Shown piece after piece: positions 1 to 64,000 of a stretch of DNA of 64,000 bases. The notes under the pieces were generated by a model, which searched no databases, was not told where the DNA came from, and worked only from the letters and a program-made list of their open reading frames with translations. This stretch comes from Firmicutes bacterium FC7 (GTDB lineage Bacteria > Bacillota > Clostridia > Tissierellales > Tissierellaceae): positions 1 to 64,000 of the forward strand of contig JAKELU010000011.1 in the NCBI GenBank assembly GCA_022760735.1, read 5' to 3'. Position 1 is the stretch's first letter. Every line of letters starts with the position of its first letter. A program made the position numbers and the translations under genes.

Positions 1-11
1 ATTCTAAATAC

Positions 12-42
12 AAAAAAATCTCTAGGAGGATTCCTAGAGATT
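12..42 (-). terminator. Intrinsic terminator of the first htrA gene
   Basis: An 11-bp inverted repeat (arms 17-27 and 32-42) is followed, on the minus strand, by a run of seven T. It begins directly after the stop codon of the upstream htrA-like gene. Confidence 0.8.
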
Positions 43-43
43 A

Positions 44-1270
44 CTAATTAACCTCGGTAAATGTAATTTCAATAACATGCTCTACTGTATTTCTTATAAC
101 AGTCAACTTAGCCTTATCATTTTGTTTGTAATTATAAAGCGCCTTTTTAAGCTGATTCATATCATTAACTTGTCTATCATCTATCTTTGTAATTATATCT
201 CCTGCCATAAGGCCTGCCTTAGCAGCAGGTGAATTAGCTACAACTTCTAATACAATAACTCCAGCATCTGCTGATAGGTCAACACCTAGTCTGTTTTCAT
301 ATTCAGTTAAGGCTATTCCTGAAATACCCATAAATACTGTCTTATATGTTCCAGTTTCTATGGTCTGCTCAACTATTGGCTTGATTTCGTTTATTGGTAT
401 AGCAAAGCCCAATCCTTCACCAGAGCTAATCTTTGCTGTATTTATTCCGATAACCTCACCCTTACCATTTAATAATGGTCCTCCACTATTACCAGGATTT
501 ATTGAAGCATCTGTTTGAATCAAGTTCTCCATAACACCATTTTCTACTCTAACAACTCTGTTCAACCCTGAAATAATCCCTGAGGTAACTGTCCTTTCAA
601 AATCAAGACCTAATGGATTACCTATGGCTATGGCAATTTCACCAACTTCAAGCTTATCTGAATCACCTAAATCAGCTACAGGTAAATTTTTTACATCAAC
701 CTTTACTATAGCAACATCAAGTCTTGGATCATTCCACAAAACCCTTCCATCAACTTGTTCTCCGTTTTCAAACCTTACCTTTAATTCCTTGGCGTTACCG
801 TCAGCAACAACGTGTGAATTTGTTAGAATATAACCATCACTGTGTACTATAACTCCAGAGCCAACACCACTAACATCCCTTGATGTGAAAGGCCATATAA
901 GTTGAGTCTCAACAGTAGTTATACCTACAACTGAACTCATAGCCTTTTTTGCAACAGCCGTTACTGTAGATAGGTCATCGCTTGTATTTATAGTTATAGC
1001 CTGGGCGGTATATTGTTGGTTTATTCCTGGAAATAACTTAGGTACAAGGAATGAAGAAGAAAAACCACCTAATAAGGAGCAAACTAAAGCTAAGCAAATA
1101 TAGGACAATGCACTACCTCTAAATCTCTTTTTCTTAAAGTCAGCTTTCTTAACTTTATAGACCCTTTTCTTAGATTTTTCACTGGCAATTGTATCATTTA
1201 AATTCTCATTTCTTTCTTCTGAATCTTCATTATTAATTAGGATAAATCCAGTGTTATTGTTTTCGTCCAT
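44..1270 (-). CDS. htrA: Membrane-anchored HtrA/DegP-type serine protease with one PDZ domain
   Basis: This is an envelope quality-control protease that degrades misfolded exported proteins. A lysine-rich cytoplasmic N-terminus precedes one membrane segment (about residues 54-76). The trypsin-like domain carries the triad His153 (TNSHVV), Asp185 (DPRLDVA) and Ser262 (GNSGGPL). A PDZ domain occupies roughly residues 315-405. The 408-residue length is normal for Gram-positive HtrA. ATG start with an AAGGAGTG ribosome site. A second paralogue of the same architecture is at 31429-32580. The gene stands alone and ends in an intrinsic terminator. Confidence 0.93.
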   Translation of the reverse strand: MDENNNTGFILINNEDSEERNENLNDTIASEKSKKRVYKVKKADFKKKRFRGSALSYICLALVCSLLGGFSSSFLVPKLFPGINQQYTAQAITINTSDDLSTVTAVAKKAMSSVVGITTVETQLIWPFTSRDVSGVGSGVIVHSDGYILTNSHVVADGNAKELKVRFENGEQVDGRVLWNDPRLDVAIVKVDVKNLPVADLGDSDKLEVGEIAIAIGNPLGLDFERTVTSGIISGLNRVVRVENGVMENLIQTDASINPGNSGGPLLNGKGEVIGINTAKISSGEGLGFAIPINEIKPIVEQTIETGTYKTVFMGISGIALTEYENRLGVDLSADAGVIVLEVVANSPAAKAGLMAGDIITKIDDRQVNDMNQLKKALYNYKQNDKAKLTVIRNTVEHVIEITFTEVN

Positions 1271-1451
1271 ATATAAATCACTCCTTCAAATTACACGATT
1301 TTATTGTATTCATTATTTCCAATATTTATTATACTCATCTTATATATAAATCTTAATACCCAATTGTGAATATTATATGAACGAAATATGTTTTAAATAT
1401 GAGAGTTTTTTCAAGATTTAGGGTAAAACTAGAGGAAAGGAGAGTGTTAGA

Positions 1452-2120
1452 ATGAAGGTAGAATATATATATCATAGTGGATTTACAGTAGAGACTGATA
1501 ATTACTTCTTAGTATTTGATTATTACAAGGGTGATATAGAATTAGAGGATAAAAAGACCATTATATTCTGTACTCATAATCATCCAGATCATTATAATTC
1601 TGAGATATTCAAATGGTTAGAGAAGAATAATAAAATTCTATATGTAATGAGCAGTGACATAGAAACCAAGCCATCAGTACGTACTTATATATTGGATCCC
1701 TATGAAGACTTAAAGCTTCATGATATTGAAATCAATACCTTTGGCTCTACTGATAAAGGAGTATCATTCCTTATTAAGGTAGAGGGAAAAACAATATTCT
1801 TTGCAGGTGATCTAAACTGGTGGCATTGGAATGATGATAGTAAAGAAGAACAAGAGGATATGGAAAAAGCATTTAAAAATGAGATAGAAAAAATAAAGGG
1901 TAGGGACATAGATATAGCATTCTTCCCTGTTGATCCAAGACTTAAAGAAAACTACTATCTTGGAGGAGAATACTTCATAAATGAGATTAAACCAAAAGTA
2001 TTTATACCGATGCATTTTGGGGATAACTTTGAAACAACAAAAAAGTTTGTCCACAAAATGAGCAATACAGACACTAAGGTTGTGGAAATATCCTCTCGAA
2101 ATCAGGTATTTGAAATTTAA
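1452..2120 (+). CDS. Metallo-beta-lactamase-fold metal-dependent hydrolase
   Basis: The 222-residue protein has the metal-binding motif HNHPDH near residues 42-47 and a second FFAGDLN segment near residue 118. These identify the MBL-fold hydrolase superfamily (UlaG/YtnP-like, without a lactamase-specific signature). There is no signal peptide, so it is cytoplasmic. AAAGGAG lies 9 bases before the ATG. It is transcribed divergently from htrA and convergently with exonuclease III. The substrate cannot be read from sequence. Confidence 0.85.
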   Translation: MKVEYIYHSGFTVETDNYFLVFDYYKGDIELEDKKTIIFCTHNHPDHYNSEIFKWLEKNNKILYVMSSDIETKPSVRTYILDPYEDLKLHDIEINTFGSTDKGVSFLIKVEGKTIFFAGDLNWWHWNDDSKEEQEDMEKAFKNEIEKIKGRDIDIAFFPVDPRLKENYYLGGEYFINEIKPKVFIPMHFGDNFETTKKFVHKMSNTDTKVVEISSRNQVFEI

Positions 2121-2141
2121 ACCCCCTATTAGTTAGGGGGT
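2121..2141. terminator. Hairpin between convergent genes
   Basis: An 8-bp perfect stem of ACCCCCTA with its complement around a 5-base loop separates the convergent MBL hydrolase and exonuclease III genes. The downstream T-tract is weak on both strands (TTTAAATTT on the minus strand), so bidirectional termination is likely but not certain. Confidence 0.55.
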
Positions 2142-2153
2142 GTATCTATCATT

Positions 2154-2906
2154 CTATTTAATAACAAGTTCTACTGGACAATGATCTGATCCCATCACAT
2201 CACTTAAAATAGCTGCGGATTCAAGTCTATCCTTTAAAGCTTCAGATACTATGAAGTAATCAATACGCCAACCAGCATTTCTTTCTCTTGCTTTACGTAA
2301 ATATGACCACCAAGTATAAGCTCCTTCCTTATCTGGATAGAAATATCTAAATGTATCAATAAATCCACTGTCAAGTAATTGAGTCATCTTTGCTCTTTCC
2401 TCATCAGTGAAACCAGCATTTTTTCTATTGGTCTTTGGATTCTTTAAGTCTATTTCCTTATGAGCTACATTTAAATCTCCACATAAAATTACAGGCTTGT
2501 GTATCTCAATAGTCTTTAAATAGCTTCTAAAGTCATCCTCCCACTGCATTCTATAATCAAGTCTTGCTAACTCGCTTTGTGAATTAGGTGTATAGCAATT
2601 TACTAGGTAAAAATCATCATATTCTAAGGTAATTACTCTACCTTCCCTGTCATGATGGTCTATGCCAATGCCGTAGTTTACCTCTATAGGTTTTATCTTT
2701 GTAAATACTGCAGTACCTGAATACCCTTTCTTTTCAGCATAATTCCAGTATTGATAGTATCCTTCTAATTCAAGTTCTACCTGGCCAGCCTGGCACTTTG
2801 TCTCTTGCAAACATAAAATATCAGCATCGATATTCCTAAAGTACTCCATGAAGTCTTTGCTTAGAATTGCTCTTAATCCATTCACATTCCAAGATACAAG
2901 CTTCAT
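2154..2906 (-). CDS. exoA: Exodeoxyribonuclease III (AP endonuclease, ExoA/XthA)
   Basis: This is a base-excision repair enzyme that cleaves at abasic sites and removes 3' blocking groups. Family motifs are visible: SWNVNGLRA at the N-terminus, LQETK near residue 35, GDLNVAH near 143 and the C-terminal GSDHCPV with the catalytic Asp-His. Its 250 residues match ExoA of Firmicutes. ATG start preceded by GGGGAGGA. It lies 22 bases downstream of the TtcA-like gene on the same strand and may be cotranscribed with it. Confidence 0.95.
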
Positions 2907-2928
2907 ATTCCTCCCCCTTATTATTGTT

Positions 2929-3807
2929 CTAATATTCGTCTAAGAATGAATGCTTTTTACCGTCCTTCTCCCAACCTATTATTGCATCCATATTAACATT
3001 TTCCGCTGCCCTAAAGATATTCATGTCTACATTTATAAAGTTCTCTTTAAGACTTTCTATTAAATCCTTTATCTCATAGCGTTTATTTCCGATTCTCTTA
3101 GCTGCAACCATGCATGCACAGTTAAGTGGCCATATACCACTGCTTTGAATAAATCTTTGAATATATTTCTCCTCTATTAAATAAAGAGGTCTAATAAGTT
3201 CCATATCTTCAAAATTCTTTGCCTTTAGTTTTGGCATCATGGTCTTAAAATTACCTGCACAAAGTAAATTTAACATAACGGTTTCAATTACATCATTAAA
3301 ATGATGACCTAAGGCAAGCTTATTGCATCCTAGTTCCTTTGCCTTGCCATAGAGAGCTCCTCTTCTCATACGAGCACACATATAACATGGATAGTCACTT
3401 GCTATTTTATCTGCAACTTGAAAAATGTCAGCATCAAATATTTTAACAGGTATCTCTAGATAATTGCAATTATCTTCAAGTAATTTTCTGATATCAGGGT
3501 GGTATCCTGGATCCATGGCAATATATTCTACCTCAAAGTTTTGTACACCATTTCTATACAGTTCTTGAAAAAGCTTAGCCATCAATAAACTATCTTTCCC
3601 TCCAGAAATGGCTACGGCTATTTTATCTCCATCCTGTATTAATTCATATTCCTTTATAGCTTTAATAAACTTACTCCAAATATTTTTTCTATATGTCTTT
3701 ATAATGCTTCTTTCTATTTCTTTTAAAGGTTTTCTATCATTAAATGGAACAAGGATTTCACATCCCTCTCCTGCTATTTTATTCTTTTTATTTTCCAATA
3801 TTCTCAC
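2929..3807 (-). CDS. TtcA-like PP-loop ATPase, probable tRNA thiolation enzyme
   Basis: The PP-loop ATP-pyrophosphatase motif SGGKDSLL sits near residues 67-74, followed by [11 protein letters not shown] second cysteine pair, CAC, lies near residue 228, as in the TtcA family that adenylates tRNA and inserts sulfur using an iron-sulfur cluster. The 292 residues fit this family. The start is uncertain: a GTG at 3807 has no clear ribosome site, while a TTG at 3798 sits 8 bases after GGAG and may be the real one. Clostridial TtcA-like paralogues are not all proven to make 2-thiocytidine, so no symbol is given. Confidence 0.8.
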
Positions 3808-3957
3808 TCCATACAGCTTTGGATTTATATAATATTTATAGTTTATACTAATATAAAAATTATTACAAGGATAAGAAGATGGACTAATTGTAAATATTAA
3901 TGGTATAATATTCTTTGAATTAAAAACAGAAACAATAAATAGAAGGAGTTTTAATAG

Positions 3958-5052
3958 ATGAAACTTGGAATCGTAGGCCTACCTAATGTAGGGAAAAGTA
4001 CACTTTTTAATGCTATTACACAAGCAGGTGCTGAATCAGCAAACTATCCGTTCTGTACTATAGAGCCAAATGTAGGTGTTGTAGCAGTACCAGATGAAAG
4101 ATTAGAAAAACTTAGTGTAATATCTAAATCAAAGAAAATTGTACCTACAGCAATTGAGTTTTATGATATTGCAGGGTTAGTTAAAGGTGCAAGTAAGGGT
4201 GAAGGATTAGGAAATAAGTTCCTTTCACACATCCGTGAAGTTGAGGCAATTGTTCATGTAGTAAGATGCTTTGAAAATCCAGATGTAGTTCACGTTGATG
4301 GAAGTATTGATCCTATTAGAGACATTGAAACTATTAATATGGAGCTTATGCTTTCTGATATGGAACTGTTGGAAAGAAGGCTTGAGAAAACTCAAAAGGC
4401 AGCCAAAGGTGATAAATCCTTATTAGGTGAAGTTGACTTAATTCAAAGAGCTTTAAAAGTGATTGAAGAAGGAAAATCCATAAGAACATTGGATTTAACT
4501 GAGGAAGAAAATCAAATGATAAAATCTTTCAACCTTCTTAGCTCAAAGCCTATAATATATGTTGCAAATGTATCTGAGGATGACTTAGTAAATGGAGGCA
4601 ACAATCAATATGTAGATAGGGTAAGAGAATTTGCAGCAACTGAAAATGCTGAAGTAGTTGTTGTAAGTGCTGCCATTGAAGAAGAGATTTCTCAGCTTGA
4701 GCCTGAAGAAAGAAAAGAGTTTCTTAATGATCTAGGATTAGAGGAATCAGGCCTAGATAAGCTAATTAAGGCAAGCTACTCTCTATTAGGGCTTATAAGC
4801 TTTATAACTACAGGTGAAATTGAAACAAGAGCTTGGACTATAAAGAAAGGCACCTTAGCACCTCAAGCTGCTGGTAAAATTCACTCTGACATTGAAAGAG
4901 GTTTCATAAAAGCAGAAGTAATTGCTTATGAAGATTTAATGGCAGTTGGAGGCAGTATGGCAACAGCTAGGGAAAAAGGACTACTTCGTATTGAAGGTAA
5001 AGACTATGTAATGAAAGATGGAGACGTAGTACACTTTAGATTTAATGTATAA
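3958..5052 (+). CDS. ychF: Redox-regulated ATPase YchF (Obg-like)
   Basis: This is a ribosome-associated P-loop NTPase of the Obg family that prefers ATP. Visible are the Walker [10 protein letters not shown] (residues 6-14), the switch region with [10 protein letters not shown], a coiled-coil insertion near 125-170 and a C-terminal TGS domain ending in HFRFNV. The 364-residue length is typical. AAGGAG lies in front of the ATG. It is monocistronic, ending in a strong hairpin. Confidence 0.97.
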
Positions 5053-5056
5053 TATT

Positions 5057-5089
5057 AAGGATATGGTTTAAATTCCATATCCTTTTTTA
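5057..5089. terminator. Terminator after ychF, probably bidirectional
   Basis: The 10-bp perfect stem of AAGGATATGG with its complement (5057-5066 and 5075-5084) is followed by a T-run on the plus strand. The A-run on the other side is short. It lies between convergent genes. Confidence 0.8.
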
Positions 5090-5109
5090 TTAATCCTACT
5101 GGTAAAGGC

Positions 5110-5913
5110 TTATTTATTTAGCACCCTTCTTTTAAGCTCTTCAAAAGTCTCCTTGTATCTTTTTGTATTCATTTTAGGAAAGGCTCGGAATAGTCTTCTT
5201 TCGCCAGCAATTTTTTTATCTAAAATCATCTCATATTTTTCCTTCAAGCTTTCTAATTGCTGCTTCTTACTTTCAACTTTTCTATCAAGTTCTGATATTA
5301 TCTCTTCATTTTTCTCAATTAATAAGAGACTGCCTTTTGATATCTTTGCACCTATTTCATCTGATACTTTTCTAATTTCTTTTGAAATTTCATATGCTAG
5401 CTTAAGTTTTTTGTTTACCTTTATTACTGATTGAACCGTTGCTATTATATCTATAAAAAATATATTTAATAATAAATACAGTATTATACTCCCAATGTTT
5501 CTAGGTATGAAACTAATAAAATTTAGTACTACAGGATGAACAATTTCAAATACCATTATACAAGCTAGCCCCCATTTAAGAGAGAATTTTAAGCATATAT
5601 AACCACCAATATTTAATGGCATGTTAGAATAGTCCCACCATTTCTTGTGGAACAACTTCTCAAGAATAAATCCTGTTATCAATTCTACGGTAGATGTTAA
5701 TATAACTGAACCAATAAATAAATATATTTTATTGCTCATTACTGAGTTAAGTAATTTATAAACAGATAATATTCCTACCCCATATATTGGACAAATAGGT
5801 CCATTTAGAAAACCTCTATTTACAAATTTACCAGTATGTAACGCACTATAAATTACCTCTGTACACCAGCCTAAAAAAGCATATACAAAGAATAAATATA
5901 GATATAAATACAA
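5110..5913 (-). CDS. Multi-pass membrane protein of the 'putative ABC transporter permease' family (CmpB type)
   Basis: The protein opens with the FVYAFLGWCTEVIYSA signature and a GFLNGPICPIYGVG segment, typical of the CmpB-type family annotated as putative ABC-transporter type IV. About five hydrophobic segments fill residues 1-165. A charged helical, possibly coiled-coil C-terminal tail runs to 267. The function of this family is not established, and no ATPase gene lies nearby. The start is TTG, 7 bases after a GGGGG ribosome site. Confidence 0.7.
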   Translation of the reverse strand: MYLYLYLFFVYAFLGWCTEVIYSALHTGKFVNRGFLNGPICPIYGVGILSVYKLLNSVMSNKIYLFIGSVILTSTVELITGFILEKLFHKKWWDYSNMPLNIGGYICLKFSLKWGLACIMVFEIVHPVVLNFISFIPRNIGSIILYLLLNIFFIDIIATVQSVIKVNKKLKLAYEISKEIRKVSDEIGAKISKGSLLLIEKNEEIISELDRKVESKKQQLESLKEKYEMILDKKIAGERRLFRAFPKMNTKRYKETFEELKRRVLNK

Positions 5914-6005
5914 AGTAATTCCCCCTATATATAAATCCCTCTTTACTATTAAATATTAATATTAATGTAGAATTATTAAATTAATATGTAATTTGATTCC
6001 CTATT

Positions 6006-6038
6006 AAAAAGACTGCCTCACTTTTTAGTGCGACAGCC
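6006..6038 (-). terminator. Terminator of the ccdA-tlpA operon
   Basis: On the minus strand a 12-bp stem with one mismatch (6011-6022 with 6027-6038) is followed by five T. It lies just after the thioredoxin-like gene. Confidence 0.75.
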
Positions 6039-6050
6039 TTATTTGGTTAA

Positions 6051-6656
6051 CTATCTTATTCTATCCATTATTTGATTCATTTGATCATAGGTCATCATAC
6101 CAGGTACACCACCAAGTAGAATTCCATCAGGATCTATAAAGTATGAAGTTGGAAATCCACTGACCAAATAAGTTTTGGCTATATCTCCTTCTTCATCTAG
6201 GAGAACCTCAAAAGTATATCCACCTTCATTTATATATTTTTCAACAGTTGCTTTATCCTCCATTACATCAACTGCAAGAACTACTAAATCATCATTTTCA
6301 TCATCTAACATTTGTAAATCTGGCATTTCCATATCGCAGAAACCACACCATGTTGCCCAGAAGTTGATCAATACAAATTTACCTCTATAGTCTGAAAGTG
6401 ACACATCCTCCCCTGCCAAGTTCTTCAAGGTAAAATCAGGAGCTGGTTTATTCTTTGCTATTTCTGTGGTTGAAGTTTCTTCTGCTACTTCTTCAGCTGG
6501 TTCTTCTATTGGCGTCTCTACTATATGCTCATTTACTTTTTCTTCCACTGTATACCCAGCATTATTTTCTACCACATTCTCATCAGCTTTATTTGAACTA
6601 CAACCTGCCAAAAGTACCATTATCCCAATTAAAACTACTAATAATTTAGATTTCAC
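6051..6656 (-). CDS. TlpA/ResA-family thiol-disulfide oxidoreductase lipoprotein
   Basis: This is an extracytoplasmic thioredoxin-like protein, presumably anchored by a lipid. Using the GTG at 6656 (5 bases after GGAGGG), the lipobox LLAGC puts the lipidated cysteine near residue 19. A Glu/Thr-rich linker follows, then an AhpC-TSA/thioredoxin domain with the redox motif WCGFC in the context FWATWCGFCDME. A longer reading from a TTG at 6671 would include the ribosome site and is unlikely. It directly follows ccdA, whose product supplies electrons to such proteins. Confidence 0.88.
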   Translation of the reverse strand: MKSKLLVVLIGIMVLLAGCSSNKADENVVENNAGYTVEEKVNEHIVETPIEEPAEEVAEETSTTEIAKNKPAPDFTLKNLAGEDVSLSDYRGKFVLINFWATWCGFCDMEMPDLQMLDDENDDLVVLAVDVMEDKATVEKYINEGGYTFEVLLDEEGDIAKTYLVSGFPTSYFIDPDGILLGGVPGMMTYDQMNQIMDRIR

Positions 6657-6671
6657 AAATTCCCTCCTCAA

Positions 6672-7367
6672 TTATAACAGCAACCTGCTAATATTTATAA
6701 CCTTGTTAAAAAAAACTAAAAGCCCAAAAATAACCATGATAATTCCTGCAAACTTTGGAATATACTTAAGTATCTTATCTGACTTATTTAGAAACTTTTC
6801 AAATACATTAATAAACATAGATGTTAAAATAAAAGGAATAGCCATACCTATAGAATAAACTAATAACAATATGATTCCCTTTGATACAGTATCTGCTCCA
6901 CCTGCATATATCAATATGGATGCAAGAACAGGTCCAAAGCAAGGAGTCCATCCTGCTGCAAATGCCATTCCCATAAACAACGAGCCTAACCAGTTTGTTA
7001 TTTTCTTTGGCGCTGAAGCTTTTTTATTAAAATTCAAAAACTTGAGATTTATAATACCCATCATATTTAATCCAAAAATGACTATTATTGCTCCACTTAT
7101 CTTTGAGAAAACCTGCCTGTTTCTAACGAAGATTTTACCTAACAGAGTCGCTGTTGAGCCCATTATTATAAAGACTATTGTAAAACCCAGCACAAAGGCT
7201 AGAGTTCTAAATATAGCTAGTTTTCTTTTGGAAATAAGATCTTCTTCTAAGCTGACACCTGTAATATACATTATATAAGCTGGTATCATGGGTAAGATAC
7301 AAGGAGAAAAAAAGGATATAAATCCAGCCCCAAAGGCTATTGGAAATGAAACGTCACTTGCAAACAT
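6672..7367 (-). CDS. ccdA: CcdA-type thiol:disulfide interchange membrane protein
   Basis: CcdA moves reducing equivalents from cytoplasmic thioredoxin across the membrane to exported thioredoxin-like partners. The 231 residues contain about six membrane segments. The conserved motifs are FFSPCILPMIPAY near residue 22 and GWTPCFGPV in the fourth segment, which supply the two redox cysteines. It is the first gene of a two-gene operon with the TlpA-like lipoprotein. Confidence 0.92.
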   Translation of the reverse strand: MFASDVSFPIAFGAGFISFFSPCILPMIPAYIMYITGVSLEEDLISKRKLAIFRTLAFVLGFTIVFIIMGSTATLLGKIFVRNRQVFSKISGAIIVIFGLNMMGIINLKFLNFNKKASAPKKITNWLGSLFMGMAFAAGWTPCFGPVLASILIYAGGADTVSKGIILLLVYSIGMAIPFILTSMFINVFEKFLNKSDKILKYIPKFAGIIMVIFGLLVFFNKVINISRLLL

Positions 7368-7550
7368 ATAAACCTCCTTTGCAAAACTTAGTATTTATTT
7401 AATCTAATTATTTATACCCCTAGTACGTATATTAGTATCATATTATGTATTAATATTTTTTATTCATATATAACTTTAAAGAGCTGGACCAAATTACTTA
7501 CCCTATTTAAGTTAAATTATGCTAATAAGATCAGTTATGCTTAAATTGAA

Positions 7551-7580
7551 AAAACCCTCAAATAATAATTGAGGGTTTTT
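7551..7580. terminator. Bidirectional intrinsic terminator after tlp
   Basis: A perfect stem with core AACCCTCAA and its complement is flanked by A and T runs on both sides. It sits directly downstream of the spore protein gene on the minus strand. Confidence 0.85.
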
Positions 7581-7585
7581 ACGGT

Positions 7586-7819
7586 TTACTTAAATTGATT
7601 TTCTCTAGCTTTTGCCTCTTCTCTTATTTCACTTCTCATGCCTTCAAGTGCTTGTAATCTTCTCTTTTGCTTTGCTTCTAATTGTTTTCTTTGCTCAGGG
7701 TCGTCAGTCTTATTAATCATATCCTTAGTTTCCCTATAATTAGAAATTGTGTGGTTAATATTGTATTGAATCTTTTCCACATTATCTCTTCTATCATCTG
7801 GGTTAGGTTTATTTTTCAT
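7586..7819 (-). CDS. tlp: Small acid-soluble spore protein Tlp
   Basis: The 77-residue hydrophilic protein shows the Tlp pattern: NPDDRRDNVEKIQ near the N-terminus, a central NTDD/PEQRKQLEAKQKRR segment and a C-terminal MRSEIREEAKARE. Tlp proteins accumulate in the forespore and are degraded in germination. A good GGAG site precedes the ATG. Its presence supports a spore-forming host. I could not identify a convincing forespore sigma-factor promoter by eye. Confidence 0.9.
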   Translation of the reverse strand: MKNKPNPDDRRDNVEKIQYNINHTISNYRETKDMINKTDDPEQRKQLEAKQKRRLQALEGMRSEIREEAKARENQFK

Positions 7820-7918
7820 AACAGACTCTCCTTCGATGCAATTTTTAATTAAAAATTATATCTTTTAGACAAACCATACTATTATTATCCCAGATGAAAT
7901 TATTATTATACTACTTCT

Positions 7919-8704
7919 CTATATAGTAAATTTTACAATCAAATCAGGGTTTAAAATCCTAAAGGTAAAGGATTCAGTAGCAAAGAATCTTATCTTTTCA
8001 GGATTACTTGACTGATAACCAATTGAGAAGTCCTGACCAATCGTTAACTCTAAATCATCATGATTATATGGTAATAAATATGCTCCATTTACTACATGAC
8101 TAAATACAATCTTTCCACCAATTAATTTTTCAATTCTTTCATCTAGTGGATATGCTGTTTCCTTTGACAATATTCTCTTATATGCTTCTTCATTAACAAC
8201 AAGTGTAAATGGGCCTGGCTCAAAGGATTTTCTAAGTTGAATTATACCCTTAGTTATTGCTTCCATTATTGATGTAGGATCATTACCAAATGGAATTGTC
8301 ACTTTTGCATGCTGATCTATACCCTTTATCATTGCCTTTTCCAAGCCATTATATATTGCTTTTTCTTCTAATAAGGCAATTTCCTTCATGGCAGTTTCTA
8401 ATGGTTCATAGTCTACATCCTTAGCGCCTCTAGCTATATTATCTAGTTCCCATCTATTCATTTCAAATTCTACCCTAGCTTCAGTCAATGGTTGTACTTG
8501 ATATGTCCCAAAGCAAAGGTTGTTTTCTAATTTATGAATATTTGTAAGTCTTCCTTCAGTTATTACGTTAAAATCTAGCCCCTTAGGTCCATTAACCTTT
8601 ACAACTTTTCTAGCTGACAGATATGACTTTAGAACCTCTGTAGCTCTTTTATCTATTTCATTCCAAGCTTCATTAGATATAGGTGCTAATTCTCTATATA
8701 ACAT
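7919..8704 (-). CDS. Family 1 encapsulin nanocompartment shell protein
   Basis: The protein self-assembles into an icosahedral HK97-fold shell that encloses a cargo enzyme. The 261 residues, the opening LYRELAPISNEAWNEID, the following ARKVVKVNGPKG and the C-terminal FRILNPDLIVKFTI are characteristic of the linocin M18/encapsulin family. GGAGGG sits 5 bases before the ATG. The cargo ferritin gene is immediately upstream (10-base gap), so the two form a classical cargo-shell operon. No second cargo gene is adjacent. Confidence 0.95.
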   Translation of the reverse strand: MLYRELAPISNEAWNEIDKRATEVLKSYLSARKVVKVNGPKGLDFNVITEGRLTNIHKLENNLCFGTYQVQPLTEARVEFEMNRWELDNIARGAKDVDYEPLETAMKEIALLEEKAIYNGLEKAMIKGIDQHAKVTIPFGNDPTSIMEAITKGIIQLRKSFEPGPFTLVVNEEAYKRILSKETAYPLDERIEKLIGGKIVFSHVVNGAYLLPYNHDDLELTIGQDFSIGYQSSNPEKIRFFATESFTFRILNPDLIVKFTI

Positions 8705-8714
8705 AAACTCCCTC

Positions 8715-9053
8715 CTATTTTAAATCTCCAATATTTAAGCTTGATTTAGGCTCATCTTCTCCACCGTGGTCATGTAATCCTGTAATTGGACCATCTGTAA
8801 AAAGGTAAGTTCTTAGTTCATGATCCCATCCGTCCATATTTCTTCTTAACCATTCAATTAACATTACAGCGTGCTCTATTTCTTCATCTCTGTTGTGGGC
8901 TAAAATAGCCTCCAGCTCTGGGTTCTTAGAAGCTACTACTCTTTGATTGTACCAATCAATGGCCTCTATTTCTTCCTTTAAACTGTTTAAAGCTCTTGAG
9001 ATATTAAAGGCTTCTTCGTTTAACTTTTCAGTAGGTTCATGATATTGTGACAT
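8715..9053 (-). CDS. Encapsulated ferritin-like cargo protein (EncFtn)
   Basis: This ferroxidase cargo stores iron inside the encapsulin shell. With the ATG at 9053 (8 bases after AGGAGGG) it has 112 residues. Glu27, Glu28, Glu30, Trp34, Glu57, Glu58 and His61 occupy the spacing of the EncFtn ferroxidase centre. The AHNRDEEIEHA and LRTYLFT segments are family hallmarks. The C-terminal SSLNIGDLK matches an encapsulin cargo-loading peptide, preceded by a flexible Gly/His/Asp/Glu linker. A TTG at 9059 would add two residues. Confidence 0.95.
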   Translation of the reverse strand: MSQYHEPTEKLNEEAFNISRALNSLKEEIEAIDWYNQRVVASKNPELEAILAHNRDEEIEHAVMLIEWLRRNMDGWDHELRTYLFTDGPITGLHDHGGEDEPKSSLNIGDLK

Positions 9054-9180
9054 TCCCAAATCCCTCCTATGTATTCTTTATGCATTAATTACCCTTAATA
9101 TGGGATAATTTAACAAATATGTTACACCTATATTATTATTCCCGAAATAATGTAAATAACACACAAATGCATTAATTAAA

Positions 9181-9213
9181 TAAAGCCACTATAGAAAATC
9201 TATAATGGCATTA
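9181..9213 (-). terminator. Terminator of the SASP-ykuS pair
   Basis: On the minus strand an imperfect AT-rich stem of about 12 bp, with core AATGCCATTATAG paired to CTATAGTGGCTT, is followed by T-rich sequence. It lies 6 bases beyond the YkuS-like stop. Confidence 0.65.
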
Positions 9214-9218
9214 AATAA

Positions 9219-9473
9219 TTATTTGAAGCTATTTATTCTTTGGGCTACTTCTTCTGGACTTAAACCTCTTGCATTGATGACTGGTTTTTCTGTAGAAGTA
9301 TCGCTAATACCTAAAGCGTCTTTATTTAATCCTGATGTAACTATGCAGTCATAGTTATTTAATTTATTCATATTTTCATCTATTGAACCACTAAGAACTT
9401 CAACCTGACACCCTTGGTCTCTTAAATATTGAGCTACATTTTCTAATCCTTTTTCAACACCAATTTTTTTCAT
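9219..9473 (-). CDS. UPF0180 (YkuS-like) small protein
   Basis: The 84-residue cytoplasmic protein resembles YkuS: KKIGVEKGLENVAQYLRDQG at the start, a central DCIVTSGL, and LGISDTSTEKPVINA towards the end. The family function is unknown. The ATG at 9473 follows GAGGTGATAAGT; a GTG at 9482 would lie in the ribosome site. It sits directly after the SASP gene and was probably cotranscribed with it, which suggests late-sporulation expression (inference). Confidence 0.82.
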   Translation of the reverse strand: MKKIGVEKGLENVAQYLRDQGCQVEVLSGSIDENMNKLNNYDCIVTSGLNKDALGISDTSTEKPVINARGLSPEEVAQRINSFK

Positions 9474-9478
9474 ACTTA

Positions 9479-9730
9479 TCACCTCAAGTTATTATTGTTG
9501 TTATTATTGGAAACTTTATAATTGTTGTTATGGTTAACTAACTGCTCTTCTCCCATTTCTACTAATTTTCTAGTCATTAAACCGCCAACAGGTCCAGCAG
9601 TAAATATATTGTTAACTGGATGATTCTTATCATTTATATTGTTTTCAATACCAAGATCTCTTGCTATTTCCATCTTTAATTGATCTAATGCCTTTGCTGC
9701 ATTTGGATTTACTACTCTTCTTTTGGCCAC
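9479..9730 (-). CDS. Alpha/beta-type small acid-soluble spore protein
   Basis: This DNA-binding spore protein protects forespore DNA. Visible are the first conserved block with the germination-protease site KMEIARDLGI and the second block GPVGGLMTRKLVEMGEEQL. The length is 83 residues. GTG start with AGAGGTG. Oddly, the C-terminus ends in an asparagine-rich tail with a run of seven Asn encoded by AAT/AAC repeats, which may be length-variable. Confidence 0.95.
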   Translation of the reverse strand: MAKRRVVNPNAAKALDQLKMEIARDLGIENNINDKNHPVNNIFTAGPVGGLMTRKLVEMGEEQLVNHNNNYKVSNNNNNNNLR

Positions 9731-9812
9731 AAAATCACCTCTTTTAAAAATATTCCTCTTTGTTATTTTGTTTAATAGAATATATTTAATACAAGGTAAT
9801 TTTTATGAAAGC

Positions 9813-9848
9813 AAAAAACCAAGAAAAATTAAAATTTCTTGGTTTTTT
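9813..9848. terminator. Terminator after the SLH gene
   Basis: The perfect 14-bp stem of AAAAAACCAAGAAA with its complement, with A and T tracts built in on both strands, lies between the SLH-domain gene and the SASP gene. Confidence 0.85.
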
Positions 9849-9879
9849 GAATTTAAAATTTTTTTGTTTTTATAAAATG

Positions 9880-11238
9880 TTACATATCTAAGATTGGGTA
9901 ATATATTTCAAGCCACAGTTCATATCCATCTTCAAGTCGTTCATAATAGTGACTATTTATAGCCTCCATCATGGCTTCATAATACCACATTGTATTTAGA
10001 AGGTCAGGAAAATCTTTTGCTTCAGATAATATTTTCTCTTTATGAACTCTTCTTTCTAGCACATTGTTTACTAAAGTTACAAATTCAGCTCTTGTAATAT
10101 ATTGGTCTGGTTTAAAGGTACCATCTGGATAACCACTTACCCATCCCTTTAATGCAGCAGAGTTAATATATTTACTTGCCCAGTGTCCTTCTATGTCTGA
10201 GAACATATTTTCATCTGAAGGTGTTAATCTATCAAATTTTGAAGCTATAGTTGCTAATTCTGCCCTTGTAATAAAGTTACCAGGTCTAAAGCTTCCATCT
10301 GGATATCCGTTTATGATATTACCATTTGCAAGAGTTGCTATATGTTTTAATGACCATCTATTTGAGCTAACATCAGGGAAGTCCTCAACTTCTGTATATA
10401 TACTTGACCTATAAGCATTGTCTAAAAGTCTATAGAATACCGCTGCTACTTCCTCTCTTGTAATTAGACCCTCTGGTCTAACCGTATTGTCAGGATATCC
10501 TTGAATGTATTGTATATGGTCTTCTTTATTTAATATACCTAATGGAACTACTTCTTGGATTATTTCTTCTTCGTAGTCATCATCGTCACCTGGATCAACA
10601 GGATCATTATCTATATATCCCATAAGATTTATATATATTGGCATATTGGCTGTAACAGCCTCGAGTTCCTCAGTTGCTTCAGGTACCATATGGAGGGTGT
10701 ATTTTAGGTCTACACTACTATTCTTTGGAATTGTAAATTTATCTTTTTCAGCTAGAGTATATCCTCTATATTCATCATTGTCTTTTTCTAATAAAATATC
10801 TTTTAATGGAGTATAATCTACTAATATCTTATCAAATGTAAGCACTTTACCTTTTTCAATCTTTAAGTTAATGTCTTTTATAAATGAGTTAAATACAGTG
10901 TCTTTGTCATATCCATTATTTATATTCATTCCTGTTATTCCTATTGCAAGATTCTCAACCTTTATATTTTGGTAGTTGTTGCTAATCCTTATAACACCAC
11001 TAATTCCACCTATACCATTTTCAGCCTGCTCAACTGTTGCTGGATACAGTTGGCCATCAAAGAGATTGCCATTTTGTGAAATCTTTCCATCACTACCTAT
11101 AGTAACAATCACATTAGGACTTTTATTAATAGTGGTTGCAAAAGTAGATTGAATTAAATTAATAGTAAACACTCCGCCAATTAGTGTAAGGATTAAGACT
11201 TGCAATATCATTCTAAATATCTTATTCCGCCGCTTCAT
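9880..11238 (-). CDS. SLH-anchored surface protein with a TasA-like N-terminal domain
   Basis: A signal peptide (about residues 1-35) leads into a beta-rich domain of about 175 residues. Its GISGVIRISNNYQNIKVENLAI stretch, shown here only in outline, recalls the TasA/CalY pattern of a glycine turn followed by a strand with NNY/NNG. An acidic linker (about 211-228) follows. Three SLH repeats are marked by GYPDNTVRPE (247), GYPDGSFRPG (311) and GYPDGTFKPD (369), which bind pyruvylated wall polymers. It lacks the AAWT-type cleavage region of its neighbours. GAGGTG site before the ATG. A palindrome-containing promoter lies 112 bases upstream. It is probably the wall anchor of the locus (inference). 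Confidence 0.85.
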   Translation of the reverse strand: MKRRNKIFRMILQVLILTLIGGVFTINLIQSTFATTINKSPNVIVTIGSDGKISQNGNLFDGQLYPATVEQAENGIGGISGVIRISNNYQNIKVENLAIGITGMNINNGYDKDTVFNSFIKDINLKIEKGKVLTFDKILVDYTPLKDILLEKDNDEYRGYTLAEKDKFTIPKNSSVDLKYTLHMVPEATEELEAVTANMPIYINLMGYIDNDPVDPGDDDDYEEEIIQEVVPLGILNKEDHIQYIQGYPDNTVRPEGLITREEVAAVFYRLLDNAYRSSIYTEVEDFPDVSSNRWSLKHIATLANGNIINGYPDGSFRPGNFITRAELATIASKFDRLTPSDENMFSDIEGHWASKYINSAALKGWVSGYPDGTFKPDQYITRAEFVTLVNNVLERRVHKEKILSEAKDFPDLLNTMWYYEAMMEAINSHYYERLEDGYELWLEIYYPILDM

Positions 11239-11344
11239 ATGCTCACCTCATTATATTGGATATAAGTTTCCAATAATATTGTATCCATAAGGTAACCCAT
11301 ATACGCCATACATTGGGTTGATTTGAATTACTCTTTGGTTGTAA

Positions 11345-11372
11345 TTTATATACTACTATAGTAGTATTTAAT
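11345..11372 (-). promoter_or_regulatory. Candidate promoter with a palindromic operator in its spacer, upstream of the SLH gene
   Basis: Positions 11350-11367 are a perfect 18-bp palindrome, and TACTACTATAGTAGTA (11351-11366) fills the 16-bp spacer. Read on the minus strand, -10 TATAAA lies at 11345-11350 and a poor -35, ATTAAA, at 11367-11372. The same arrangement is present at 13495-13522. The weak -35 suggests dependence on an activator, but no transcription data support this. Confidence 0.55.
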
Positions 11373-11415
11373 AAAAATAAAAACCTCGCTAGACTTTGCT
11401 TCAAGTATAGCGAGG
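11371..11415 (-). terminator. Terminator of the DUF5305 gene
   Basis: On the minus strand the 8-bp stem CCTCGCTA/TAGCGAGG (arms 11408-11415 and 11384-11391) is followed by T-rich sequence at 11371-11383. Confidence 0.8.
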
Positions 11416-11440
11416 TACCTGCTTTTGCAATCAAACCATA

Positions 11441-12529
11441 TTAACTTTCATTACTAACTACTTCTACTTCTTCAACTGCTTTTTCTTCCTTAGGTAATGA
11501 ATCTTTTAAATTAAATGCATATGTTTCATCTCCATTAGTAACGTAGAATATATTTATTTCTTTATAATTATCGCTATATTTATATAAAATAGGCCTTTCA
11601 ACCTCATCTGCAAATCTTACTAAGTCATCAATAGTCCTTACATATTTAGCACCAGTTAAATCCATATCTGAATTTAGAGCAACTAACCTATCACCATGCT
11701 TCTTGAATATCTTGTTTCGTTCCTTTTCAAATTGATCTTTCTTAGGTGCAGATTTAGTAAAGAATATTAGGAATATAAGTCCTAGGCCACAGATTCCTAT
11801 GATTACACCATAGAAAATAACTTGTTTTTCGTCTACAGGTACTTGAACTTGGATAGTTTCCTCTATGGATCCAGACTTTTCAACGTTGTTAGTTGTTATT
11901 TCAAACATTGGCGTGTTTAATGGAATGACTATGTTTGGGGTTAAGTGTTCTTCAAAAGTTCCTTTGTCTGTTGTACCAGTTACATTGATGTCCATTAGTA
12001 AAGTTAGTTGTGTGTCGCAGTTTATTTTTGTGGATTCTAGTATTTCTTGTGCAAATGTGTTGTATTCGTTTATATTAAACTTAATATTCTCGCTGATTGA
12101 CACCTCCCCATTTATAGAGCTAAAATTTTTATGGTTTACTAAAGGAAAATCTCTTTCCCATACTGTTATTATTTCCTCACCTTTTCTGATGTATCCATGT
12201 AACCTTGCTTTTATAATATAAATACCTTTTATTGATGCTTCACTTTCACCATCTAAATTATAATTAAAGGTTGTACTTATATGATCGATTAAATTTGTTA
12301 TGTAAACTTGATTACTATCTAATGAATTTTTATTGTATAAATTATTGGGTTTAAGATATATTATGTAATCAACATTGCCGTTACTACTATATTTATAAAC
12401 TTGGTTAATTTCGTCTATAAAATTATATGAATTTACTACTTGATAAACTAAAAATATATTTAGCAATAATACGATTAAAAGTATAGGTATTACAGTTATT
12501 CTAATAACCTTATTAATTATTAACTTCAC
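11441..12529 (-). CDS. DUF5305-family membrane protein of the SipW/TasA-like locus
   Basis: The 362-residue protein has an N-terminal membrane segment (about 10-31), an extracellular beta-rich region of about 200 residues and a second membrane segment (about 243-262, FYGVIIGICGLGLIFLIFF). A cytoplasmic tail contains HGDRLVALNSD and a YRYS-like ILYKYSDNYK motif, which fits DUF5305. Genes of this family commonly neighbour SipW-type peptidases, but their role is unknown; export or assembly assistance is a guess. GGAGTGAAG lies before the ATG. A hairpin separates it from the camelysin-like gene upstream. Confidence 0.8.
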   Translation of the reverse strand: MKLIINKVIRITVIPILLIVLLLNIFLVYQVVNSYNFIDEINQVYKYSSNGNVDYIIYLKPNNLYNKNSLDSNQVYITNLIDHISTTFNYNLDGESEASIKGIYIIKARLHGYIRKGEEIITVWERDFPLVNHKNFSSINGEVSISENIKFNINEYNTFAQEILESTKINCDTQLTLLMDINVTGTTDKGTFEEHLTPNIVIPLNTPMFEITTNNVEKSGSIEETIQVQVPVDEKQVIFYGVIIGICGLGLIFLIFFTKSAPKKDQFEKERNKIFKKHGDRLVALNSDMDLTGAKYVRTIDDLVRFADEVERPILYKYSDNYKEINIFYVTNGDETYAFNLKDSLPKEEKAVEEVEVVSNES

Positions 12530-12623
12530 TCACTTCACTCCTTATATGGAAATTTTCACTTCTATTATATCGATGAAAGTATAAATAATTTGTTGATTTA
12601 TGTACTTATTCATCAATTTAATT

Positions 12624-12649
12624 AAGCCAGTAGATTAATCTACTGACTT
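12624..12649. terminator. Weak hairpin between the camelysin-like and DUF5305 genes
   Basis: A near-perfect palindrome centred on CAGTAGATTAATCTACTG forms an 8-10 bp stem downstream of the camelysin-like stop. There is no strong T-tract, so it may be a partial terminator or a 3'-end stabiliser rather than a full stop. Confidence 0.45.
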
Positions 12650-12675
12650 AGTTAATTTGTATCAAATTATTGATA

Positions 12676-13356
12676 TTAGTGAAGTTTTACCCTTCCCATG
12701 TATTGATTTGCCTGAACAAATCTAAATTTTAGATTTATTGCTAATTCATCATTTTCGCCTTGATCATCATATAAACTATTATGTGGTATTCTATATGTTA
12801 ATTGACAATAAAGTTCCTCATCTACACCTACATAATTACCTATCATTGGCGAATTTGTATCATTAAAAAATAATTCCTTCATTTCGTTTAATTTACAAGT
12901 ACCATCTTCTAGTGTAACTTCTGTATCATCGGCTTTTTTTGCTATCAATTTATAGTCTACTTCAATAGCATTATATAAGTCTCCATCTATATCACCTGTA
13001 ATATCTACAATAGCTTTTTCAATAAATCCCGCCATTGTTCCATTGTTTGCAATCTTAAAAGTTGTTGTTGCACTAGCTCCCGGATATAGATTATTAAATG
13101 AAAATTCTATTTGATCCTCCTCCACACTAACGTCAATCAAGTCTTTAAGTGTATTAATAGAACCTTTTCCAGCCACATTTCTTATACCCTTATCATAAGA
13201 AGCTTCTAATGCATCTTCAAGCAAAAATTCAATATTTAATTCACCTGTTCTAACTACACTATCTGTTTCGATAACTTCAGTCCAAGCTGCATATCCTGCT
13301 CCTGCTAACATTATTGCTACTACTAATGTCAAAGCTAACATTTTTGTCTTTTTCAT
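12676..13356 (-). CDS. TasA/camelysin (CalY)-like secreted protein
   Basis: This is a likely fibre- or matrix-forming exported protein. The signal region ends in GAGYAAWTE, the motif recognised in substrates of SipW-type signal peptidases. The mature part begins with a GELNIEF strand. It contains NLYPGASATTTFKIANNGTMAG, the family's hallmark loop and strand. Length is 226 residues. AAGGAGAGG precedes the ATG. It has its own promoter (13495-13522) and lies directly after the cognate peptidase gene. Fibre formation itself is inferred from the family, not seen. Confidence 0.88.
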   Translation of the reverse strand: MKKTKMLALTLVVAIMLAGAGYAAWTEVIETDSVVRTGELNIEFLLEDALEASYDKGIRNVAGKGSINTLKDLIDVSVEEDQIEFSFNNLYPGASATTTFKIANNGTMAGFIEKAIVDITGDIDGDLYNAIEVDYKLIAKKADDTEVTLEDGTCKLNEMKELFFNDTNSPMIGNYVGVDEELYCQLTYRIPHNSLYDDQGENDELAINLKFRFVQANQYMGRVKLH

Positions 13357-13494
13357 AATAACCTCTCCTTTTTTATATTTAATGTAATTGTTTAGCCTTG
13401 ATTATAATTATAGACTTGGAGAGTTTATAACACTCCCTTCTAAGGGATACTTTTCTATTATAATTAAGTATTATTTGATTAGTACAAAATGTCC

Positions 13495-13522
13495 ATTATA
13501 TACTACTTTAGTAGTATATCAA
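13495..13522 (-). promoter_or_regulatory. Promoter with a palindromic operator filling its spacer, upstream of the camelysin-like gene
   Basis: On the minus strand, -35 TTGATA (13517-13522) and -10 TATAAT (13495-13500) enclose a 16-bp spacer, TACTACTAAAGTAGTA (13501-13516). The wider inverted repeat spans 13498-13519 with 10-bp arms and a 2-base centre. The same palindrome in the same place lies before the SLH gene. The spacer position fits a regulator that binds between the two hexamers. The element overlaps the end of the signal peptidase gene. Confidence 0.7.
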
Positions 13523-14739
13523 AAAATTAGCTCTTCTAAATTAATATTCTGATTACTCTTAATAAAGAGGGTAAGCCATCCTATTTTAGGTATAGTATAT
13601 TCAACCTTACCTTTTATATCCTGAGGTCTTACTAAATTAGTGTCTACAGTAGAATTATTATCTCCCTTAGTCCTAAATTGTAACCCTTCTTTATCATTTT
13701 CTATTACATCTACAATTCTATGTGATATTAATATTTCACCTCGTTTAAACTGTATAACATCACCTTCCTTAAGAGCATTTATACCATCCATATTAACTAT
13801 CTTTTTAACCAATATTATATCTCCAGGGCTTATCATAGGTTCCATGCTACCAGTTGCAATAACAGATGGATAAATAGGAAATACCCCTACAGTAAACCAT
13901 ATAATTCCTATAGAAATCATACTTGTTATTATCCAACTTATAGGGCTTTCATCTTCCTGCTCCCTTAATTTAATCTTTTTAGTTGTACTTAAATATATAC
14001 CTTGAAATGTCATCAAGAAAAAAATAGGGCATAATACACCTATTAAAGCAGTGATAATCCATTTTAGGTTAGGTAGTATAGGTGATAACCAATGAAATCC
14101 TTTTATGATACCTAAATATATAATAGATGGGATTGGTCCTCCTAAGTAAATTAGATAAGATGTAAAGAGATTATTTGAAAACTCTGGAGCAAAATATTCT
14201 GCTAAAAATTGCACTAGAGTTTCTAAGTCTTTTAACTGAATATATCTATTTATATTAAAATTTATTATTGTCATAAGTAAAGATATTGATATAAACACTA
14301 TAAAGTTTTCCTTTTTGGTAACGCTATTTACTAAATAATTTCTAATAAACTCTTTTCCTACTAATGCTGTTCCAACATATATTATATTTATAAAAATTCC
14401 AATTATTGAGTGACTATAGGGACTTTTTCCTAAACCAAAAATAAAGCCAGCAAACATATTTATTGCAACAAACATCATCCCAAAGATAGTAGCCCATTCT
14501 ATAACTAACTTTCTGTGTTTTATTTTTGCCTTAGGTTTTATATGTGGTATATTGTAAATAAATATTGCTATGCATACCCATAGGAGAGGTTTAATGATAT
14601 ATGTAAAAGCAAAGTTGTCTATATAATTACTTATGATTTTAGAATTCCCAATTATATACATAAATAAAAGTAGTAAAATAACTATTATACTTCTACTACT
14701 TGTTTTTGTGGTAGGAATATATCTATTAGTAGTATCCAT
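13519..14739 (-). CDS. Long SipW/ER-type signal peptidase I with an N-terminal multi-spanning domain
   Basis: The peptidase presumably processes the AAWT-type preproteins of this locus. The catalytic part is C-terminal: TGSMEPMISPGD with nucleophile Ser298, then RGEILISHRIVDV with His340. The histidine in place of lysine defines the eukaryote/archaea-like S26B type, as in SipW. KGDNN (near 360) completes the conserved boxes. SipW proteins are usually about 190 residues. This one has an additional 270 or so residues with about six or seven membrane segments. ATG start after AAGGAGG. Confidence 0.9.
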   Translation of the reverse strand: MDTTNRYIPTTKTSSRSIIVILLLLFMYIIGNSKIISNYIDNFAFTYIIKPLLWVCIAIFIYNIPHIKPKAKIKHRKLVIEWATIFGMMFVAINMFAGFIFGLGKSPYSHSIIGIFINIIYVGTALVGKEFIRNYLVNSVTKKENFIVFISISLLMTIINFNINRYIQLKDLETLVQFLAEYFAPEFSNNLFTSYLIYLGGPIPSIIYLGIIKGFHWLSPILPNLKWIITALIGVLCPIFFLMTFQGIYLSTTKKIKLREQEDESPISWIITSMISIGIIWFTVGVFPIYPSVIATGSMEPMISPGDIILVKKIVNMDGINALKEGDVIQFKRGEILISHRIVDVIENDKEGLQFRTKGDNNSTVDTNLVRPQDIKGKVEYTIPKIGWLTLFIKSNQNINLEELIF

Positions 14740-14761
14740 ACTTGTCCTCCTTAGATTATAA

Positions 14762-14790
14762 AATAGTAGGATATCGCTGATATCCTACAT
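14762..14790. terminator. Hairpin upstream of the signal peptidase gene
   Basis: GTAGGATATC and GATATCCTAC form a 10-bp perfect stem (about 14767-14789). On the minus strand it is followed only by TATTTTATAAT, so termination would be partial. It could let some transcription run from the upstream genes into the peptidase gene. Confidence 0.5.
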
Positions 14791-14799
14791 AATTAACTA

Positions 14800-14926
14800 C
14801 TAAATTGAATTCTCCTCTTGTGACTCATTTTATGTAGTTTCCATTTCTAATGAATTATTATCTGCTTTATCATTGTCTTCTTTTGATGGCTTTTCTGCTC
14901 CTGTTTTTCATTATCTTCTTCATCTA
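14800..14926 (-). pseudogene. Out-of-frame remnant of an acidic C-terminal tail
   Basis: Past the stop of the coiled-coil protein, the minus strand still looks like its Glu-rich tail but in shifted frames. One frame reads IVDEEDNEKQEQKS. Another reads PSKEDNDKADNN, then SLEMETT, a stop, and NESQEENSI. Two frameshifts and one extra stop would have shortened the protein by about 40 residues. Repeat slippage, a sequencing error or real decay are all possible. Confidence 0.5.
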
Positions 14927-15721
14927 CTATTCTTCTGTAGACTCTTCAGTTTCAACATATGCTTCCTCGTTTTTATTTTGAACTTGATTGCTTTCGTCTT
15001 CTATTACCTTCTCTTTATAAACTTTCTCATTATCTTCTTCTACCTCTAGTTCAACATCGGCCTCTTCCTGATTAACTTCTTCTTTTTTATCATATTTAAT
15101 TTCATCTAGCTCTATTGCTTCTTCTACATCTTCCAATATTTCTTCTTTTGCTTCTTCATTCTCCTCATTTACTAAATTTTCTTCTTCAATCTGTTTTACA
15201 TCATGAATATACTCTTCGCCCTCTTGTTCTCTATTTTGTTCTTCAGTCAACTCTTCTATATTTTCTTCAACTTTTTTTCCTTCTTCTTGACTTTGTCCAC
15301 TTTGATCATTATTAATTAAAGAAACATCAGGTTCAGGTGTTTCAATTGTATCTTCACCAATAGAATATACTGGTTCAATATCTATTTCTTGAACTGGATC
15401 TTGCTGTTCTAACAGATTTTGTTCTTCTAGTAACATCTGCTCTTCCAATAGTCTTTCAGCTTCTAACAATGCAAGCTGCTCTGCAAGTAATCTTTCTGCT
15501 TCAAGCCTTTTAGCTTCCAGTCTTTGCTGTTCAAGTTTGTATTCTAATTCCTCTTCTAATTTACTTATATCAGACACCATTGCGATAACTACATTATGAT
15601 CTGGTACTACTGTTATATCACCTGTAACTGAAATCTCCTCAGACCATCCACCATAGCCACCTTGCATACAAGCAAAAGCTGATAAAATACTCAATAAAAT
15701 TACAATATACTTTTTTCCCAT
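14927..15721 (-). CDS. Secreted Glu-rich coiled-coil protein with a SipW-type signal peptide
   Basis: The N-terminus is a hydrophobic signal ending in GGYGGWSEEISVTGDI, a variant of the AAWT motif of TasA-like proteins. After about 25 residues of this domain the protein turns into heptad-like repeats of LEAERLL type (about 50-115). A strongly acidic, Glu-rich tail extends to residue 264. No enzyme domain is recognisable. It could be a spacer or matrix component exported by the neighbouring peptidase. The tail looks truncated (see 14800-14926). GGAGG ribosome site. Confidence 0.7.
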   Translation of the reverse strand: MGKKYIVILLSILSAFACMQGGYGGWSEEISVTGDITVVPDHNVVIAMVSDISKLEEELEYKLEQQRLEAKRLEAERLLAEQLALLEAERLLEEQMLLEEQNLLEQQDPVQEIDIEPVYSIGEDTIETPEPDVSLINNDQSGQSQEEGKKVEENIEELTEEQNREQEGEEYIHDVKQIEEENLVNEENEEAKEEILEDVEEAIELDEIKYDKKEEVNQEEADVELEVEEDNEKVYKEKVIEDESNQVQNKNEEAYVETEESTEE

Positions 15722-15760
15722 ATAATACCTCCACGTTAAGTAGATAAACTTACAGTAATC

Positions 15761-16369
15761 CTACAACCCCTGCTCGAATAATATCTTGTAATCAAATATG
15801 AACCTTTCATGAATACTCATATATTCGTTAAGTTTATCTTCTAGTCTATTGATCTTATTACTTAGTCCTTCGATTTCTCCTTCTAAATCATCAGGACTTT
15901 TATCAATAAAACTATTATCATAGTCCCCTGAATCACTAATTTCTGGATTTATACTTATACAAAATGATTCAAGTAAATCATCTCTCTCTGAACTTGTAGT
16001 TTTGACTATTTTTACAACTTCTTTATCATCACTTATAGGTTTTATGTCATTTAGTACCGAAGGAATACTTCCCTTATCATATATCTCCATTTCTAGACTG
16101 TGGCTAAAGCCCGGGTATACTTTCCCAACTATTTCCAAAGTCTTGCTATTAGTATTTATATTAAATTCCTCATAATTTTTAATTTGTGTTAAACCATCAG
16201 TTATTTTACTCTCTATATCTAAATGACCAGTAGTTATATTCATACCTATTTTTAACCCTTCACCCCATGCTGCATATCCAACTCCCATAGCCCCCAAAGA
16301 AACAATAATACTTATATATATTACAGACATTTTCCCACCATATTTTCTACGTCGCTTTTTATTACGCAT
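15761..16369 (-). CDS. TasA/camelysin-like exported protein
   Basis: Using the ATG at 16369 (after GGGAG), the product has 202 residues. It has a very basic start (RNKKRRRK), a hydrophobic stretch ending in GVGYAAWGEG, a strand GHLDIESK and VGKVYPGFSHSLEMEI, which matches the TasA-family loop. The remainder ends in a predicted coiled coil (LEGEIEGLSNKINRLEDKLNEY). It begins 2 bases after the response regulator gene, so it is the first structural gene of the riboswitch-led operon. An extension to 16405 would overlap the regulator without a ribosome site. Confidence 0.8.
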   Translation of the reverse strand: MRNKKRRRKYGGKMSVIYISIIVSLGAMGVGYAAWGEGLKIGMNITTGHLDIESKITDGLTQIKNYEEFNINTNSKTLEIVGKVYPGFSHSLEMEIYDKGSIPSVLNDIKPISDDKEVVKIVKTTSSERDDLLESFCISINPEISDSGDYDNSFIDKSPDDLEGEIEGLSNKINRLEDKLNEYMSIHERFIFDYKILFEQGL

Positions 16370-16370
16370 C

Positions 16371-17003
16371 TTAGACACACTCCCTATATAGATTTGAAAC
16401 CTCATTAACCAATAAAGCTGCCTGAGTTCTATGGCTAAGCTCTAGCTTAGATAGAATATTGCTTATATGTTTCTTTACAGTGTGCTCTGATATAAATAAT
16501 TCATCTGCTATTTCTTGATTGCTCAATCCTTTACCTAGTGCTACTAATACTTCATTTTCTCTTGGTGTCAACTCTGATAATATATTATTCTTTTGATTAT
16601 AGGTCGACTGATACTTTAATATTTCAGGGTCTATAAACTTCTTACCTCTAAGTACTACATGGACTGCATACAATATATCCTCTGCAAATGCCTCTTTTAA
16701 TATATAACCATTTACTCCTATCTCTTCCGATCTAATATAATCATCTCTTTTTACTGAGGACGTAAGAACCAAAAACTTTGTATTCATTCCTTTATTTTTA
16801 GCTCTCCTAACAATTTCTAAACCATCTTCTTTACCTAAATTTAGATCTACAATAGCTAAATCAGGTTTCTCTAGCTTTAATATCCCCATTGTTTCTTCAA
16901 CATTAGAAGCTTCCAATATCTTTTCAATATCTCCTTCAAAGGACAGTGCTAATGATATGCCTTTTCTAACACAAGGATGATCATCAACTATTAGTATTTT
17001 CAT
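16371..17003 (-). CDS. NarL/LuxR-family response regulator
   Basis: The receiver domain carries the phosphoacceptor Asp53 (AIVDLNLG), DD at 7-8 and Lys near 104. A LuxR-type helix-turn-helix follows (about 145-205: ELTPRENEVL, NQEIADELFISEHTVKKHISNILSKL). It is the cognate partner of the sensor kinase, with which it overlaps by 4 bases (ATGA). Its size and pairing resemble LiaR/VraR/DegU. The target is unknown; the ACTACT/AGTAGT palindromes nearby are a reasonable candidate (inference). Confidence 0.92.
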   Translation of the reverse strand: MKILIVDDHPCVRKGISLALSFEGDIEKILEASNVEETMGILKLEKPDLAIVDLNLGKEDGLEIVRRAKNKGMNTKFLVLTSSVKRDDYIRSEEIGVNGYILKEAFAEDILYAVHVVLRGKKFIDPEILKYQSTYNQKNNILSELTPRENEVLVALGKGLSNQEIADELFISEHTVKKHISNILSKLELSHRTQAALLVNEVSNLYRECV

Positions 17004-18676
17004 ATTGCTACCGCTCCTTTCAACACTTCTAAGTTATTAGGTAACGTAATATTGATTGTTGTACCTACACTTAACTCACTTACTATCTCAATTTCTCCAT
17101 TTAAGCTTTCAGTTAGTTGGTGTAAGTTCTCTAAACCTAACCCCTTAGATTCACTTGACATTACATCTTCTATTTCGAACCCTATACCATCATCTATTAT
17201 GCTAAGTCTAGTGGTTTCACCGTCCACATTTAACGTTATGTCTACATTTTTAGCTTTTCCATGCCTTACTGCATTGCTTAAACCTTCACAGATCATTCTA
17301 TATAGTGCCTTTTTCTGATTTGTTGTAAGTATTTCCACATTTCCTAATATACTAAATGGAATATTTACATTGTTTAATCTAATAATTTCATCAATAAAGT
17401 TTCTAATGTCTACAGTAAAGCTATTTGTACCTGATTTCTTCCAACTAAGTCCATAAATTTTTTCTCTTAATTCCTTCATAACTGAATCAGTGGTGTTTCT
17501 GATTAAATTAAGTTCTTCTTCTATTTCCTGTTTTGAATATGAATTTAATCTTTTTATTGTTGCAAATATACTACATGACATACTAAATAGTTTTTGTAGC
17601 ACAGTATCATGTATTTCATTTGCTATTCTATTTTGCTCCTCTGAAATTAAAAGTCTTTCGTTTACTCCTTCTAAGGATAACCTTTCAAAAGATAATGATA
17701 GAAGCTCTGATATAAACTGTAATTGGTAGACATTATTCTTATAAATTATGCTATTATTACCATCCGTACATTCTAAACCTAATAGTCCGTATGCTTTGTA
17801 ATTTGATGTAACTTTAGTTATTATATATCTATTATTATGTATATGAAGCTCGTCTATTGTTTTATCTCCAAAAATTTCTTCAAAATTTTCTCGGATATAA
17901 CCTTCTACATGATCTATGCATTTTGTATCTCCATAGGAATACATTTTGTTTTCATTTTCACTTATATCGTAATAAAAGGCTGTATTACTTTTAGTAATTT
18001 GCTTTATATGTTCAAAGGATATCTTAATAATCCCTTCCTTATTTCTCTGGTTTCCTAATATACCAACCGATTGATAAAGTGCTTTAATATGCTCAATAGA
18101 TTCTAAGGTTTGCTTATTAGCTTGCTCTAATTCTAAATTAGTTTCTTCTAATTTTTTACTTTTGTCATTAGCCTTATTTATATATATTCCTAGTAAATTT
18201 ACTGCTGCAATGATCATTAAAAAGCTTAACAAAAGATTTGATTGCTCTCTTATTGCTTCGATGTCACTTATTTCCAAATTGATTCCATATTTTAGTATTG
18301 TCATATAGCCCAAAATGTATGCAAGAAAGTTGAGCCAACAATAGTATTTTCCAAAATAAATTGAACTTATCAATATTGTATTTAGGGTATACCAGATAAA
18401 GGGACTATCAATCCCTCCAGATGGTATTAACAATAGTAAATTACCTATTGTCTCCATGATTAATAGAAGTAATATATTCTTTTTTGAGTTTTCAAATACA
18501 GGATAAAGATATGATAAGATTATTGCTGAAATGCTTATGCATCCAATTATAAATAGCTTTCTTAAAAGTGTATGTTCTGGGATATTAAATAAGTAGAATA
18601 TAGATGTAAGCATCAATGAAAGATATCTATAAATGAAAAGAATTTTTGATTCAGCCATTCTGTTTTTTAAAAACAT
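17000..18676 (-). CDS. Membrane sensor histidine kinase (HisKA_3 type) under a c-di-GMP riboswitch
   Basis: About six membrane segments fill residues 12-167, followed by a coiled coil (170-200) and a GAF-like region (about 200-335). The HisKA_3 dimerisation box has its phospho-accepting histidine at residue 356 (EEQNRIANEIHDTVLQ). The ATPase domain has EGLSNAVRHGKA and DDGIGFE. The ATG at 18676 lies 6 bases after GAGGTG; a GTG at 18685 would fall in this site. The ligand is not predictable. It is the first gene after the riboswitch and terminator. Confidence 0.9.
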   Translation of the reverse strand: MFLKNRMAESKILFIYRYLSLMLTSIFYLFNIPEHTLLRKLFIIGCISISAIILSYLYPVFENSKKNILLLLIMETIGNLLLLIPSGGIDSPFIWYTLNTILISSIYFGKYYCWLNFLAYILGYMTILKYGINLEISDIEAIREQSNLLLSFLMIIAAVNLLGIYINKANDKSKKLEETNLELEQANKQTLESIEHIKALYQSVGILGNQRNKEGIIKISFEHIKQITKSNTAFYYDISENENKMYSYGDTKCIDHVEGYIRENFEEIFGDKTIDELHIHNNRYIITKVTSNYKAYGLLGLECTDGNNSIIYKNNVYQLQFISELLSLSFERLSLEGVNERLLISEEQNRIANEIHDTVLQKLFSMSCSIFATIKRLNSYSKQEIEEELNLIRNTTDSVMKELREKIYGLSWKKSGTNSFTVDIRNFIDEIIRLNNVNIPFSILGNVEILTTNQKKALYRMICEGLSNAVRHGKAKNVDITLNVDGETTRLSIIDDGIGFEIEDVMSSESKGLGLENLHQLTESLNGEIEIVSELSVGTTINITLPNNLEVLKGAVAI

Positions 18677-18710
18677 TATCAGCACCTCATCTAATAGTTT
18701 TAGAGAAAAA

Positions 18711-18747
18711 TAAAACCCAATATATAAGCTTAACTTATATATTGGGT
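18711..18747 (-). terminator. Riboswitch-associated intrinsic terminator
   Basis: On the minus strand a perfect 14-bp stem (arms 18734-18747 and 18715-18728, loop 5) is followed by TTTTATTTTT. It stands between the aptamer and the kinase start codon. The first four bases of its 5' arm are the last bases of the aptamer, so folding of one can affect the other. Confidence 0.85.
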
Positions 18748-18816
18748 CGGTTGCGCCATTGACTCCTCATGTGCCAGGCGCCCAAACTTAGCAACATGAA
18801 TCATAATCTCCCGCAT
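18744..18816 (-). ncRNA. Class II cyclic-di-GMP riboswitch aptamer
   Basis: The minus-strand order matches the class II consensus as I recall it: GCGGGAGA, then TATGAT, then AGTTTGGGC, a hairpin, then GCGCAACCGACC. The stem GCGCC/GGCGC replaces the GCACU/AGUGC of the Clostridium acetobutylicum aptamer by compensating changes, while the loop residues are conserved. A promoter-like TATAAT lies 14 bases upstream and an intrinsic terminator follows. The controlled genes are the sensor kinase, the regulator and probably the TasA-like genes. Confidence 0.88.
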
Positions 18817-18829
18817 TTTATTTACATTT

Positions 18830-18858
18830 ATTATATCAAGGAATATATATAAAATTTG
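18830..18858 (-). promoter_or_regulatory. Candidate promoter of the riboswitch-led operon
   Basis: On the minus strand TATAAT (18830-18835) is well placed for a transcript starting about 7 bases before the aptamer. The -35 region at 17-bp spacing (CAAATT) is poor. From 18859 to the DUF362 stop at 18988 only AT-rich sequence is seen, with no further element. Confidence 0.5.
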
Positions 18859-18987
18859 TAAAAACTAGTTGCTTGTCACTGGTATAAAAATTTTTTTGAT
18901 TCCATATTTTAAATATATTCGACAATTAAATATATATGATTAATTTATCAAAAATTAAGTAGTTAAGTTTTTCATTTGTTTTTGTCG

Positions 18988-20148
18988 TTATCTGTATCTT
19001 CCCATACTCATTCCAGCTATAATTCTAGCAACTGGATTATTCTTCCTAAGCTCCACTGCTTTATGTAAACAAAGCTCATGACAACACATGCATTCTATAC
19101 ATAAATCATAATTTATACTCTTACTTTCTATATTTATAGCCTCCACTGGACAGCTTTCAATGCACATATTGCAACTTTTACATTTCTTCATATTTATTTT
19201 TGGCTTAGTTGCAAAGAAGTCTATAACCCTTATAACAGCTTTATAATTCCTTTTCTTATTGCTTTTTAATCTTTTAGGTAGTTTAAAATTATGTAGTCTC
19301 GGAATTGTCGTATAATCTCCATCCACTGTTATTTTATTTAAATTACCTTCACCAAGTTTTCTCTTATTAGCTGTAATTAGAATTGGAACATCTTCTAGTT
19401 TTAAACCAATCATATTTGCTGCAACTACGTCTAGTGCCAATGGGTCCGTGCTTATTAATATCTTATTAGCTAAATATGGTTCTCCTGCCGTAGGACCTTC
19501 ACCTTGCATAGCTGTAATTCCATCCATTATATGTAAATCTATTTTTCTTGCCTCATGTATATCTGTGATTATTTCTCCAAAGTCTACTGGATCTGGTGCC
19601 ATCTTATGATATTTAGCCTTCCTAAGTCCTGGTATACATCCAAATAGATTCTTTACTGCCCCAGTATAAATGCTTGCTGAATGAGTCTTTAGCTTTGGCA
19701 AGTTTATAACTACATCAGCATCAAATAGAGGTTTTGCAAGATACATTTTCTCCTTAAACTTCCCCTTAGGGCTTACTTCAACTACTCCCTCACTATCAAA
19801 GTTCTTTATGATTGCCCCTTCTTCTCTTGCAACCTTTTCTAATCCTGATACCTTTAAAGCTTGTGCTGTAGGTGCAATGCCAGCAATTGCTCCTCCTGCA
19901 CTGTCACCTATCCAAACTTCACAGCCTTTATTTTTTAATATCCTAACTACTGCCCTTACAAAATCACAATGGGTTATGGCTGCTGATTCTGGTGTTTTAG
20001 GTCCTATAAGATTTACCTTTAGTAATACCTTATCTCCTGACTTTACAAAATTATCCCATCCGCCTATTTCCAAGATTCCAGAATTTATCTTTGATATTAC
20101 ATTACTTAATTCATAATTATTACATTCTTGTAAAATTACTTTACTCAT
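18988..20148 (-). CDS. DUF362 protein with two 4Fe-4S ferredoxin motifs
   Basis: The N-terminal 290 residues form the DUF362 domain (GDKVLLKVNLIGPKTPE, DAGGAIAGI, KLKTHSASIYTGAVKNLFG). Near the C-terminus are CKSCNMCIESCPVEA and CIECMCCHELCLHKA, which provide two iron-sulfur clusters. No signal peptide is visible. The family is common in anaerobes, but its reaction is not established. It lies alone, divergent from the dehydrogenase operon. Confidence 0.85.
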   Translation of the reverse strand: MSKVILQECNNYELSNVISKINSGILEIGGWDNFVKSGDKVLLKVNLIGPKTPESAAITHCDFVRAVVRILKNKGCEVWIGDSAGGAIAGIAPTAQALKVSGLEKVAREEGAIIKNFDSEGVVEVSPKGKFKEKMYLAKPLFDADVVINLPKLKTHSASIYTGAVKNLFGCIPGLRKAKYHKMAPDPVDFGEIITDIHEARKIDLHIMDGITAMQGEGPTAGEPYLANKILISTDPLALDVVAANMIGLKLEDVPILITANKRKLGEGNLNKITVDGDYTTIPRLHNFKLPKRLKSNKKRNYKAVIRVIDFFATKPKINMKKCKSCNMCIESCPVEAINIESKSINYDLCIECMCCHELCLHKAVELRKNNPVARIIAGMSMGRYR

Positions 20149-20328
20149 AAACTTTCCCCTTTTTAAATGATATTTAGTAAATACTTACAGTTTAATTATA
20201 CTATAAGTTTTTCCAAATATTTTCAATTAATTCATGTCCACCTGTTTCATTTTATTTTTTATGGGAATTTATAGAGTACAAGTGATAATAGTTATCAATG
20301 TGTGGTGTGTATAAAGGAGGTCAAATTT

Positions 20329-21411
20329 ATGGGACTTAAAAATCATAATCCACTAGATAATATTCAATACAGAATACTAGACAAAAATGGGATTGTTCTT
20401 AAGGAAGAAGATTTACCGAAATTTACTGACGATGAATTAATGTATCTATATAGAACTATGATTTTCTCAAGAATAATTGATGAGAAAGCGTTGTCTTATC
20501 AAAGACAAGGAAGAATGCTAACCTATGCACCTAATATTGGCCAGGAAGCTGCACAGGTTGGAAGTGCCTATGCTATGGAGAAGAATGACTGGCTTGTACC
20601 TGCCTTTCGAGAGCTTGGTTCTTGGTTAGTAAAGGGAGTACCCCTAAGAAATATCTATTTATATTGGTATGGAAATGAATGGGGTAGCTATATGCCTGAA
20701 GGTATAAGGCTACTTCCAGTTTCAGTGCCAATAGCCTCTCAGCTTCAACATGCAACAGGTATTGCCATGGCTAGTAATATAAAGGGTGAAAAAGATGTGA
20801 CTGTGGCATATGTTGGCGATGGTGGAACATCTGAAGGAGATTTCCATGAGGCCCTTAATTTTGCAGCTGTTTTCAAAGCCCCAGTTATATTTGTGATTCA
20901 AAATAATCAATATGCTATTTCAACCAAAGGAAGTCTTCAAACTGCAAGTAAAAACTATGCACTAAAGGCCATAGCGTATGGGATGCCTGGAATCTTAGTT
21001 GATGGCAATGACATCTTTGCCATGTATAAGGCTACAAAAACAGCTATAGATAGAGCAAGAAACGGTGAAGGACCTACTCTTATTGAAGCATATACCTATC
21101 GATTAGGTGCTCATACAACTTCTGATGACCCAACAAAGTATAGGGATGATTCTGAGGTTGAAGAATGGAAGGATAAGGACCCTATTCTTAGGTATAGGAT
21201 ATATCTAATGAACAAAGGACTGTTAACTGATGAGATTGATGAAAGTATGAAGAAGGAATTAGAAGAGGAAGTTGCATCTATCTTTGAATCCATTGAAAAT
21301 AAATCAGATACAGAGATAGAAGATATATTTAAATATCATTATGAAGTAATGCCTCCTCAGCTGGAGGAACAGCTTAATGAATATAAGTCCTTTTTAGAAG
21401 GAGGTAAGTAA
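20329..21411 (+). CDS. pdhA: Pyruvate dehydrogenase-type E1 alpha subunit
   Basis: This is the thiamine-diphosphate-dependent decarboxylase half of the 2-oxoacid dehydrogenase complex. Recognised segments are RQGRMLTYAPNIGQEA, VGDGGTSEGDFHEALN (the ThDP motif, GDG...NF type) and YRLGAHTTSDDPTKYR. Its 360 residues align with Bacillus PdhA. The ATG at 20329 follows AAAGGAGG; an upstream start at 20302 would include this ribosome site. Substrate choice (pyruvate or branched-chain) is not certain from sequence. Confidence 0.9.
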   Translation: MGLKNHNPLDNIQYRILDKNGIVLKEEDLPKFTDDELMYLYRTMIFSRIIDEKALSYQRQGRMLTYAPNIGQEAAQVGSAYAMEKNDWLVPAFRELGSWLVKGVPLRNIYLYWYGNEWGSYMPEGIRLLPVSVPIASQLQHATGIAMASNIKGEKDVTVAYVGDGGTSEGDFHEALNFAAVFKAPVIFVIQNNQYAISTKGSLQTASKNYALKAIAYGMPGILVDGNDIFAMYKATKTAIDRARNGEGPTLIEAYTYRLGAHTTSDDPTKYRDDSEVEEWKDKDPILRYRIYLMNKGLLTDEIDESMKKELEEEVASIFESIENKSDTEIEDIFKYHYEVMPPQLEEQLNEYKSFLEGGK

Positions 21412-21412
21412 T

Positions 21413-22393
21413 ATGGCTAATACCCTTAATATAGTTCAAGCTATTAATCAAGCCTTGATGAATGAAATGGAGCTTGATAATACAGTTGTTGTATATGGAG
21501 AAGATGTAGGAGTTGAAGGTGGAGTTTTTAGGGCTACAGTTGAATTACAGAAAAAATTTGGAAATACAAGAGTATTTGATAGTCCACTGGCAGAGTCAGC
21601 AATAGTAGGTACTGCTATTGGCATGGCTATTAATGGACTTAAACCTGTTGTTGAAATGCAATTTTCAGGCTTCGTATATCCAGCTTTTAATCAAATAATA
21701 AGTCATGTTGCTAGAATGAGAAATAGGTCTCGAGGAAGATATACACTTCCTATGGTAATTCGTGCACCTTATGGTGGTGGAATTAGGGCATTAGAGCATC
21801 ACTCTGAAAGTATGGAAGCCCTATTTGCCCATATCCCTGGACTAAAAATAGTAATACCTTCCACACCTTATGATGCTAAAGGACTATTAATAGCTGCCAT
21901 AAGAGATCCAGATCCAGTTCTTTTCTGGGAGCCTAAGAGAATATATAGGGCTTTTAAGCAGGAGGTTCCTGAAGAAGCCTATGAAATTCCTCTAGGAAAG
22001 GCCAAAATCATAGATGAAGGAACAGATATTACTATTGTTACCTGGGGTGCAATGGTTAGAGATGTTCAAAAGGCCGCTGAAATGGTAAAAGCTAAAGGTA
22101 TAAAACCTGAAATTATAGACCTTAGAACAATAGCGCCTATGGATAGAGACAGCTTTGTTGAATCCGTTAAGAAAACAGGAAGGATATTAGTAGTTCATGA
22201 AGCTCCTAAGACCCTTGGAGTTGGAGCTGAAATCATTTCAATAGTCAATGAAAAAGCCTTTTTATATCTTGAAGCCCCTCCAACTAGGCTTACAGGATTT
22301 GATACTACCTTCCCATTACCAAGGGGAGAGCAGCACTATATTCCTAGCCCTGAGAGAATTGCCAAGACTATTGAAGATGTAGTGAATTACTAG
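21413..22393 (+). CDS. pdhB: Pyruvate dehydrogenase-type E1 beta subunit
   Basis: This partner of E1 alpha completes the alpha2beta2 decarboxylase. Visible are VVYGEDVGVEGGVFRAT, the FDSPLAESAIVG segment and RAPYGGGIRALEHHSES, with a C-terminal transketolase domain containing VHEAPKTLG. Length is 326 residues. It starts one base after the E1 alpha stop, with GGAGG located inside the previous gene. Translational coupling is likely. Confidence 0.92.
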   Translation: MANTLNIVQAINQALMNEMELDNTVVVYGEDVGVEGGVFRATVELQKKFGNTRVFDSPLAESAIVGTAIGMAINGLKPVVEMQFSGFVYPAFNQIISHVARMRNRSRGRYTLPMVIRAPYGGGIRALEHHSESMEALFAHIPGLKIVIPSTPYDAKGLLIAAIRDPDPVLFWEPKRIYRAFKQEVPEEAYEIPLGKAKIIDEGTDITIVTWGAMVRDVQKAAEMVKAKGIKPEIIDLRTIAPMDRDSFVESVKKTGRILVVHEAPKTLGVGAEIISIVNEKAFLYLEAPPTRLTGFDTTFPLPRGEQHYIPSPERIAKTIEDVVNY

Positions 22394-22407
22394 AAGGGGG
22401 TAAGAAG

Positions 22408-23688
22408 ATGAATTTTGAATTTCGTTTCCCAGATATAGGTGAGGGTATTCATGAAGGAGTCATTATGAAATGGTTCGTAAATCCAGGTGATGAAATAAAA
22501 GAAGGTGACTCCCTAGCAGAAGTTGAAACTGATAAAGTTACTACAGAAATTCCTTCCCCAAAAAGTGGCAGGATATTGGAACTAAAGGCTAAAAATGGCG
22601 AAAAGATAAATGTTGGTCAGGTATTTGTAACTATAGATACTTCTGATGGTTCAGAGAATAAAGTGGTACAGGAAGTTGTAGAAGAGGAAACTGCTGGAGT
22701 TGTAGGTGAAGTTATTGCTTCATCTGAGGTAATACCTCCAAGTACTGAAGTTGCAACTGTATCTACTAAGGAAGAAATTAAAAAGATTCTAGCAACACCT
22801 GTAGCAAGAAAGCTAGCTAAAGATTTAGGTGTAGATATTAACAATGTAGTAGGTACAGGACCAAATGGTAGAGTCATGAAAGAGGATATTTATAAGTTTA
22901 AGGAAGAGTCTTCTAAATCAAGAATAGAGGATATTCCAATGATTGAAGTTGAACCTTTAGTAGCTCGATCAGTTTTAATAGAGGATGAAAGAGTAGAAAG
23001 GATTCCACTAACAAGAATTAGAAAGACTATTGCAGACAGAATGGTCCTATCAAGATTTACAATCCCTCATACTACTGCCATGGATGAGATAGACATTACA
23101 AAATTAGTTGAGTTTAGAAAAAAATATAAAGATATACTGAAAGAAGAAAATATAAATCTAACCTACCTTCCATTTATTATAAAGGCTGTTATAGTAGCTC
23201 TTAAGAAGTTACCTGAATTTAATGCATCTATTGATATAGAAAAGGAAGAACTTATATTAAAGCACTTCTACCATATAGGAATTGCTACAGATACTGACAG
23301 AGGCTTGATGGTTCCAGTTATTAAAGATGCAGATAAGATGAGCATAGTAGAACTAGCAAAGGCTATTCAGGATATAAGTATTAGAGCCAAGGAAAATACC
23401 ATAGAGCTTAGTGAGCTTAAGGGAAGTACCTTCTCAATAACAAACTATGGCTCCATCGGTGGATATTTTGGTATTCCAATTATAAACTATCCTGAATCTG
23501 CAATTTTAGGTCTTGGTAGAATAGTCAGAAAACCTATAGTCCTAAATGATAATATTGAAATTGCAGATATTCTGCCAGTTTCCTTATCCTATGACCACAG
23601 AATTATTGATGGTGCAAGTGGAGCTAGATTTATTAATATATTAAAGGATTTACTTTCTGACCCTGATATGCTTTTACTCAGGGCTTAA
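22408..23688 (+). CDS. pdhC: Dihydrolipoamide acyltransferase E2 (pyruvate dehydrogenase type)
   Basis: This is the core acyltransferase of the complex. A single lipoyl domain (1-77) has its lipoylated lysine in VETDKVTTE. An Ala/Val/Thr linker and the peripheral-subunit-binding domain follow (about 130-165, TPVARKLAKDLG...GRVMKED). The catalytic domain ends with SYDHRIIDGA, holding the active-site His-Asp. Length is 426 residues. The RBS is AAGGGGG before ATG. Confidence 0.9.
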   Translation: MNFEFRFPDIGEGIHEGVIMKWFVNPGDEIKEGDSLAEVETDKVTTEIPSPKSGRILELKAKNGEKINVGQVFVTIDTSDGSENKVVQEVVEEETAGVVGEVIASSEVIPPSTEVATVSTKEEIKKILATPVARKLAKDLGVDINNVVGTGPNGRVMKEDIYKFKEESSKSRIEDIPMIEVEPLVARSVLIEDERVERIPLTRIRKTIADRMVLSRFTIPHTTAMDEIDITKLVEFRKKYKDILKEENINLTYLPFIIKAVIVALKKLPEFNASIDIEKEELILKHFYHIGIATDTDRGLMVPVIKDADKMSIVELAKAIQDISIRAKENTIELSELKGSTFSITNYGSIGGYFGIPIINYPESAILGLGRIVRKPIVLNDNIEIADILPVSLSYDHRIIDGASGARFINILKDLLSDPDMLLLRA

Positions 23689-23703
23689 GGGATAGGTGAT
23701 AAA

Positions 23704-25080
23704 ATGAGCAAATACGATATTATCATAATAGGTGGAGGCCCTGGAGGATATGTGGCTGCCATTAAGGCAGCCCAACTGGGGGCCAAGGTTGCCGTTATTG
23801 AAAAAGATAGACTAGGAGGAGTATGTTTAAATTGGGGTTGTATCCCAACTAAGAGCCTATTAATATCAGCAAAGCTCTATAAGAATATTTTAAAAAGCAA
23901 GGATTTTGGTATATTAGGCATAAATGAAAATGAAATAAAAGTAGATTGGACGAAAATGCTTGCAAGAAAAGATGATGTTGTAAATAAGCTAGTTTCAGGA
24001 ATTAATATGCTTTTTAAGAAAAACAATGTAGAGCTTTTCTCTGGTAGTGCTAAGGTAATAAATAAAAACAGAGTAGAAGTAAATGGTGAAATTATAGAAG
24101 GAAATAATATAATCATTGCCACAGGAGTTAGAAGTGAATTCCCTAATATTCAAGGACTTAAAGAAGCTATAAACTCAGGAAAAGCCTTAGACAGTAAGGC
24201 TGCCTTACAGCTTGAAGAAATACCTAAGGAACTAATTATAATTGGTAACAATACCTATGCTGTTGAGTTTGCAACTCTCTTTAACTCCATTAGCTCAAAG
24301 GTGACCTTGATTCATAATGCAGAGCATATTATACCTTATGGAGAACCTGAGATGGCAAAGACTTTAGAAAGACAGCTTAAGAAAGATGGGTTAAAGATCA
24401 TTTCTAAAGCTACAGTTAAGGAATTTAATGACGAAGGTATTATAGTTGAGAATAAGGGAGAGAAGCTATATAGTGCAGATAAATATATAGTCTTTCTTGG
24501 TATGAAGGCAAATACTGAAGGCTTTGAGAGCCTAAAACTAAAGTTAAATTCCAAGGGATATATTGAAACTAACAATAGAATGGAAACAAGTATACCTGGA
24601 GTATATGCTATTGGCGATGTTAATGGTAAATACCCACTTGCCCATGTGGCATCTGCCGAGGGAATTGTTGCTGTTGAAAATATAATGGGTATTGAAAGTA
24701 AGTTGAACTACCATCTAATACCTCAAGTTGTTTATTCCTTCCCAGAGATGGCAAGCGTAGGTCTTACAGAAGAGCAGGCAAAACGAAATGACCATGACTT
24801 TAAAGTAAGTAAATTTCCACTATCAGCCAATGGAATGGCTATAGCTGAAGGTGAAACTGTTGGCTTTGTAAAGATAATCTCAGATAATAAATATGGTGAG
24901 ATAATAGGTGTTCATATTTTAGGCAGTGATGCTGCTAATATGATTTCAAAGGCAGTTGCAATTATGCAGCTTGAAGGGACAGTTTATGATTTGGCAAAAA
25001 CAATACACCCTCACCCAACATTCTCAGAAGCTCTAGTTGAAGCTGCCTACGGAGCTATAGATAAGTATATTCATATATAA
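23704..25080 (+). CDS. lpdA: Dihydrolipoyl dehydrogenase E3
   Basis: This FAD-dependent pyridine nucleotide oxidoreductase reoxidises the lipoyl group. It has the FAD motif GGGPGGYVAA, the redox pair GGVCLNWGCIPTK (residues 41-46), a second nucleotide-binding region with AIGDVNG, and the C-terminal HPHPTFSEAL with the active-site His. The 458-residue length is typical. It is the last gene of the dehydrogenase operon and is followed by a long hairpin terminator. Confidence 0.95.
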   Translation: MSKYDIIIIGGGPGGYVAAIKAAQLGAKVAVIEKDRLGGVCLNWGCIPTKSLLISAKLYKNILKSKDFGILGINENEIKVDWTKMLARKDDVVNKLVSGINMLFKKNNVELFSGSAKVINKNRVEVNGEIIEGNNIIIATGVRSEFPNIQGLKEAINSGKALDSKAALQLEEIPKELIIIGNNTYAVEFATLFNSISSKVTLIHNAEHIIPYGEPEMAKTLERQLKKDGLKIISKATVKEFNDEGIIVENKGEKLYSADKYIVFLGMKANTEGFESLKLKLNSKGYIETNNRMETSIPGVYAIGDVNGKYPLAHVASAEGIVAVENIMGIESKLNYHLIPQVVYSFPEMASVGLTEEQAKRNDHDFKVSKFPLSANGMAIAEGETVGFVKIISDNKYGEIIGVHILGSDAANMISKAVAIMQLEGTVYDLAKTIHPHPTFSEALVEAAYGAIDKYIHI

Positions 25081-25091
25081 ATTAGAACTTT

Positions 25092-25131
25092 AAGTGAGGC
25101 AAATGACGCTTTTCATTTTCCTCACTTTCTT
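25092..25131 (+). terminator. Terminator of the dehydrogenase operon
   Basis: An 8-bp stem, AAGTGAGG with CCTCACTT, is extended by CAAATGA/TCATTTT pairing and followed by TTCTTATTT. Confidence 0.75.
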
Positions 25132-25248
25132 ATTTGAATTGTTTATTTCAATCATATAGCTTAAATAAGTATTAATATAACTTAATTTAATTCTTAATTA
25201 TCCGATAATATATATTGTAATTTTAATTAGATAGAAAGGATGTAATAG

Positions 25249-27243
25249 ATGAAACTGAAAAACAAAATCGTATTATTCACAACTTTAGTATGTATTATTA
25301 GTATTTTGTTTATTTCTGGAGTTAACTATTTATTTGCTATTACCAAGCTTAGAGATGAGGTTAATAACAAAATTCAATTGGAAGCAATCAATGTGGCAAG
25401 TGAAATTGACAACTGGATTGCTATACAAAAGACAATTTTGTTAGAATTAATTGAGGGTATGGTAGAAGCTGATAATTTTGATTATGATTATGCATGCGAT
25501 TTCCTTGCAGCAGCTAAGAAAAGAAACCCTGGCAATCACTTTTATGCAGCATTAGAAGATCAAACTTATCTTCATCCAGAACGAAGAGTAATTGATTATG
25601 ACCCAACTCAAAGAGGTTGGTATGTTGGTGCTAAGGACATTGATGATTTTTACATAGCAGATCCATATGTGGATTCAAGAACACAAAATATGGTTATTTC
25701 AATAGCTAAGGCTTTTGAAACTAAAGATGGTATCAAGGGAGTAATATCAACAGATATTCAGATAGATTATCTTGTTGATTTAGTTTCTAAGGTTAAGATA
25801 GCTGAAGACTCATATGCATTTTTGATTGATAATAATGGAAATATTGTTACACATATTAATGATGAGTACAAGCCTACACAAGATAAGACTGTTAACGTAA
25901 AAGATATTTCTAATGGAGAATTCCTAAAGATATCTGAATCAAATGAACTAGATATAAATGATAGGGCAATTGTGGATTATGACGGGGTTTTAAGATATTT
26001 TTTCTCAGGAGATGTACCAGAATCTAATTGGGTTGTAGGTATAGCTCTTGCTGAGGAATATGTAACAGGTCCAATCAATAATGTATTTAAATATACAATA
26101 CTTGGCGCTGTTCTTGTATTAACATTATCCATTCTTATTTCATTATATATATCCTATACAATAACTAAACCAATATTACATTCTGTTGAAATAGCAGAAG
26201 AAATTGGAAATCTAAACCTAATGAATGAAATTGACAATAAGGAACTTAATAGAAAAGATGAAATTGGAAAGATGTATAATTCATTTAATAACATAATAAC
26301 AAAACTAAAATTATTTATGAAAGACATGGATAACTCCATAGATACAAATTATGAAATCTATGAGAAAACTTTAAAAGAATTAAGAAAGCTTACAGAATTA
26401 GCAGAGGAAACTTCCGCAACCACTGAAGAATTATCCGCTAGTATGGAGGAAACTGCTGCATCTACAGTCACTGTAACAGAAGCTACTAGCAATATAGATA
26501 AGGCCATTGCTGATTTTACTGAGAAGATTGAAAAAGGAGCTTACACTTCAAATGCGATAAGTTCACAAGCAGACAGCTTGAGTGAGCAATTTATACAAGC
26601 AAAGCAAAATACAATGTCTATTTATGCTTCAACTAAAGAAGATATAGAAAAGGCTATTGAAGCAGCTAAGGGTGTAAGTAAGATCAATATTTTATCAAAT
26701 GCAATATTAGAAATATCTGATCAAACAAGCCTATTATCTTTAAATGCTGCAATTGAGGCTGCTAGAGCTGGAGAGTCTGGTAGGGGTTTTGCAGTTGTTG
26801 CAGATGAAATAAGAAAATTAGCTGAGGGCTCAAATAAATCTGTAATAGAGATCCAAAATGTTACTCAAGATATAACAAAGGCTGTAAATCAACTTGTTGA
26901 GAATACAAATAGTTTAATTAACTTCCTAGAAAATGATATTTTAAGAGACTATGAAATGATGGTTACTGCAGTTCAAAAATATAAGGAAGATGGCGCTTCT
27001 TTAAACGATATGATTTCAGATTTATCTGCAACTGCAGAGGAACTTTCAGCTACAGTAACTAATATTACAACATCTATGGCTGATGTATCTGTAACAGTTG
27101 AAGACTCTAACCTGGCTACTATGAATATTGCGGAAAAGAATATGAATATTGTACAAGCCATTGAAAAGATTAATTCTATTATGGAAAAGAATAAAGATGT
27201 ATCAGAAAAGCTTGAAAAAATTGTATCACAAGTAAAATATTAA
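25249..27243 (+). CDS. Methyl-accepting chemotaxis protein with a dCache-like sensor domain
   Basis: This is a transmembrane receptor signalling to CheA/CheW. A first membrane segment (about 8-29) precedes an extracellular domain of about 250 residues with RGWYVGAKD and VISIAKAF, typical of dCache_1 ligand domains. A second membrane segment (about 280-303), HAMP and the signalling hairpin follow ([33 protein letters not shown], shown by its ends). Length is 664 residues. No chemotaxis kinase genes are in the window. The ligand cannot be deduced. Confidence 0.93.
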
Positions 27244-27254
27244 TTTCTAATACT

Positions 27255-27282
27255 TTCACTTTATTATCAAACATTAAAGTGA
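27255..27282 (+). terminator. Weak hairpin after the chemotaxis receptor gene
   Basis: CACTTTA and TAAAGTG arms enclose a short loop; the following sequence is AT-rich but without a clear T-run. Confidence 0.35.
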
Positions 27283-27367
27283 TAATATATAAATAAGGAA
27301 ACATATTAACAGGAGTTTGTCACTATAATTTAATATACACTAATTTTCCATAAAGGAGGATTCTTAT

Positions 27368-27568
27368 ATGTTAAATGGTCGAAAAATTAGGGAATTGAGG
27401 ACACTAAAGGGGTATACTACCTTGGATTTGTCCAAATTCACTAATATCTCTAAAAGCTACTTAGAAGAATTAGAAAGAGGCGACAAGAAAAATCCATCCT
27501 TTAATAAAGTTGTATATATAGCAGATGCTCTAGGTGTCAAAGTAGATGAGTTAATATTGAAAGTATAG
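27368..27568 (+). CDS. Small Xre-family helix-turn-helix regulator
   Basis: The 66-residue protein is just a Xre/Cro-type DNA-binding domain: LRTLKGYTTLDLSKFTNISKSYLEELERG, followed by a second helix pair ending in VDELILKV. AAAGGAGG before the ATG. It resembles SinR/SlrR-like clostridial single-domain regulators but lacks a dimerisation domain. Target unknown. It is monocistronic, with a strong terminator behind it. Confidence 0.85.
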   Translation: MLNGRKIRELRTLKGYTTLDLSKFTNISKSYLEELERGDKKNPSFNKVVYIADALGVKVDELILKV

Positions 27569-27583
27569 AACTTAATATAAATC

Positions 27584-27614
27584 AAAAAGGAATGATTTAA
27601 TCATTCCTTTTTTG
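27584..27614 (+). terminator. Terminator of the Xre gene
   Basis: The perfect stem AAAAAGGAATGATT with its complement is followed by T-rich sequence, and lies directly after the Xre stop. Confidence 0.85.
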
Positions 27615-27719
27615 TTTCTTTAAAATACACACCTTTGATTGTAACGCATATTATGTAATTATAACAGGGCAATTATATGCCTTGTTATAGTAACTAAAGA
27701 TATAGAAGGAGGAACAACC

Positions 27720-28127
27720 GTGGCAGATAATAAGCAAGAAATAAGCAATGTAAATAGCAGAGACTTTATAGAAGTTAACCCTGTCTTTCCAGCTGGACCA
27801 GCTGAGAACTTATTTATAGCTGGTGCTTCAGTATTTGAGATAACAGCATTTACACCCCCAGTGCAACGTGTAACTATATTGGCAATTAATTTACCTGAAC
27901 CAGATACTTTTGGACCTTATAATGAATATGCTGCTATATTAACTGTTCAAGGTTCCGCTGAACCTTTAGAAACGCTAATTTTAGAACCAACAGAAGATAA
28001 TTCAAACTGGGCAGCATCAACATTATTATTCTTTGGTGGAACAATTCCAATGATAGATGTTGAAGTTAGACCTATTGGGTTTGAACGTGAAGGTGAAGCT
28101 ATTCTTAGAGGTCAAGTATTTCCTTAA
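27720..28127 (+). CDS. Small protein of unknown function
   Basis: The 135-residue protein is acidic and soluble, with no signal peptide, membrane segment or cysteine. It reads as short beta strands separated by Pro/Gly turns (FPAGPAENLFIAGASVFE, INLPEPDTFGPYN, RPIGFEREGEAIL). The GTG start is 6 bases after GGAGGA, and codon use looks normal for the window, so it is probably real. I recognise no family. It stands alone between the Xre regulator and a terminator. Confidence 0.65.
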   Translation: MADNKQEISNVNSRDFIEVNPVFPAGPAENLFIAGASVFEITAFTPPVQRVTILAINLPEPDTFGPYNEYAAILTVQGSAEPLETLILEPTEDNSNWAASTLLFFGGTIPMIDVEVRPIGFEREGEAILRGQVFP

Positions 28128-28146
28128 TCCCTAAGTAAATAATATA

Positions 28147-28183
28147 GCTACTGACAATTTTTAAATTGTCAGTAGCCTTTTTT
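28147..28183. terminator. Terminator after the unknown gene
   Basis: The perfect 14-bp stem of GCTACTGACAATTT and its complement (28147-28160, 28163-28176) is followed by TTTTTT on the plus strand. Confidence 0.88.
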
Positions 28184-28230
28184 AGTTAACAGTCTGTTCC
28201 CTCATTCTTGTTTGTTTAGGTGTATAAAAT

Positions 28231-28980
28231 TTACTCTTCTTTCTTTAGAAAAACATAAGTATTTTCATTTGATAGATGGTCCACATAAAAATAGTTTAAT
28301 CTATTAAAGTTTTTGATTTCTTCAACATCTTCAATTTTATTCTCTGCCATAAACCTTACCATTTCACCTCTAGCCATCTTTGCTAGGGTTCCCTTTTCCA
28401 CTACCTTGTCTCCTATTATCTCACCAAAAACACAAGTAATAAATCTAATGCTATCGTCTAAATATTTAGAGATACATTTACTATATTCTTTAGAGGCTAA
28501 GTTTACTATGCAATTGCTTTCTGAAAAAAGCTGATCTGCTATTTTTCTATTCCAAAATTCATAAAGTGATTTGTAATTATTATGGTTTATCTTTGCTTGC
28601 ATTTCCAATCTATATGGAACAACTCCATCTAATGGACGTAAAATTCCATAGAACCCTGATAAAATTCGTAAGTATTTTTCTATATATTCAATTTGATCTG
28701 TTGAAAATACACCTGGAGCCATATACTGATACTGGATTCCTTCAAATGATAGAATTGCAGGAGTCAAATTACTATATAAATCCATATTCTGTAGTCGTTT
28801 ATAGTTTAGAGAAGCTATTTTGTCATTACAATCCCATAGTAATTTTAGCTCATAATAGCTTAATCCTTTTAAGTAATCCATTAAAATTTTTGTATCCTCA
28901 ATAAATTGAGGAAGTTGATTAAAACCAAAGGAGTCTGTGTCTATATTCATCTTCTTAGCAGGTGAAATAATTATTCTCAT
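28231..28980 (-). CDS. yaaA: Peroxide stress protein YaaA (UPF0246)
   Basis: The family lowers free iron during hydrogen-peroxide stress and binds DNA. Signature features are the MRIIISPAKKM start, YQYMAPGVFSTDQIEYIEKYLRILSGFYGILRPLDG (only its ends quoted here: YQYMAPG, FYGILRPLDG), NLASKEYSK and KMARGEMVRFM. Length is 249 residues. It starts 15 bases after the DUF2200 gene and may form a unit with it. Confidence 0.92.
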   Translation of the reverse strand: MRIIISPAKKMNIDTDSFGFNQLPQFIEDTKILMDYLKGLSYYELKLLWDCNDKIASLNYKRLQNMDLYSNLTPAILSFEGIQYQYMAPGVFSTDQIEYIEKYLRILSGFYGILRPLDGVVPYRLEMQAKINHNNYKSLYEFWNRKIADQLFSESNCIVNLASKEYSKCISKYLDDSIRFITCVFGEIIGDKVVEKGTLAKMARGEMVRFMAENKIEDVEEIKNFNRLNYFYVDHLSNENTYVFLKKEE

Positions 28981-28994
28981 ATCAACCTCGTTGT

Positions 28995-29345
28995 CTATTT
29001 CCTCAAAATCTTGTCCATTGTTTTTCCCTTTGCTAACTCATCAATTAGCTTATCTAAATAGCGAATTTCCCTCATAGTTGGCTCTTCAATATCTTCTACT
29101 CTAACTCCACATACTACACCTTTAATTAAGCTTCGATTAGGGTTTAGATTAGGTGCTTCTGTAAAGAAGGTCTCAAAGTCTGTCTGTTTTTCAAGTTGAG
29201 CTTCTAACTCTTCCTGACTATATCCTGTTAGCCAACGGATAATTTCATCAACTTCCTCCTTTGTACGACCCTTTTTCTCCGCTTTAGCTACATAATGTGG
29301 ATATACTTTTGCGAAACTCATTGTATATATACTATGTTTTGACAT
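28995..29345 (-). CDS. DUF2200 family protein
   Basis: The 116-residue cytoplasmic protein matches the DUF2200 pattern: [32 protein letters not shown] (start and end shown), TGYSQEELE and [13 protein letters not shown]. The function is unknown. AAAGGAGG precedes the ATG. It lies between rlmH and yaaA, all minus strand and closely spaced. Confidence 0.85.
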
Positions 29346-29366
29346 ATGATTTCCTCCTTTTTTTAA

Positions 29367-29846
29367 TTACTTATGGTATGGTTCATTTTTTATTATCCTC
29401 CAAGCCCTATAAACCTGTTCCAATAAAATCATTCTCATTAGCTGATGTGGAAAAGTCATCTTAGAGAAGGAAAGTTTAAAGTTACTTTTAGAAATAACTT
29501 CATCAGATAAGCCTAAGGAGCCACCTATTATTAATGTAATATCACTTATTCCGTCTATCATTAGATCTTCAATCTTACTTGCCAGTTCCTCAGATGTTAG
29601 TTGTTTTCCCTGTATAACTAAGGTAATTACATAAGAGCCCTGAGGTATTTTAGCTAATATCCTTTCTCCTTCCTTTTGTTTGACTATGTCCATTTCCTTT
29701 TCAGATAGATTTTCTGGAGCCTTTTCATCATCAATTTCTATGATTTCAAGATTGCAATATCTAGATAATCTCTTTGAATATTCCTTGATACCTTCTTGTA
29801 TGTATTTTTCTTTAATTTTCCCTACTGCTATTATTCTTATATTCAT
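29367..29846 (-). CDS. rlmH: 23S rRNA (pseudouridine1915-N3)-methyltransferase RlmH
   Basis: This SPOUT-class methyltransferase acts on assembled 70S ribosomes. The 159-residue protein shows the knotted C-terminal segment with [10 protein letters not shown] and [25 protein letters not shown] (ends shown), typical of RlmH. It is a usual partner of the walRK-htrA locus near the origin in Firmicutes. The 232 bases between it and tpx contain only the tpx terminator and a short GGGCGAC/GTCACCC hairpin. Confidence 0.94.
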
Positions 29847-30033
29847 ATTAACCTACCTTCTACTTATACTTACTGTTAGTATAACATAAAGTCAATTCAC
29901 AATTCACCCCATAACCAATTCATTATTAGAAGAAATCAAGATTTTTCATATGCAGTTGTTGTACTATGCGTCTCAAGATTACAGAGAAGTGTCCAGGAAT
30001 GACTACAATAAAAATGGGCGACCATAAGTCACC

Positions 30034-30069
30034 CAAAAAAGACGATGCATTTGTAATTCTGCATCGTCT
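30034..30069 (-). terminator. Terminator of the tpx gene
   Basis: On the minus strand the 10-bp stem AGACGATGCA/TGCATCGTCT (30060-30069 and 30040-30049) is followed by six T. Confidence 0.85.
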
Positions 30070-30078
30070 CAATAGTAC

Positions 30079-30591
30079 TTATATTAACTTTTTAACTGCT
30101 TCTATTGCCTTATCATAATCAGGATGTGTAGTAACTTCTTTTACATATTCAACATACCTTACTGTATTATCCCTATCAAGAACAACTACCCCTCTGGCAA
30201 GTAATCTATTTTCTTCCATTACAAATCCATAATTTAATCCAAAGGATAGGTCTTTATGGTCTGACAAGGTAATTACTTTATCTATACCGTGAGCTCCACA
30301 GAATCTTTTTTGTGCAAATGGTAGATCAACTGATATTGTCAATATAACAACATCACCTAATTCTGCAGCAGTTTCATTGAAGTTTATAGTTTGTAGTTCA
30401 CATACGCCCGTATCTACTGAAGGAACAACACTAATAATCTTAATTCTATCTCCTGCATCCTTTAATGTATATGGTGTTAAATCATTTTTTAGTACAGTAA
30501 AATCAGGAGCTTTATCTCCAACCTTTATCTCTTTACCTAATAGTGTAACAGGGTTTCCACCCATTGTAACTATTCCTTCTCTTCTATCCAT
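30079..30591 (-). CDS. tpx: Thiol peroxidase Tpx (atypical 2-Cys peroxiredoxin)
   Basis: It reduces hydrogen peroxide and alkyl hydroperoxides using thioredoxin. The peroxidatic cysteine lies in SVDTGVCEL and the resolving cysteine in QKRFCGAHG; FSVDLP-like and DHKDLSFG segments are typical. The ATG at 30591 is 8 bases after AAAGGAG; a TTG at 30612 would add seven residues. It lies just downstream of surE with its own ribosome site. Confidence 0.95.
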   Translation of the reverse strand: MDRREGIVTMGGNPVTLLGKEIKVGDKAPDFTVLKNDLTPYTLKDAGDRIKIISVVPSVDTGVCELQTINFNETAAELGDVVILTISVDLPFAQKRFCGAHGIDKVITLSDHKDLSFGLNYGFVMEENRLLARGVVVLDRDNTVRYVEYVKEVTTHPDYDKAIEAVKKLI

Positions 30592-30663
30592 ATCATTTAC
30601 TCCTTTAAACAAAATATTTTACCACTAATGTTTAATTACCCTAAAATCATTGAAATTATTCAA

Positions 30664-31416
30664 TTACCTGAACCATTCCTTAATTGAATCCATTAGTGCT
30701 AAATTGTTTAAATCGTATCTTAAAGGAGTTAATGTAGGGTATCCCTGTGAGAGATAATATCTATCTGTACCTTCTACTAATTCACTTTCTCTTCTACCCT
30801 TTAAAGTAAAAACTCTTTCTCCATTTTCCAATTCTTCTATAAAATAATAGTCTAATATTGCGCCACCTAATGGACATATTTTCAATTCCGTATCTATGTC
30901 ATTTAATTCATAAGGTGTATTTAGGTTAAGGACAATATTTGATTTTAACAGCTTATCTTTCGTAATTTTTAATACCTTCATCGCATATTTTGCTGCTATT
31001 TTATAATTTGCTGTACCATTCATCCACTCAGAAGATACAGCTATTGAAGGTATATTATATATATTAGCTTCTACTGCTGCAGATACCGTTCCAGAATAGA
31101 TTATATCCATTCCAGAATTAAATCCAAGATTTATTCCTGAGAAAACTAAATCAATCTTATCCTGAACTATTGCCTCTACTCCAGCTCTTACACAATCAGC
31201 TGGTGTTCCTGATATGCTATAGGCTTTTGACTTTAATCCTTTTAACTCAACTTCTTTTATAATTAATGGTTGATGAAGTGTAATTGCATGGCTTTGAGCG
31301 CTTTTTTGAGATTCGGGAGCAACAATAGTTACTTCATATTCCTTCTCTAGCTCCTTAGCTAGTGTATAAATTCCTTCTGCCATTATGCCATCATCGTTAG
31401 TAAGTAATATTCTCAT
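30664..31416 (-). CDS. surE: 5'/3'-nucleotidase SurE
   Basis: This metal-dependent phosphatase acts on nucleoside monophosphates. It has the SurE start MRILLTNDDG (two Asp metal ligands), APESQKSAQSHAIT, and SGINLGFNSGMDIIYSGTVSAA (ends shown). Length is 250 residues. AGGAGGG before the ATG. It is directly downstream of the htrA paralogue on the same strand. Confidence 0.95.
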   Translation of the reverse strand: MRILLTNDDGIMAEGIYTLAKELEKEYEVTIVAPESQKSAQSHAITLHQPLIIKEVELKGLKSKAYSISGTPADCVRAGVEAIVQDKIDLVFSGINLGFNSGMDIIYSGTVSAAVEANIYNIPSIAVSSEWMNGTANYKIAAKYAMKVLKITKDKLLKSNIVLNLNTPYELNDIDTELKICPLGGAILDYYFIEELENGERVFTLKGRRESELVEGTDRYYLSQGYPTLTPLRYDLNNLALMDSIKEWFR

Positions 31417-31428
31417 ATTCCCTCCTGT

Positions 31429-32580
31429 TTAAAATTCGTTAAATGTAATCTTTTTATTTATAATACTTCCATTTCTATTTATGGTAAGAGTAGCACTGTC
31501 TCCAATTCTATATTTATATAATATTTTTCTTAAATTGGTCATGCTCTCAATTGGTTCATTATCTATTTCTAGGATAATATCCATTGGTTTCAAACCTGCT
31601 TTAGCAGCCGGTGAACCTGGTGCTATTTCAATTACTATTACACCATTATCAACTTTTAAGTCTACCCCAAATTGTCTCTCATAGACCTCCACTTCTGTTC
31701 CAGTAAAACCAATATAGACATTTTTAAAGCTACCTTCCTTTATGACTTCCTCCAATATTGGTTTTACTAGATTTATTGGAATTGAAAATCCTAAGCCTTC
31801 CCCCGACTTGATTTTAGCCGTATTTATACCAATTACTTCACCTTTTGCATTGAGCAGTGGTCCTCCACTGTTTCCAGGATTTATTGATGCATCTGTTTGT
31901 ATCAGGTCTTCAATAACATTGTACTCATCAACTTGTATTGATCTATGTAGTCCTGAAATAACACCTGAAGTAACAGATCTTTGAAAATCAAGGCCCAATG
32001 GGTTTCCAATGGCAACCGCCAGCTCCCCTACTTCCAATAAATCTGAGTTACCTAAAACTGCGGCATTAAGATTTCTTGCATTTACCTTTAAAATAGCCAA
32101 GTCCAATGCAGAGTCAAGCCATAATACCTTTCCTTCTAGCTCATCTCCATTTTCAAATAGGACATTAATCTCTTTTGCCTGACCATTTCCAATAACGTGA
32201 GCATTAGTTAGTATATATCCATTACTGTTTACAATAACCCCGGATCCTACTCCTTCCACTGGTCTAGTCCAAAAGAATTCCCGCTGCATTTGAACTGAAG
32301 TAATTCCTACTACAGAGCTAATTGCTTTCTTTGCAACTGCTGCAGTAGCATTTATGTCTTCTACAGGAGTTATTGTTATTTCATTAGTTGATATAGGTTG
32401 TCTATTGGTAAATATCTCTGGAGTAGGAATTAACTTACCATATAGATATGTAGGTGCAATATAAACGGATACGATTCCTCCAATAATACCAGCAAGTAAG
32501 GCAACTACAATATATGAAAATATCCCTCTTCTTCTTGGTGGTCTATTATAGTTTTGATAATGATAATTATAATTATCCAC
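31429..32580 (-). CDS. HtrA-type membrane serine protease of the WalRK locus
   Basis: Paralogue of the protease at 44-1270, with a shorter N-terminus rich in Asn/Tyr/Arg, one membrane segment (about 22-42), triad His128, Asp160 and Ser238, and a C-terminal PDZ domain (about 295-380). The GTG start follows AGGAGGTATTATC. The position after walJ corresponds to the htrC/yycK place of the Bacillus wal operon. The two proteases share most of the catalytic region, so duplication is likely. Confidence 0.92.
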   Translation of the reverse strand: MDNYNYHYQNYNRPPRRRGIFSYIVVALLAGIIGGIVSVYIAPTYLYGKLIPTPEIFTNRQPISTNEITITPVEDINATAAVAKKAISSVVGITSVQMQREFFWTRPVEGVGSGVIVNSNGYILTNAHVIGNGQAKEINVLFENGDELEGKVLWLDSALDLAILKVNARNLNAAVLGNSDLLEVGELAVAIGNPLGLDFQRSVTSGVISGLHRSIQVDEYNVIEDLIQTDASINPGNSGGPLLNAKGEVIGINTAKIKSGEGLGFSIPINLVKPILEEVIKEGSFKNVYIGFTGTEVEVYERQFGVDLKVDNGVIVIEIAPGSPAAKAGLKPMDIILEIDNEPIESMTNLRKILYKYRIGDSATLTINRNGSIINKKITFNEF

Positions 32581-32591
32581 GATAATACCTC

Positions 32592-33389
32592 CTACTCTAA
32601 AATATAAACACAGGTTGCCTTATCTCTATGTGATAAATTAAGTCTTATATCCTTATCTACATCTAATCCTTGACTAAGGATACCATCTCTAACAGTATTA
32701 TATGCCAGTTCAGGCAAGTTATTATCCTGGCTTAAATGAGCAAGTACAACAATCTCTCCATTGCCTGATAAAACATCTCCTAATATTTCTCCTGCTGCAT
32801 CATTTGATAGATGGCCACGGGTACTCATTATCCTTTTCTTCAAATGCCATGGATAACTACCTTCACGTAGCATTTTTATATCATGGTTGGATTCCATAAA
32901 ATATAAGTTTGAATTTTTTATTTCATTCCGTATATTATCATTTATCCATCCAGTATCAGTGATTACACTTATCTTTATTTTTTTATAATATATAATGTAA
33001 CCAACTGGGTCTAAGGCATCATGGGATACACTTATGGGTAAAATACTTAAATCATTAAAGTCAAGAGCATAGTTTGTTTTAAATATCTTTGTATTCTTCT
33101 CCTTAATATTTTTTATAATTGGTGTCATACCAACCCATGTGTTAGAATTAGCATATATAGGTATATCATATCTTCTAGAAAAAACACCCACTCCTAAAGT
33201 ATGATCCACATGTTCATGGGTTACAAATATTGCATCTATGGTATTTGCTTTTACATCAATTGATGACAATAGTTCTTCAATCTTTTTTCCACTAAATCCT
33301 GCATCTATTAAAATTCTTGTATTATCAGTCTCTATATACTGACAGTTCCCACTACTGCCACTGGATAAAGAGCAAAACTTTATTGACAT
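32592..33389 (-). CDS. walJ: WalJ/YycJ metallo-beta-lactamase-fold protein
   Basis: The protein is cytoplasmic, with the MBL motif THEHVDHTLG near residue 60, and begins with the YycJ start MSIKFCSLSSGSSGNC. It is implicated in coordinating cell division and replication and as a 5'-to-3' exonuclease-like enzyme, though the exact role is debated. The ATG at 33389 follows GGGGG; an alternative at 33422 is unlikely. It lies between yycI and htrA as in other Firmicutes. Confidence 0.93.
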   Translation of the reverse strand: MSIKFCSLSSGSSGNCQYIETDNTRILIDAGFSGKKIEELLSSIDVKANTIDAIFVTHEHVDHTLGVGVFSRRYDIPIYANSNTWVGMTPIIKNIKEKNTKIFKTNYALDFNDLSILPISVSHDALDPVGYIIYYKKIKISVITDTGWINDNIRNEIKNSNLYFMESNHDIKMLREGSYPWHLKKRIMSTRGHLSNDAAGEILGDVLSGNGEIVVLAHLSQDNNLPELAYNTVRDGILSQGLDVDKDIRLNLSHRDKATCVYILE

Positions 33390-33503
33390 TACATTTCCCC
33401 CATTATATAGTATCACTTTCATTCTGAAAGTGTCTCAATTTTTTAAGCTCCTCTAATTTAAGTAAATAAGTAATTGATATTGTATATTATATAATTATAG
33501 CAT

Positions 33504-33528
33504 AAAAAAAGAAGGAATAACTCCTTCT
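33504..33528 (-). terminator. Intrinsic terminator after yycI
   Basis: On the minus strand a 7-bp stem, AGAAGGA with TCCTTCT, overlaps the stop codon and is followed by seven T. It separates yycHI from walJ-htrA, so the latter would need their own promoter or read-through. Confidence 0.8.
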
Positions 33529-34372
33529 AATTATTATCGATGAACACCTTGTATCCATCATTAAACTGTACTCTCCAAGCAGGCATCGTACTTCCCTGCT
33601 GTACCTCTCTTGGATCTTCACTATAGCCATGTCTTTCTGGATCAAAATAATAGCATATTGATATATCTGTTATTGTTCTTCCATAAACCTCTTCCATGCT
33701 AAGTAACCCTAATAAGGATTTTGGTGCAGAGCTAATACTTATTGATTTATCACCGAAGTCTTTAGTATTGAGCCAGTTTCTCTGAATCTTTGTTACACCA
33801 GTATTATCAACCTGTATATTTGTAAAGGTTGTTTCTAAATATATATCATCAAATTGCTTAGTAAATTCAAGATTATAAATTCCATTAACTATTCTTATGA
33901 AGGATAGTTTCATATCTGAGGTAGAAATATTTCTCTCTTGAAGAAAATCTGTAGCAATTTCAATAGCTTCCTCTTGGGAGGTTATATTGTATTTATCCCC
34001 TTGGTTTTCTGCCTCATAAATGATGAGCTTTTGGTTAATTATACTTATTAATTCATTATTATGTTTTATTTCAACAAGGCCCTCTCCCTTTGAACTTATG
34101 GTACCATTACCATTAAAGAAATCTTTATTTAGCTTTTCAGGACTATTAATTTCATATTCAACTGATAGACTCAATAGGCTAGGTATAGTTTTTGGTATTT
34201 CTGTATCAATTTCAATATCCTTGTTTTTTAATAATCTAATTACATCCTCAATAAACTCATCATTGAGTGTTGTATCCTTCGAATTCTCGTTTATATATAA
34301 CACATATGCCAATAGTATATTGGTTATTATTAATGCAACTATTAATATTGTTTTTGCTTTTGACCAATCCAT
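33527..34372 (-). CDS. yycI: YycI, accessory regulator of WalK
   Basis: A single membrane segment (about 7-27) anchors a 281-residue extracellular domain. MDWSKAKTILIVALI and the C-terminal two-component-regulatory YycI domain (GYKVFIDNN end) are recognisable. In Bacillus, YycH and YycI bind WalK and tune its activity. The start ATG is 11 bases from the yycH stop. It is distant from Bacillus YycI. Confidence 0.85.
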   Translation of the reverse strand: MDWSKAKTILIVALIITNILLAYVLYINENSKDTTLNDEFIEDVIRLLKNKDIEIDTEIPKTIPSLLSLSVEYEINSPEKLNKDFFNGNGTISSKGEGLVEIKHNNELISIINQKLIIYEAENQGDKYNITSQEEAIEIATDFLQERNISTSDMKLSFIRIVNGIYNLEFTKQFDDIYLETTFTNIQVDNTGVTKIQRNWLNTKDFGDKSISISSAPKSLLGLLSMEEVYGRTITDISICYYFDPERHGYSEDPREVQQGSTMPAWRVQFNDGYKVFIDNN

Positions 34373-34383
34373 GTAATCACCAA

Positions 34384-35802
34384 TTATCTTTCAAATACTA
34401 AATTTCCTGTATAAGCATTAAAGGCATATGTCTTTTCATTTATAGATATTACCCATACAGCAATAAGTCTTTCATTCTTGTCCTTAAGATTAGGATCATA
34501 ATATGCTAAAGATATATCATCAATTGCACTAAGATGTGCTAAATTATCTTCTAAAGATTCTGGTCTGATATTATTATACATTAAGTACTCATTTAATAGA
34601 TACTCATAATTCTTATCCAAAATATCATATGAAGACATAATGTTTTTATTGTTTATAATTGTACTTAAGTCTAAATTAATTTCCCTTCTAGCTAATAGCT
34701 TATAGCTTCTTATATGAGTATTGAATACATCAATTTGAATATAGTCCCCAACTTCTCTATTTCCAAGAAAAACAGGGAAGCCTCTTACTCTATATTTAAA
34801 AGTAAGCCTATATCCTAGGTCATTGTTTTCCGATTCTATATTCTGAATACTTGAAAGATACATTCCCTCATGTGAAGAAGTCTTTTCCTTTATAAAATTA
34901 GCGGCTGTTGATAAGCTTATATATAAATTCCTTTCAGGAACTTTATCCTCTAATGGATGGAAATATTCTAAGGTACCATTTATATTAAGTTTTAATGATC
35001 TTCTTCCATGCATATATATTGTAGAACCATTATTTTCTACAATCTCTCTAATGTAATTAATATCTTCATTGAAAAATCTCTCTGCTAACTCGTCCTTCTG
35101 TTTATCATCAAGGGTTGCAATTTCATTACTTACGTAAACAATTGGTACTTTGTTTTCTACTTGATATGGAATGTAGATATCATTCTCTATCCTATAAATT
35201 TCTCTCATTGAATAATAACGATCATAGTTATAGCTTTGCTCTATCTTTAAAAGTTCTTCCTTTAAAGAATTTGTGTCTATTTTTATATCATAAGCCATAA
35301 TATACTGATTATTGTTACTAAAAACAAAAAAAGGTTCACTAGTCCCTAAATATACATAGATTTCATCGATATTAGGTATAGTAACCGCAATTATATTAGG
35401 GTCTTTTACACCCCATGTTGTTGCTAATAAGTGTGTATTTATTTCTTCAGGAAAATAAAAGACCAAAGATCTTTCTTCTTTAAAGTTTAAGTATTGTTCC
35501 TTCGTTATGGTATCAGTCTTAATAGATTCATTACCCAATACTTGAGTTAATACAATCTTTGAATCATCCCAAATATGATATCTAGAATCTCCATAAAACA
35601 ATGTATGGTTCTTGTTCCCAAAATTTAGAATATATTTATTAGGTGCTATCATATCTGATAAATCGTATGACACTGAATAAGCTTCAGTTGTATCTAAAAA
35701 TTTTACAAACCTTCCGGGTAACTGAATCCATAATTTTTGTGTCAGAAACAAACTCATACCTAATAGAGAAAATAGGAGAAGTGTTTTTATTCTTTCTTTC
35801 AT
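34384..35802 (-). CDS. yycH: YycH, accessory regulator of WalK
   Basis: The protein has an N-terminal membrane segment and a 470-residue extracytoplasmic domain with TWGVKDPN and a C-terminal YAFNAYTGNLVFER that recalls YycH/YycI. The ATG at 35802 is 8 bases after GGAG, preferred over the ATG at 35811 that lies next to it. With yycI it forms the accessory pair of the WalRK locus. Confidence 0.85.
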   Translation of the reverse strand: MKERIKTLLLFSLLGMSLFLTQKLWIQLPGRFVKFLDTTEAYSVSYDLSDMIAPNKYILNFGNKNHTLFYGDSRYHIWDDSKIVLTQVLGNESIKTDTITKEQYLNFKEERSLVFYFPEEINTHLLATTWGVKDPNIIAVTIPNIDEIYVYLGTSEPFFVFSNNNQYIMAYDIKIDTNSLKEELLKIEQSYNYDRYYSMREIYRIENDIYIPYQVENKVPIVYVSNEIATLDDKQKDELAERFFNEDINYIREIVENNGSTIYMHGRRSLKLNINGTLEYFHPLEDKVPERNLYISLSTAANFIKEKTSSHEGMYLSSIQNIESENNDLGYRLTFKYRVRGFPVFLGNREVGDYIQIDVFNTHIRSYKLLARREINLDLSTIINNKNIMSSYDILDKNYEYLLNEYLMYNNIRPESLEDNLAHLSAIDDISLAYYDPNLKDKNERLIAVWVISINEKTYAFNAYTGNLVFER

Positions 35803-35825
35803 TAAGTTCATCTCCTATTCTCTTA

Positions 35826-36305
35826 CTACTTTAATAATGGCTTTGGCATATTGCCTACCCTTGGTTCTATTACTCTCAGTCTAACTCTATCTCTATTAAA
35901 AACATATACAATGATTTCAACAGGTTCTACGCCTTCTACTCCAAAATCAATAATAATTTTATTAATACCGTTATTTAAATCTAATTGTTTTGAAAACAAA
36001 CCCATATTACCAGAAGTTACCTTTTCATTGATTTTTAATACATAATCATCTACTGAAGGTAAATTGTCAAGATTAAATGTATCCTTGCTTCTATTAATAT
36101 CTCTTGTACCATAAACATCTAGATTTATTTCTGTTCCAGATGGAGCCTTGCCATTTATTAGTATAACTTTATCCTGTGTAGAATACATCGTCTTCTCTGG
36201 ATTCAAAACGGCGTATTTACTTGTATCAACATTTGCATATGATATTGTGCCAAAACTTATTAAGCTAATAACAACTAAAAAACATGCAATAAATCTTTTA
36301 ATCAT
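35826..36305 (-). CDS. Secreted protein of unknown function within the WalRK locus
   Basis: The protein has a signal peptide (about 1-24, ending SYA), then about 135 residues of predicted beta structure, with INGKAPSGTEINLDVYG and a carboxy end RVIEPRVGNMPKPLLK. It has no lipobox or membrane segment. It is not one of the usual wal-locus genes. The ATG at 36305 has GAAGGTG 5 bases upstream; the GTG at 36323 has none. A WalR box lies about 108 bases upstream. Confidence 0.65.
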   Translation of the reverse strand: MIKRFIACFLVVISLISFGTISYANVDTSKYAVLNPEKTMYSTQDKVILINGKAPSGTEINLDVYGTRDINRSKDTFNLDNLPSVDDYVLKINEKVTSGNMGLFSKQLDLNNGINKIIIDFGVEGVEPVEIIVYVFNRDRVRLRVIEPRVGNMPKPLLK

Positions 36306-36412
36306 ACATTCACCTTCTTTCACACATATAATTTGTGCAATTAAGAGGATAGGTATCTATTTCCTAAAAAAGACATAGATATACCCTCTTTGTTTTATTG
36401 TATAATATCATT

Positions 36413-36429
36413 GTTACAATATTGTTACA
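36413..36429 (-). promoter_or_regulatory. WalR box upstream of the secreted-protein/yycHI genes
   Basis: On the minus strand TGTAAC, five bases (AATAT), then TGTAAC: the two half-sites match TGTWAH-N5-TGTWAH as known for WalR. A TATACA/TACAAT -10 region lies downstream. The location, between walK and the next gene, suggests WalR controls the distal part of its own operon. Confidence 0.7.
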
Positions 36430-36446
36430 GCGTAATTAAGAAATAA

Positions 36447-38237
36447 TTACACTAATGGGAATTTTAAGGTCACTTCTGTTCCTACTCCAGGAGCACTTTC
36501 TAGACTAATACTTCCATCGTGGGCTTCAACTATTTCCTTTGCAATTGAAAGCCCAAGTCCAGTGCCTCCCATCTCTCTACTTCTACCTTTTTCTACTCTG
36601 TAGAACCTTTCAAATATTCTTTCCTGATCGTTTTCTGGTATACCAATACCATTATCTTTAACCTTTAATATCAACTCTTTTTCTGTATTATATGCGCTTA
36701 CTTCTATTATACCCTGATTTTCTGTATATTTTATTGCATTAGAAATAATGTTTAAGATAACTTGCTCTATTCCATCTTTATCAGCAAAAATTGGTGGTAA
36801 ATTTTTCTTAATATTTAATTTTACCTTATGTTCTTTTTCCTTTATAACTAAATCAAGTTTTTGAATGATATCTTCAATCATCTCATTTATTGATATTTCT
36901 GTCTTCTTCCAAGTTGTTTTCTTGTAATCTATATTTGATAGCTGTAATAAATCTCTAACAAGTCTTGCCATTCTGTCGCTTTCACTATTAATGACAGATA
37001 GAAACCTTAAATAAAGCTCCTTATCTACTTCATTTTCCATTAATGTTTCAGTGTAACTCTTAATTGTAGTAATAGGAGTCTTTAATTCATGAGAGACATT
37101 GGCAACAAATTCTTTTCTCATATTATCCAGTTTGTGTTCCTGAGTAATGTCTTGAAATACTACAATTATTCCACCTATTATATTTCTCTCATCCTTGTAA
37201 GGTGCATATTTAACCTTGAAAACTTGGGAGTTAATCACTGAAATCTCAGTACCTTCAAGGGTTGAAATATCATTGTAGTCAATTTTTTTATCATTTAGGA
37301 ACCTTAGATCAATGGATTTATCTTCTTTAAGGTCTTCTTCCTTCAATTCTAGAATCTCCATTGCTATAGGATTGGCATGAATTATACATCCCTTTGTATC
37401 TATGGCTATAACTCCTTCTGCCATGTAATTAAATATAGTATTTAATTTGCTTCTTTCAAGGTCCATGTCCTGAATTGTTTCCTTTAATTTTAGGGTCAAA
37501 TAATTAAACATGCTGGCAAGTTGACCTATTTCATCATCTGACTTAACATCTACATGTTGGTTAAAATCACCCATGGCCATTTTTTCTGCTTTTTTAGTTA
37601 CGTCTCTTATGGGTTCAGTAATACTGCTAGCTATTAGAAATCCTAAGAATATTGTAATAAGCAATGCTAGAGCAGTAGCACTGGTTAATATAGTTTTTGA
37701 ATCATCTACTGTATTATATACATTCTCTAAATTAGATGTCATATATAAAATGCCTTTTATTTTACCTACACTTGAATAAACTGGATAGGCTATATGTTTA
37801 TATCTATTTTCTCCGTTTACTTCTTTTACGATAGATTCAGCCTTTTCACCTGAAAAAGCAGCCAAAACTTGAGTAGGGTCAATATAATTTTGGTTTAGGG
37901 CATTTTTACCTATTATCTCTTCATAGTGTTTTGATGAAGATGCAATTATTGTGGGTACATCCTCATTATTATATATAACATATAGTGTTTCGTTGTATCC
38001 TACGCCCCATTCATCAATTGCATTTTGTATTTCTTCCCTATTTTCAATCCAATCATCAGATGCTAAATCAGTTGAACCCCAAATTATGGTTTCTATACGT
38101 TGCTCCATATTTTCTGTCACAGCTTCAATTTGCTGATCTTCTAAACTACCAATTATAAATATTCCTATTATAACCATAGCTATAAAAACCAGTAAGAAGT
38201 AAACAGTGACAAACTTCCACTTTATACTAGAAAACAT
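36447..38237 (-). CDS. walK: WalK, essential sensor histidine kinase
   Basis: The protein controls cell-wall hydrolase genes. The order is membrane segment (9-31), extracellular domain, membrane segment (about 182-205), HAMP, PAS (about 260-370), HisKA with His383 (VANVSHELKTPI), and HATPase with the N-box NIISNAIKYTEN and G-boxes DNGIGIPE and GTGLGLS. Length is 596 residues. It starts 2 bases after the walR stop. The extracellular domain of about 150 residues fits the sCache/PAS type of WalK. Confidence 0.95.
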   Translation of the reverse strand: MFSSIKWKFVTVYFLLVFIAMVIIGIFIIGSLEDQQIEAVTENMEQRIETIIWGSTDLASDDWIENREEIQNAIDEWGVGYNETLYVIYNNEDVPTIIASSSKHYEEIIGKNALNQNYIDPTQVLAAFSGEKAESIVKEVNGENRYKHIAYPVYSSVGKIKGILYMTSNLENVYNTVDDSKTILTSATALALLITIFLGFLIASSITEPIRDVTKKAEKMAMGDFNQHVDVKSDDEIGQLASMFNYLTLKLKETIQDMDLERSKLNTIFNYMAEGVIAIDTKGCIIHANPIAMEILELKEEDLKEDKSIDLRFLNDKKIDYNDISTLEGTEISVINSQVFKVKYAPYKDERNIIGGIIVVFQDITQEHKLDNMRKEFVANVSHELKTPITTIKSYTETLMENEVDKELYLRFLSVINSESDRMARLVRDLLQLSNIDYKKTTWKKTEISINEMIEDIIQKLDLVIKEKEHKVKLNIKKNLPPIFADKDGIEQVILNIISNAIKYTENQGIIEVSAYNTEKELILKVKDNGIGIPENDQERIFERFYRVEKGRSREMGGTGLGLSIAKEIVEAHDGSISLESAPGVGTEVTLKFPLV

Positions 38238-38239
38238 AA

Positions 38240-38935
38240 TTACCTCCCAAAGTAATAGCCTACCCCTCTTTTAGTTAGGATATATTTAAATTCTCCATTA
38301 TCATCCTCTATTTTCTCTCTTAATCTTCTTACGGTAACATCTACAGTTCTAATGTCCCCATAATATTCATATCCCCAAACCTCTTCTAGCAACTGCTCCC
38401 TTGAAAATACTTGACCAGCTTTAGAAGCAAGAAACTTAAGCAGTTCAAACTCCCTTAAGGTAAGGTCAACTATCTCTCCATTTTTTCTTACTTCATATTT
38501 ATTTAAGTCTATTGATAAACCGTTTAAATCAATTATTTCACTATTTGAATTAGTAGTAGTTATATTTGAAAAATCTACTCTTCTTAAGTTTGCCTTAACC
38601 CTAGCCATTAATTCTCTCATGCTAAATGGCTTAACTACATAATCATCAGCACCTAGTTCTAAGCCCAAAACCTTGTCAACTTCCTCCTCTTTTGCAGTCA
38701 ACATTATGACAGGTACTTGACTCTTAGCTCTAACTTCTTTTAATACTTGAAAACCATCTTTTTTAGGCATCATAATATCAAGTAGTATAAGGTCGGGATT
38801 TATGCTGAATGCTTTTTTAACTCCATCTTCCCCATCGTATGCTGTCTCAACTGTATGTCCTTCTTTCTCAAGGTTAAATTTAATTATATCCGCAATAGCC
38901 TTTTCGTCTTCGATAACTAATATTTTATTGCTCAT
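38240..38935 (-). CDS. walR: WalR, OmpR-family response regulator
   Basis: The receiver domain has Asp53 (LLDIMMPKKDG) as phosphoacceptor and Lys near 102. The winged helix (about 130-231) has EQLLEEVWGYEYYGDIRTVDVTVRRLREKIED, given here by its ends (EQLLEEVWG, VRRLREKIED). It is the first gene of the wal operon. The promoter at 38979-39007 is on the same strand. The close overlap with walK confirms the identity. Confidence 0.97.
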   Translation of the reverse strand: MSNKILVIEDEKAIADIIKFNLEKEGHTVETAYDGEDGVKKAFSINPDLILLDIMMPKKDGFQVLKEVRAKSQVPVIMLTAKEEEVDKVLGLELGADDYVVKPFSMRELMARVKANLRRVDFSNITTTNSNSEIIDLNGLSIDLNKYEVRKNGEIVDLTLREFELLKFLASKAGQVFSREQLLEEVWGYEYYGDIRTVDVTVRRLREKIEDDNGEFKYILTKRGVGYYFGR

Positions 38936-38978
38936 ATTTTATCTCTCCATTTTAAAACATACTTTTATTCTATATTAA

Positions 38979-39007
38979 ATTATCTAATACTAATTTCATA
39001 AAGTCAA
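38979..39007 (-). promoter_or_regulatory. Vegetative promoter of walR
   Basis: On the minus strand TTGACT (39002-39007), a 17-base spacer and GATAAT (38979-38984) match the sigma-A consensus at five of six positions each. Confidence 0.7.
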
Positions 39008-39009
39008 AT

Positions 39010-39041
39010 AATTATAAATTTAAATTGTTAAATTTATAATT
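39010..39041. repeat. Perfect 14-bp inverted repeat between walR and the ATPase promoter
   Basis: AATTATAAATTTAA and its exact complement (39010-39023 and 39028-39041) flank a 4-base loop. It lies directly upstream of the walR -35 and 10 bases upstream of the ATPase -35. It is AT-only and may be an operator or chance AT symmetry. Confidence 0.6.
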
Positions 39042-39050
39042 AGGAAATTA

Positions 39051-39079
39051 TTGCATTTTCTATTCATTCTCGATATAAT
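39051..39079 (+). promoter_or_regulatory. Promoter of the Mn-riboswitch/ATPase transcript
   Basis: TTGCAT (39051-39056), a 17-base spacer and TATAAT (39074-39079) form a good sigma-A promoter. The 16-base piece GATATAATATACTTAA is repeated at 39072-39087 and 39091-39106, so a second TATAAT exists 19 bases further on. Confidence 0.75.
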
Positions 39080-39108
39080 ATACTTAACTTGATATAATAT
39101 ACTTAATC

Positions 39109-39180
39109 AAAAGGGAGTAGCTAAAATAAGTTAGTCGTCAATACGGACGTTTCCCGGCTAACTTACCTATTTTGGGTAGC
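39109..39180 (+). ncRNA. yybP-ykoY manganese riboswitch
   Basis: The signatures are AAAGGGAGTAGC at the start, GTCAATACGGACG in the middle and CCCGGCTAACTTACC followed by GGGTAGCAAGAC. The loops and pairing pattern match the Mn2+-sensing yybP-ykoY element. It leads the P-type ATPase gene by about 120 bases, and a terminator with long stem (39181-39222) follows directly. Confidence 0.9.
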
Positions 39181-39222
39181 AAGACTTTTGTTTATGCTTT
39201 TGCATGAACGAAAGTCTTTTTT
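39181..39222 (+). terminator. Riboswitch-controlled intrinsic terminator
   Basis: A 17-bp stem with two G-T wobbles (arms 39181-39197, 39202-39218) and a T-run. It directly abuts the manganese aptamer, so Mn2+ binding would prevent it from forming (ON switch, as known for this class). Confidence 0.85.
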
Positions 39223-39299
39223 ATTAACGGTTAACTTCCTTTGATTTAGTTATACTAAATTTGTAATTATATTTTTCATTTTCGAAAGGAAGGGATTTT

Positions 39300-41996
39300 A
39301 TGGAGTGGTATAAAAAAAGCCACGAAGAATTGTTTAAAGAGTTAAATACTGACATTGACAAGGGTATTTCTCAAGATGAAGCAAAAGAACGATTAGAAAA
39401 ATATGGCCCAAATGAACTAAAAGAAGAAGCAAAGAAGAGCTTTTTATCTAAGTTATTAGATCAGTTTAAAGATGTGCTAGTTCTTATACTAATTGGAGCG
39501 GCTATTGTATCTGCTTTTGTAGGTGAAACAGTCGATGCAATTGTTATTATTGCAATAGTAATAGTTAATGCTTTATTAGGTCTTTATCAAGAAGGTAAGG
39601 CAGAAAAGTCATTAGAGGCATTAAAGAAAATGTCTGCTCCTAATGCAAAGGTAATAAGAAATGGTTTAGAAACAGTTGTACCTTCAAATACAGTGGTTCC
39701 TGGAGACATTGTAATTTTAGAAACTGGGGATATTATTCCTGCTGATTTAAGATTAGTAGAAAGCTCTAATTTGAAGATTGAAGAAGCTTCTCTAACTGGT
39801 GAATCCGTTCCTGTTGAGAAGGATGCAAGCATAACTTTTGATGAAGAAGTAGCCTTAGGCGATAGAATAAATATGGCCTTTTCTAGTACTATTGTTTCCT
39901 ATGGTAGAGGAAAAGGAATTGTTACTGGAACAGGACATGATACTGAAATAGGTAAAATAGCTACTATGATTCAAACATATGAGAATGAAGCAACTCCTCT
40001 ACAAAGAAAATTGAATCAACTAGGTAAAGTATTAGGTATTGTTGTATTAGTAGTGTGTGGATTGGTATTTGCCCTTGGTGCATTCCAAGGTAGAGATATG
40101 TTAGAAATGTTTATGACTGCTATAAGTCTAGCAGTAGCTGCAATACCTGAAGGTTTGACAGCAATAGTTACAATAGTATTAGCTTTAGGTATGAATAGAA
40201 TGGTTGAGCGAAATGCTATTGTAAAGAAATTATTATCTGTTGAAACTTTAGGAACAACTACTTATATATGTTCAGATAAAACTGGAACTTTAACTCAAAA
40301 TGAAATGACAGTAGTTAAAGCTTATACTGATAATAAGATTATTGAAGTATCTGGAATAGGATATGAACCAGCAGGTGCATTTACCCAAGATGGAAATCAA
40401 CTAAGCAATCCAACTGAATCTAATAACATAAATACACTATTATCTATAGGTATATTATGTAGTGATGCTAAATTAATTAAAGAAGAAAATCAATATAAGA
40501 TCTTAGGAGACCCAACAGAGGGTGCCTTAGTAACGTTAGCAGGTAAGGCTGGTATTACTAAAGAGGATATTAATAATAAGTATCCAAGAATTGAAGAAAT
40601 ACCTTTCGATTCTGATAGAAAGTTGATGACAACTTTCCATGAAAACTTTATTTCTGGTAAAATAGTATCTTTTACAAAAGGTGCTCCAGATATATTAATT
40701 AGTAGAAGTACTAGTATTTTAATAGATGGAAAGATTGTTCCATTTACTGAGGATTTGAAAAAGAAAGTATTAGATGTTAATAGTCAATTTGCAAAAGAAG
40801 CATTAAGAGTATTATCTATGGCCTTTAGACAATATGACAGCCTTCCTACTGAAATAACCTCCGAATCAATTGAAAACGACATGGTATTCGTAGGTTTAGT
40901 AGGAATGATTGACCCTCCTAGAGAAGAAGCAAAAGAGGCTATCAGCAAATGTAAACATGCTGGAATACACACAGTAATGATTACTGGAGACTACAAGGAT
41001 ACTGCTTTTGCTATAGCTAAACAATTAGGCATGGCTGAACATGAAGATCAAGCTATGATGGGTCAAGAATTAGATAGCCTATCTAATGAAGAGTTGAAAG
41101 AAGTTGTTAAATATAAGAGAGTATATGCTAGGGTTTCTCCAGAACATAAGGTTAGAATTGTAGAAGCATTAAAAGCCAATGGTGAAATCGCAGCCATGAC
41201 TGGTGACGGTGTAAATGATGCATTGGCTCTTAAAAAGGCTGATATAGGTATTTCAATGGGTATTACAGGTACAGATGTAGCTAAGAACACTGCAGAAGTT
41301 ATTTTAACAGATGATAACTTTGCAAGTATAGTTGCAGCTGTTGAAGAAGGTAGAATAATTTATTCTAATATAAAGAAATTCGTTTACTTCCTATTATCAT
41401 GTAATATTGGAGAAGTGTTAATTGTATTCTTAAGTATTTTGCTTAATTATGATGTTCCTTTACTTCCGATTCAATTATTGTGGTTAAACTTGGTAACTGA
41501 TAGTTTCCCTGCTTTAGCTTTAGGTATGGAAAAAGGTGATGCAGAGATAATGAATATACCTCCGAGAGCACCTAATGAACCTATACTTGATAAAGTAACA
41601 GTTAAATCATTAATCGTACAAAGTATAGCTATATCTGTTGCTGTACTTGGTTCATATATTTGGGGTATGAACACCTATGGAACCGTGGATTTAACTTACG
41701 CGAGAACAATAACCTTTGCTACATTAATTACAGCTGAATTATTGAGAGCTTATTCTAGTAGATCTTTAACACATAGTGTATTTAGAATAGGGTTCTTTTC
41801 CAATTCGACTATGACAAAGGCTACAGTTTTAGCATTCGGTTTATTATTAATAGTTCTATATGTTCCATTCTTACAACCAATATTCAATACATTTGCATTA
41901 GGTATATCTGACTGGGGAATGGTTGCACTGTTTGCCATTATTCCATTTATCGCAGCAGAACTATATAAAGTTTTAACTTATAGAAATAAATATTAG
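39300..41996 (+). CDS. Cation-transporting P-type ATPase (Ca2+/Mn2+ type)
   Basis: This P2-type pump has a cytoplasmic N-terminal domain, TGES (167-170), PEGL (283-286, the glutamate used for Ca2+/Mn2+ coordination in SERCA/PMR1 types), phosphorylation site Asp326 (SDKTGTLT), TGDGVNDALALKKAD in the hinge and ten membrane segments. Length is 898 residues. The manganese riboswitch implies export of Mn2+ at high internal levels, possibly with Ca2+. AAAGGAAGGG before the ATG. No other transporter gene is adjacent. Confidence 0.93.
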   Translation: MEWYKKSHEELFKELNTDIDKGISQDEAKERLEKYGPNELKEEAKKSFLSKLLDQFKDVLVLILIGAAIVSAFVGETVDAIVIIAIVIVNALLGLYQEGKAEKSLEALKKMSAPNAKVIRNGLETVVPSNTVVPGDIVILETGDIIPADLRLVESSNLKIEEASLTGESVPVEKDASITFDEEVALGDRINMAFSSTIVSYGRGKGIVTGTGHDTEIGKIATMIQTYENEATPLQRKLNQLGKVLGIVVLVVCGLVFALGAFQGRDMLEMFMTAISLAVAAIPEGLTAIVTIVLALGMNRMVERNAIVKKLLSVETLGTTTYICSDKTGTLTQNEMTVVKAYTDNKIIEVSGIGYEPAGAFTQDGNQLSNPTESNNINTLLSIGILCSDAKLIKEENQYKILGDPTEGALVTLAGKAGITKEDINNKYPRIEEIPFDSDRKLMTTFHENFISGKIVSFTKGAPDILISRSTSILIDGKIVPFTEDLKKKVLDVNSQFAKEALRVLSMAFRQYDSLPTEITSESIENDMVFVGLVGMIDPPREEAKEAISKCKHAGIHTVMITGDYKDTAFAIAKQLGMAEHEDQAMMGQELDSLSNEELKEVVKYKRVYARVSPEHKVRIVEALKANGEIAAMTGDGVNDALALKKADIGISMGITGTDVAKNTAEVILTDDNFASIVAAVEEGRIIYSNIKKFVYFLLSCNIGEVLIVFLSILLNYDVPLLPIQLLWLNLVTDSFPALALGMEKGDAEIMNIPPRAPNEPILDKVTVKSLIVQSIAISVAVLGSYIWGMNTYGTVDLTYARTITFATLITAELLRAYSSRSLTHSVFRIGFFSNSTMTKATVLAFGLLLIVLYVPFLQPIFNTFALGISDWGMVALFAIIPFIAAELYKVLTYRNKY

Positions 41997-42003
41997 TACT
42001 ACT

Positions 42004-42037
42004 AAAGACTCGATAATTATTTATCGGGTCTTTTTTT
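42004..42037 (+). terminator. Terminator of the P-type ATPase gene
   Basis: A stem of AAAGACTCGATAA with TTATCGGGTCTTT (one wobble) is followed by more than six T. Confidence 0.85.
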
Positions 42038-42104
42038 GTGAACTTTTTTATTTGGCACATTTCGAAATTTACAAGCATAGAATAGAACAAGGAAGGTGGT
42101 AATA

Positions 42105-43388
42105 GTGAGAAGATTAAATAATGATAAACTCTGCCCTGTTCTAAATGCTAAAATTATGGCGCAATCCATAGAAGAGGTTCCAGTAATTATACAGTTAAAA
42201 GAAATAAATAAAAATTTAATAAGAAATGTAACAAATTTATCTTCAAAGGTTAAAGCTGATTTGCCTCTTATAGGTGGTATTGCTGGAGACATGTCTACAG
42301 ATATTATTTACAGACTTTCCACCAATCCGGAAGTAGAGTATATAAGCTTCGACTCAAATGTATATGCTTTGTTAGACGTTGCTAGCCCTACTATGGAAGC
42401 ATATTTTCCTCATGAGCAAGGATATGATGGTGAAGGTATTACCGTAGCAGTAATTGATACAGGTGTGGCACCACATGATGATTTAATAAAGCCTAGTAAC
42501 AGAATTATTGACTTTATGGACTTTGTCAATAATAAGGAAAAGCCATATGATGATAATGGCCATGGTACTCATGTAGCAGGTATCATAGCTGGCAATGGTT
42601 ATTCATCAAGAGGTAAATACGTAGGTATTGCACCTAAATCCAATATTTTAGCTATAAAAGCATTAGATGAAAATGGTGGTGGTTCTACATCAGATATTAT
42701 TGCTGCGTTATCATATTGTATAGAAATGAAAGACAAATATAATATTAAAATAATTAATTTATCATTAGGAACCCCGGCTAATCATAGCCCTGATAAGGAC
42801 CCATTGGTTAAGGCAGTTGAAAAGTGTGTTGAAGCAGGAATTATAGTTGTAACTGCAGCAGGAAACAGTGGCCCAAGTGCTAAAACCATTTTATCTCCAG
42901 GTATAAGCAAGGAAGTTATAACTGTAGGTGCTGTTGACGATAAAAGAACTATAGATCCTAGTGATGACACCATAGCACCTTTCTCTAGTAGAGGTCCAAC
43001 ACCAGATGGTACTCAAAAGCCAGACCTAGTAGCACCTGGTGTAAATATAAATTCCATATCCCATTCAAAACTAGATAGCTATACTTCCCTTAGTGGTACC
43101 TCTATGGCCACCCCTCTTGTAAGTGGAAGCCTAGCATTGCTTTTAAATAAACATGGTAACCTATCTCCTAAAGAATTTAAAAACATGCTTATAAAGGCCT
43201 GTGTACCTTTAAAGGAAGATAAATATAGTCAAGGACATGGAATGTTAAATTTAAGGCTTTTATTTAATGATTCAAATACAGATAAAAATTTACCAGTAAA
43301 AAATAATTTACTAGGTTTAAGTGACGATTCTTTTGAAACTATAATTATGTTATTAGTGGTATTATTTTTATTGGATTCTAGAATATAA
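42105..43388 (+). CDS. Subtilisin-like serine protease (S8), non-secreted, with a hydrophobic C-terminal tail
   Basis: The triad Asp118 (VAVIDTGVAP), His153 (NGHGTHVAGI) and Ser333 (SGTSMATP) is complete. There is no signal peptide; an N-terminal region of about 100 residues precedes the catalytic domain and resembles an I9-like propeptide. The protein ends in DDSFETIIMLLVVLFLLDSRI (ends DDSF..., ...LLDSRI), a hydrophobic tail of about 14 residues. The GTG start at 42105 is 5 bases after AAGGTGG; a GTG at 42096 lies in this site. Confidence 0.87.
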   Translation: MRRLNNDKLCPVLNAKIMAQSIEEVPVIIQLKEINKNLIRNVTNLSSKVKADLPLIGGIAGDMSTDIIYRLSTNPEVEYISFDSNVYALLDVASPTMEAYFPHEQGYDGEGITVAVIDTGVAPHDDLIKPSNRIIDFMDFVNNKEKPYDDNGHGTHVAGIIAGNGYSSRGKYVGIAPKSNILAIKALDENGGGSTSDIIAALSYCIEMKDKYNIKIINLSLGTPANHSPDKDPLVKAVEKCVEAGIIVVTAAGNSGPSAKTILSPGISKEVITVGAVDDKRTIDPSDDTIAPFSSRGPTPDGTQKPDLVAPGVNINSISHSKLDSYTSLSGTSMATPLVSGSLALLLNKHGNLSPKEFKNMLIKACVPLKEDKYSQGHGMLNLRLLFNDSNTDKNLPVKNNLLGLSDDSFETIIMLLVVLFLLDSRI

Positions 43389-43449
43389 ATGTATATGAAT
43401 TATTGCGTTTGACCCACATCAATTCACTATCTTTCATTGTGTTAGGTCA

Positions 43450-43480
43450 TAAAAAGGACGGAAAATATAATTCCGTCCTT
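43450..43480 (-). terminator. Terminator of the M23 peptidase gene
   Basis: AAGGACGGAA with TTCCGTCCTT forms a 10-bp stem, with TTTTT on the minus-strand side, just beyond the stop codon. Confidence 0.85.
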
Positions 43481-43483
43481 AAT

Positions 43484-44932
43484 CTATTTCACATATTTAC
43501 TTGGATTTACATGAACTCCATTCTTCAACACTTCTAAATGTAAATGTGGGCCTGTGGATCTTCCTGTATTACCTACATTAGCAATATGCTGGCCTTTGTA
43601 TACCTTAGTTCCTTTACTTACTAATAGTTTACTGCAGTGAGCATATCTAGTTTTATATCCATTACCATGGTCAATCTCAACCATATATCCATAGGTTCCT
43701 TGCCATCCAGAGTAAGTTACTGTTCCACCGTCTGCTGCATAAATAGGTGTACCTACACTTGCGGCTATGTCAATTCCCCTGTGCATCCTACCCCATCTTG
43801 TACCATATCCTGATGTAAATCTACCTCTGGTTGGCATCATAAATACTCCAGTTGCCATGGTCTTAGGAATCTCTTTTGTACCCTTTACTACTAATTCATT
43901 AACAGGTTTCTTTATTACTTTTTCTTCTAAAATTTCTTCTTCAACTAATCTACCATTATGCTTTACTTGATTAGCTACTACAAAGGATTCACCTTTTTCC
44001 CCTTCAACCTTAATCTTCTGTTGATTTTTATACATAGAGCTATCATTTTCAACTATAGTTTCAAAATCAGTATCCTTAGTATACTCTACTTTTTCAACTG
44101 TAACTACTGTCAACATGGAAGTTGGTACTACTAGTTTTACTTCATCACCTATTTGTAACTTTTCAGGCTTTTTATCAGGATTAGCTTCTATCAAATCATC
44201 TACAGTTGTATCATACATCATAGCAATAGTCCAGAAGCTTTCTCCTACTTCTACAACGTGTGTTTTTATTTCATCAGTTCCAACCTTAATCAATTCTACT
44301 AATTCAGTAGGTGTAGATAATGTTGTTATAGGAACTTCTTCCCTATTAATCTCAATATGCTCAAGGATTTTTACTTCTTTAAGGTCCCCTTCTACATTAT
44401 TGATATAAGGTTCCTTTATAGAATCAATAATAAATTTTGCATCATATTCGCTTTTTACTGTCCCTACTTTTTTCCCATCTATTGTAATTGTATATCCTGC
44501 TACTAAGAAGTCAATTTTTGATTCTATTTTTTCCCTTAATTCCTCATTATTTGTAAGCTCATTATCCTTAGCATGTGTCAGTTCAAAGCTTAATTCCTTA
44601 TCCAAAACACACTCTACACTATATGTATCTGATAAATCTCTCTTAATGGCCTCCATTATACTTAAAGCTTCTTCTTCTGTTCTAACTATACCAATTTGCT
44701 CTCCACCAAGAGATACTGCTAATGCTCTAGTTCTTATTTCATTGATGCTGTAGGCTGTGTAGCTTAAGGCCACAATCACCACAATCATAAATGCTGCTAA
44801 TAATTTTTTGAAATCTATATTACATGGTAAGTTCTTTATCTTTAAGTCCTTTATCTTCAAGTCTTTTATTTTCAAGTCCTTAATCTTTTGCTTCATTCTT
44901 GAAATTAGTGTTGAAGAATCGTGATCACTCAC
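43484..44932 (-). CDS. Membrane-anchored M23 peptidoglycan endopeptidase with LysM and G5 domains
   Basis: The domains in order are a lysine-rich cytoplasmic N-terminus with four KIKDL-type repeats (16-35), a membrane segment (44-62), a region of about 160 residues, LysM (about 228-278, VVEVGESFWTIAMMY), G5 (about 282-357) and M23 (about 370-480). The zinc ligands are in HRGIDIA (His, Asp) and HLHLE. It cleaves peptidoglycan crosslinks outside the membrane. The GTG start is 6 bases after GGAGGG. The WalR-like box at 44979-44995 fits a WalRK-regulated hydrolase. Confidence 0.9.
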   Translation of the reverse strand: MSDHDSSTLISRMKQKIKDLKIKDLKIKDLKIKNLPCNIDFKKLLAAFMIVVIVALSYTAYSINEIRTRALAVSLGGEQIGIVRTEEEALSIMEAIKRDLSDTYSVECVLDKELSFELTHAKDNELTNNEELREKIESKIDFLVAGYTITIDGKKVGTVKSEYDAKFIIDSIKEPYINNVEGDLKEVKILEHIEINREEVPITTLSTPTELVELIKVGTDEIKTHVVEVGESFWTIAMMYDTTVDDLIEANPDKKPEKLQIGDEVKLVVPTSMLTVVTVEKVEYTKDTDFETIVENDSSMYKNQQKIKVEGEKGESFVVANQVKHNGRLVEEEILEEKVIKKPVNELVVKGTKEIPKTMATGVFMMPTRGRFTSGYGTRWGRMHRGIDIAASVGTPIYAADGGTVTYSGWQGTYGYMVEIDHGNGYKTRYAHCSKLLVSKGTKVYKGQHIANVGNTGRSTGPHLHLEVLKNGVHVNPSKYVK

Positions 44933-45238
44933 AAAAATCCCTCCTAATTTTACCTAATCTTTTGTAGGTAATAAATTCTGTTACCGTTTTGTAACAAATC
45001 TAAGTGTATTATATCACACGGACAAATTATTTCAACTTTATCAGATAACACAAATATATTGTTTATCTTATTTGGAAAATTATTCATAATTTTCTAATAA
45101 AGTTATTTCAATAATTACATCCCTGGATAAATAATCCAGCTAATTAAGTAACAACTTGTTACAAAAATTTAATATGTTAGTTTGTTATATAGCAGGAATC
45201 CTGGGTAACATTTTCAGTTTATGTCAAATGTGAATAGT
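44933..45238 (-). promoter_or_regulatory. Intergenic region with the M23 promoter and WalR-like sites
   Basis: The 306 bases are AT-rich. On the minus strand a promoter TTGAAA (45030-45035), 16 bases, TATAAT (45008-45013) precedes the M23 gene. The sites TGTTAC-CGTTT-TGTAAC (44979-44995, plus strand) and TGTAAC-AAGT-TGTTAC (minus, about 45149-45164, spacing 4) resemble WalR half-sites. A short CTGGAT/ATCCAG hairpin lies near 45123-45140. I saw no open reading frame and no known riboswitch fold. Confidence 0.6.
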
Positions 45239-46120
45239 CTAAGCAAAGACTACATTTAATTTGAAATCATCCATTTCAAATATAATATCTTTTTTTATTT
45301 GGACAACCTCTCCATCTATATTAATATTTATATTATCTTTATTCTTATATATGACTTTTTTTGCTTTAAATATTTCTACATATTTATCATATTTAATATG
45401 TTTCGCTTTAAAAATAGAGGGAAATAAGGCAAGCATTTTTAAATTACTAATATCTTTCACTAAACAAATGTGAAAATAACCATCATCATTTATGGACATC
45501 GGAAGAATTTCAAGTCCTCCACCATAGTATCTTCCGTTTCCAACTGCCAATAATACAAGATTTCTCTTGTATTCTACGTTATCAATAATAAGACTAACCC
45601 TTTTTCTTTTATAATATACTAGGGTAGCTAGTACACCTATTAAATATGATATTTTGCTCTTTATTTTCTTTTTGATTTTATTGCTTTGAATCAGAACTTC
45701 CGTATCAAACCCTATACTAGAGATATTTAAGAAACTAAACCCATTTATTTTACCTACATCAATGGATTTAGTTTTATTGTTTATTAAAGCCAATAATGCT
45801 TTTTCTGGGTCATTTGGTATTCCTAAAATACGTACAAAATCATTGCCTGTCCCACTAGGAATAATACCAAGGGTGCCCATCCTCTTGTTGATGAGTCCCT
45901 TGGCAACTTCGTTTACAGTTCCATCTCCCCCAACTGCCACTATTGTTGAAAACTTTTCTGCATTATCTTCAGCAATTCTAGTAGCATCTTTAGGACTATT
46001 GGTCAATGTTATTTCATAGCTTATATTATTTTCTTTCATTATCTTTTCAATTAGAGGAACTATCTTAAGTGTCTTTCCACCGCCTGCTACTGGATTTACA
46101 ATAAATAGTATCTTTCTCAT
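45239..46120 (-). CDS. Diacylglycerol/lipid kinase family protein (YegS/BmrU type)
   Basis: This is a cytoplasmic lipid kinase, most like DgkB/YegS. The diacylglycerol-kinase catalytic motif VGGDGTVNEVAKGL and the following GIIPSGTGNDFVRIL (both near residues 62-100) are clear. Length is 293 residues. It overlaps the DUF4446 gene upstream by 4 bases. The exact lipid substrate is undetermined. Confidence 0.88.
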   Translation of the reverse strand: MRKILFIVNPVAGGGKTLKIVPLIEKIMKENNISYEITLTNSPKDATRIAEDNAEKFSTIVAVGGDGTVNEVAKGLINKRMGTLGIIPSGTGNDFVRILGIPNDPEKALLALINNKTKSIDVGKINGFSFLNISSIGFDTEVLIQSNKIKKKIKSKISYLIGVLATLVYYKRKRVSLIIDNVEYKRNLVLLAVGNGRYYGGGLEILPMSINDDGYFHICLVKDISNLKMLALFPSIFKAKHIKYDKYVEIFKAKKVIYKNKDNININIDGEVVQIKKDIIFEMDDFKLNVVFA

Positions 46121-46650
46121 TGAGCCCTCCTAAAATTGCTAAATTCTATGTTTTCTCCCTTAATGGCTCTCTCTATGGCGATCAATTCCTCTGCAGAAAG
46201 TGGAATATTACTTTTACCTTCTTTTACAGGTTTTGCATAACTAACTGAATTATCACGACCATAAATACTTGTTATTACAAATCCATTTAGAAAATTATCC
46301 ATTAATACTATGGAGAAGCTTAATTCGCTTCCCATATCATTAAAAGCATTGTATCTAATAAAACCAACTTTTTGAATAGCAAAGGCCAGTTTTGTCTCTA
46401 TGCTGGACAAATCTTTTTGGAAAAGTTCTAGATCTCTTCTTATATCTCTGATGTCTCTATCTATTTTAATAAATAGTTCTTCAACGTTTATTCCTTCACA
46501 ACCTTGAACAAAAGCATTATATTTTTCTTTAGATTTTTTAATCTTAAAGTTTAATATAATTGTAGAAATTAATAGTAAAAATAATCCTACTGCCAGCCCT
46601 ATAATAATCTCTATATAGTATGCTGAAATGTACTCCCTTATAAGTTCCAT
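46117..46650 (-). CDS. DUF4446 membrane protein
   Basis: With the ATG at 46650 (RBS AAGGGAG), the 177-residue protein has one membrane segment (about 15-38) followed by a cytoplasmic part with a coiled coil and the conserved IQKVGFIRYNAFNDMGSELSFSI (ends IQKVGFIRYN, MGSELSFSI), the DUF4446 core. Function unknown. The family is often next to ParB in clostridial genomes. Start 46704 would overlap the preceding gene. Confidence 0.82.
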   Translation of the reverse strand: MELIREYISAYYIEIIIGLAVGLFLLLISTIILNFKIKKSKEKYNAFVQGCEGINVEELFIKIDRDIRDIRRDLELFQKDLSSIETKLAFAIQKVGFIRYNAFNDMGSELSFSIVLMDNFLNGFVITSIYGRDNSVSYAKPVKEGKSNIPLSAEELIAIERAIKGENIEFSNFRRAQ

Positions 46651-46664
46651 TAAATTACTCCCTT

Positions 46665-47807
46665 CTAGACTTCTCTCGCAATGTCCTTTAATGCTTTTAT
46701 ACAATAATCTACTTCTTCATGTGTGTTAAATAATCCAAAACTAAATCTAACAGCTCCTTGTTCTAGTGTATTTATTGTTTCATGAGCCAAAGGAGCACAA
46801 TGAAGTCCAGGTCTGACAGCTATATCATATTCTTGGTCCAATATATAGGAAACTTCTGAAGAATCTGCATCCTTTATATTTAAAGCTACAACTGCAGCCT
46901 GTTGCTTAACATCCAATGGTCCATATAGAGTTACTCCATCTATCTTTTTTGCTTCTTCAATAAAATGCATTGCTAAGCTTTCTTCATGTTCCCTTATATT
47001 ATGCATTCCTTTATCTAATATATACTTTATACCTGCCCCTAATCCAATTATTCCTGGACCATTTGTAGTACCACTTTCAAATTTATCAGGTAAAATCTCT
47101 GGATGATCTAATGAATGTGATGAACTTCCAGTTCCCCCTTGCATATAGCTCTGTAATTCCAAACCATCTTTTATACACAAGGCACCTGTTCCTTGAGGCC
47201 CTAGTAGCCCCTTATGTCCAGGAAAAGCAAGTAAGTCGATATTCATCTTTTCTACATCTATATCATAAACACCTGCTGACTGGGATGCATCTACCATAAA
47301 TATAATCCCATTTTCCTTGGAAATACTTCCAATCTCCTCAATTGGCATTATTGTTCCAGTTAAATTAGATATATGGGTACATACGATAAGCTTAGTATTA
47401 TTCTTAATACTTTTTTCAATATCCTTTGGGTTGATTCTACCCTTGCTATCAGCCTTAACTATTGTGGACTCAACTCCAAATCTTTCAAGGTATTTAATTG
47501 GTCTTAATACTGAGTTATGCTCCATTGAAGTTGTAATTACATGATCTCCTTCTCTTAGAACGCCCTTTATACCAATATTCAATGCTTCTGTAGCATTAAA
47601 AGTAAAAATAACATTCATTGGATTATTAATATTAAAGAGCTTACATATTAATTCTCTAGTCTCAAATATCCCCCTACCAGCCTTTAATGCCATCTTATGA
47701 CCTGACCTACCAGGATTTGCACCGTATTCCCTCATTGCAGTCATAATAGAATCATAGACAACCTCTGGTTTGGGATATGACGTTGCAGCATTGTCAAAGT
47801 AAACCAT
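46665..47807 (-). CDS. Cysteine desulfurase-like class V aminotransferase
   Basis: This is a PLP enzyme that probably provides sulfur from cysteine. Starts MVYFDNAATSYPKP. The PLP lysine is in FPGHKGLLG and the catalytic cysteine in RPGLHCAPLAHE. Length is 380 residues, similar to the EF2568-type subfamily (aminotransferase V) rather than to IscS proper. It lies downstream of adenine deaminase and 14 bases upstream of the DUF4446 start. It may support Fe-S or thiolation pathways, but this is not established for this subfamily. Confidence 0.88.
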   Translation of the reverse strand: MVYFDNAATSYPKPEVVYDSIMTAMREYGANPGRSGHKMALKAGRGIFETRELICKLFNINNPMNVIFTFNATEALNIGIKGVLREGDHVITTSMEHNSVLRPIKYLERFGVESTIVKADSKGRINPKDIEKSIKNNTKLIVCTHISNLTGTIMPIEEIGSISKENGIIFMVDASQSAGVYDIDVEKMNIDLLAFPGHKGLLGPQGTGALCIKDGLELQSYMQGGTGSSSHSLDHPEILPDKFESGTTNGPGIIGLGAGIKYILDKGMHNIREHEESLAMHFIEEAKKIDGVTLYGPLDVKQQAAVVALNIKDADSSEVSYILDQEYDIAVRPGLHCAPLAHETINTLEQGAVRFSFGLFNTHEEVDYCIKALKDIAREV

Positions 47808-47840
47808 TTATATCTATCTCCTTAAAGTTTTTTTATAATC

Positions 47841-49556
47841 TTAACTAATACTCATAAACTCAAATTCCTCTACATTAAATAAACCCATATCAGTTAATTT
47901 AAGTTTAGGTATTACAGGGAGACCCATAAATGATAAGGTCATAAATGGATCTATTTCACCATTAACCCCTAATTCATTATATGCTATATCTATCATTTCT
48001 TTTAATGTCTCATTTATTTCCTCTATTGGCTTAGTAGTCATAATTCCACCTACTTCTAAGGCCAGACTTTTTAGAACCTTACCATTAGAAACTATAGTAA
48101 TTCCGCCACCTATTTTGGCAAGCTCATTGATTGCACAGATTATATCTTCGTCATTATCTCCTGCAACAATCATATTATGTGAATCATGAGCAATTGTTGA
48201 ACCAATTGCACCATTCTTTAACTTCATATTTGATATTAGTCCTAAGCCAATGTTTCCAGTCATCTTATGTCTTTCAACAACTACCAATTTTAATATATCA
48301 TCATTGTCATACTCAAAATACCCATCTTTAACTTTTATTTTTCTCTTTGATATTTCTGTTACTAGACTATCTGGTATTACCTCTATAACATTTGCAATAT
48401 CTGAAGTTACAGGTATTTGTAAATCATCTATTGTAACTCCCTTTATTACTACACTATCCTTCATATAATCAGGAAGATAAATTTCACTATCAAATAAAGG
48501 TTTATAATTTTCAGCTACTAACTTGCCCTTTTTATATACACTTAGTATATTGAAGTCCTCTAAGTTATCGATAATAACTAAATCCGCATCATAACCTGGT
48601 GCAATAGCTCCCTTATTTTTTAAGTTGTAGCATATGGCAGGATTTAGAGTTGCAATTGTTATAGCATCTATAGGATCAATTCCTGCTTTTATTGCTAGCT
48701 TAATATTAAAATCGATACTTCCCTCATTTAATAAGTCTTCAGGATGTTTATCATCAGTACAGAATAAAATTCTACTTAAATTATCCTTATTTACTACACC
48801 AATTAGCTCTCTTAAATCTCTAGTTGCTGATCCTTCTCTAATAAGGATATACATCCCTAGTCTTAATCTTTCTATCATTTCCTCTGCAGTAGTACACTCA
48901 TGCTCTGTTTTTATACCCGCTGCAACGTACGCATTTAATTCCTTATCTTTAATCACAGGACCATGACCATCTATTATAAATTCATTTCCTATTAGAAGTT
49001 TATCAACAACTTTATCGGAATAATTGATAACTCCTGGATAATCCATCATCTCTCCAAGTCCTATAATATCTTTTCCATCAATCAACTCCTCCATTGCATC
49101 TGCTTCAAGAATAGCACCGGAGTTTTCAAAAGGTGTTGCTGGAACACAACTTGGAAAAACGAAATATGCATCTAAGGGACTTTTTTTACTTTCTTCAATC
49201 ATATATTTTATACCATCAATACCTTTAACATTAGCAATCTCATGGGGGTCAGTTACTATAGATGTTACTCCTCTAGGTACAATGGCTCTTGCAAATTGAC
49301 TAGGAACGGACATAGAAGATTCTATGTGAACATGACTGTCAATAAATCCTGGGGAAAGATATTTACCATCCAAGTCAATTTCTTCAATTCCTGTATAATC
49401 ACCAATTCCAACTATTTTACCACTATCTATAGCGACGTTTGTTTTTATAACTTCTTTTGTAAATACATTAATTAAATTTGCATTTTTTAATACTAGTTCA
49501 GGTCTTTCTTCACCCCTAGCTTTTTTTATTAAACTAATCAGACCTTCCTTTTTCAC
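47841..49556 (-). CDS. ade: Adenine deaminase
   Basis: This amidohydrolase converts adenine to hypoxanthine in purine salvage. The metal-binding motif SHVHIESSM near residue 72, GHGPVI, ECTTAEE and the C-terminal domain with AHDSHNMIVAG are typical of bacterial Ade. Length is 571 residues. GTG start, GGGGGAG ribosome site. Upstream lies the cyclodeaminase gene, whose terminator at 49655 separates the two. Confidence 0.95.
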   Translation of the reverse strand: MKKEGLISLIKKARGEERPELVLKNANLINVFTKEVIKTNVAIDSGKIVGIGDYTGIEEIDLDGKYLSPGFIDSHVHIESSMSVPSQFARAIVPRGVTSIVTDPHEIANVKGIDGIKYMIEESKKSPLDAYFVFPSCVPATPFENSGAILEADAMEELIDGKDIIGLGEMMDYPGVINYSDKVVDKLLIGNEFIIDGHGPVIKDKELNAYVAAGIKTEHECTTAEEMIERLRLGMYILIREGSATRDLRELIGVVNKDNLSRILFCTDDKHPEDLLNEGSIDFNIKLAIKAGIDPIDAITIATLNPAICYNLKNKGAIAPGYDADLVIIDNLEDFNILSVYKKGKLVAENYKPLFDSEIYLPDYMKDSVVIKGVTIDDLQIPVTSDIANVIEVIPDSLVTEISKRKIKVKDGYFEYDNDDILKLVVVERHKMTGNIGLGLISNMKLKNGAIGSTIAHDSHNMIVAGDNDEDIICAINELAKIGGGITIVSNGKVLKSLALEVGGIMTTKPIEEINETLKEMIDIAYNELGVNGEIDPFMTLSFMGLPVIPKLKLTDMGLFNVEEFEFMSIS

Positions 49557-49654
49557 AAAATCACTCCCCCACTATATTTGGTAAATATACTTAAGTTAAT
49601 AATACAACAAATTCCAGGATAAATAAAGAAACTTAATGTTAAATAATTATTATT

Positions 49655-49688
49655 TTAAAAAAGAGAAGGAGTAACTTCTCCTTCTCTT
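49655..49688 (-). terminator. Terminator of the cyclodeaminase gene
   Basis: A 10-bp stem, AGAGAAGGAG with CTCCTTCTCT (arms 49663-49672 and 49679-49688), is followed on the minus strand by TTTTTT. It overlaps the stop region. Confidence 0.85.
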
Positions 49689-50325
49689 ATCCTAATCTTG
49701 TGTATACTACCTTTAATGTTTCTTCTTTTAATGCTTTTCCTTTTTCCAAAAGTTCTTTTACTTTAGCTTCAGTTTCCTTTCTAAACTCCTCATCCTTGAT
49801 GCTCTTTAGGTTGATGGTAACATTAAATAGTGCTCCCTCAAGTCCTGAATATGCCATTAATGTTCCAACGCCTATATCTGTTATAGCATTTACATTACCA
49901 TGTGTAGCAAATACATCCTGCAATTCTAAAACATGAAGGCACTCTTTTGCACATCTTAATGGGACTTCTAAAGCTTTCTTATATCCTTCTTGAATAGCTG
50001 CTGATCTAATTTTCTTTTCCTCATCTGTTGTCTTTGGAAGCTTGAATGCATTCATTACTCCATCAAAAGCAGTTGAATCCTCATCTATTAGTTTAACTAA
50101 TCTTTCTACCGTCTCTTCTAATTCTTTAAAATTAGCTTCCATCTTCTCTTTAATGTCATTTGGTACATCTTCATAAACCTTTTTACCTATTGTAAGATTA
50201 CCTACCATATTAGTCAAAGCACCGCCAAGTCCACCTGCTAATGCAGATACACTTCCACCCCCAGGAGTTGGATTACTACTAATAACCTCATCGATAAACT
50301 CCTTTATATTCTTGTTTACTAACAT
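49687..50325 (-). CDS. Cyclodeaminase/cyclohydrolase family protein (FTCD-like)
   Basis: The 212-residue helical protein matches formiminotetrahydrofolate cyclodeaminase/methenyl-THF cyclohydrolase (FchA-like): SNPTPGGGSVSALAGGLGGAL, a tetrahydrofolate-binding GGG loop, and CLHVLELQDVFATHGNVNAITDIGVG (ends). It would act on one-carbon folates, either cyclodeaminase or cyclohydrolase activity. The absence of a formiminotransferase gene nearby leaves this open. RBS is AGGAGGAG. Confidence 0.85.
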   Translation of the reverse strand: MLVNKNIKEFIDEVISSNPTPGGGSVSALAGGLGGALTNMVGNLTIGKKVYEDVPNDIKEKMEANFKELEETVERLVKLIDEDSTAFDGVMNAFKLPKTTDEEKKIRSAAIQEGYKKALEVPLRCAKECLHVLELQDVFATHGNVNAITDIGVGTLMAYSGLEGALFNVTINLKSIKDEEFRKETEAKVKELLEKGKALKEETLKVVYTRLG

Positions 50326-50363
50326 CTTTATCTCCTCCTATTTTTGTATTTATAAATAAAATA

Positions 50364-51260
50364 TTAGTATTTCAAGATTCCTTCCATGACTATATTAGCA
50401 TTTCCACCTACTTTGACTTTATAACTACCTTTATGTTCTTCTATAAAGCAATAAATCTCACTAGGTCTTTTTAATAATTCTCCTTGTAAAGATGTTATCT
50501 TATTTGAAGTTATTAATTTGTTTTTCTTAAGGTAATATATTAGAGCTCCATTTGCTGTACCAGTTGCTGGTTCTTCATCAATACCAACCAATGGAGCAAA
50601 ATTTCTTGCATAAACTTTATCTGAATTCTTATCAGGCAAATAAAATACATGTACTCTTTTTATATTTAGTTTCCTACATGATGCAGCTAAGGAACATGAG
50701 TCTATTTCTATACTATCTAATACTTCCTTTTTCCTAACAGGAATAATCAAATCCTTTAATCCTGTAGAAATAATTTCAGGTGAGTAGTATTCATCCCCAA
50801 CTCCGATCTCATCTATATCTAAATTTAAAGCACTTATTATTTCATTTAATTCTTCTACTGTTCCATAAGACTTTGGTTCATTCTGTTCCATTAAAATATA
50901 ATCAACTTTACCATCTTTATAATTTAGCTCTATTGGGAACTTTCCTATATTTGTCACTAAAGTAGATGTTTTCCTGCCATTTTGTATAGGCTTTATATAC
51001 CCCATATTGGCCATAGTATAAAAGGCTGCAATAGTTGCGTGCCCACATAAGTCTACCTCACATAATGGTGTGAAATACCTTACTTTAAAGATATCATCAT
51101 CTAGTTGGTGGATAAAGGCTGTTTCTGTTACATTCATTTCGTTTGCAATCTTTTGCATATCAGTCTCAGATATTCTTTTAGCATTAGGTACTATAATGGC
51201 TGGATTTCCTCCAAATGGCTTTGCGCTAAACGCATCTACTTGAAAAATATTTACCTCCAT
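50364..51260 (-). CDS. PhzF-family isomerase/epimerase
   Basis: The family has the diaminopimelate-epimerase fold, and its members vary in substrate. Start MEVNIFQVDAFSAKPFGGNPA, then ETAFIHQLDD and GHATIAAFYTM, with ATGTANGALIYYL near the C-terminus. Length is 298 residues. The ATG at 51260 follows AAGGAGG by 8 bases; a longer form from 51305 would run through parS and is rejected. The conserved glutamate of the active site is within NVTETAF. Confidence 0.9.
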   Translation of the reverse strand: MEVNIFQVDAFSAKPFGGNPAIIVPNAKRISETDMQKIANEMNVTETAFIHQLDDDIFKVRYFTPLCEVDLCGHATIAAFYTMANMGYIKPIQNGRKTSTLVTNIGKFPIELNYKDGKVDYILMEQNEPKSYGTVEELNEIISALNLDIDEIGVGDEYYSPEIISTGLKDLIIPVRKKEVLDSIEIDSCSLAASCRKLNIKRVHVFYLPDKNSDKVYARNFAPLVGIDEEPATGTANGALIYYLKKNKLITSNKITSLQGELLKRPSEIYCFIEEHKGSYKVKVGGNANIVMEGILKY

Positions 51261-51288
51261 AAAAAAGGCCTCCTTTTCATTTTTGGAA

Positions 51289-51304
51289 TGTTCCACGTGG
51301 AACA
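51289..51304. promoter_or_regulatory. parS site 1
   Basis: The 16-bp perfect palindrome TGTTCCACGTGGAACA agrees with the parS consensus TGTTNCACGTGNAACA. It lies between the parB stop and the phzF start. Confidence 0.95.
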
Positions 51305-52180
51305 TTATCTTGTAAGTAAGTCAACGAGCCTTTCTAGGTCTTCTTCTCCATAATACTCTATTTCAATCTTACCTTTTTTATCACCAATTAATAAATTTAC
51401 TTTCGTACCTAGAGATCTCATAAGGTTTTCCTCTAAATCTCTTAAATATGGGTCCTTATTGTCAATCTTTTTCTTTTTTATTTTACTCTTCTTCTTAGTC
51501 TTCTTAACCTCATCTTCTGTATCTCTTACATTTAAGTTTAAATTTATTATTTTCTCAGCAGTTCTAAGTTGTTCTTCTTTATCCTTTATACCTAATAGGA
51601 CCTTTCCATGACCACTAGTTAATTTTCCTTCTTTAATATATTCAATTATTTTATTATCTAGATTTAACAAACGCATACTATTTGATACATAAGCTCTACT
51701 TTTCCCTACCGCTTGTCCAAGCTCTTCTTGCGTTAAATTATAATCTTCCATAAGCCTTTTATATGCTATTGCTTCTTCAATAGGATTTAAATTTTCTCTT
51801 TGTATATTTTCAATTAGGGAAATTTTTGCTGCTTCTTCCTCATTAAAATTTCTTACTATAGCTGGAATTACAGTTAGGCCTATCCTCTTAGATGCCCTCC
51901 ATCTTCTCTCACCAGCAACTATCTGGTACTTATCTTCAATTTTCCTCACAATAATAGGTTGTATTACACCGTTTATTTTAATTGATTCAGCTAATTCCTC
52001 TAATGCTTCATCATCAAAGTATTGTCTTGGCTGATCTTCCTTAGGAACTATTAAATCTATGGCTAAATTCTCAACCTTATCATCTGGCTGTTCATTGCTT
52101 AATAATGTATCTACCGTAGCTTTATCAGCAATTAATGCAGATAAACCTTTCCCTAAACCTCTTTTTTTTGTTGTAACCAT
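51305..52180 (-). CDS. parB: ParB/Spo0J chromosome partition protein
   Basis: CTP-dependent DNA-clamp protein that loads at parS. It has the KRGLGKGLSALIADK start, the CTP/arginine box AGERRWRASKRIG, ENIQRENLNPIEEA, the helix-turn-helix TQEELGQAVGKSRAYVSNSMRLL (ends TQEELGQAVGK, YVSNSMRLL), and a lysine-rich region before the dimerisation domain. The ATG at 52180 gives 291 residues; a TTG at 52189 is also possible. parA is 33 bases upstream on the same strand. Confidence 0.96.
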   Translation of the reverse strand: MVTTKKRGLGKGLSALIADKATVDTLLSNEQPDDKVENLAIDLIVPKEDQPRQYFDDEALEELAESIKINGVIQPIIVRKIEDKYQIVAGERRWRASKRIGLTVIPAIVRNFNEEEAAKISLIENIQRENLNPIEEAIAYKRLMEDYNLTQEELGQAVGKSRAYVSNSMRLLNLDNKIIEYIKEGKLTSGHGKVLLGIKDKEEQLRTAEKIINLNLNVRDTEDEVKKTKKKSKIKKKKIDNKDPYLRDLEENLMRSLGTKVNLLIGDKKGKIEIEYYGEEDLERLVDLLTR

Positions 52181-52213
52181 TAAACTCAACCCTTTCTAAA
52201 GAACAGCTTTCAA

Positions 52214-52978
52214 TTATTCCTGTAAATCCAGAAACTCTTCTGCTAATTCCATATATGCTTCTGCCCCTTTTGATTTGTTGTCGTAATCCATAATAGAAAG
52301 TCCATATGAAGGAGCTTCTGCCAACCTAACATTTCTTGGTATTATATTTACATAAACTTTTCCCTTGAAAAATGATTTTACTTCATCAACAACTTGTATT
52401 GATAGGTTTGTCCTACCATCAAACATGCTTAGGACAACACCTTCTATATCTAAATCTGAATTGTGATTCTTTCTAACTAATTCAATAGTTTCAAATAGCT
52501 GACTGACACCTTCGAGAGCATAGTATTCACACTGAATCGGAATAATAACACTATCAGAAGCTATGAGCCCTAAGACACTTAAAATACCAAGTGAAGGTGG
52601 GCAATCAATAAAGATAAAATCATATTTATCCTTAATGTCAGCTAGCTTATCTTTTAGGCTATTTTCCCAGTGTTCAGTACGAGCAAATTCTATTTCCAGT
52701 CCAGCAAGCTGATTATTAGATGGAATTATATCTACATTCTCAGCTGATGATTTATATATTCCTTTTTCTATAGGAAGATTAGATGCCAGGATATCATAGA
52801 TTAGTACATCGACTTCATGCTTTTCAATCCCTAATCCGCTAGTAGAATTTCCTTGTGGGTCAATATCTACCAATAAAACTTTTTTATCTAGTTTGCCTAA
52901 CCCCGCAGATAGATTTATTGTAGTGGTAGTCTTACCAACACCACCTTTCTGATTAAAAACAGCAATTATTTTTCCCAC
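52214..52978 (-). CDS. parA: ParA/Soj chromosome partition ATPase
   Basis: The deviant Walker A box KGGVGKTTTTIN at residues 11-22 and DIDPQGNSTSGLG identify the ParA family. The Walker B aspartate lies in FIFIDCPPSLG. It is 254 residues long and cytoplasmic, nucleoid-associated. It drives origin segregation with ParB. GAGGTG site precedes the ATG. Confidence 0.97.
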   Translation of the reverse strand: MGKIIAVFNQKGGVGKTTTTINLSAGLGKLDKKVLLVDIDPQGNSTSGLGIEKHEVDVLIYDILASNLPIEKGIYKSSAENVDIIPSNNQLAGLEIEFARTEHWENSLKDKLADIKDKYDFIFIDCPPSLGILSVLGLIASDSVIIPIQCEYYALEGVSQLFETIELVRKNHNSDLDIEGVVLSMFDGRTNLSIQVVDEVKSFFKGKVYVNIIPRNVRLAEAPSYGLSIMDYDNKSKGAEAYMELAEEFLDLQE

Positions 52979-53255
52979 ATCTTACACCTCAATCTTTTCC
53001 TATTTTCTTCTTACTCAATCTGTTTAAATTAAATAAAAATAATTCTAATGCTATTATAAGATAATACTGCTTGCCTCATTTAAACATTAAAATAATTCGC
53101 AGCAACTATTTTATACAATTGCAACGATATTAGAACTTATAACTTTAATCTATTTAATAATTCAAAATATAACATGTCATTTTAAGTATAAATAAATTTA
53201 ATACCTTATTTTACTCGTTATATATATAATAACAGAAAATATATCTAAAACAAAA

Positions 53256-53297
53256 TAAAAAAAGCTCCAATATGAAAAATATATATTGAAGCTTTTT
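53256..53297 (-). terminator. Terminator of the noc-like gene
   Basis: AAAGCTtCAATAT with ATATTGgAGCTTT forms a stem of about 13 bp with one mismatch and T-rich flanks on the minus strand. Confidence 0.75.
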
Positions 53298-53319
53298 GAA
53301 TCACAAATTATTTTTGATA

Positions 53320-53335
53320 TGTTCCACGTGGAACA
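53320..53335. promoter_or_regulatory. parS site 2
   Basis: A second perfect 16-bp palindrome, TGTTCCACGTGGAACA, identical to site 1, about 2.0 kb away. It lies downstream of the noc-like gene's stop codon. Confidence 0.95.
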
Positions 53336-53355
53336 TACTCTTCTAAACCGTGTAT

Positions 53356-54150
53356 TTATGAGGTTTTAGGAACTTTTATAGTAACTAAAACATAATCTCC
53401 CTTATCTTCTTCACCATATTCAGCCTTAATTCCGTATTCCTTAATAGCTCTATAAGCCTTTTTTATAGTATTTAAATAAATTCTAACATTTATAAGTGAC
53501 TTTATATTTTGCTTATAAGCCTTTTCATCTTTTTTTCTAATATTATCAAGAAGATCTTCAACCAAAGCTTCAGTACCGTTGACATTTAAATTATTATTTA
53601 TTATTTTATCCAACACTATTCTTCTTAAATTATCATCTGGTAGTTTTAAAAGTGCTCTTCCATGTCGTTCAGTGAGATTTTCTTCAACTAAAGTTCTTTG
53701 AATATCAGGTGGTAGTTTAAGTAATCTTAGTTTATTAGCAATAGTAGATTGGGATTTCCCCAATTTCTCTGCTAATTCAGACTGGGTAAAATGATGATCC
53801 TCAATAAGGCTGTTATAACCTTCTGCTTCTTCTATAAAATTCAAATTCTCTCTTTGAAGGTTTTCTACCATAGCCACCATTGCAGACTCTTTGTCCCTAT
53901 ATTCAACCACTATTGCAGGAATCTCCGTCAGATTTGCTAATTCAGAAGCTCTTAACCTTCTCTCTCCCGCAATTAACTCATAGCTTTCATCCGATATCTT
54001 TCTCACACTTATAGGTTGAATTATCCCAAAGGATTTTATTGAAAGAGACAACTCCTCTAAACCCTTTAGGTCAAAATTTTTCCTTGGTTGATATGGATTT
54101 GGCCTAATAGAACTAATTGGAATATACTTAATCTCACGTTGTAAGCTCAT
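53356..54150 (-). CDS. noc: Nucleoid occlusion protein Noc (ParB-like)
   Basis: This ParB paralogue protects the nucleoid from division. It shares PNPYQPRKNF, ELIAGERRLRASE, ENLQRENLNFIEEAEGY and LGKSQSTIANKLRLLKLP with Noc, the latter almost identical to the Bacillus Noc helix-turn-helix. The ATG at 54150 follows GAGGGG; the TTG at 54192 is unlikely. Length is 264 residues. The position after rsmG matches B. subtilis. The expected N-terminal membrane-targeting helix is not clearly visible. Confidence 0.88.
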   Translation of the reverse strand: MSLQREIKYIPISSIRPNPYQPRKNFDLKGLEELSLSIKSFGIIQPISVRKISDESYELIAGERRLRASELANLTEIPAIVVEYRDKESAMVAMVENLQRENLNFIEEAEGYNSLIEDHHFTQSELAEKLGKSQSTIANKLRLLKLPPDIQRTLVEENLTERHGRALLKLPDDNLRRIVLDKIINNNLNVNGTEALVEDLLDNIRKKDEKAYKQNIKSLINVRIYLNTIKKAYRAIKEYGIKAEYGEEDKGDYVLVTIKVPKTS

Positions 54151-54260
54151 ATTACCCCTCTTTTCTTTAGCGTTAGATTCGATATATTCCAATTATTCTC
54201 TATTAATTATTTTAATTCCTTTATTATTTCCCAATTATTTTCATACATTTTTCGATAAAT

Positions 54261-54977
54261 TTATAGAGGATTTTTTCTAGGTTTACCTCCACCTCTAGGA
54301 TATTTTGTCGGAGTATTTTCTATTTTTTCTATTATTATCAAAGAGTGTCTAATATCGCTCTTAGGAATATCAATATATTTAGTCTCTATTAATTTTCCTC
54401 CTAAAAGCTTTATAGCTTTCTTGCTATTTTCAAGTTCCTCTTCAACATCAGGGCCTTTCATAGAAATAAAATAACCACCTACTTTTACAAAAGGCAAACA
54501 ATACTCACTTAGTGTATTAAGTTGAGCAACAGCCCGTGAAACACAAATATCATACTGCTCTCTAAACTGCGGTTTTATACTTAATTCTTCCGCTCTTCCA
54601 TGTAAAGCCTCTATATTTTTAAGTTCTAATTCCTTGATAACCTCATTTAAAAAAGTTATTCTTTTATTTAAACTATCCAATAATAATACATCTAGTTCGG
54701 GATTTGCAATCTTTAAAGGAACGCCTGGAAATCCACCACCTGTACCTATATCAATAACTTTTTTACTTCCATTAAATAAGCCTGTAGTAATTGGCGATAA
54801 GCTATCTAAAAAATGTTTCTGATCTATTTCTACATCATCTATTATAGATGTAAGGTTAATTTTATTATTCCATTCCTTTAATAATTCCTTATATCTTCTA
54901 AACTGTTCCAGTTGTATATCACTTAAGTTTACTTTAAGATCTTCTATTCCCTCTACCAAAGTTCCTATATCAGTCAT
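54261..54977 (-). CDS. rsmG: 16S rRNA (guanine527-N7)-methyltransferase RsmG
   Basis: This SAM-dependent methyltransferase has [14 protein letters not shown] and the SAM-binding motif [20 protein letters not shown] (ends), with [19 protein letters not shown] (ends). 238 residues. The ATG at 54977 follows AAGGAGTG, and the gene overlaps the mnmG stop by 8 bases, so it is translationally coupled. Confidence 0.95.
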
Positions 54978-56877
54978 TAGACTTGACACTCCTTTTTCTC
55001 TGTTCTAAATATATTAACAATACATTGATATCAGATGGTGAAACTCCAGATATTCTTGAAGCTTGACCTACAGAATCAGGTTTAAATTTATTTAGCTTTT
55101 GTTTTGCTTCATTACTTAAGCCTTTTATTAATGAATAATCTTCATCAGGTGATAACTTTTTATTCTCTAATTTCTTAAATTGCTCAATTTGAATCATTTG
55201 CTTCTTAATATAGCCTTCATATTTAATTTGCGTTTCTACTTGCAATCTAACTTCTCTTTGTAATTGGCCTCTATTTGCATCTAAAGAAGCAGTGTCATCA
55301 TATTGTACCTCTGGACGTTTAATGAGCTCATAGAGGCTAATAGGCCCCTTAATTTGTGTCGTCCCTATTTCTTCCAATTTTTTATTATTTTCCTCTGTTG
55401 GACCTATTATAACATTCTTAAGTCTTTCTAACTCTTTTTCTATAGCTTCTTTTTTTATTAACATCTTTTTATATCTTTCTTCAGATACTAAACCTAATTT
55501 GTATCCCTTTTCTGTTAATCTTAAATCAGCATTGTCCTGTCTAAGAGTTAGTCTATACTCAGCTCTTGATGTCATCATTCTATATGGTTCATTTGTCCCC
55601 TTAGTAACTAGGTCATCAATAAGAACTCCTATATATGCTTCTGATCTATCAAGAATAAATGGTTCTTTCCCTTTTATATTCTGTGCAGCATTTATTCCAG
55701 CTATTAGTCCTTGAGAAGCTGCTTCTTCATAACCTGATGAACCATTGATTTGTCCTGCAAAGAATAGATTTTTTATTTCTTTATGCTCTAAAGTTCTCTT
55801 TAGTATTGTAGGATCAATTGAATCATATTCAATAGCATAAGCTGGTCTCATGAATTTAACATTCTCTAACCCAATTATATTCTTATAAATTTGGATTTGA
55901 ACTTCCTCAGGTAATGATGTACTTACACCTTGTACATACATTTCTTTAGTATCTAATCCTTCCGGCTCAATGAAAACTTGATGCTTATCTTTATCTGAGA
56001 ATCTTACAACCTTATCCTCAATAGACGGACAGTATCTAGGTCCTACCCCATCTATTTCACCAGAATACATAGGTGATCTTAATAAATTTTCTCTTATAAT
56101 TTCATGAGCTCTTGGAGTAGTATATGTTAAATAACATGGTACCTGTTTGATATCGAACTTCTTATCCATATTTAAGAATGAGAATGGTACTATTTCTTCA
56201 TCTCCAGGTTGTTCTTCCATAACAGAATAATCAATACTGTCACTGTGTACTCTTGCTGGAGTACCTGTTTTCATTCTTCTTAAGCTAAAGCCTTTCTTTT
56301 CTAAGGATTCTGAAAGCTCTATTGATGGGAATCTACCATCTGGACCAGATGAATAATTTACTTCACCCATAAAAACTCTACCTCTTAGATAAGTTCCAGT
56401 AGCTACAACAACAGCCTTAGTCTTATAAATAGCGCCAGTTCTAGTTACAACTCCAGCTACAGCATTATCCTCAAATAAAATATCTATAACTTCACCTTGT
56501 CTTAGAGTTAAATTAGGTTCATTTTCAAGTACCTTTTTCATCTCAGTATGATACTTTTTCTTATCAGCTTGTACTCTTAAAGAATGAACTGCTGGTCCCT
56601 TTGATGTATTTAACATCCTACTTTGAATAAATGATTTATCAATATTCAAGGCCATTTCACCACCAAGGGCATCTATTTCTCTTACTAAATGTCCTTTTCC
56701 AGTTCCCCCTATATTAGGATTACAAGATAAAGCAGAAATGGCATCTAAACTAATAGTCATAATTAGAGTTTTCATTCCTAATCTACTACTTGCTAATGCT
56801 GCTTCAACCCCTGCATGTCCAGCTCCAATAACTACTACATCGAATTCATCTGCAATATAGTGTTTAATCTTTTCCAT
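54970..56877 (-). CDS. mnmG: tRNA uridine-34 5-carboxymethylaminomethyl enzyme MnmG (GidA)
   Basis: FAD-dependent partner of MnmE that modifies the wobble uridine of tRNAs. [17 protein letters not shown] near residue 17, [22 protein letters not shown] (ends), and the C-terminal [16 protein letters not shown]. 635 residues is normal. ATG start with AAAGGTG. Confidence 0.97.
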
Positions 56878-56907
56878 ACCTTTTTCACCTTTCTAATGTG
56901 TCAGTTA

Positions 56908-56965
56908 ACAATGCACAGTTCACAATTATTTTCTAATATCTTAACAATTATGAATCGTGCATTGT
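56908..56965. repeat. Imperfect 20-bp inverted repeat between mnmG and mnmE
   Basis: ACAATGCAC...TTCACAATT and its near complement AATTATGAATCGTGCATTGT form a 20-bp stem with a few mismatches around a 18-base loop. No T-tract follows on either strand. A related AATTCACAATTCACC piece occurs near 29895. It may be a small dispersed repeat remnant. Confidence 0.5.
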
Positions 56966-56980
56966 AATTTTTATTTTTAT

Positions 56981-58354
56981 TTATTTTCCTATGCAAAATT
57001 CTGAGAATATCTTATCCAAAATATCTTCAGAAACAGTATCTCCAGAAATCTCACCCAAATTTTCCCAGCAATTCTTTAAATCTACCTCTAAACAATCTAA
57101 TGGTACCGAAGCCTGCAAATCATTTATAAAGCTTACTATATTATTATAAGCTTTTTCTAACTGGTTTTTATGTCTTAAATTATTTACTACTATATCTGAT
57201 TTTACTTCAACTTCACCTTTATAAAACATATTTCTAATACTTGCCTCAAGCTGGTCTACTCCAATACCTGAAGCAATAGACGTTGTTATAATTTCTTTAT
57301 CCCTGAACAAATTCTTAAAGTAATCTTCATCAAATTTCTTAGGTAAATCTGATTTATTTAGTAATATAATAGTCTTCTTATTTTTAATTAGATCAATTAT
57401 CTCCTTATCATCATCAGTTAATTCCCTAGATAGATCAAAAATAGCAATTATTAAGTCCGCATCATTTACTATCTGTCTAGCCTTGTCTACTCCGATTTTT
57501 TCTACTATATCTGATGTATCTCTTATACCAGCAGTATCAATTATCCTTAAAGGAATTCCATCAATATTTACGTATTCTTCAATAATATCTCTAGTTGTTC
57601 CTGGTACATCAGTTACAATTGCTCTATTTTCCCTTAATATTGCATTTAGTAATGAAGATTTACCTACATTTGGCTTCCCTAGAATAACTGTGTTTAAACC
57701 ATCCCTAAGAATTTTACCCCTATCAGCAGTTACAAGTAAAGAAGATATTTTTTCCTTTACTACCATTGCATTTTCTTCTAACTCATTTAAGGTTGCAACT
57801 TCAACATCTTCATCAGGAAAATCTATAGATACCTCTACATGAGCTATCATACTTAATAAAATATCCCTTATTTCTTTAATTTTATTAGATAGACTTCCTT
57901 CTAACTGATTCAATGAAACTTCCATACTCTTATTAGTCTTAGACCTTATAATATCAATAACCGCTTCAGCTTGAGCCAAGTCTAATCTTCCATTCAAAAA
58001 TGCTCTTTTTGTAAATTCTCCAGGTTCAGCTAATCTGGCTCCTTTTCTTAAAACTAATTCTAAAATATTTTTTACAGAAATTATACCACCATGACAATAA
58101 ACTTCAACCATATCTTCTCTCGTATAAGTAAAAGGTGCCTTCATAAAAGCTATAAGAACCTCATCTAATACTTTTTCACCATCGAATATATGACCATATG
58201 TTAATCTTCTATTTTTTATTTCATCCTTTGACTGAACCTTTGAACCCTTAAAGATTTCATATCCTATATCTAAAGCATTACTGCCGCTTAATCTTACAAT
58301 ACCAATTCCAGCTTCACCAACTGCAGTTGAAATAGCAGCTATTGTATCTGACAT
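56981..58354 (-). CDS. mnmE: tRNA modification GTPase MnmE
   Basis: N-terminal formyl-THF-binding domain (DTIAAISTAVGEAGIGIVRLSG, ends shown), helical domain and an inserted G domain with GKPNVGKSSLLN, DVPGTTRD, DTAGIRDT and NKSD. The C-terminus ends in FCIGK, the conserved catalytic CxGK. 457 residues. Partner of MnmG, encoded next in the same direction with a gap that contains the inverted repeat. Confidence 0.97.
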   Translation of the reverse strand: MSDTIAAISTAVGEAGIGIVRLSGSNALDIGYEIFKGSKVQSKDEIKNRRLTYGHIFDGEKVLDEVLIAFMKAPFTYTREDMVEVYCHGGIISVKNILELVLRKGARLAEPGEFTKRAFLNGRLDLAQAEAVIDIIRSKTNKSMEVSLNQLEGSLSNKIKEIRDILLSMIAHVEVSIDFPDEDVEVATLNELEENAMVVKEKISSLLVTADRGKILRDGLNTVILGKPNVGKSSLLNAILRENRAIVTDVPGTTRDIIEEYVNIDGIPLRIIDTAGIRDTSDIVEKIGVDKARQIVNDADLIIAIFDLSRELTDDDKEIIDLIKNKKTIILLNKSDLPKKFDEDYFKNLFRDKEIITTSIASGIGVDQLEASIRNMFYKGEVEVKSDIVVNNLRHKNQLEKAYNNIVSFINDLQASVPLDCLEVDLKNCWENLGEISGDTVSEDILDKIFSEFCIGK

Positions 58355-58415
58355 AATATCACCTCTTTAACTAATAATTATAACCATAAAACAATAGTCA
58401 AATCCTTTAATAAAC

Positions 58416-58451
58416 AAAAAAGCCCTAAGAAATTTAAATTCATGGGGCTTT
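58416..58451 (-). terminator. Terminator of the rpmH-jag operon
   Basis: AAAGCCC with GGGCTTT brackets an AATTTAAATT inner stem, followed on the minus strand by TTTTTT. mnmE downstream must have its own promoter or read-through. Confidence 0.75.
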
Positions 58452-58467
58452 ATACAAAATATATATT

Positions 58468-59094
58468 CTACTTTGAAACAATTACAACTCTTCTAAAAGG
58501 TTCTTCTCCTTCGCTGTAAGTAGTTACGCCATCATAATTTTGAAGTGTAGAATGTATAATTCTTCTTTCATATGGATTCATAGGCTCTAACTTTACAGGT
58601 CTCTTACTAAATTTAGCTTTTTCAGCCATTTTATTAGCAAGCTTCTTTAATGTCTCCTCTCTTTTTGCTCTATATCCTTCAGAATCTATAATTACTTTTA
58701 TATAATCTTCTCTATTTTTATTTACAGCTAGGCTTAATAAATATTGGATTGAATCAAGGGTATTACCTCTTTTTCCTATTAAGATTCCCATATCAGTAGG
58801 AGATATATCAGTTATTTCAACAATCAGGTTGTTGCCTTCCTTTTTAATTAAGTTTGTAGCTTCGATACCCATTAGTTTCAATACATTTGATAGAAAATTA
58901 TCGGATATTTCAACCGGATCATTAATTAAGGAAACCATGATCTTTGCTTCTTTTGCACCAATTAATCCAAATAAGCCTTTACTTGGTTCATCAATAACTT
59001 CAACTTTAACTTCATCTTCCTTAGCATCTAATTCAACTAGTGCTTCTTGTAAAGCTTCCTCAACAGTTTTAGCTGTCTTAACTACAAATCTCAT
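58468..59094 (-). CDS. jag: Jag/KhpB RNA-binding protein
   Basis: The domain order is Jag-N (1-50, FVVKTAKTVEEALQEAL), KH (about 80-140, GILIGKRGNTLDSIQYLLSLAVNK ends), and R3H (about 145-208, YERRIIHSTL). Length is 208 residues. RNA-binding partner affecting cell elongation and division. Directly downstream of yidC, 2 bases apart. Confidence 0.95.
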   Translation of the reverse strand: MRFVVKTAKTVEEALQEALVELDAKEDEVKVEVIDEPSKGLFGLIGAKEAKIMVSLINDPVEISDNFLSNVLKLMGIEATNLIKKEGNNLIVEITDISPTDMGILIGKRGNTLDSIQYLLSLAVNKNREDYIKVIIDSEGYRAKREETLKKLANKMAEKAKFSKRPVKLEPMNPYERRIIHSTLQNYDGVTTYSEGEEPFRRVVIVSK

Positions 59095-59096
59095 AT

Positions 59097-59807
59097 CTAT
59101 TTTTCCTCCTTAACCTTAAGTAAAGACCTTCTAGATATCAATTGTTGAATAATAGTAAATATATTACCTACTACCCAATATAAAGCCAAACCTGCAGCAA
59201 ATCCTCTAGTTACAAAGAAAATCATTATAGGCATAAATGTGTTCATTGACTTTTGAGTCTGTGCTGTCTTTGGATCTGCATTTGCAGCGGAAGGCATTGT
59301 TAAAGTTTGAAAATAAGTTGTTACAGCAGCTAATAATGGAAAACCAAATAATAATGGGTCTGGTTGATCTAAGTTTTTTATCCAAAAGAATGTTTTATTC
59401 ATAGCTTCATAAAAGCCTGGCTCAGTAAATGCATATTTTGCTGGTTCTCTAAAAACTGCAAAAAATGCAAATATTATAGGTAATTGAACTAATAGAATCA
59501 AACATCCTGATGCAGGATTATAATTATGCTTCTTATAAACTTCCTGTAATTTAATCTGCATTGTTTGAGGATCATTTTTATATTTAGCCTGTATTTGTTG
59601 AATTAAAGGCTGTATTTCACTCATTTTCCTAGTTGATCTTGCTTGGGACAAGCTCACAGGTAATAAAATTAACTTAAATAATATAGTAGTAATAATAATT
59701 GCTATTGCATAAAAGGATATATATCCTGGTTCTTCCCCAATTGCTGATACCATATCATAAACGAATTTCAATAGCGCACCTAAGATATTACCTAAAAACG
59801 CTGTCAT
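59097..59807 (-). CDS. yidC: Membrane protein insertase YidC/OxaI
   Basis: Five membrane segments, with the hydrophilic-groove arginine in QARSTRKMSEI and cytoplasmic loop QAKYKNDPQTMQIKLQEVYKKHN (ends). 236 residues, no lipobox or signal cysteine visible near the start, as in the shorter clostridial YidC. It inserts membrane proteins along with SecYEG. Confidence 0.95.
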   Translation of the reverse strand: MTAFLGNILGALLKFVYDMVSAIGEEPGYISFYAIAIIITTILFKLILLPVSLSQARSTRKMSEIQPLIQQIQAKYKNDPQTMQIKLQEVYKKHNYNPASGCLILLVQLPIIFAFFAVFREPAKYAFTEPGFYEAMNKTFFWIKNLDQPDPLLFGFPLLAAVTTYFQTLTMPSAANADPKTAQTQKSMNTFMPIMIFFVTRGFAAGLALYWVVGNIFTIIQQLISRRSLLKVKEEK

Positions 59808-59821
59808 TAACTAACCCCCTA

Positions 59822-60037
59822 TCATTTAAGCGGATCATACCCTCCTTCATGGAATGGATGACATTTTAATATTCTTCTAATTGTCAAATAAGACCCTTTC
59901 AAAAATCCATATTTAGTATACGCCTGAAGGGAATACTCTGAACAAGTCGGATAAAATCTGCAATTTCTTCCTATTAGTATATATTTAGATATTATTCTTT
60001 GATAAAATTTGATTAAAAAAATAGCTATTTTAGCCAT
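59822..60037 (-). CDS. yidD: Membrane protein insertion efficiency factor YidD
   Basis: The 71-residue protein has [44 protein letters not shown] (ends [21 protein letters not shown]), the almost invariant YidD sequence. It lies 8 bases downstream of rnpA. Confidence 0.96.
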
Positions 60038-60045
60038 TTTTACAC

Positions 60046-60384
60046 CTAATCCTTTAACATGTCCGAAATCTTCAATATGTGTATAAACGCATTCTCCAAT
60101 TCTTTATATGAAATCTCAGTTACATTCTTCTTGGGAATTATAATCAAATCATAACCTTGCTCTATTCGGTATAAATTAAGTCTATAAATTTCTCTAATTC
60201 TTCTACGAACCTTATTTCTTACAACAGCATTTCCAATCTTTTTTGTAACCGTAATACCCAATCTTGTCTCTTCTAACTCATTTTTCTTTACATACAAAAC
60301 CAAATTACGATTCCAAAAATTCTTTCCTTTATTGTATACTTTTCTAAAATCTAAATTTTTTCTTAATCTATACTTTTTTTCCAT
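60046..60384 (-). CDS. rnpA: Ribonuclease P protein component
   Basis: The small basic protein assists RNase P RNA in tRNA 5' processing. [14 protein letters not shown] and [15 protein letters not shown] are the family signature. 112 residues. AGGAG before ATG. Confidence 0.96.
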
Positions 60385-60432
60385 TTCAAAACTCCTAAGA
60401 AGAAATTTATTCGCAAATTTCTCCTAATGCTT

Positions 60433-60458
60433 AAAAAGGCCACAAAAAAATAGCGGCC
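60433..60458 (-). terminator. Attenuator between rpmH and rnpA
   Basis: On the minus strand GGCCGC with GTGGCC forms a 6-bp GC stem followed by TTTTT, directly after the rpmH stop. It probably reduces rnpA expression relative to rpmH. Confidence 0.65.
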
Positions 60459-60593
60459 CTATGCTGTCAATCTCTTTCTTCCTCTTCTTCTTCTTGCTTT
60501 TAATATTGCTCTACCAGATCTAGTCTTCATTCTTTTTCTAAAACCATGTTCAACGCTTCTTTGTCTTTTCTTAGGTTGATAAGTTCTCTTCAT
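60459..60593 (-). CDS. rpmH: 50S ribosomal protein L34
   Basis: The 44-residue, strongly basic product starts [18 protein letters not shown] and ends [10 protein letters not shown]. An AAGGAGGTG site stands 7 bases before the ATG. It sits beside the origin, as in most bacteria. Confidence 0.97.
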
Positions 60594-61121
60594 CTACATA
60601 CACCTCCTTAGAATAATACCTATATATACAAATATAGAGTTTTCTATTTATAGACACTACTATTGATTATATTGATTTGTCATTACTATGTCAAGAATTT
60701 TAACTATTAATGACCTCTTTATAAGTTATTAACAACCAGTTAGTATTGTGGATAATTTTGTTGATTATAAATACAACTTTTGATATTATTAAATAAGGTG
60801 TTGATAACTTTTATTTTTATAAAAATCCACAAAGTTATACACAGAATGTGGATTAATTGTGCATAACTTTATTTTTATACAAAAAAATTTGCAATTTTTT
60901 GAGTTTGGTTTAAGTTTTTGTCCACAAATCAAAAATGTTAATATTGTGGTCAATTTTTTTACTTAAACTTTTTTTAACCATTATTAACAAAATGTTGATT
61001 TGTTATCCACAGGTTTAAATTAATTTTTTTGGTTAAAGTATCCTTACTATTTTATCTATTTTTGTTGATATTTATGTTGATAAGTTTTTTTATTTTATCT
61101 TTTTTTGTAGGAGGTTATTTT
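60594..61121. other. oriC, upstream part: DnaA-box cluster before dnaA
   Basis: The 528-base, AT-rich gap between rpmH and dnaA contains DnaA boxes: TGTGGATAA (60747-60755), TTATACACA (60835-60843), TGTGGATTA (60847-60855), TGTGCATAA (60858-60866), TTGTCCACA (60918-60926) and TTATCCACA (61003-61011). They are in both orientations and at irregular spacing, as in incA/incB-type subregions. The dnaA promoter is expected here but I could not choose one by eye. Confidence 0.85.
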
Positions 61122-62456
61122 ATGGCATCAAATTTGGATACCCTTTGGAATGATGTCCTAAATGTTATTAAGGTAGAACTGACTGAAGTTAGTTTCAATA
61201 CTTGGTTAAAATCTATTGAACCTATAAGCCTTTCAAATAACAAAATAATTTTAGCCGTTCCAAATGACTTTACTAAAGGTATCTTAAAGGGTAGATATTA
61301 CAATTTAATTAAAAACTCAATAAAACAGGTGGCTAGCTACGATTATGATATTGAGTTTATTATTCCAGGAGAAGAGACAAGCACTAGTAACACACAAAAT
61401 ATAGTACAGGAAGTTTCTGAAAGTAATCAAAGGTCCCAATTGAATCCAAAATACACTTTTAACACCTTCGTCATAGGCAATAGTAATAGATTTGCTCACG
61501 CAGCTTCTCTAGCTGTAGCTGAAGCACCTGCACAGGCCTATAACCCTCTATTTATCTATGGCGGCGTTGGACTTGGTAAAACTCACTTAATGCATGCAAT
61601 AGGGCACTACATACTAAGTCAGAATCCCGATTCAAAAGTAGTTTATGTCTCATCTGAAAAATTTACAAATGAGCTAATAAATTCGATTCGTGAATATAGA
61701 AATGAAGAATTTAGAAATAAATATAGAAATATTGATGTCCTATTAATAGACGATATACAGTTTATTGCTGGAAAAGAAGGAACTCAGGAAGAGTTTTTCC
61801 ATACATTTAATGCATTACATGAAAATAACAAGCAAATTATCATCTCAAGTGATAGACCACCAAAAGAAATTCCAACCTTAGAAGATAGATTAAGATCAAG
61901 ATTTGAGTGGGGGTTAATAGCTGATATTCAACCACCTGATCTAGAAACAAGAATTGCTATACTTAGGAAAAAGGCAAATGTGGAAAACATTGATGTAACT
62001 GATGATGTAATGCAATATATAGCAACCAAAATACAATCAAATATTAGAGAATTAGAAGGAGCACTAATTAGGGTAGTTGCCTATTCATCATTAACCAATA
62101 GAGAAATAACTCAACAACTGGCTGAAGAAGCCTTGAAGGATATATTATCAAATAACAAACCTGTAGAAATAACTGTAGACACTATTAAGGAAGCTGTATC
62201 TAAACACTTTAAGATAAAAATTGAAGACTTTAACTCTAAACGAAGAACTCGAGCAATTGCTTATCCAAGGCAAATTGCAATGTATCTAACTAGAGAATTA
62301 ACAGATTTATCTCTTCCGAAGATCGGAGATGAATTTGGTGGAAGGGATCACACTACTGTTATTCATGCATGTGAAAAGGTAAGTTCTGATTTATCTAGCG
62401 ATGCTAATTTAAAAAGAAAATTGGATAATATAATAGAAGAATTAAAGGGACAATAA
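61122..62456 (+). CDS. dnaA: Chromosomal replication initiator DnaA
   Basis: AAA+ ATPase that binds DnaA boxes and opens oriC. Walker [14 protein letters not shown], Walker [13 protein letters not shown], and the DnaA-box-binding helix-turn-helix with [14 protein letters not shown] near the end. The ATG at 61122 follows TAGGAGG; an upstream reading (about 30 hydrophobic residues) lies in origin DNA and is rejected. 444 residues. Confidence 0.98.
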
Positions 62457-62630
62457 TCATGGCTTTGTGGATTGTTTTTAATAATTATTTAGACTTATCC
62501 ACATGTTATTAAATTCATTAAACTCTCGATTTTTCCACAAGATTTAACTTATCCACATAATAACATGTCCTACTACTATTACTACTATAATTATTATTTA
62601 TTATTTCTATTTTTTTAAGGAGGAATTGGA
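62457..62630. other. oriC, downstream part: DnaA boxes between dnaA and dnaN
   Basis: The gap holds TGTGGATTG (62466-62474), TTATCCACA (62495-62503), TTTTCCACA (62531-62539) and TTATCCACA (62549-62557), then the DnaA-trio and AT-rich element. The arrangement corresponds to the incC-type region of bipartite origins in Firmicutes. AAGGAGG before dnaN lies at the end. Confidence 0.85.
62570..62616 (+). promoter_or_regulatory. DnaA-trio and DNA unwinding element
   Basis: Starting 12 bases after the last DnaA box, CTA-CTA-CTA-TTA-CTA-CTA (62570-62587) runs into AT-only sequence, TAATTATTATTTATTATTT (62588-62606). This mirrors the B. subtilis DnaA-trio (repeated 3'-GAT-5' on the lower strand), where DnaA loads on single-stranded DNA. 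Very likely the initial unwinding site. Confidence 0.8.
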
Positions 62631-63737
62631 ATGAGATTTGTAATCAATCAAAAGGATTTATCAAAACATATAAATATAGCTCAAAGAGGAATATCTTCCA
62701 AAACTACATTACAAATACTAGATGGTATTTTGATTGAAACAATGAATGATAAAATAAAACTAACTGCTACAGATTTAGAAATAAGCATTGAAACATTTGT
62801 TAATTGTCAAGTATTAGAAGAAGGTTCAATAGTAGTTAATTCAAAAATATTTGGTGATATTATAAAGAAGCTTCCAGATGCTCCTGTTCATATAAATGTT
62901 AAGAATAATAAAGTTAACATTATATGTGAGAATTCAGAATTTAATATTATAGGTAATCCGGGTAATGATTATCCAGATTTACCAACAATAGTTGAAGAGA
63001 AAAACTTTGTTCTACCAAAAGACTTATTTAAAAATGCAATCAGACAGACTGTTTTTGCAACAACGCAGGATGAAACTAGACCTTCTTTAACTGGTGTACT
63101 ACTAGAAATACAGGATAATATCATTTCATTTGTATCCCTTGATGGCTATAGATTAGCCTTAAGAAAGATTCCTACTAAATCAGATATAAACTTAAAGATT
63201 ATTATACCTGGTAGATCATTAAATGAGTTAAACAAAATACTTGAAGATAGGGAAGAGGATATTAATATAAGTGCAGCTCCTGGTCAAGTTGTTTTCAATA
63301 TAGGTGACACTATTGTATATTCTAGATTACTTGAAGGCCAATTCTTCAACTATAAGGACATAATGAGAAAGGATCACAAGACTAGCGTTATAGTAAATAG
63401 AAGAGAATTCCAAAATGGTCTTGAAAGAGCATCACTATTAGCTAAAGAAGAGAAGGCAAACTTAATAAAACTAAGTATTATGGATAACAATGTAATTATA
63501 AGGTCAAACTCAGAAATAGGAGATGTTTATGAGAAAATAGATTCTACACAAGATGGAGAGAATCTAAATATTGCTTTTAATTCTAGATATATATTAGAAG
63601 GTATAAAGATAATGGAATCCGAGGAAATAGAACTTAAATTTATGGGGAGTTTAAATCCATGTATAATAAATGGGGTAGATGATGAAAGCTATACTTATTT
63701 AGTGTTGCCAGTAAGACTTGCACAAGACGACTTTTAA
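62631..63737 (+). CDS. dnaN: DNA polymerase III beta subunit (sliding clamp)
   Basis: Three clamp domains with MRFVINQKDLSKHINIAQRGISSKTT (ends), DEMRPSLTG-like QDETRPSLTGVLLE and the C-terminal YLVLPVRL that docks on clamp loaders. 368 residues. AAGGAGG before the ATG. Confidence 0.97.
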   Translation: MRFVINQKDLSKHINIAQRGISSKTTLQILDGILIETMNDKIKLTATDLEISIETFVNCQVLEEGSIVVNSKIFGDIIKKLPDAPVHINVKNNKVNIICENSEFNIIGNPGNDYPDLPTIVEEKNFVLPKDLFKNAIRQTVFATTQDETRPSLTGVLLEIQDNIISFVSLDGYRLALRKIPTKSDINLKIIIPGRSLNELNKILEDREEDINISAAPGQVVFNIGDTIVYSRLLEGQFFNYKDIMRKDHKTSVIVNRREFQNGLERASLLAKEEKANLIKLSIMDNNVIIRSNSEIGDVYEKIDSTQDGENLNIAFNSRYILEGIKIMESEEIELKFMGSLNPCIINGVDDESYTYLVLPVRLAQDDF

Positions 63738-63796
63738 TAGGTATAATTTAAAAGCTCATTCCGATAAAAATCCTACAGCTCATTGGAGGAAGATTT

Positions 63797-64000
63797 ATGA
63801 AAGAAATTAATATTACAACTGATTATATTAAGTTAGATTCATTTTTGAAGCTTGCAGAAGTAGCTCAAACTGGAGGACAGGCAAAGCTTATGATAGCTGA
63901 TGAAATGATTAAGGTAAATGGTGAAATAATCGTTCAAAGAGGTAAAAAAATTAGAAAAGGCGATATTATCGAAGTTGAAGGCTACGATAAATATATTGTT
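63797..64000 (+). CDS. S4-domain RNA-binding protein YaaA/RlbA type (partial, runs off the window)
   Basis: The reading frame stays open to the window end (68 codons visible). The content is an S4 fold: ITTDYIKLDSFLKLAEVAQTGGQAKLMI (ends), EMIKVNGEI and RGKKIRKGDIIE. GGAGG precedes the ATG. In Firmicutes the order dnaA-dnaN-yaaA(S4)-recF is usual, so recF is expected next. Confidence 0.9.
   Translation, partial: MKEINITTDYIKLDSFLKLAEVAQTGGQAKLMIADEMIKVNGEIIVQRGKKIRKGDIIEVEGYDKYIV

Follow-up and report, generated by a model that had tools for sequence, protein, structure and literature searches.

Two copies of a short palindrome in a surface-protein locus appear to be operators of the response regulator encoded beside them. 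In the reading proposed here, which as a whole we regard as quite probable, the palindromes would be bound by this neighbouring regulator and would activate transcription from upstream, and the regulator would come from a kinase-regulator operon gated by a riboswitch. The locus lies on the minus strand of the window, the whole 64-kb stretch of DNA that was analysed. In the direction of transcription it comprises a c-di-GMP-II riboswitch, the kinase, the regulator, two small secreted proteins, a SipW-like protein, a camelysin/TasA-like protein, a DUF5305 protein and an SLH protein. The genes and the elements between them were as follows.

17000 to 18685, minus strand: sensor histidine kinase, in the same operon as the regulator (HisKA_3 and HATPase_c)
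16371 to 17003, minus strand: response regulator of the NarL/LuxR type, the proposed binder of the palindromes (Pfam Response_reg and GerE)
15761 to 16405 and 14927 to 15721, minus strand: two small secreted proteins with signal ends of the GYAAW- and GGYGGW-type
13519 to 14739, minus strand: SipW-like signal peptidase (PF10502), encoded immediately upstream of the camelysin gene
13501 to 13516, minus strand: palindrome TACTACTAAAGTAGTA 5' of the camelysin/TasA-like gene, a 7-2-7 inverted repeat (TACTACT-AA-AGTAGTA) at an orthologous position kept in relatives
12676 to 13356, minus strand: camelysin/TasA-like secreted fibre protein, the first putative target (PF12389)
11441 to 12529, minus strand: DUF5305 protein
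11384 to 11416, minus strand: GC-rich stem with a T-run immediately ahead of the SLH promoter region, which to judge from the sequence probably ends transcription of the DUF5305 gene
11351 to 11366, minus strand: palindrome TACTACTATAGTAGTA 5' of the SLH-domain gene (TACTACT-AT-AGTAGTA), with counterparts in relatives G001, G003 and G011
11328 to 11343, minus strand: putative degenerate second operator, matching by sequence comparison the place of the second palindrome of G001, 23 bp downstream of the first
9880 to 11238, minus strand: SLH-anchored surface protein, the second putative target (three PF00395 domains)

The closest solved structures to the regulator were VraR (E 1e-38) and NarL (2e-31). 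Among the scanned products of the conserved locus no other recognisable DNA-binding protein was found beside it. A hairpin scan near 11384 to 11416 scored a nearby stem, on the plus strand only. Downstream of the SLH gene, at 7919 to 9059 of the window (minus strand), lie an encapsulin shell gene and an EncFtn-like cargo gene, and this pair adjoins the surface locus in G001 as well.

The palindromes were present at both places at which the sequence-only reading had reported them, the intervals 11345 to 11372 and 13495 to 13522 being the palindromes plus their flanking hexamers. At each place two 7-bp inverted half-sites are separated by a gap of 2 bp (TACTACT-NN-AGTAGTA). The whole 2.5-Mb genome contained two exact copies of TACTACTNNAGTAGTA, both at the surface locus, while the reversed control gave none; the many copies across coding DNA that the same reading had named as evidence against itself were thus not found. 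Copies with one mismatch were not enriched genome-wide (12 versus 19 for the control), and in the genome-wide scan 9 of 10 near-matches lay inside long open frames. For these two reasons the regulon in this genome looks, from the distribution of the motif, as if it were limited to the camelysin and SLH promoters. Exact palindromes beyond the locus occurred in the relatives G041, G037, G035, G053, G006 and others, and several of them resemble coding sequence.

With the signal peptidase as the search sequence, loci of the same gene order were found in 20 of 249 genomes of the order and in 18 of 391 genomes of a class sample; the motif was already settled when the class sample was examined. The named relatives are all metagenome assemblies of Tissierellia. 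With a threshold of at most 3 mismatches in 14 positions, the motif was present in the gap before the camelysin gene at 27 of 37 sipW/camelysin loci, compared with 1.29 expected from dinucleotide shuffles. Exact copies stood at the expected place in G537 and G366 of the class sample, which belong to families far from that of the window, and a divergent group (G203, G204, G213 and the second locus of G206) carried the related sequence TACYACYNNRGTGGTA. Before the SLH gene of the sister species G001, two tandem palindromes 23 bp apart occupy the same place as the window copy, and G003 and G011 have degenerate copies there. Degenerate sites in other genomes were weak, and in several relatives the SLH-type gene had no good operator or no separate promoter. 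In G002 (L068, about 1415 to 1450) the palindrome lies within a longer, GC-richer inverted repeat, CCCACTTAACTACTACTAAAGGAGTAGGTAAGTGGG. From this pattern it is very likely that operator function has been conserved by selection.

The presence of the motif followed that of the regulator. Where the regulator was visible beside the locus, 24 of 28 loci had the motif, and at three further motif-bearing loci the contig ends before the regulator gene. No match with at most 3 mismatches was found in four regulator-bearing loci (G553, G355, G614 and G547). The motif was present in none of the six loci in which the regulator was absent from the neighbourhood (G201, G408, G386, G534 and G468) or cut short (G056); absence in G408, G386, G534 and G468 was judged within about 5 kb either side of the locus. 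A whole-genome search for the regulator in G201 and G056 gave as best full-length matches paralogues of only 36 to 39% identity. The Fisher probability of the association was near 2e-4 by hand count, a loose figure because the genomes are related and the loci are not independent. The response regulator gene of G056 (L104, 7914 to 8363) stops with TAG after the receiver domain, the adjoining kinase is missing and the palindrome is gone. A second, orphan response regulator of the NarL type is encoded directly downstream of the surface locus in G023 (L061, 3392 to 4006, minus strand). The proposal of the sequence-only reading that one regulator controls the camelysin-like and SLH genes, with the kinase-paired LuxR/NarL-type protein as the leading candidate, gained from the conservation of the motif at orthologous positions, from its loss without an intact regulator and from the likeness of the sites to those of NarL, LiaR, VraR and CesR. 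The product of 16371 to 17003 is likely, judging from these comparisons, to be the binder of the palindromes.

Alignment of 15 camelysin gaps gave a constant order of elements: the palindrome, diverged sequence, a AAGTATACYTTTNNRTGGCGTAA box, TATAAT and the ribosome-binding site. TATAAT was invariant in all 15. The promoter elements of the window were assigned as follows.

13428 to 13453, minus strand: -35-region box of the camelysin promoter, AAAGTATCCCTTAGAAGGGAGTGTT (consensus AAGTATACYTTTNNRTGGCGTAA), from the alignment
13407 to 13412, minus strand: predicted -10, CTATAAT, in the conserved promoter before the camelysin gene, which would set the start at about 13400 and the palindrome centre at -108.5
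11300 to 11323, minus strand: box AATCAACCCAATGTATGGCGTATA in the -35 region of the SLH promoter, conserved in the sequences of relatives
11278 to 11283, minus strand: predicted -10, TACAAT, before the SLH gene, which would set the start at about 11271 and the palindrome centre at -87.5

At both promoters the -35 region coincides in part with an element resembling AAGTATACYTTTNNRTGGCGTAA, and the divergent group has a recognisable version of it; this conserved box could belong to a second activator. The leader of the SLH gene contains a possible short ORF (ATGTATGGCGTATATGGG...), which was rejected because its start falls on the -35-region box and the reading frame is not preserved in G001.

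The position of each palindrome centre was counted from the transcription start to be expected from the invariant TATAAT. Before the camelysin gene, ten genomes (including G052 with its aligned TATAAT) had the centre at -108.5 to -110.5, three at -87.5 to -88.5 and one each at -99.5 and -132.5; at the SLH promoter the values were -87.5/-88.5 and -65.5. The steps between these positions, with centres near -65.5, -87.5, -109.5 and -132.5, are thus of about 11 or 22 bp, and in the window genome the camelysin (-108.5) and SLH (-87.5) palindromes share the same phase. In distant relatives the -10 was in some cases chosen by eye. A fixed rule for the choice, which departs from it for G203 and G213, led to equal phasing (20 unambiguous gaps, R(11 bp)=0.83). 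Simulation on the five distinct spacing classes gave a P of about 0.002, which is a post hoc value. Because the relatives keep the palindromes at fixed helical steps upstream of the promoter, these look like on-switches and not like blockers inside a promoter. The spacing, in a promoter whose -10 is good and whose -35 is poor, is likely to reflect an upstream activator bound on one face of the helix and not a spacer operator, and activation by the palindromes, as opposed to repression, is likewise the likely outcome.

The sequence-only reading had put the palindromes into the spacer of functional promoters. Its description of the hexamers was accurate: a good pair, TTGATA-16-TATAAT, with 11 of 12 consensus matches, stands at 13495 to 13522 before the camelysin-like gene, and ATTAAA-16-TATAAA, with a very poor -35, at 11345 to 11372 before the SLH gene. 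It is nevertheless improbable that the operator works inside the -35/-10 spacer, where the bound regulator would block the promoter or realign it in a MerR-like manner. Such an arrangement would give this species a second, upstream camelysin promoter that is shut when the regulator binds. The near-consensus pair flanks the camelysin palindrome exactly, and repression by NarL is known as well, at frdA from a site close to the start (PMC4549865); both would suit this explanation. However, relatives that retain the palindrome conserve neither of the flanking hexamers, the region contained no more promoter-like hexamer pairs than shuffled sequence (14 versus 16.7), and the SLH copy has no usable -35. 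As the flanking hexamers are specific to this genome, the notion of a palindrome filling a functional spacer fails. The MerR-like or promoter-occluding placement was given up as well, the species-conserved promoter with its invariant TATAAT lying about 70 to 90 bp downstream of the palindrome, in register with it and in near-constant helical phase. MerR-type spacer operators occupy an over-long spacer of 19 to 20 bp between conserved -35 and -10 hexamers; the spacer here is 16 bp and its hexamers are not kept in relatives, and an operator of this type was rejected. The TTGATA-16-TATAAT pair around the camelysin palindrome could still be a real, additional promoter of this species.

Control of the same genes by a different protein that binds the palindromes, either a NarL-type paralogue or a member of another family, is unlikely. 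The genome encodes further NarL-type regulators, the best being 41% identical to the locus regulator, and genomic association is no proof of binding; but every locus without an intact neighbouring regulator lacks the motif as well, and the conserved locus offers no second DNA-binding protein among its scanned products. Operators of BlaI and MecI (TAC...GTA) look similar to the palindromes, but the family PF03965 had no match in the genome and this type was ruled out. The possibility that the palindromes are RNA hairpins or terminators is very slight. They are perfect inverted repeats, and the longer, GC-richer repeat of G002 would fit a hairpin; however, they are AT-rich and have no T-run, and their 11/22-bp register to the -10 suits a protein bound to DNA. 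They also lie upstream of the predicted start and would therefore not be transcribed from that promoter. Just as slight is the chance of a fortuitous occurrence or of shared ancestry without function: AT-rich intergenic DNA and related genomes would favour it, but shuffling accounts for about 1.3 of the 27 motif-bearing gaps, and motif and -10 were kept while the gap around them diverged strongly.

The type of operator was assessed from a profile of 68 half-sites of 34 collected sites. T at position 1 was found in 68 of 68, C at position 6 in 67, T at position 7 in 53 and A at position 5 in 63. Only 3 of the 68 half-sites fitted the strict E. coli NarL heptamer TACYYMT (PMC4886647), while 40 fitted the looser TACYNMT. 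When compared with the CesR repeat TCAGHCTnnAGDCTGA (PMC4447274), the sites showed the frame of LiaR, VraR and CesR operators, 16 bp in length with T at the ends and CT-nn-AG in the centre. By its base preferences the palindrome is likely to be a NarL-family operator of the LiaR/VraR sort and not a strict NarL site.

Two overlapping RNA elements were assigned to the leader upstream of the kinase gene.

18736 to 18820, minus strand: c-di-GMP-II riboswitch aptamer (RF01786, 59.1 bits, E 3.7e-11)
18713 to 18748, minus strand: predicted intrinsic terminator that, by its fold and the aptamer alignment, extends into the 3' strand of stem P1

A c-di-GMP-II aptamer was also found upstream of the kinase in ten relatives (G001, G003, G011, G034, G202, G206, G232, G048, G052 and G234). 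The terminator stem that follows has 16 bp, and the 3' strand of the stem that closes the aptamer is part of both structures; ligand binding is therefore predicted to prevent termination, and the riboswitch is probably an ON switch. In G201, which has neither the kinase-regulator pair nor the palindrome, a c-di-GMP-I riboswitch precedes the first surface gene by about 60 bp (L096, 12097 to 12184, minus strand).

In the mechanism that we propose, one regulator dimer would bind each 16-bp 7-2-7 repeat. One or more operators would stand about 65, 88, 110 or 132 bp upstream of the start, in a register of about 22 bp (two helical turns), so that RNA polymerase would meet the bound dimers on one side; they would activate a promoter in which the -10 is good but the -35 poor. 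Kinase and regulator would themselves be transcribed only when the c-di-GMP-II riboswitch in their leader allows, and a high level of c-di-GMP together with the signal of the kinase would turn on the surface-fibre genes. ON control by c-di-GMP is plausible in view of the predicted fold, and the circuit would run from c-di-GMP through kinase and regulator to the palindromes and the surface fibre. For the more specific picture of a two-layer c-di-GMP circuit, in which a riboswitch-gated NarL-type pair tiles operators in a 22-bp register at both promoters and at least one relative has swapped to direct control by a c-di-GMP-I riboswitch, we see about an even chance. The reading supplies a testable operator, regulator, promoter and input signal for the control of matrix fibres in Tissierellia-like anaerobes, and across a bacterial class the circuit may be recognised by its palindrome. 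What looks in G201 like a swap of the two-component system for a direct riboswitch with the same second messenger would be a regulatory rewiring in which input and output are kept.

Among known systems, the operators of LiaR, VraR and CesR are likewise 16-bp inverted repeats with two central bases, T at each end and CT...AG around the centre, and in sequence the locus regulator comes nearest to VraR. S. mutans LiaR needs a stretch of adenines adjoining the repeat. The outer half-site, however, is TACTA here and TCAGH in their operators, and the targets are surface-fibre genes and not envelope-stress genes. The pneumococcal VraR site is TMMRYCTRARGWYKGA (PMC11034029); VraR motifs were reported 31 to 34 bp from the start, whereas the palindromes described here centre at -65 to -132. 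E. coli NarL sites share the 7-2-7 inverted heptamers starting with TAC, as in the engineered site TACCCCTAAAGGGGTA (PMC4549865), and the multiple upstream positions, from which NarL activates ogt (-44.5 and -77.5; PMC7419079). The palindromes described here differ from them in the A that prevails at position 5, and no sign of nitrate control was seen.

The CmrRST system of C. difficile, in which a class II c-di-GMP riboswitch positively controls kinase and regulator genes (PMC8844915), resembles the locus in having this riboswitch before such genes, as identified here with RF01786, and in its effect on the cell surface. CmrR and CmrT belong to the OmpR family, in contrast to the NarL/LuxR-type regulator with its Response_reg and GerE domains, and the target here is the TasA/SLH locus. 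In the sipW-bsaABCRSD locus of C. perfringens a kinase and a response regulator are likewise encoded together with sipW and a TasA-like fibre gene (PMC7395162). One promoter was mapped there upstream of sipW, whereas the operators described here follow sipW and precede the fibre and SLH genes. The main text of that study describes no operator motif, and BsaR is likened to the locus regulator by gene context. BsaS/BsaR is required for expression of sipW-bsaA, and BsaR binds that promoter (PMC7395162); by analogy this pair is the functional precedent for a kinase and regulator acting at a fibre locus.
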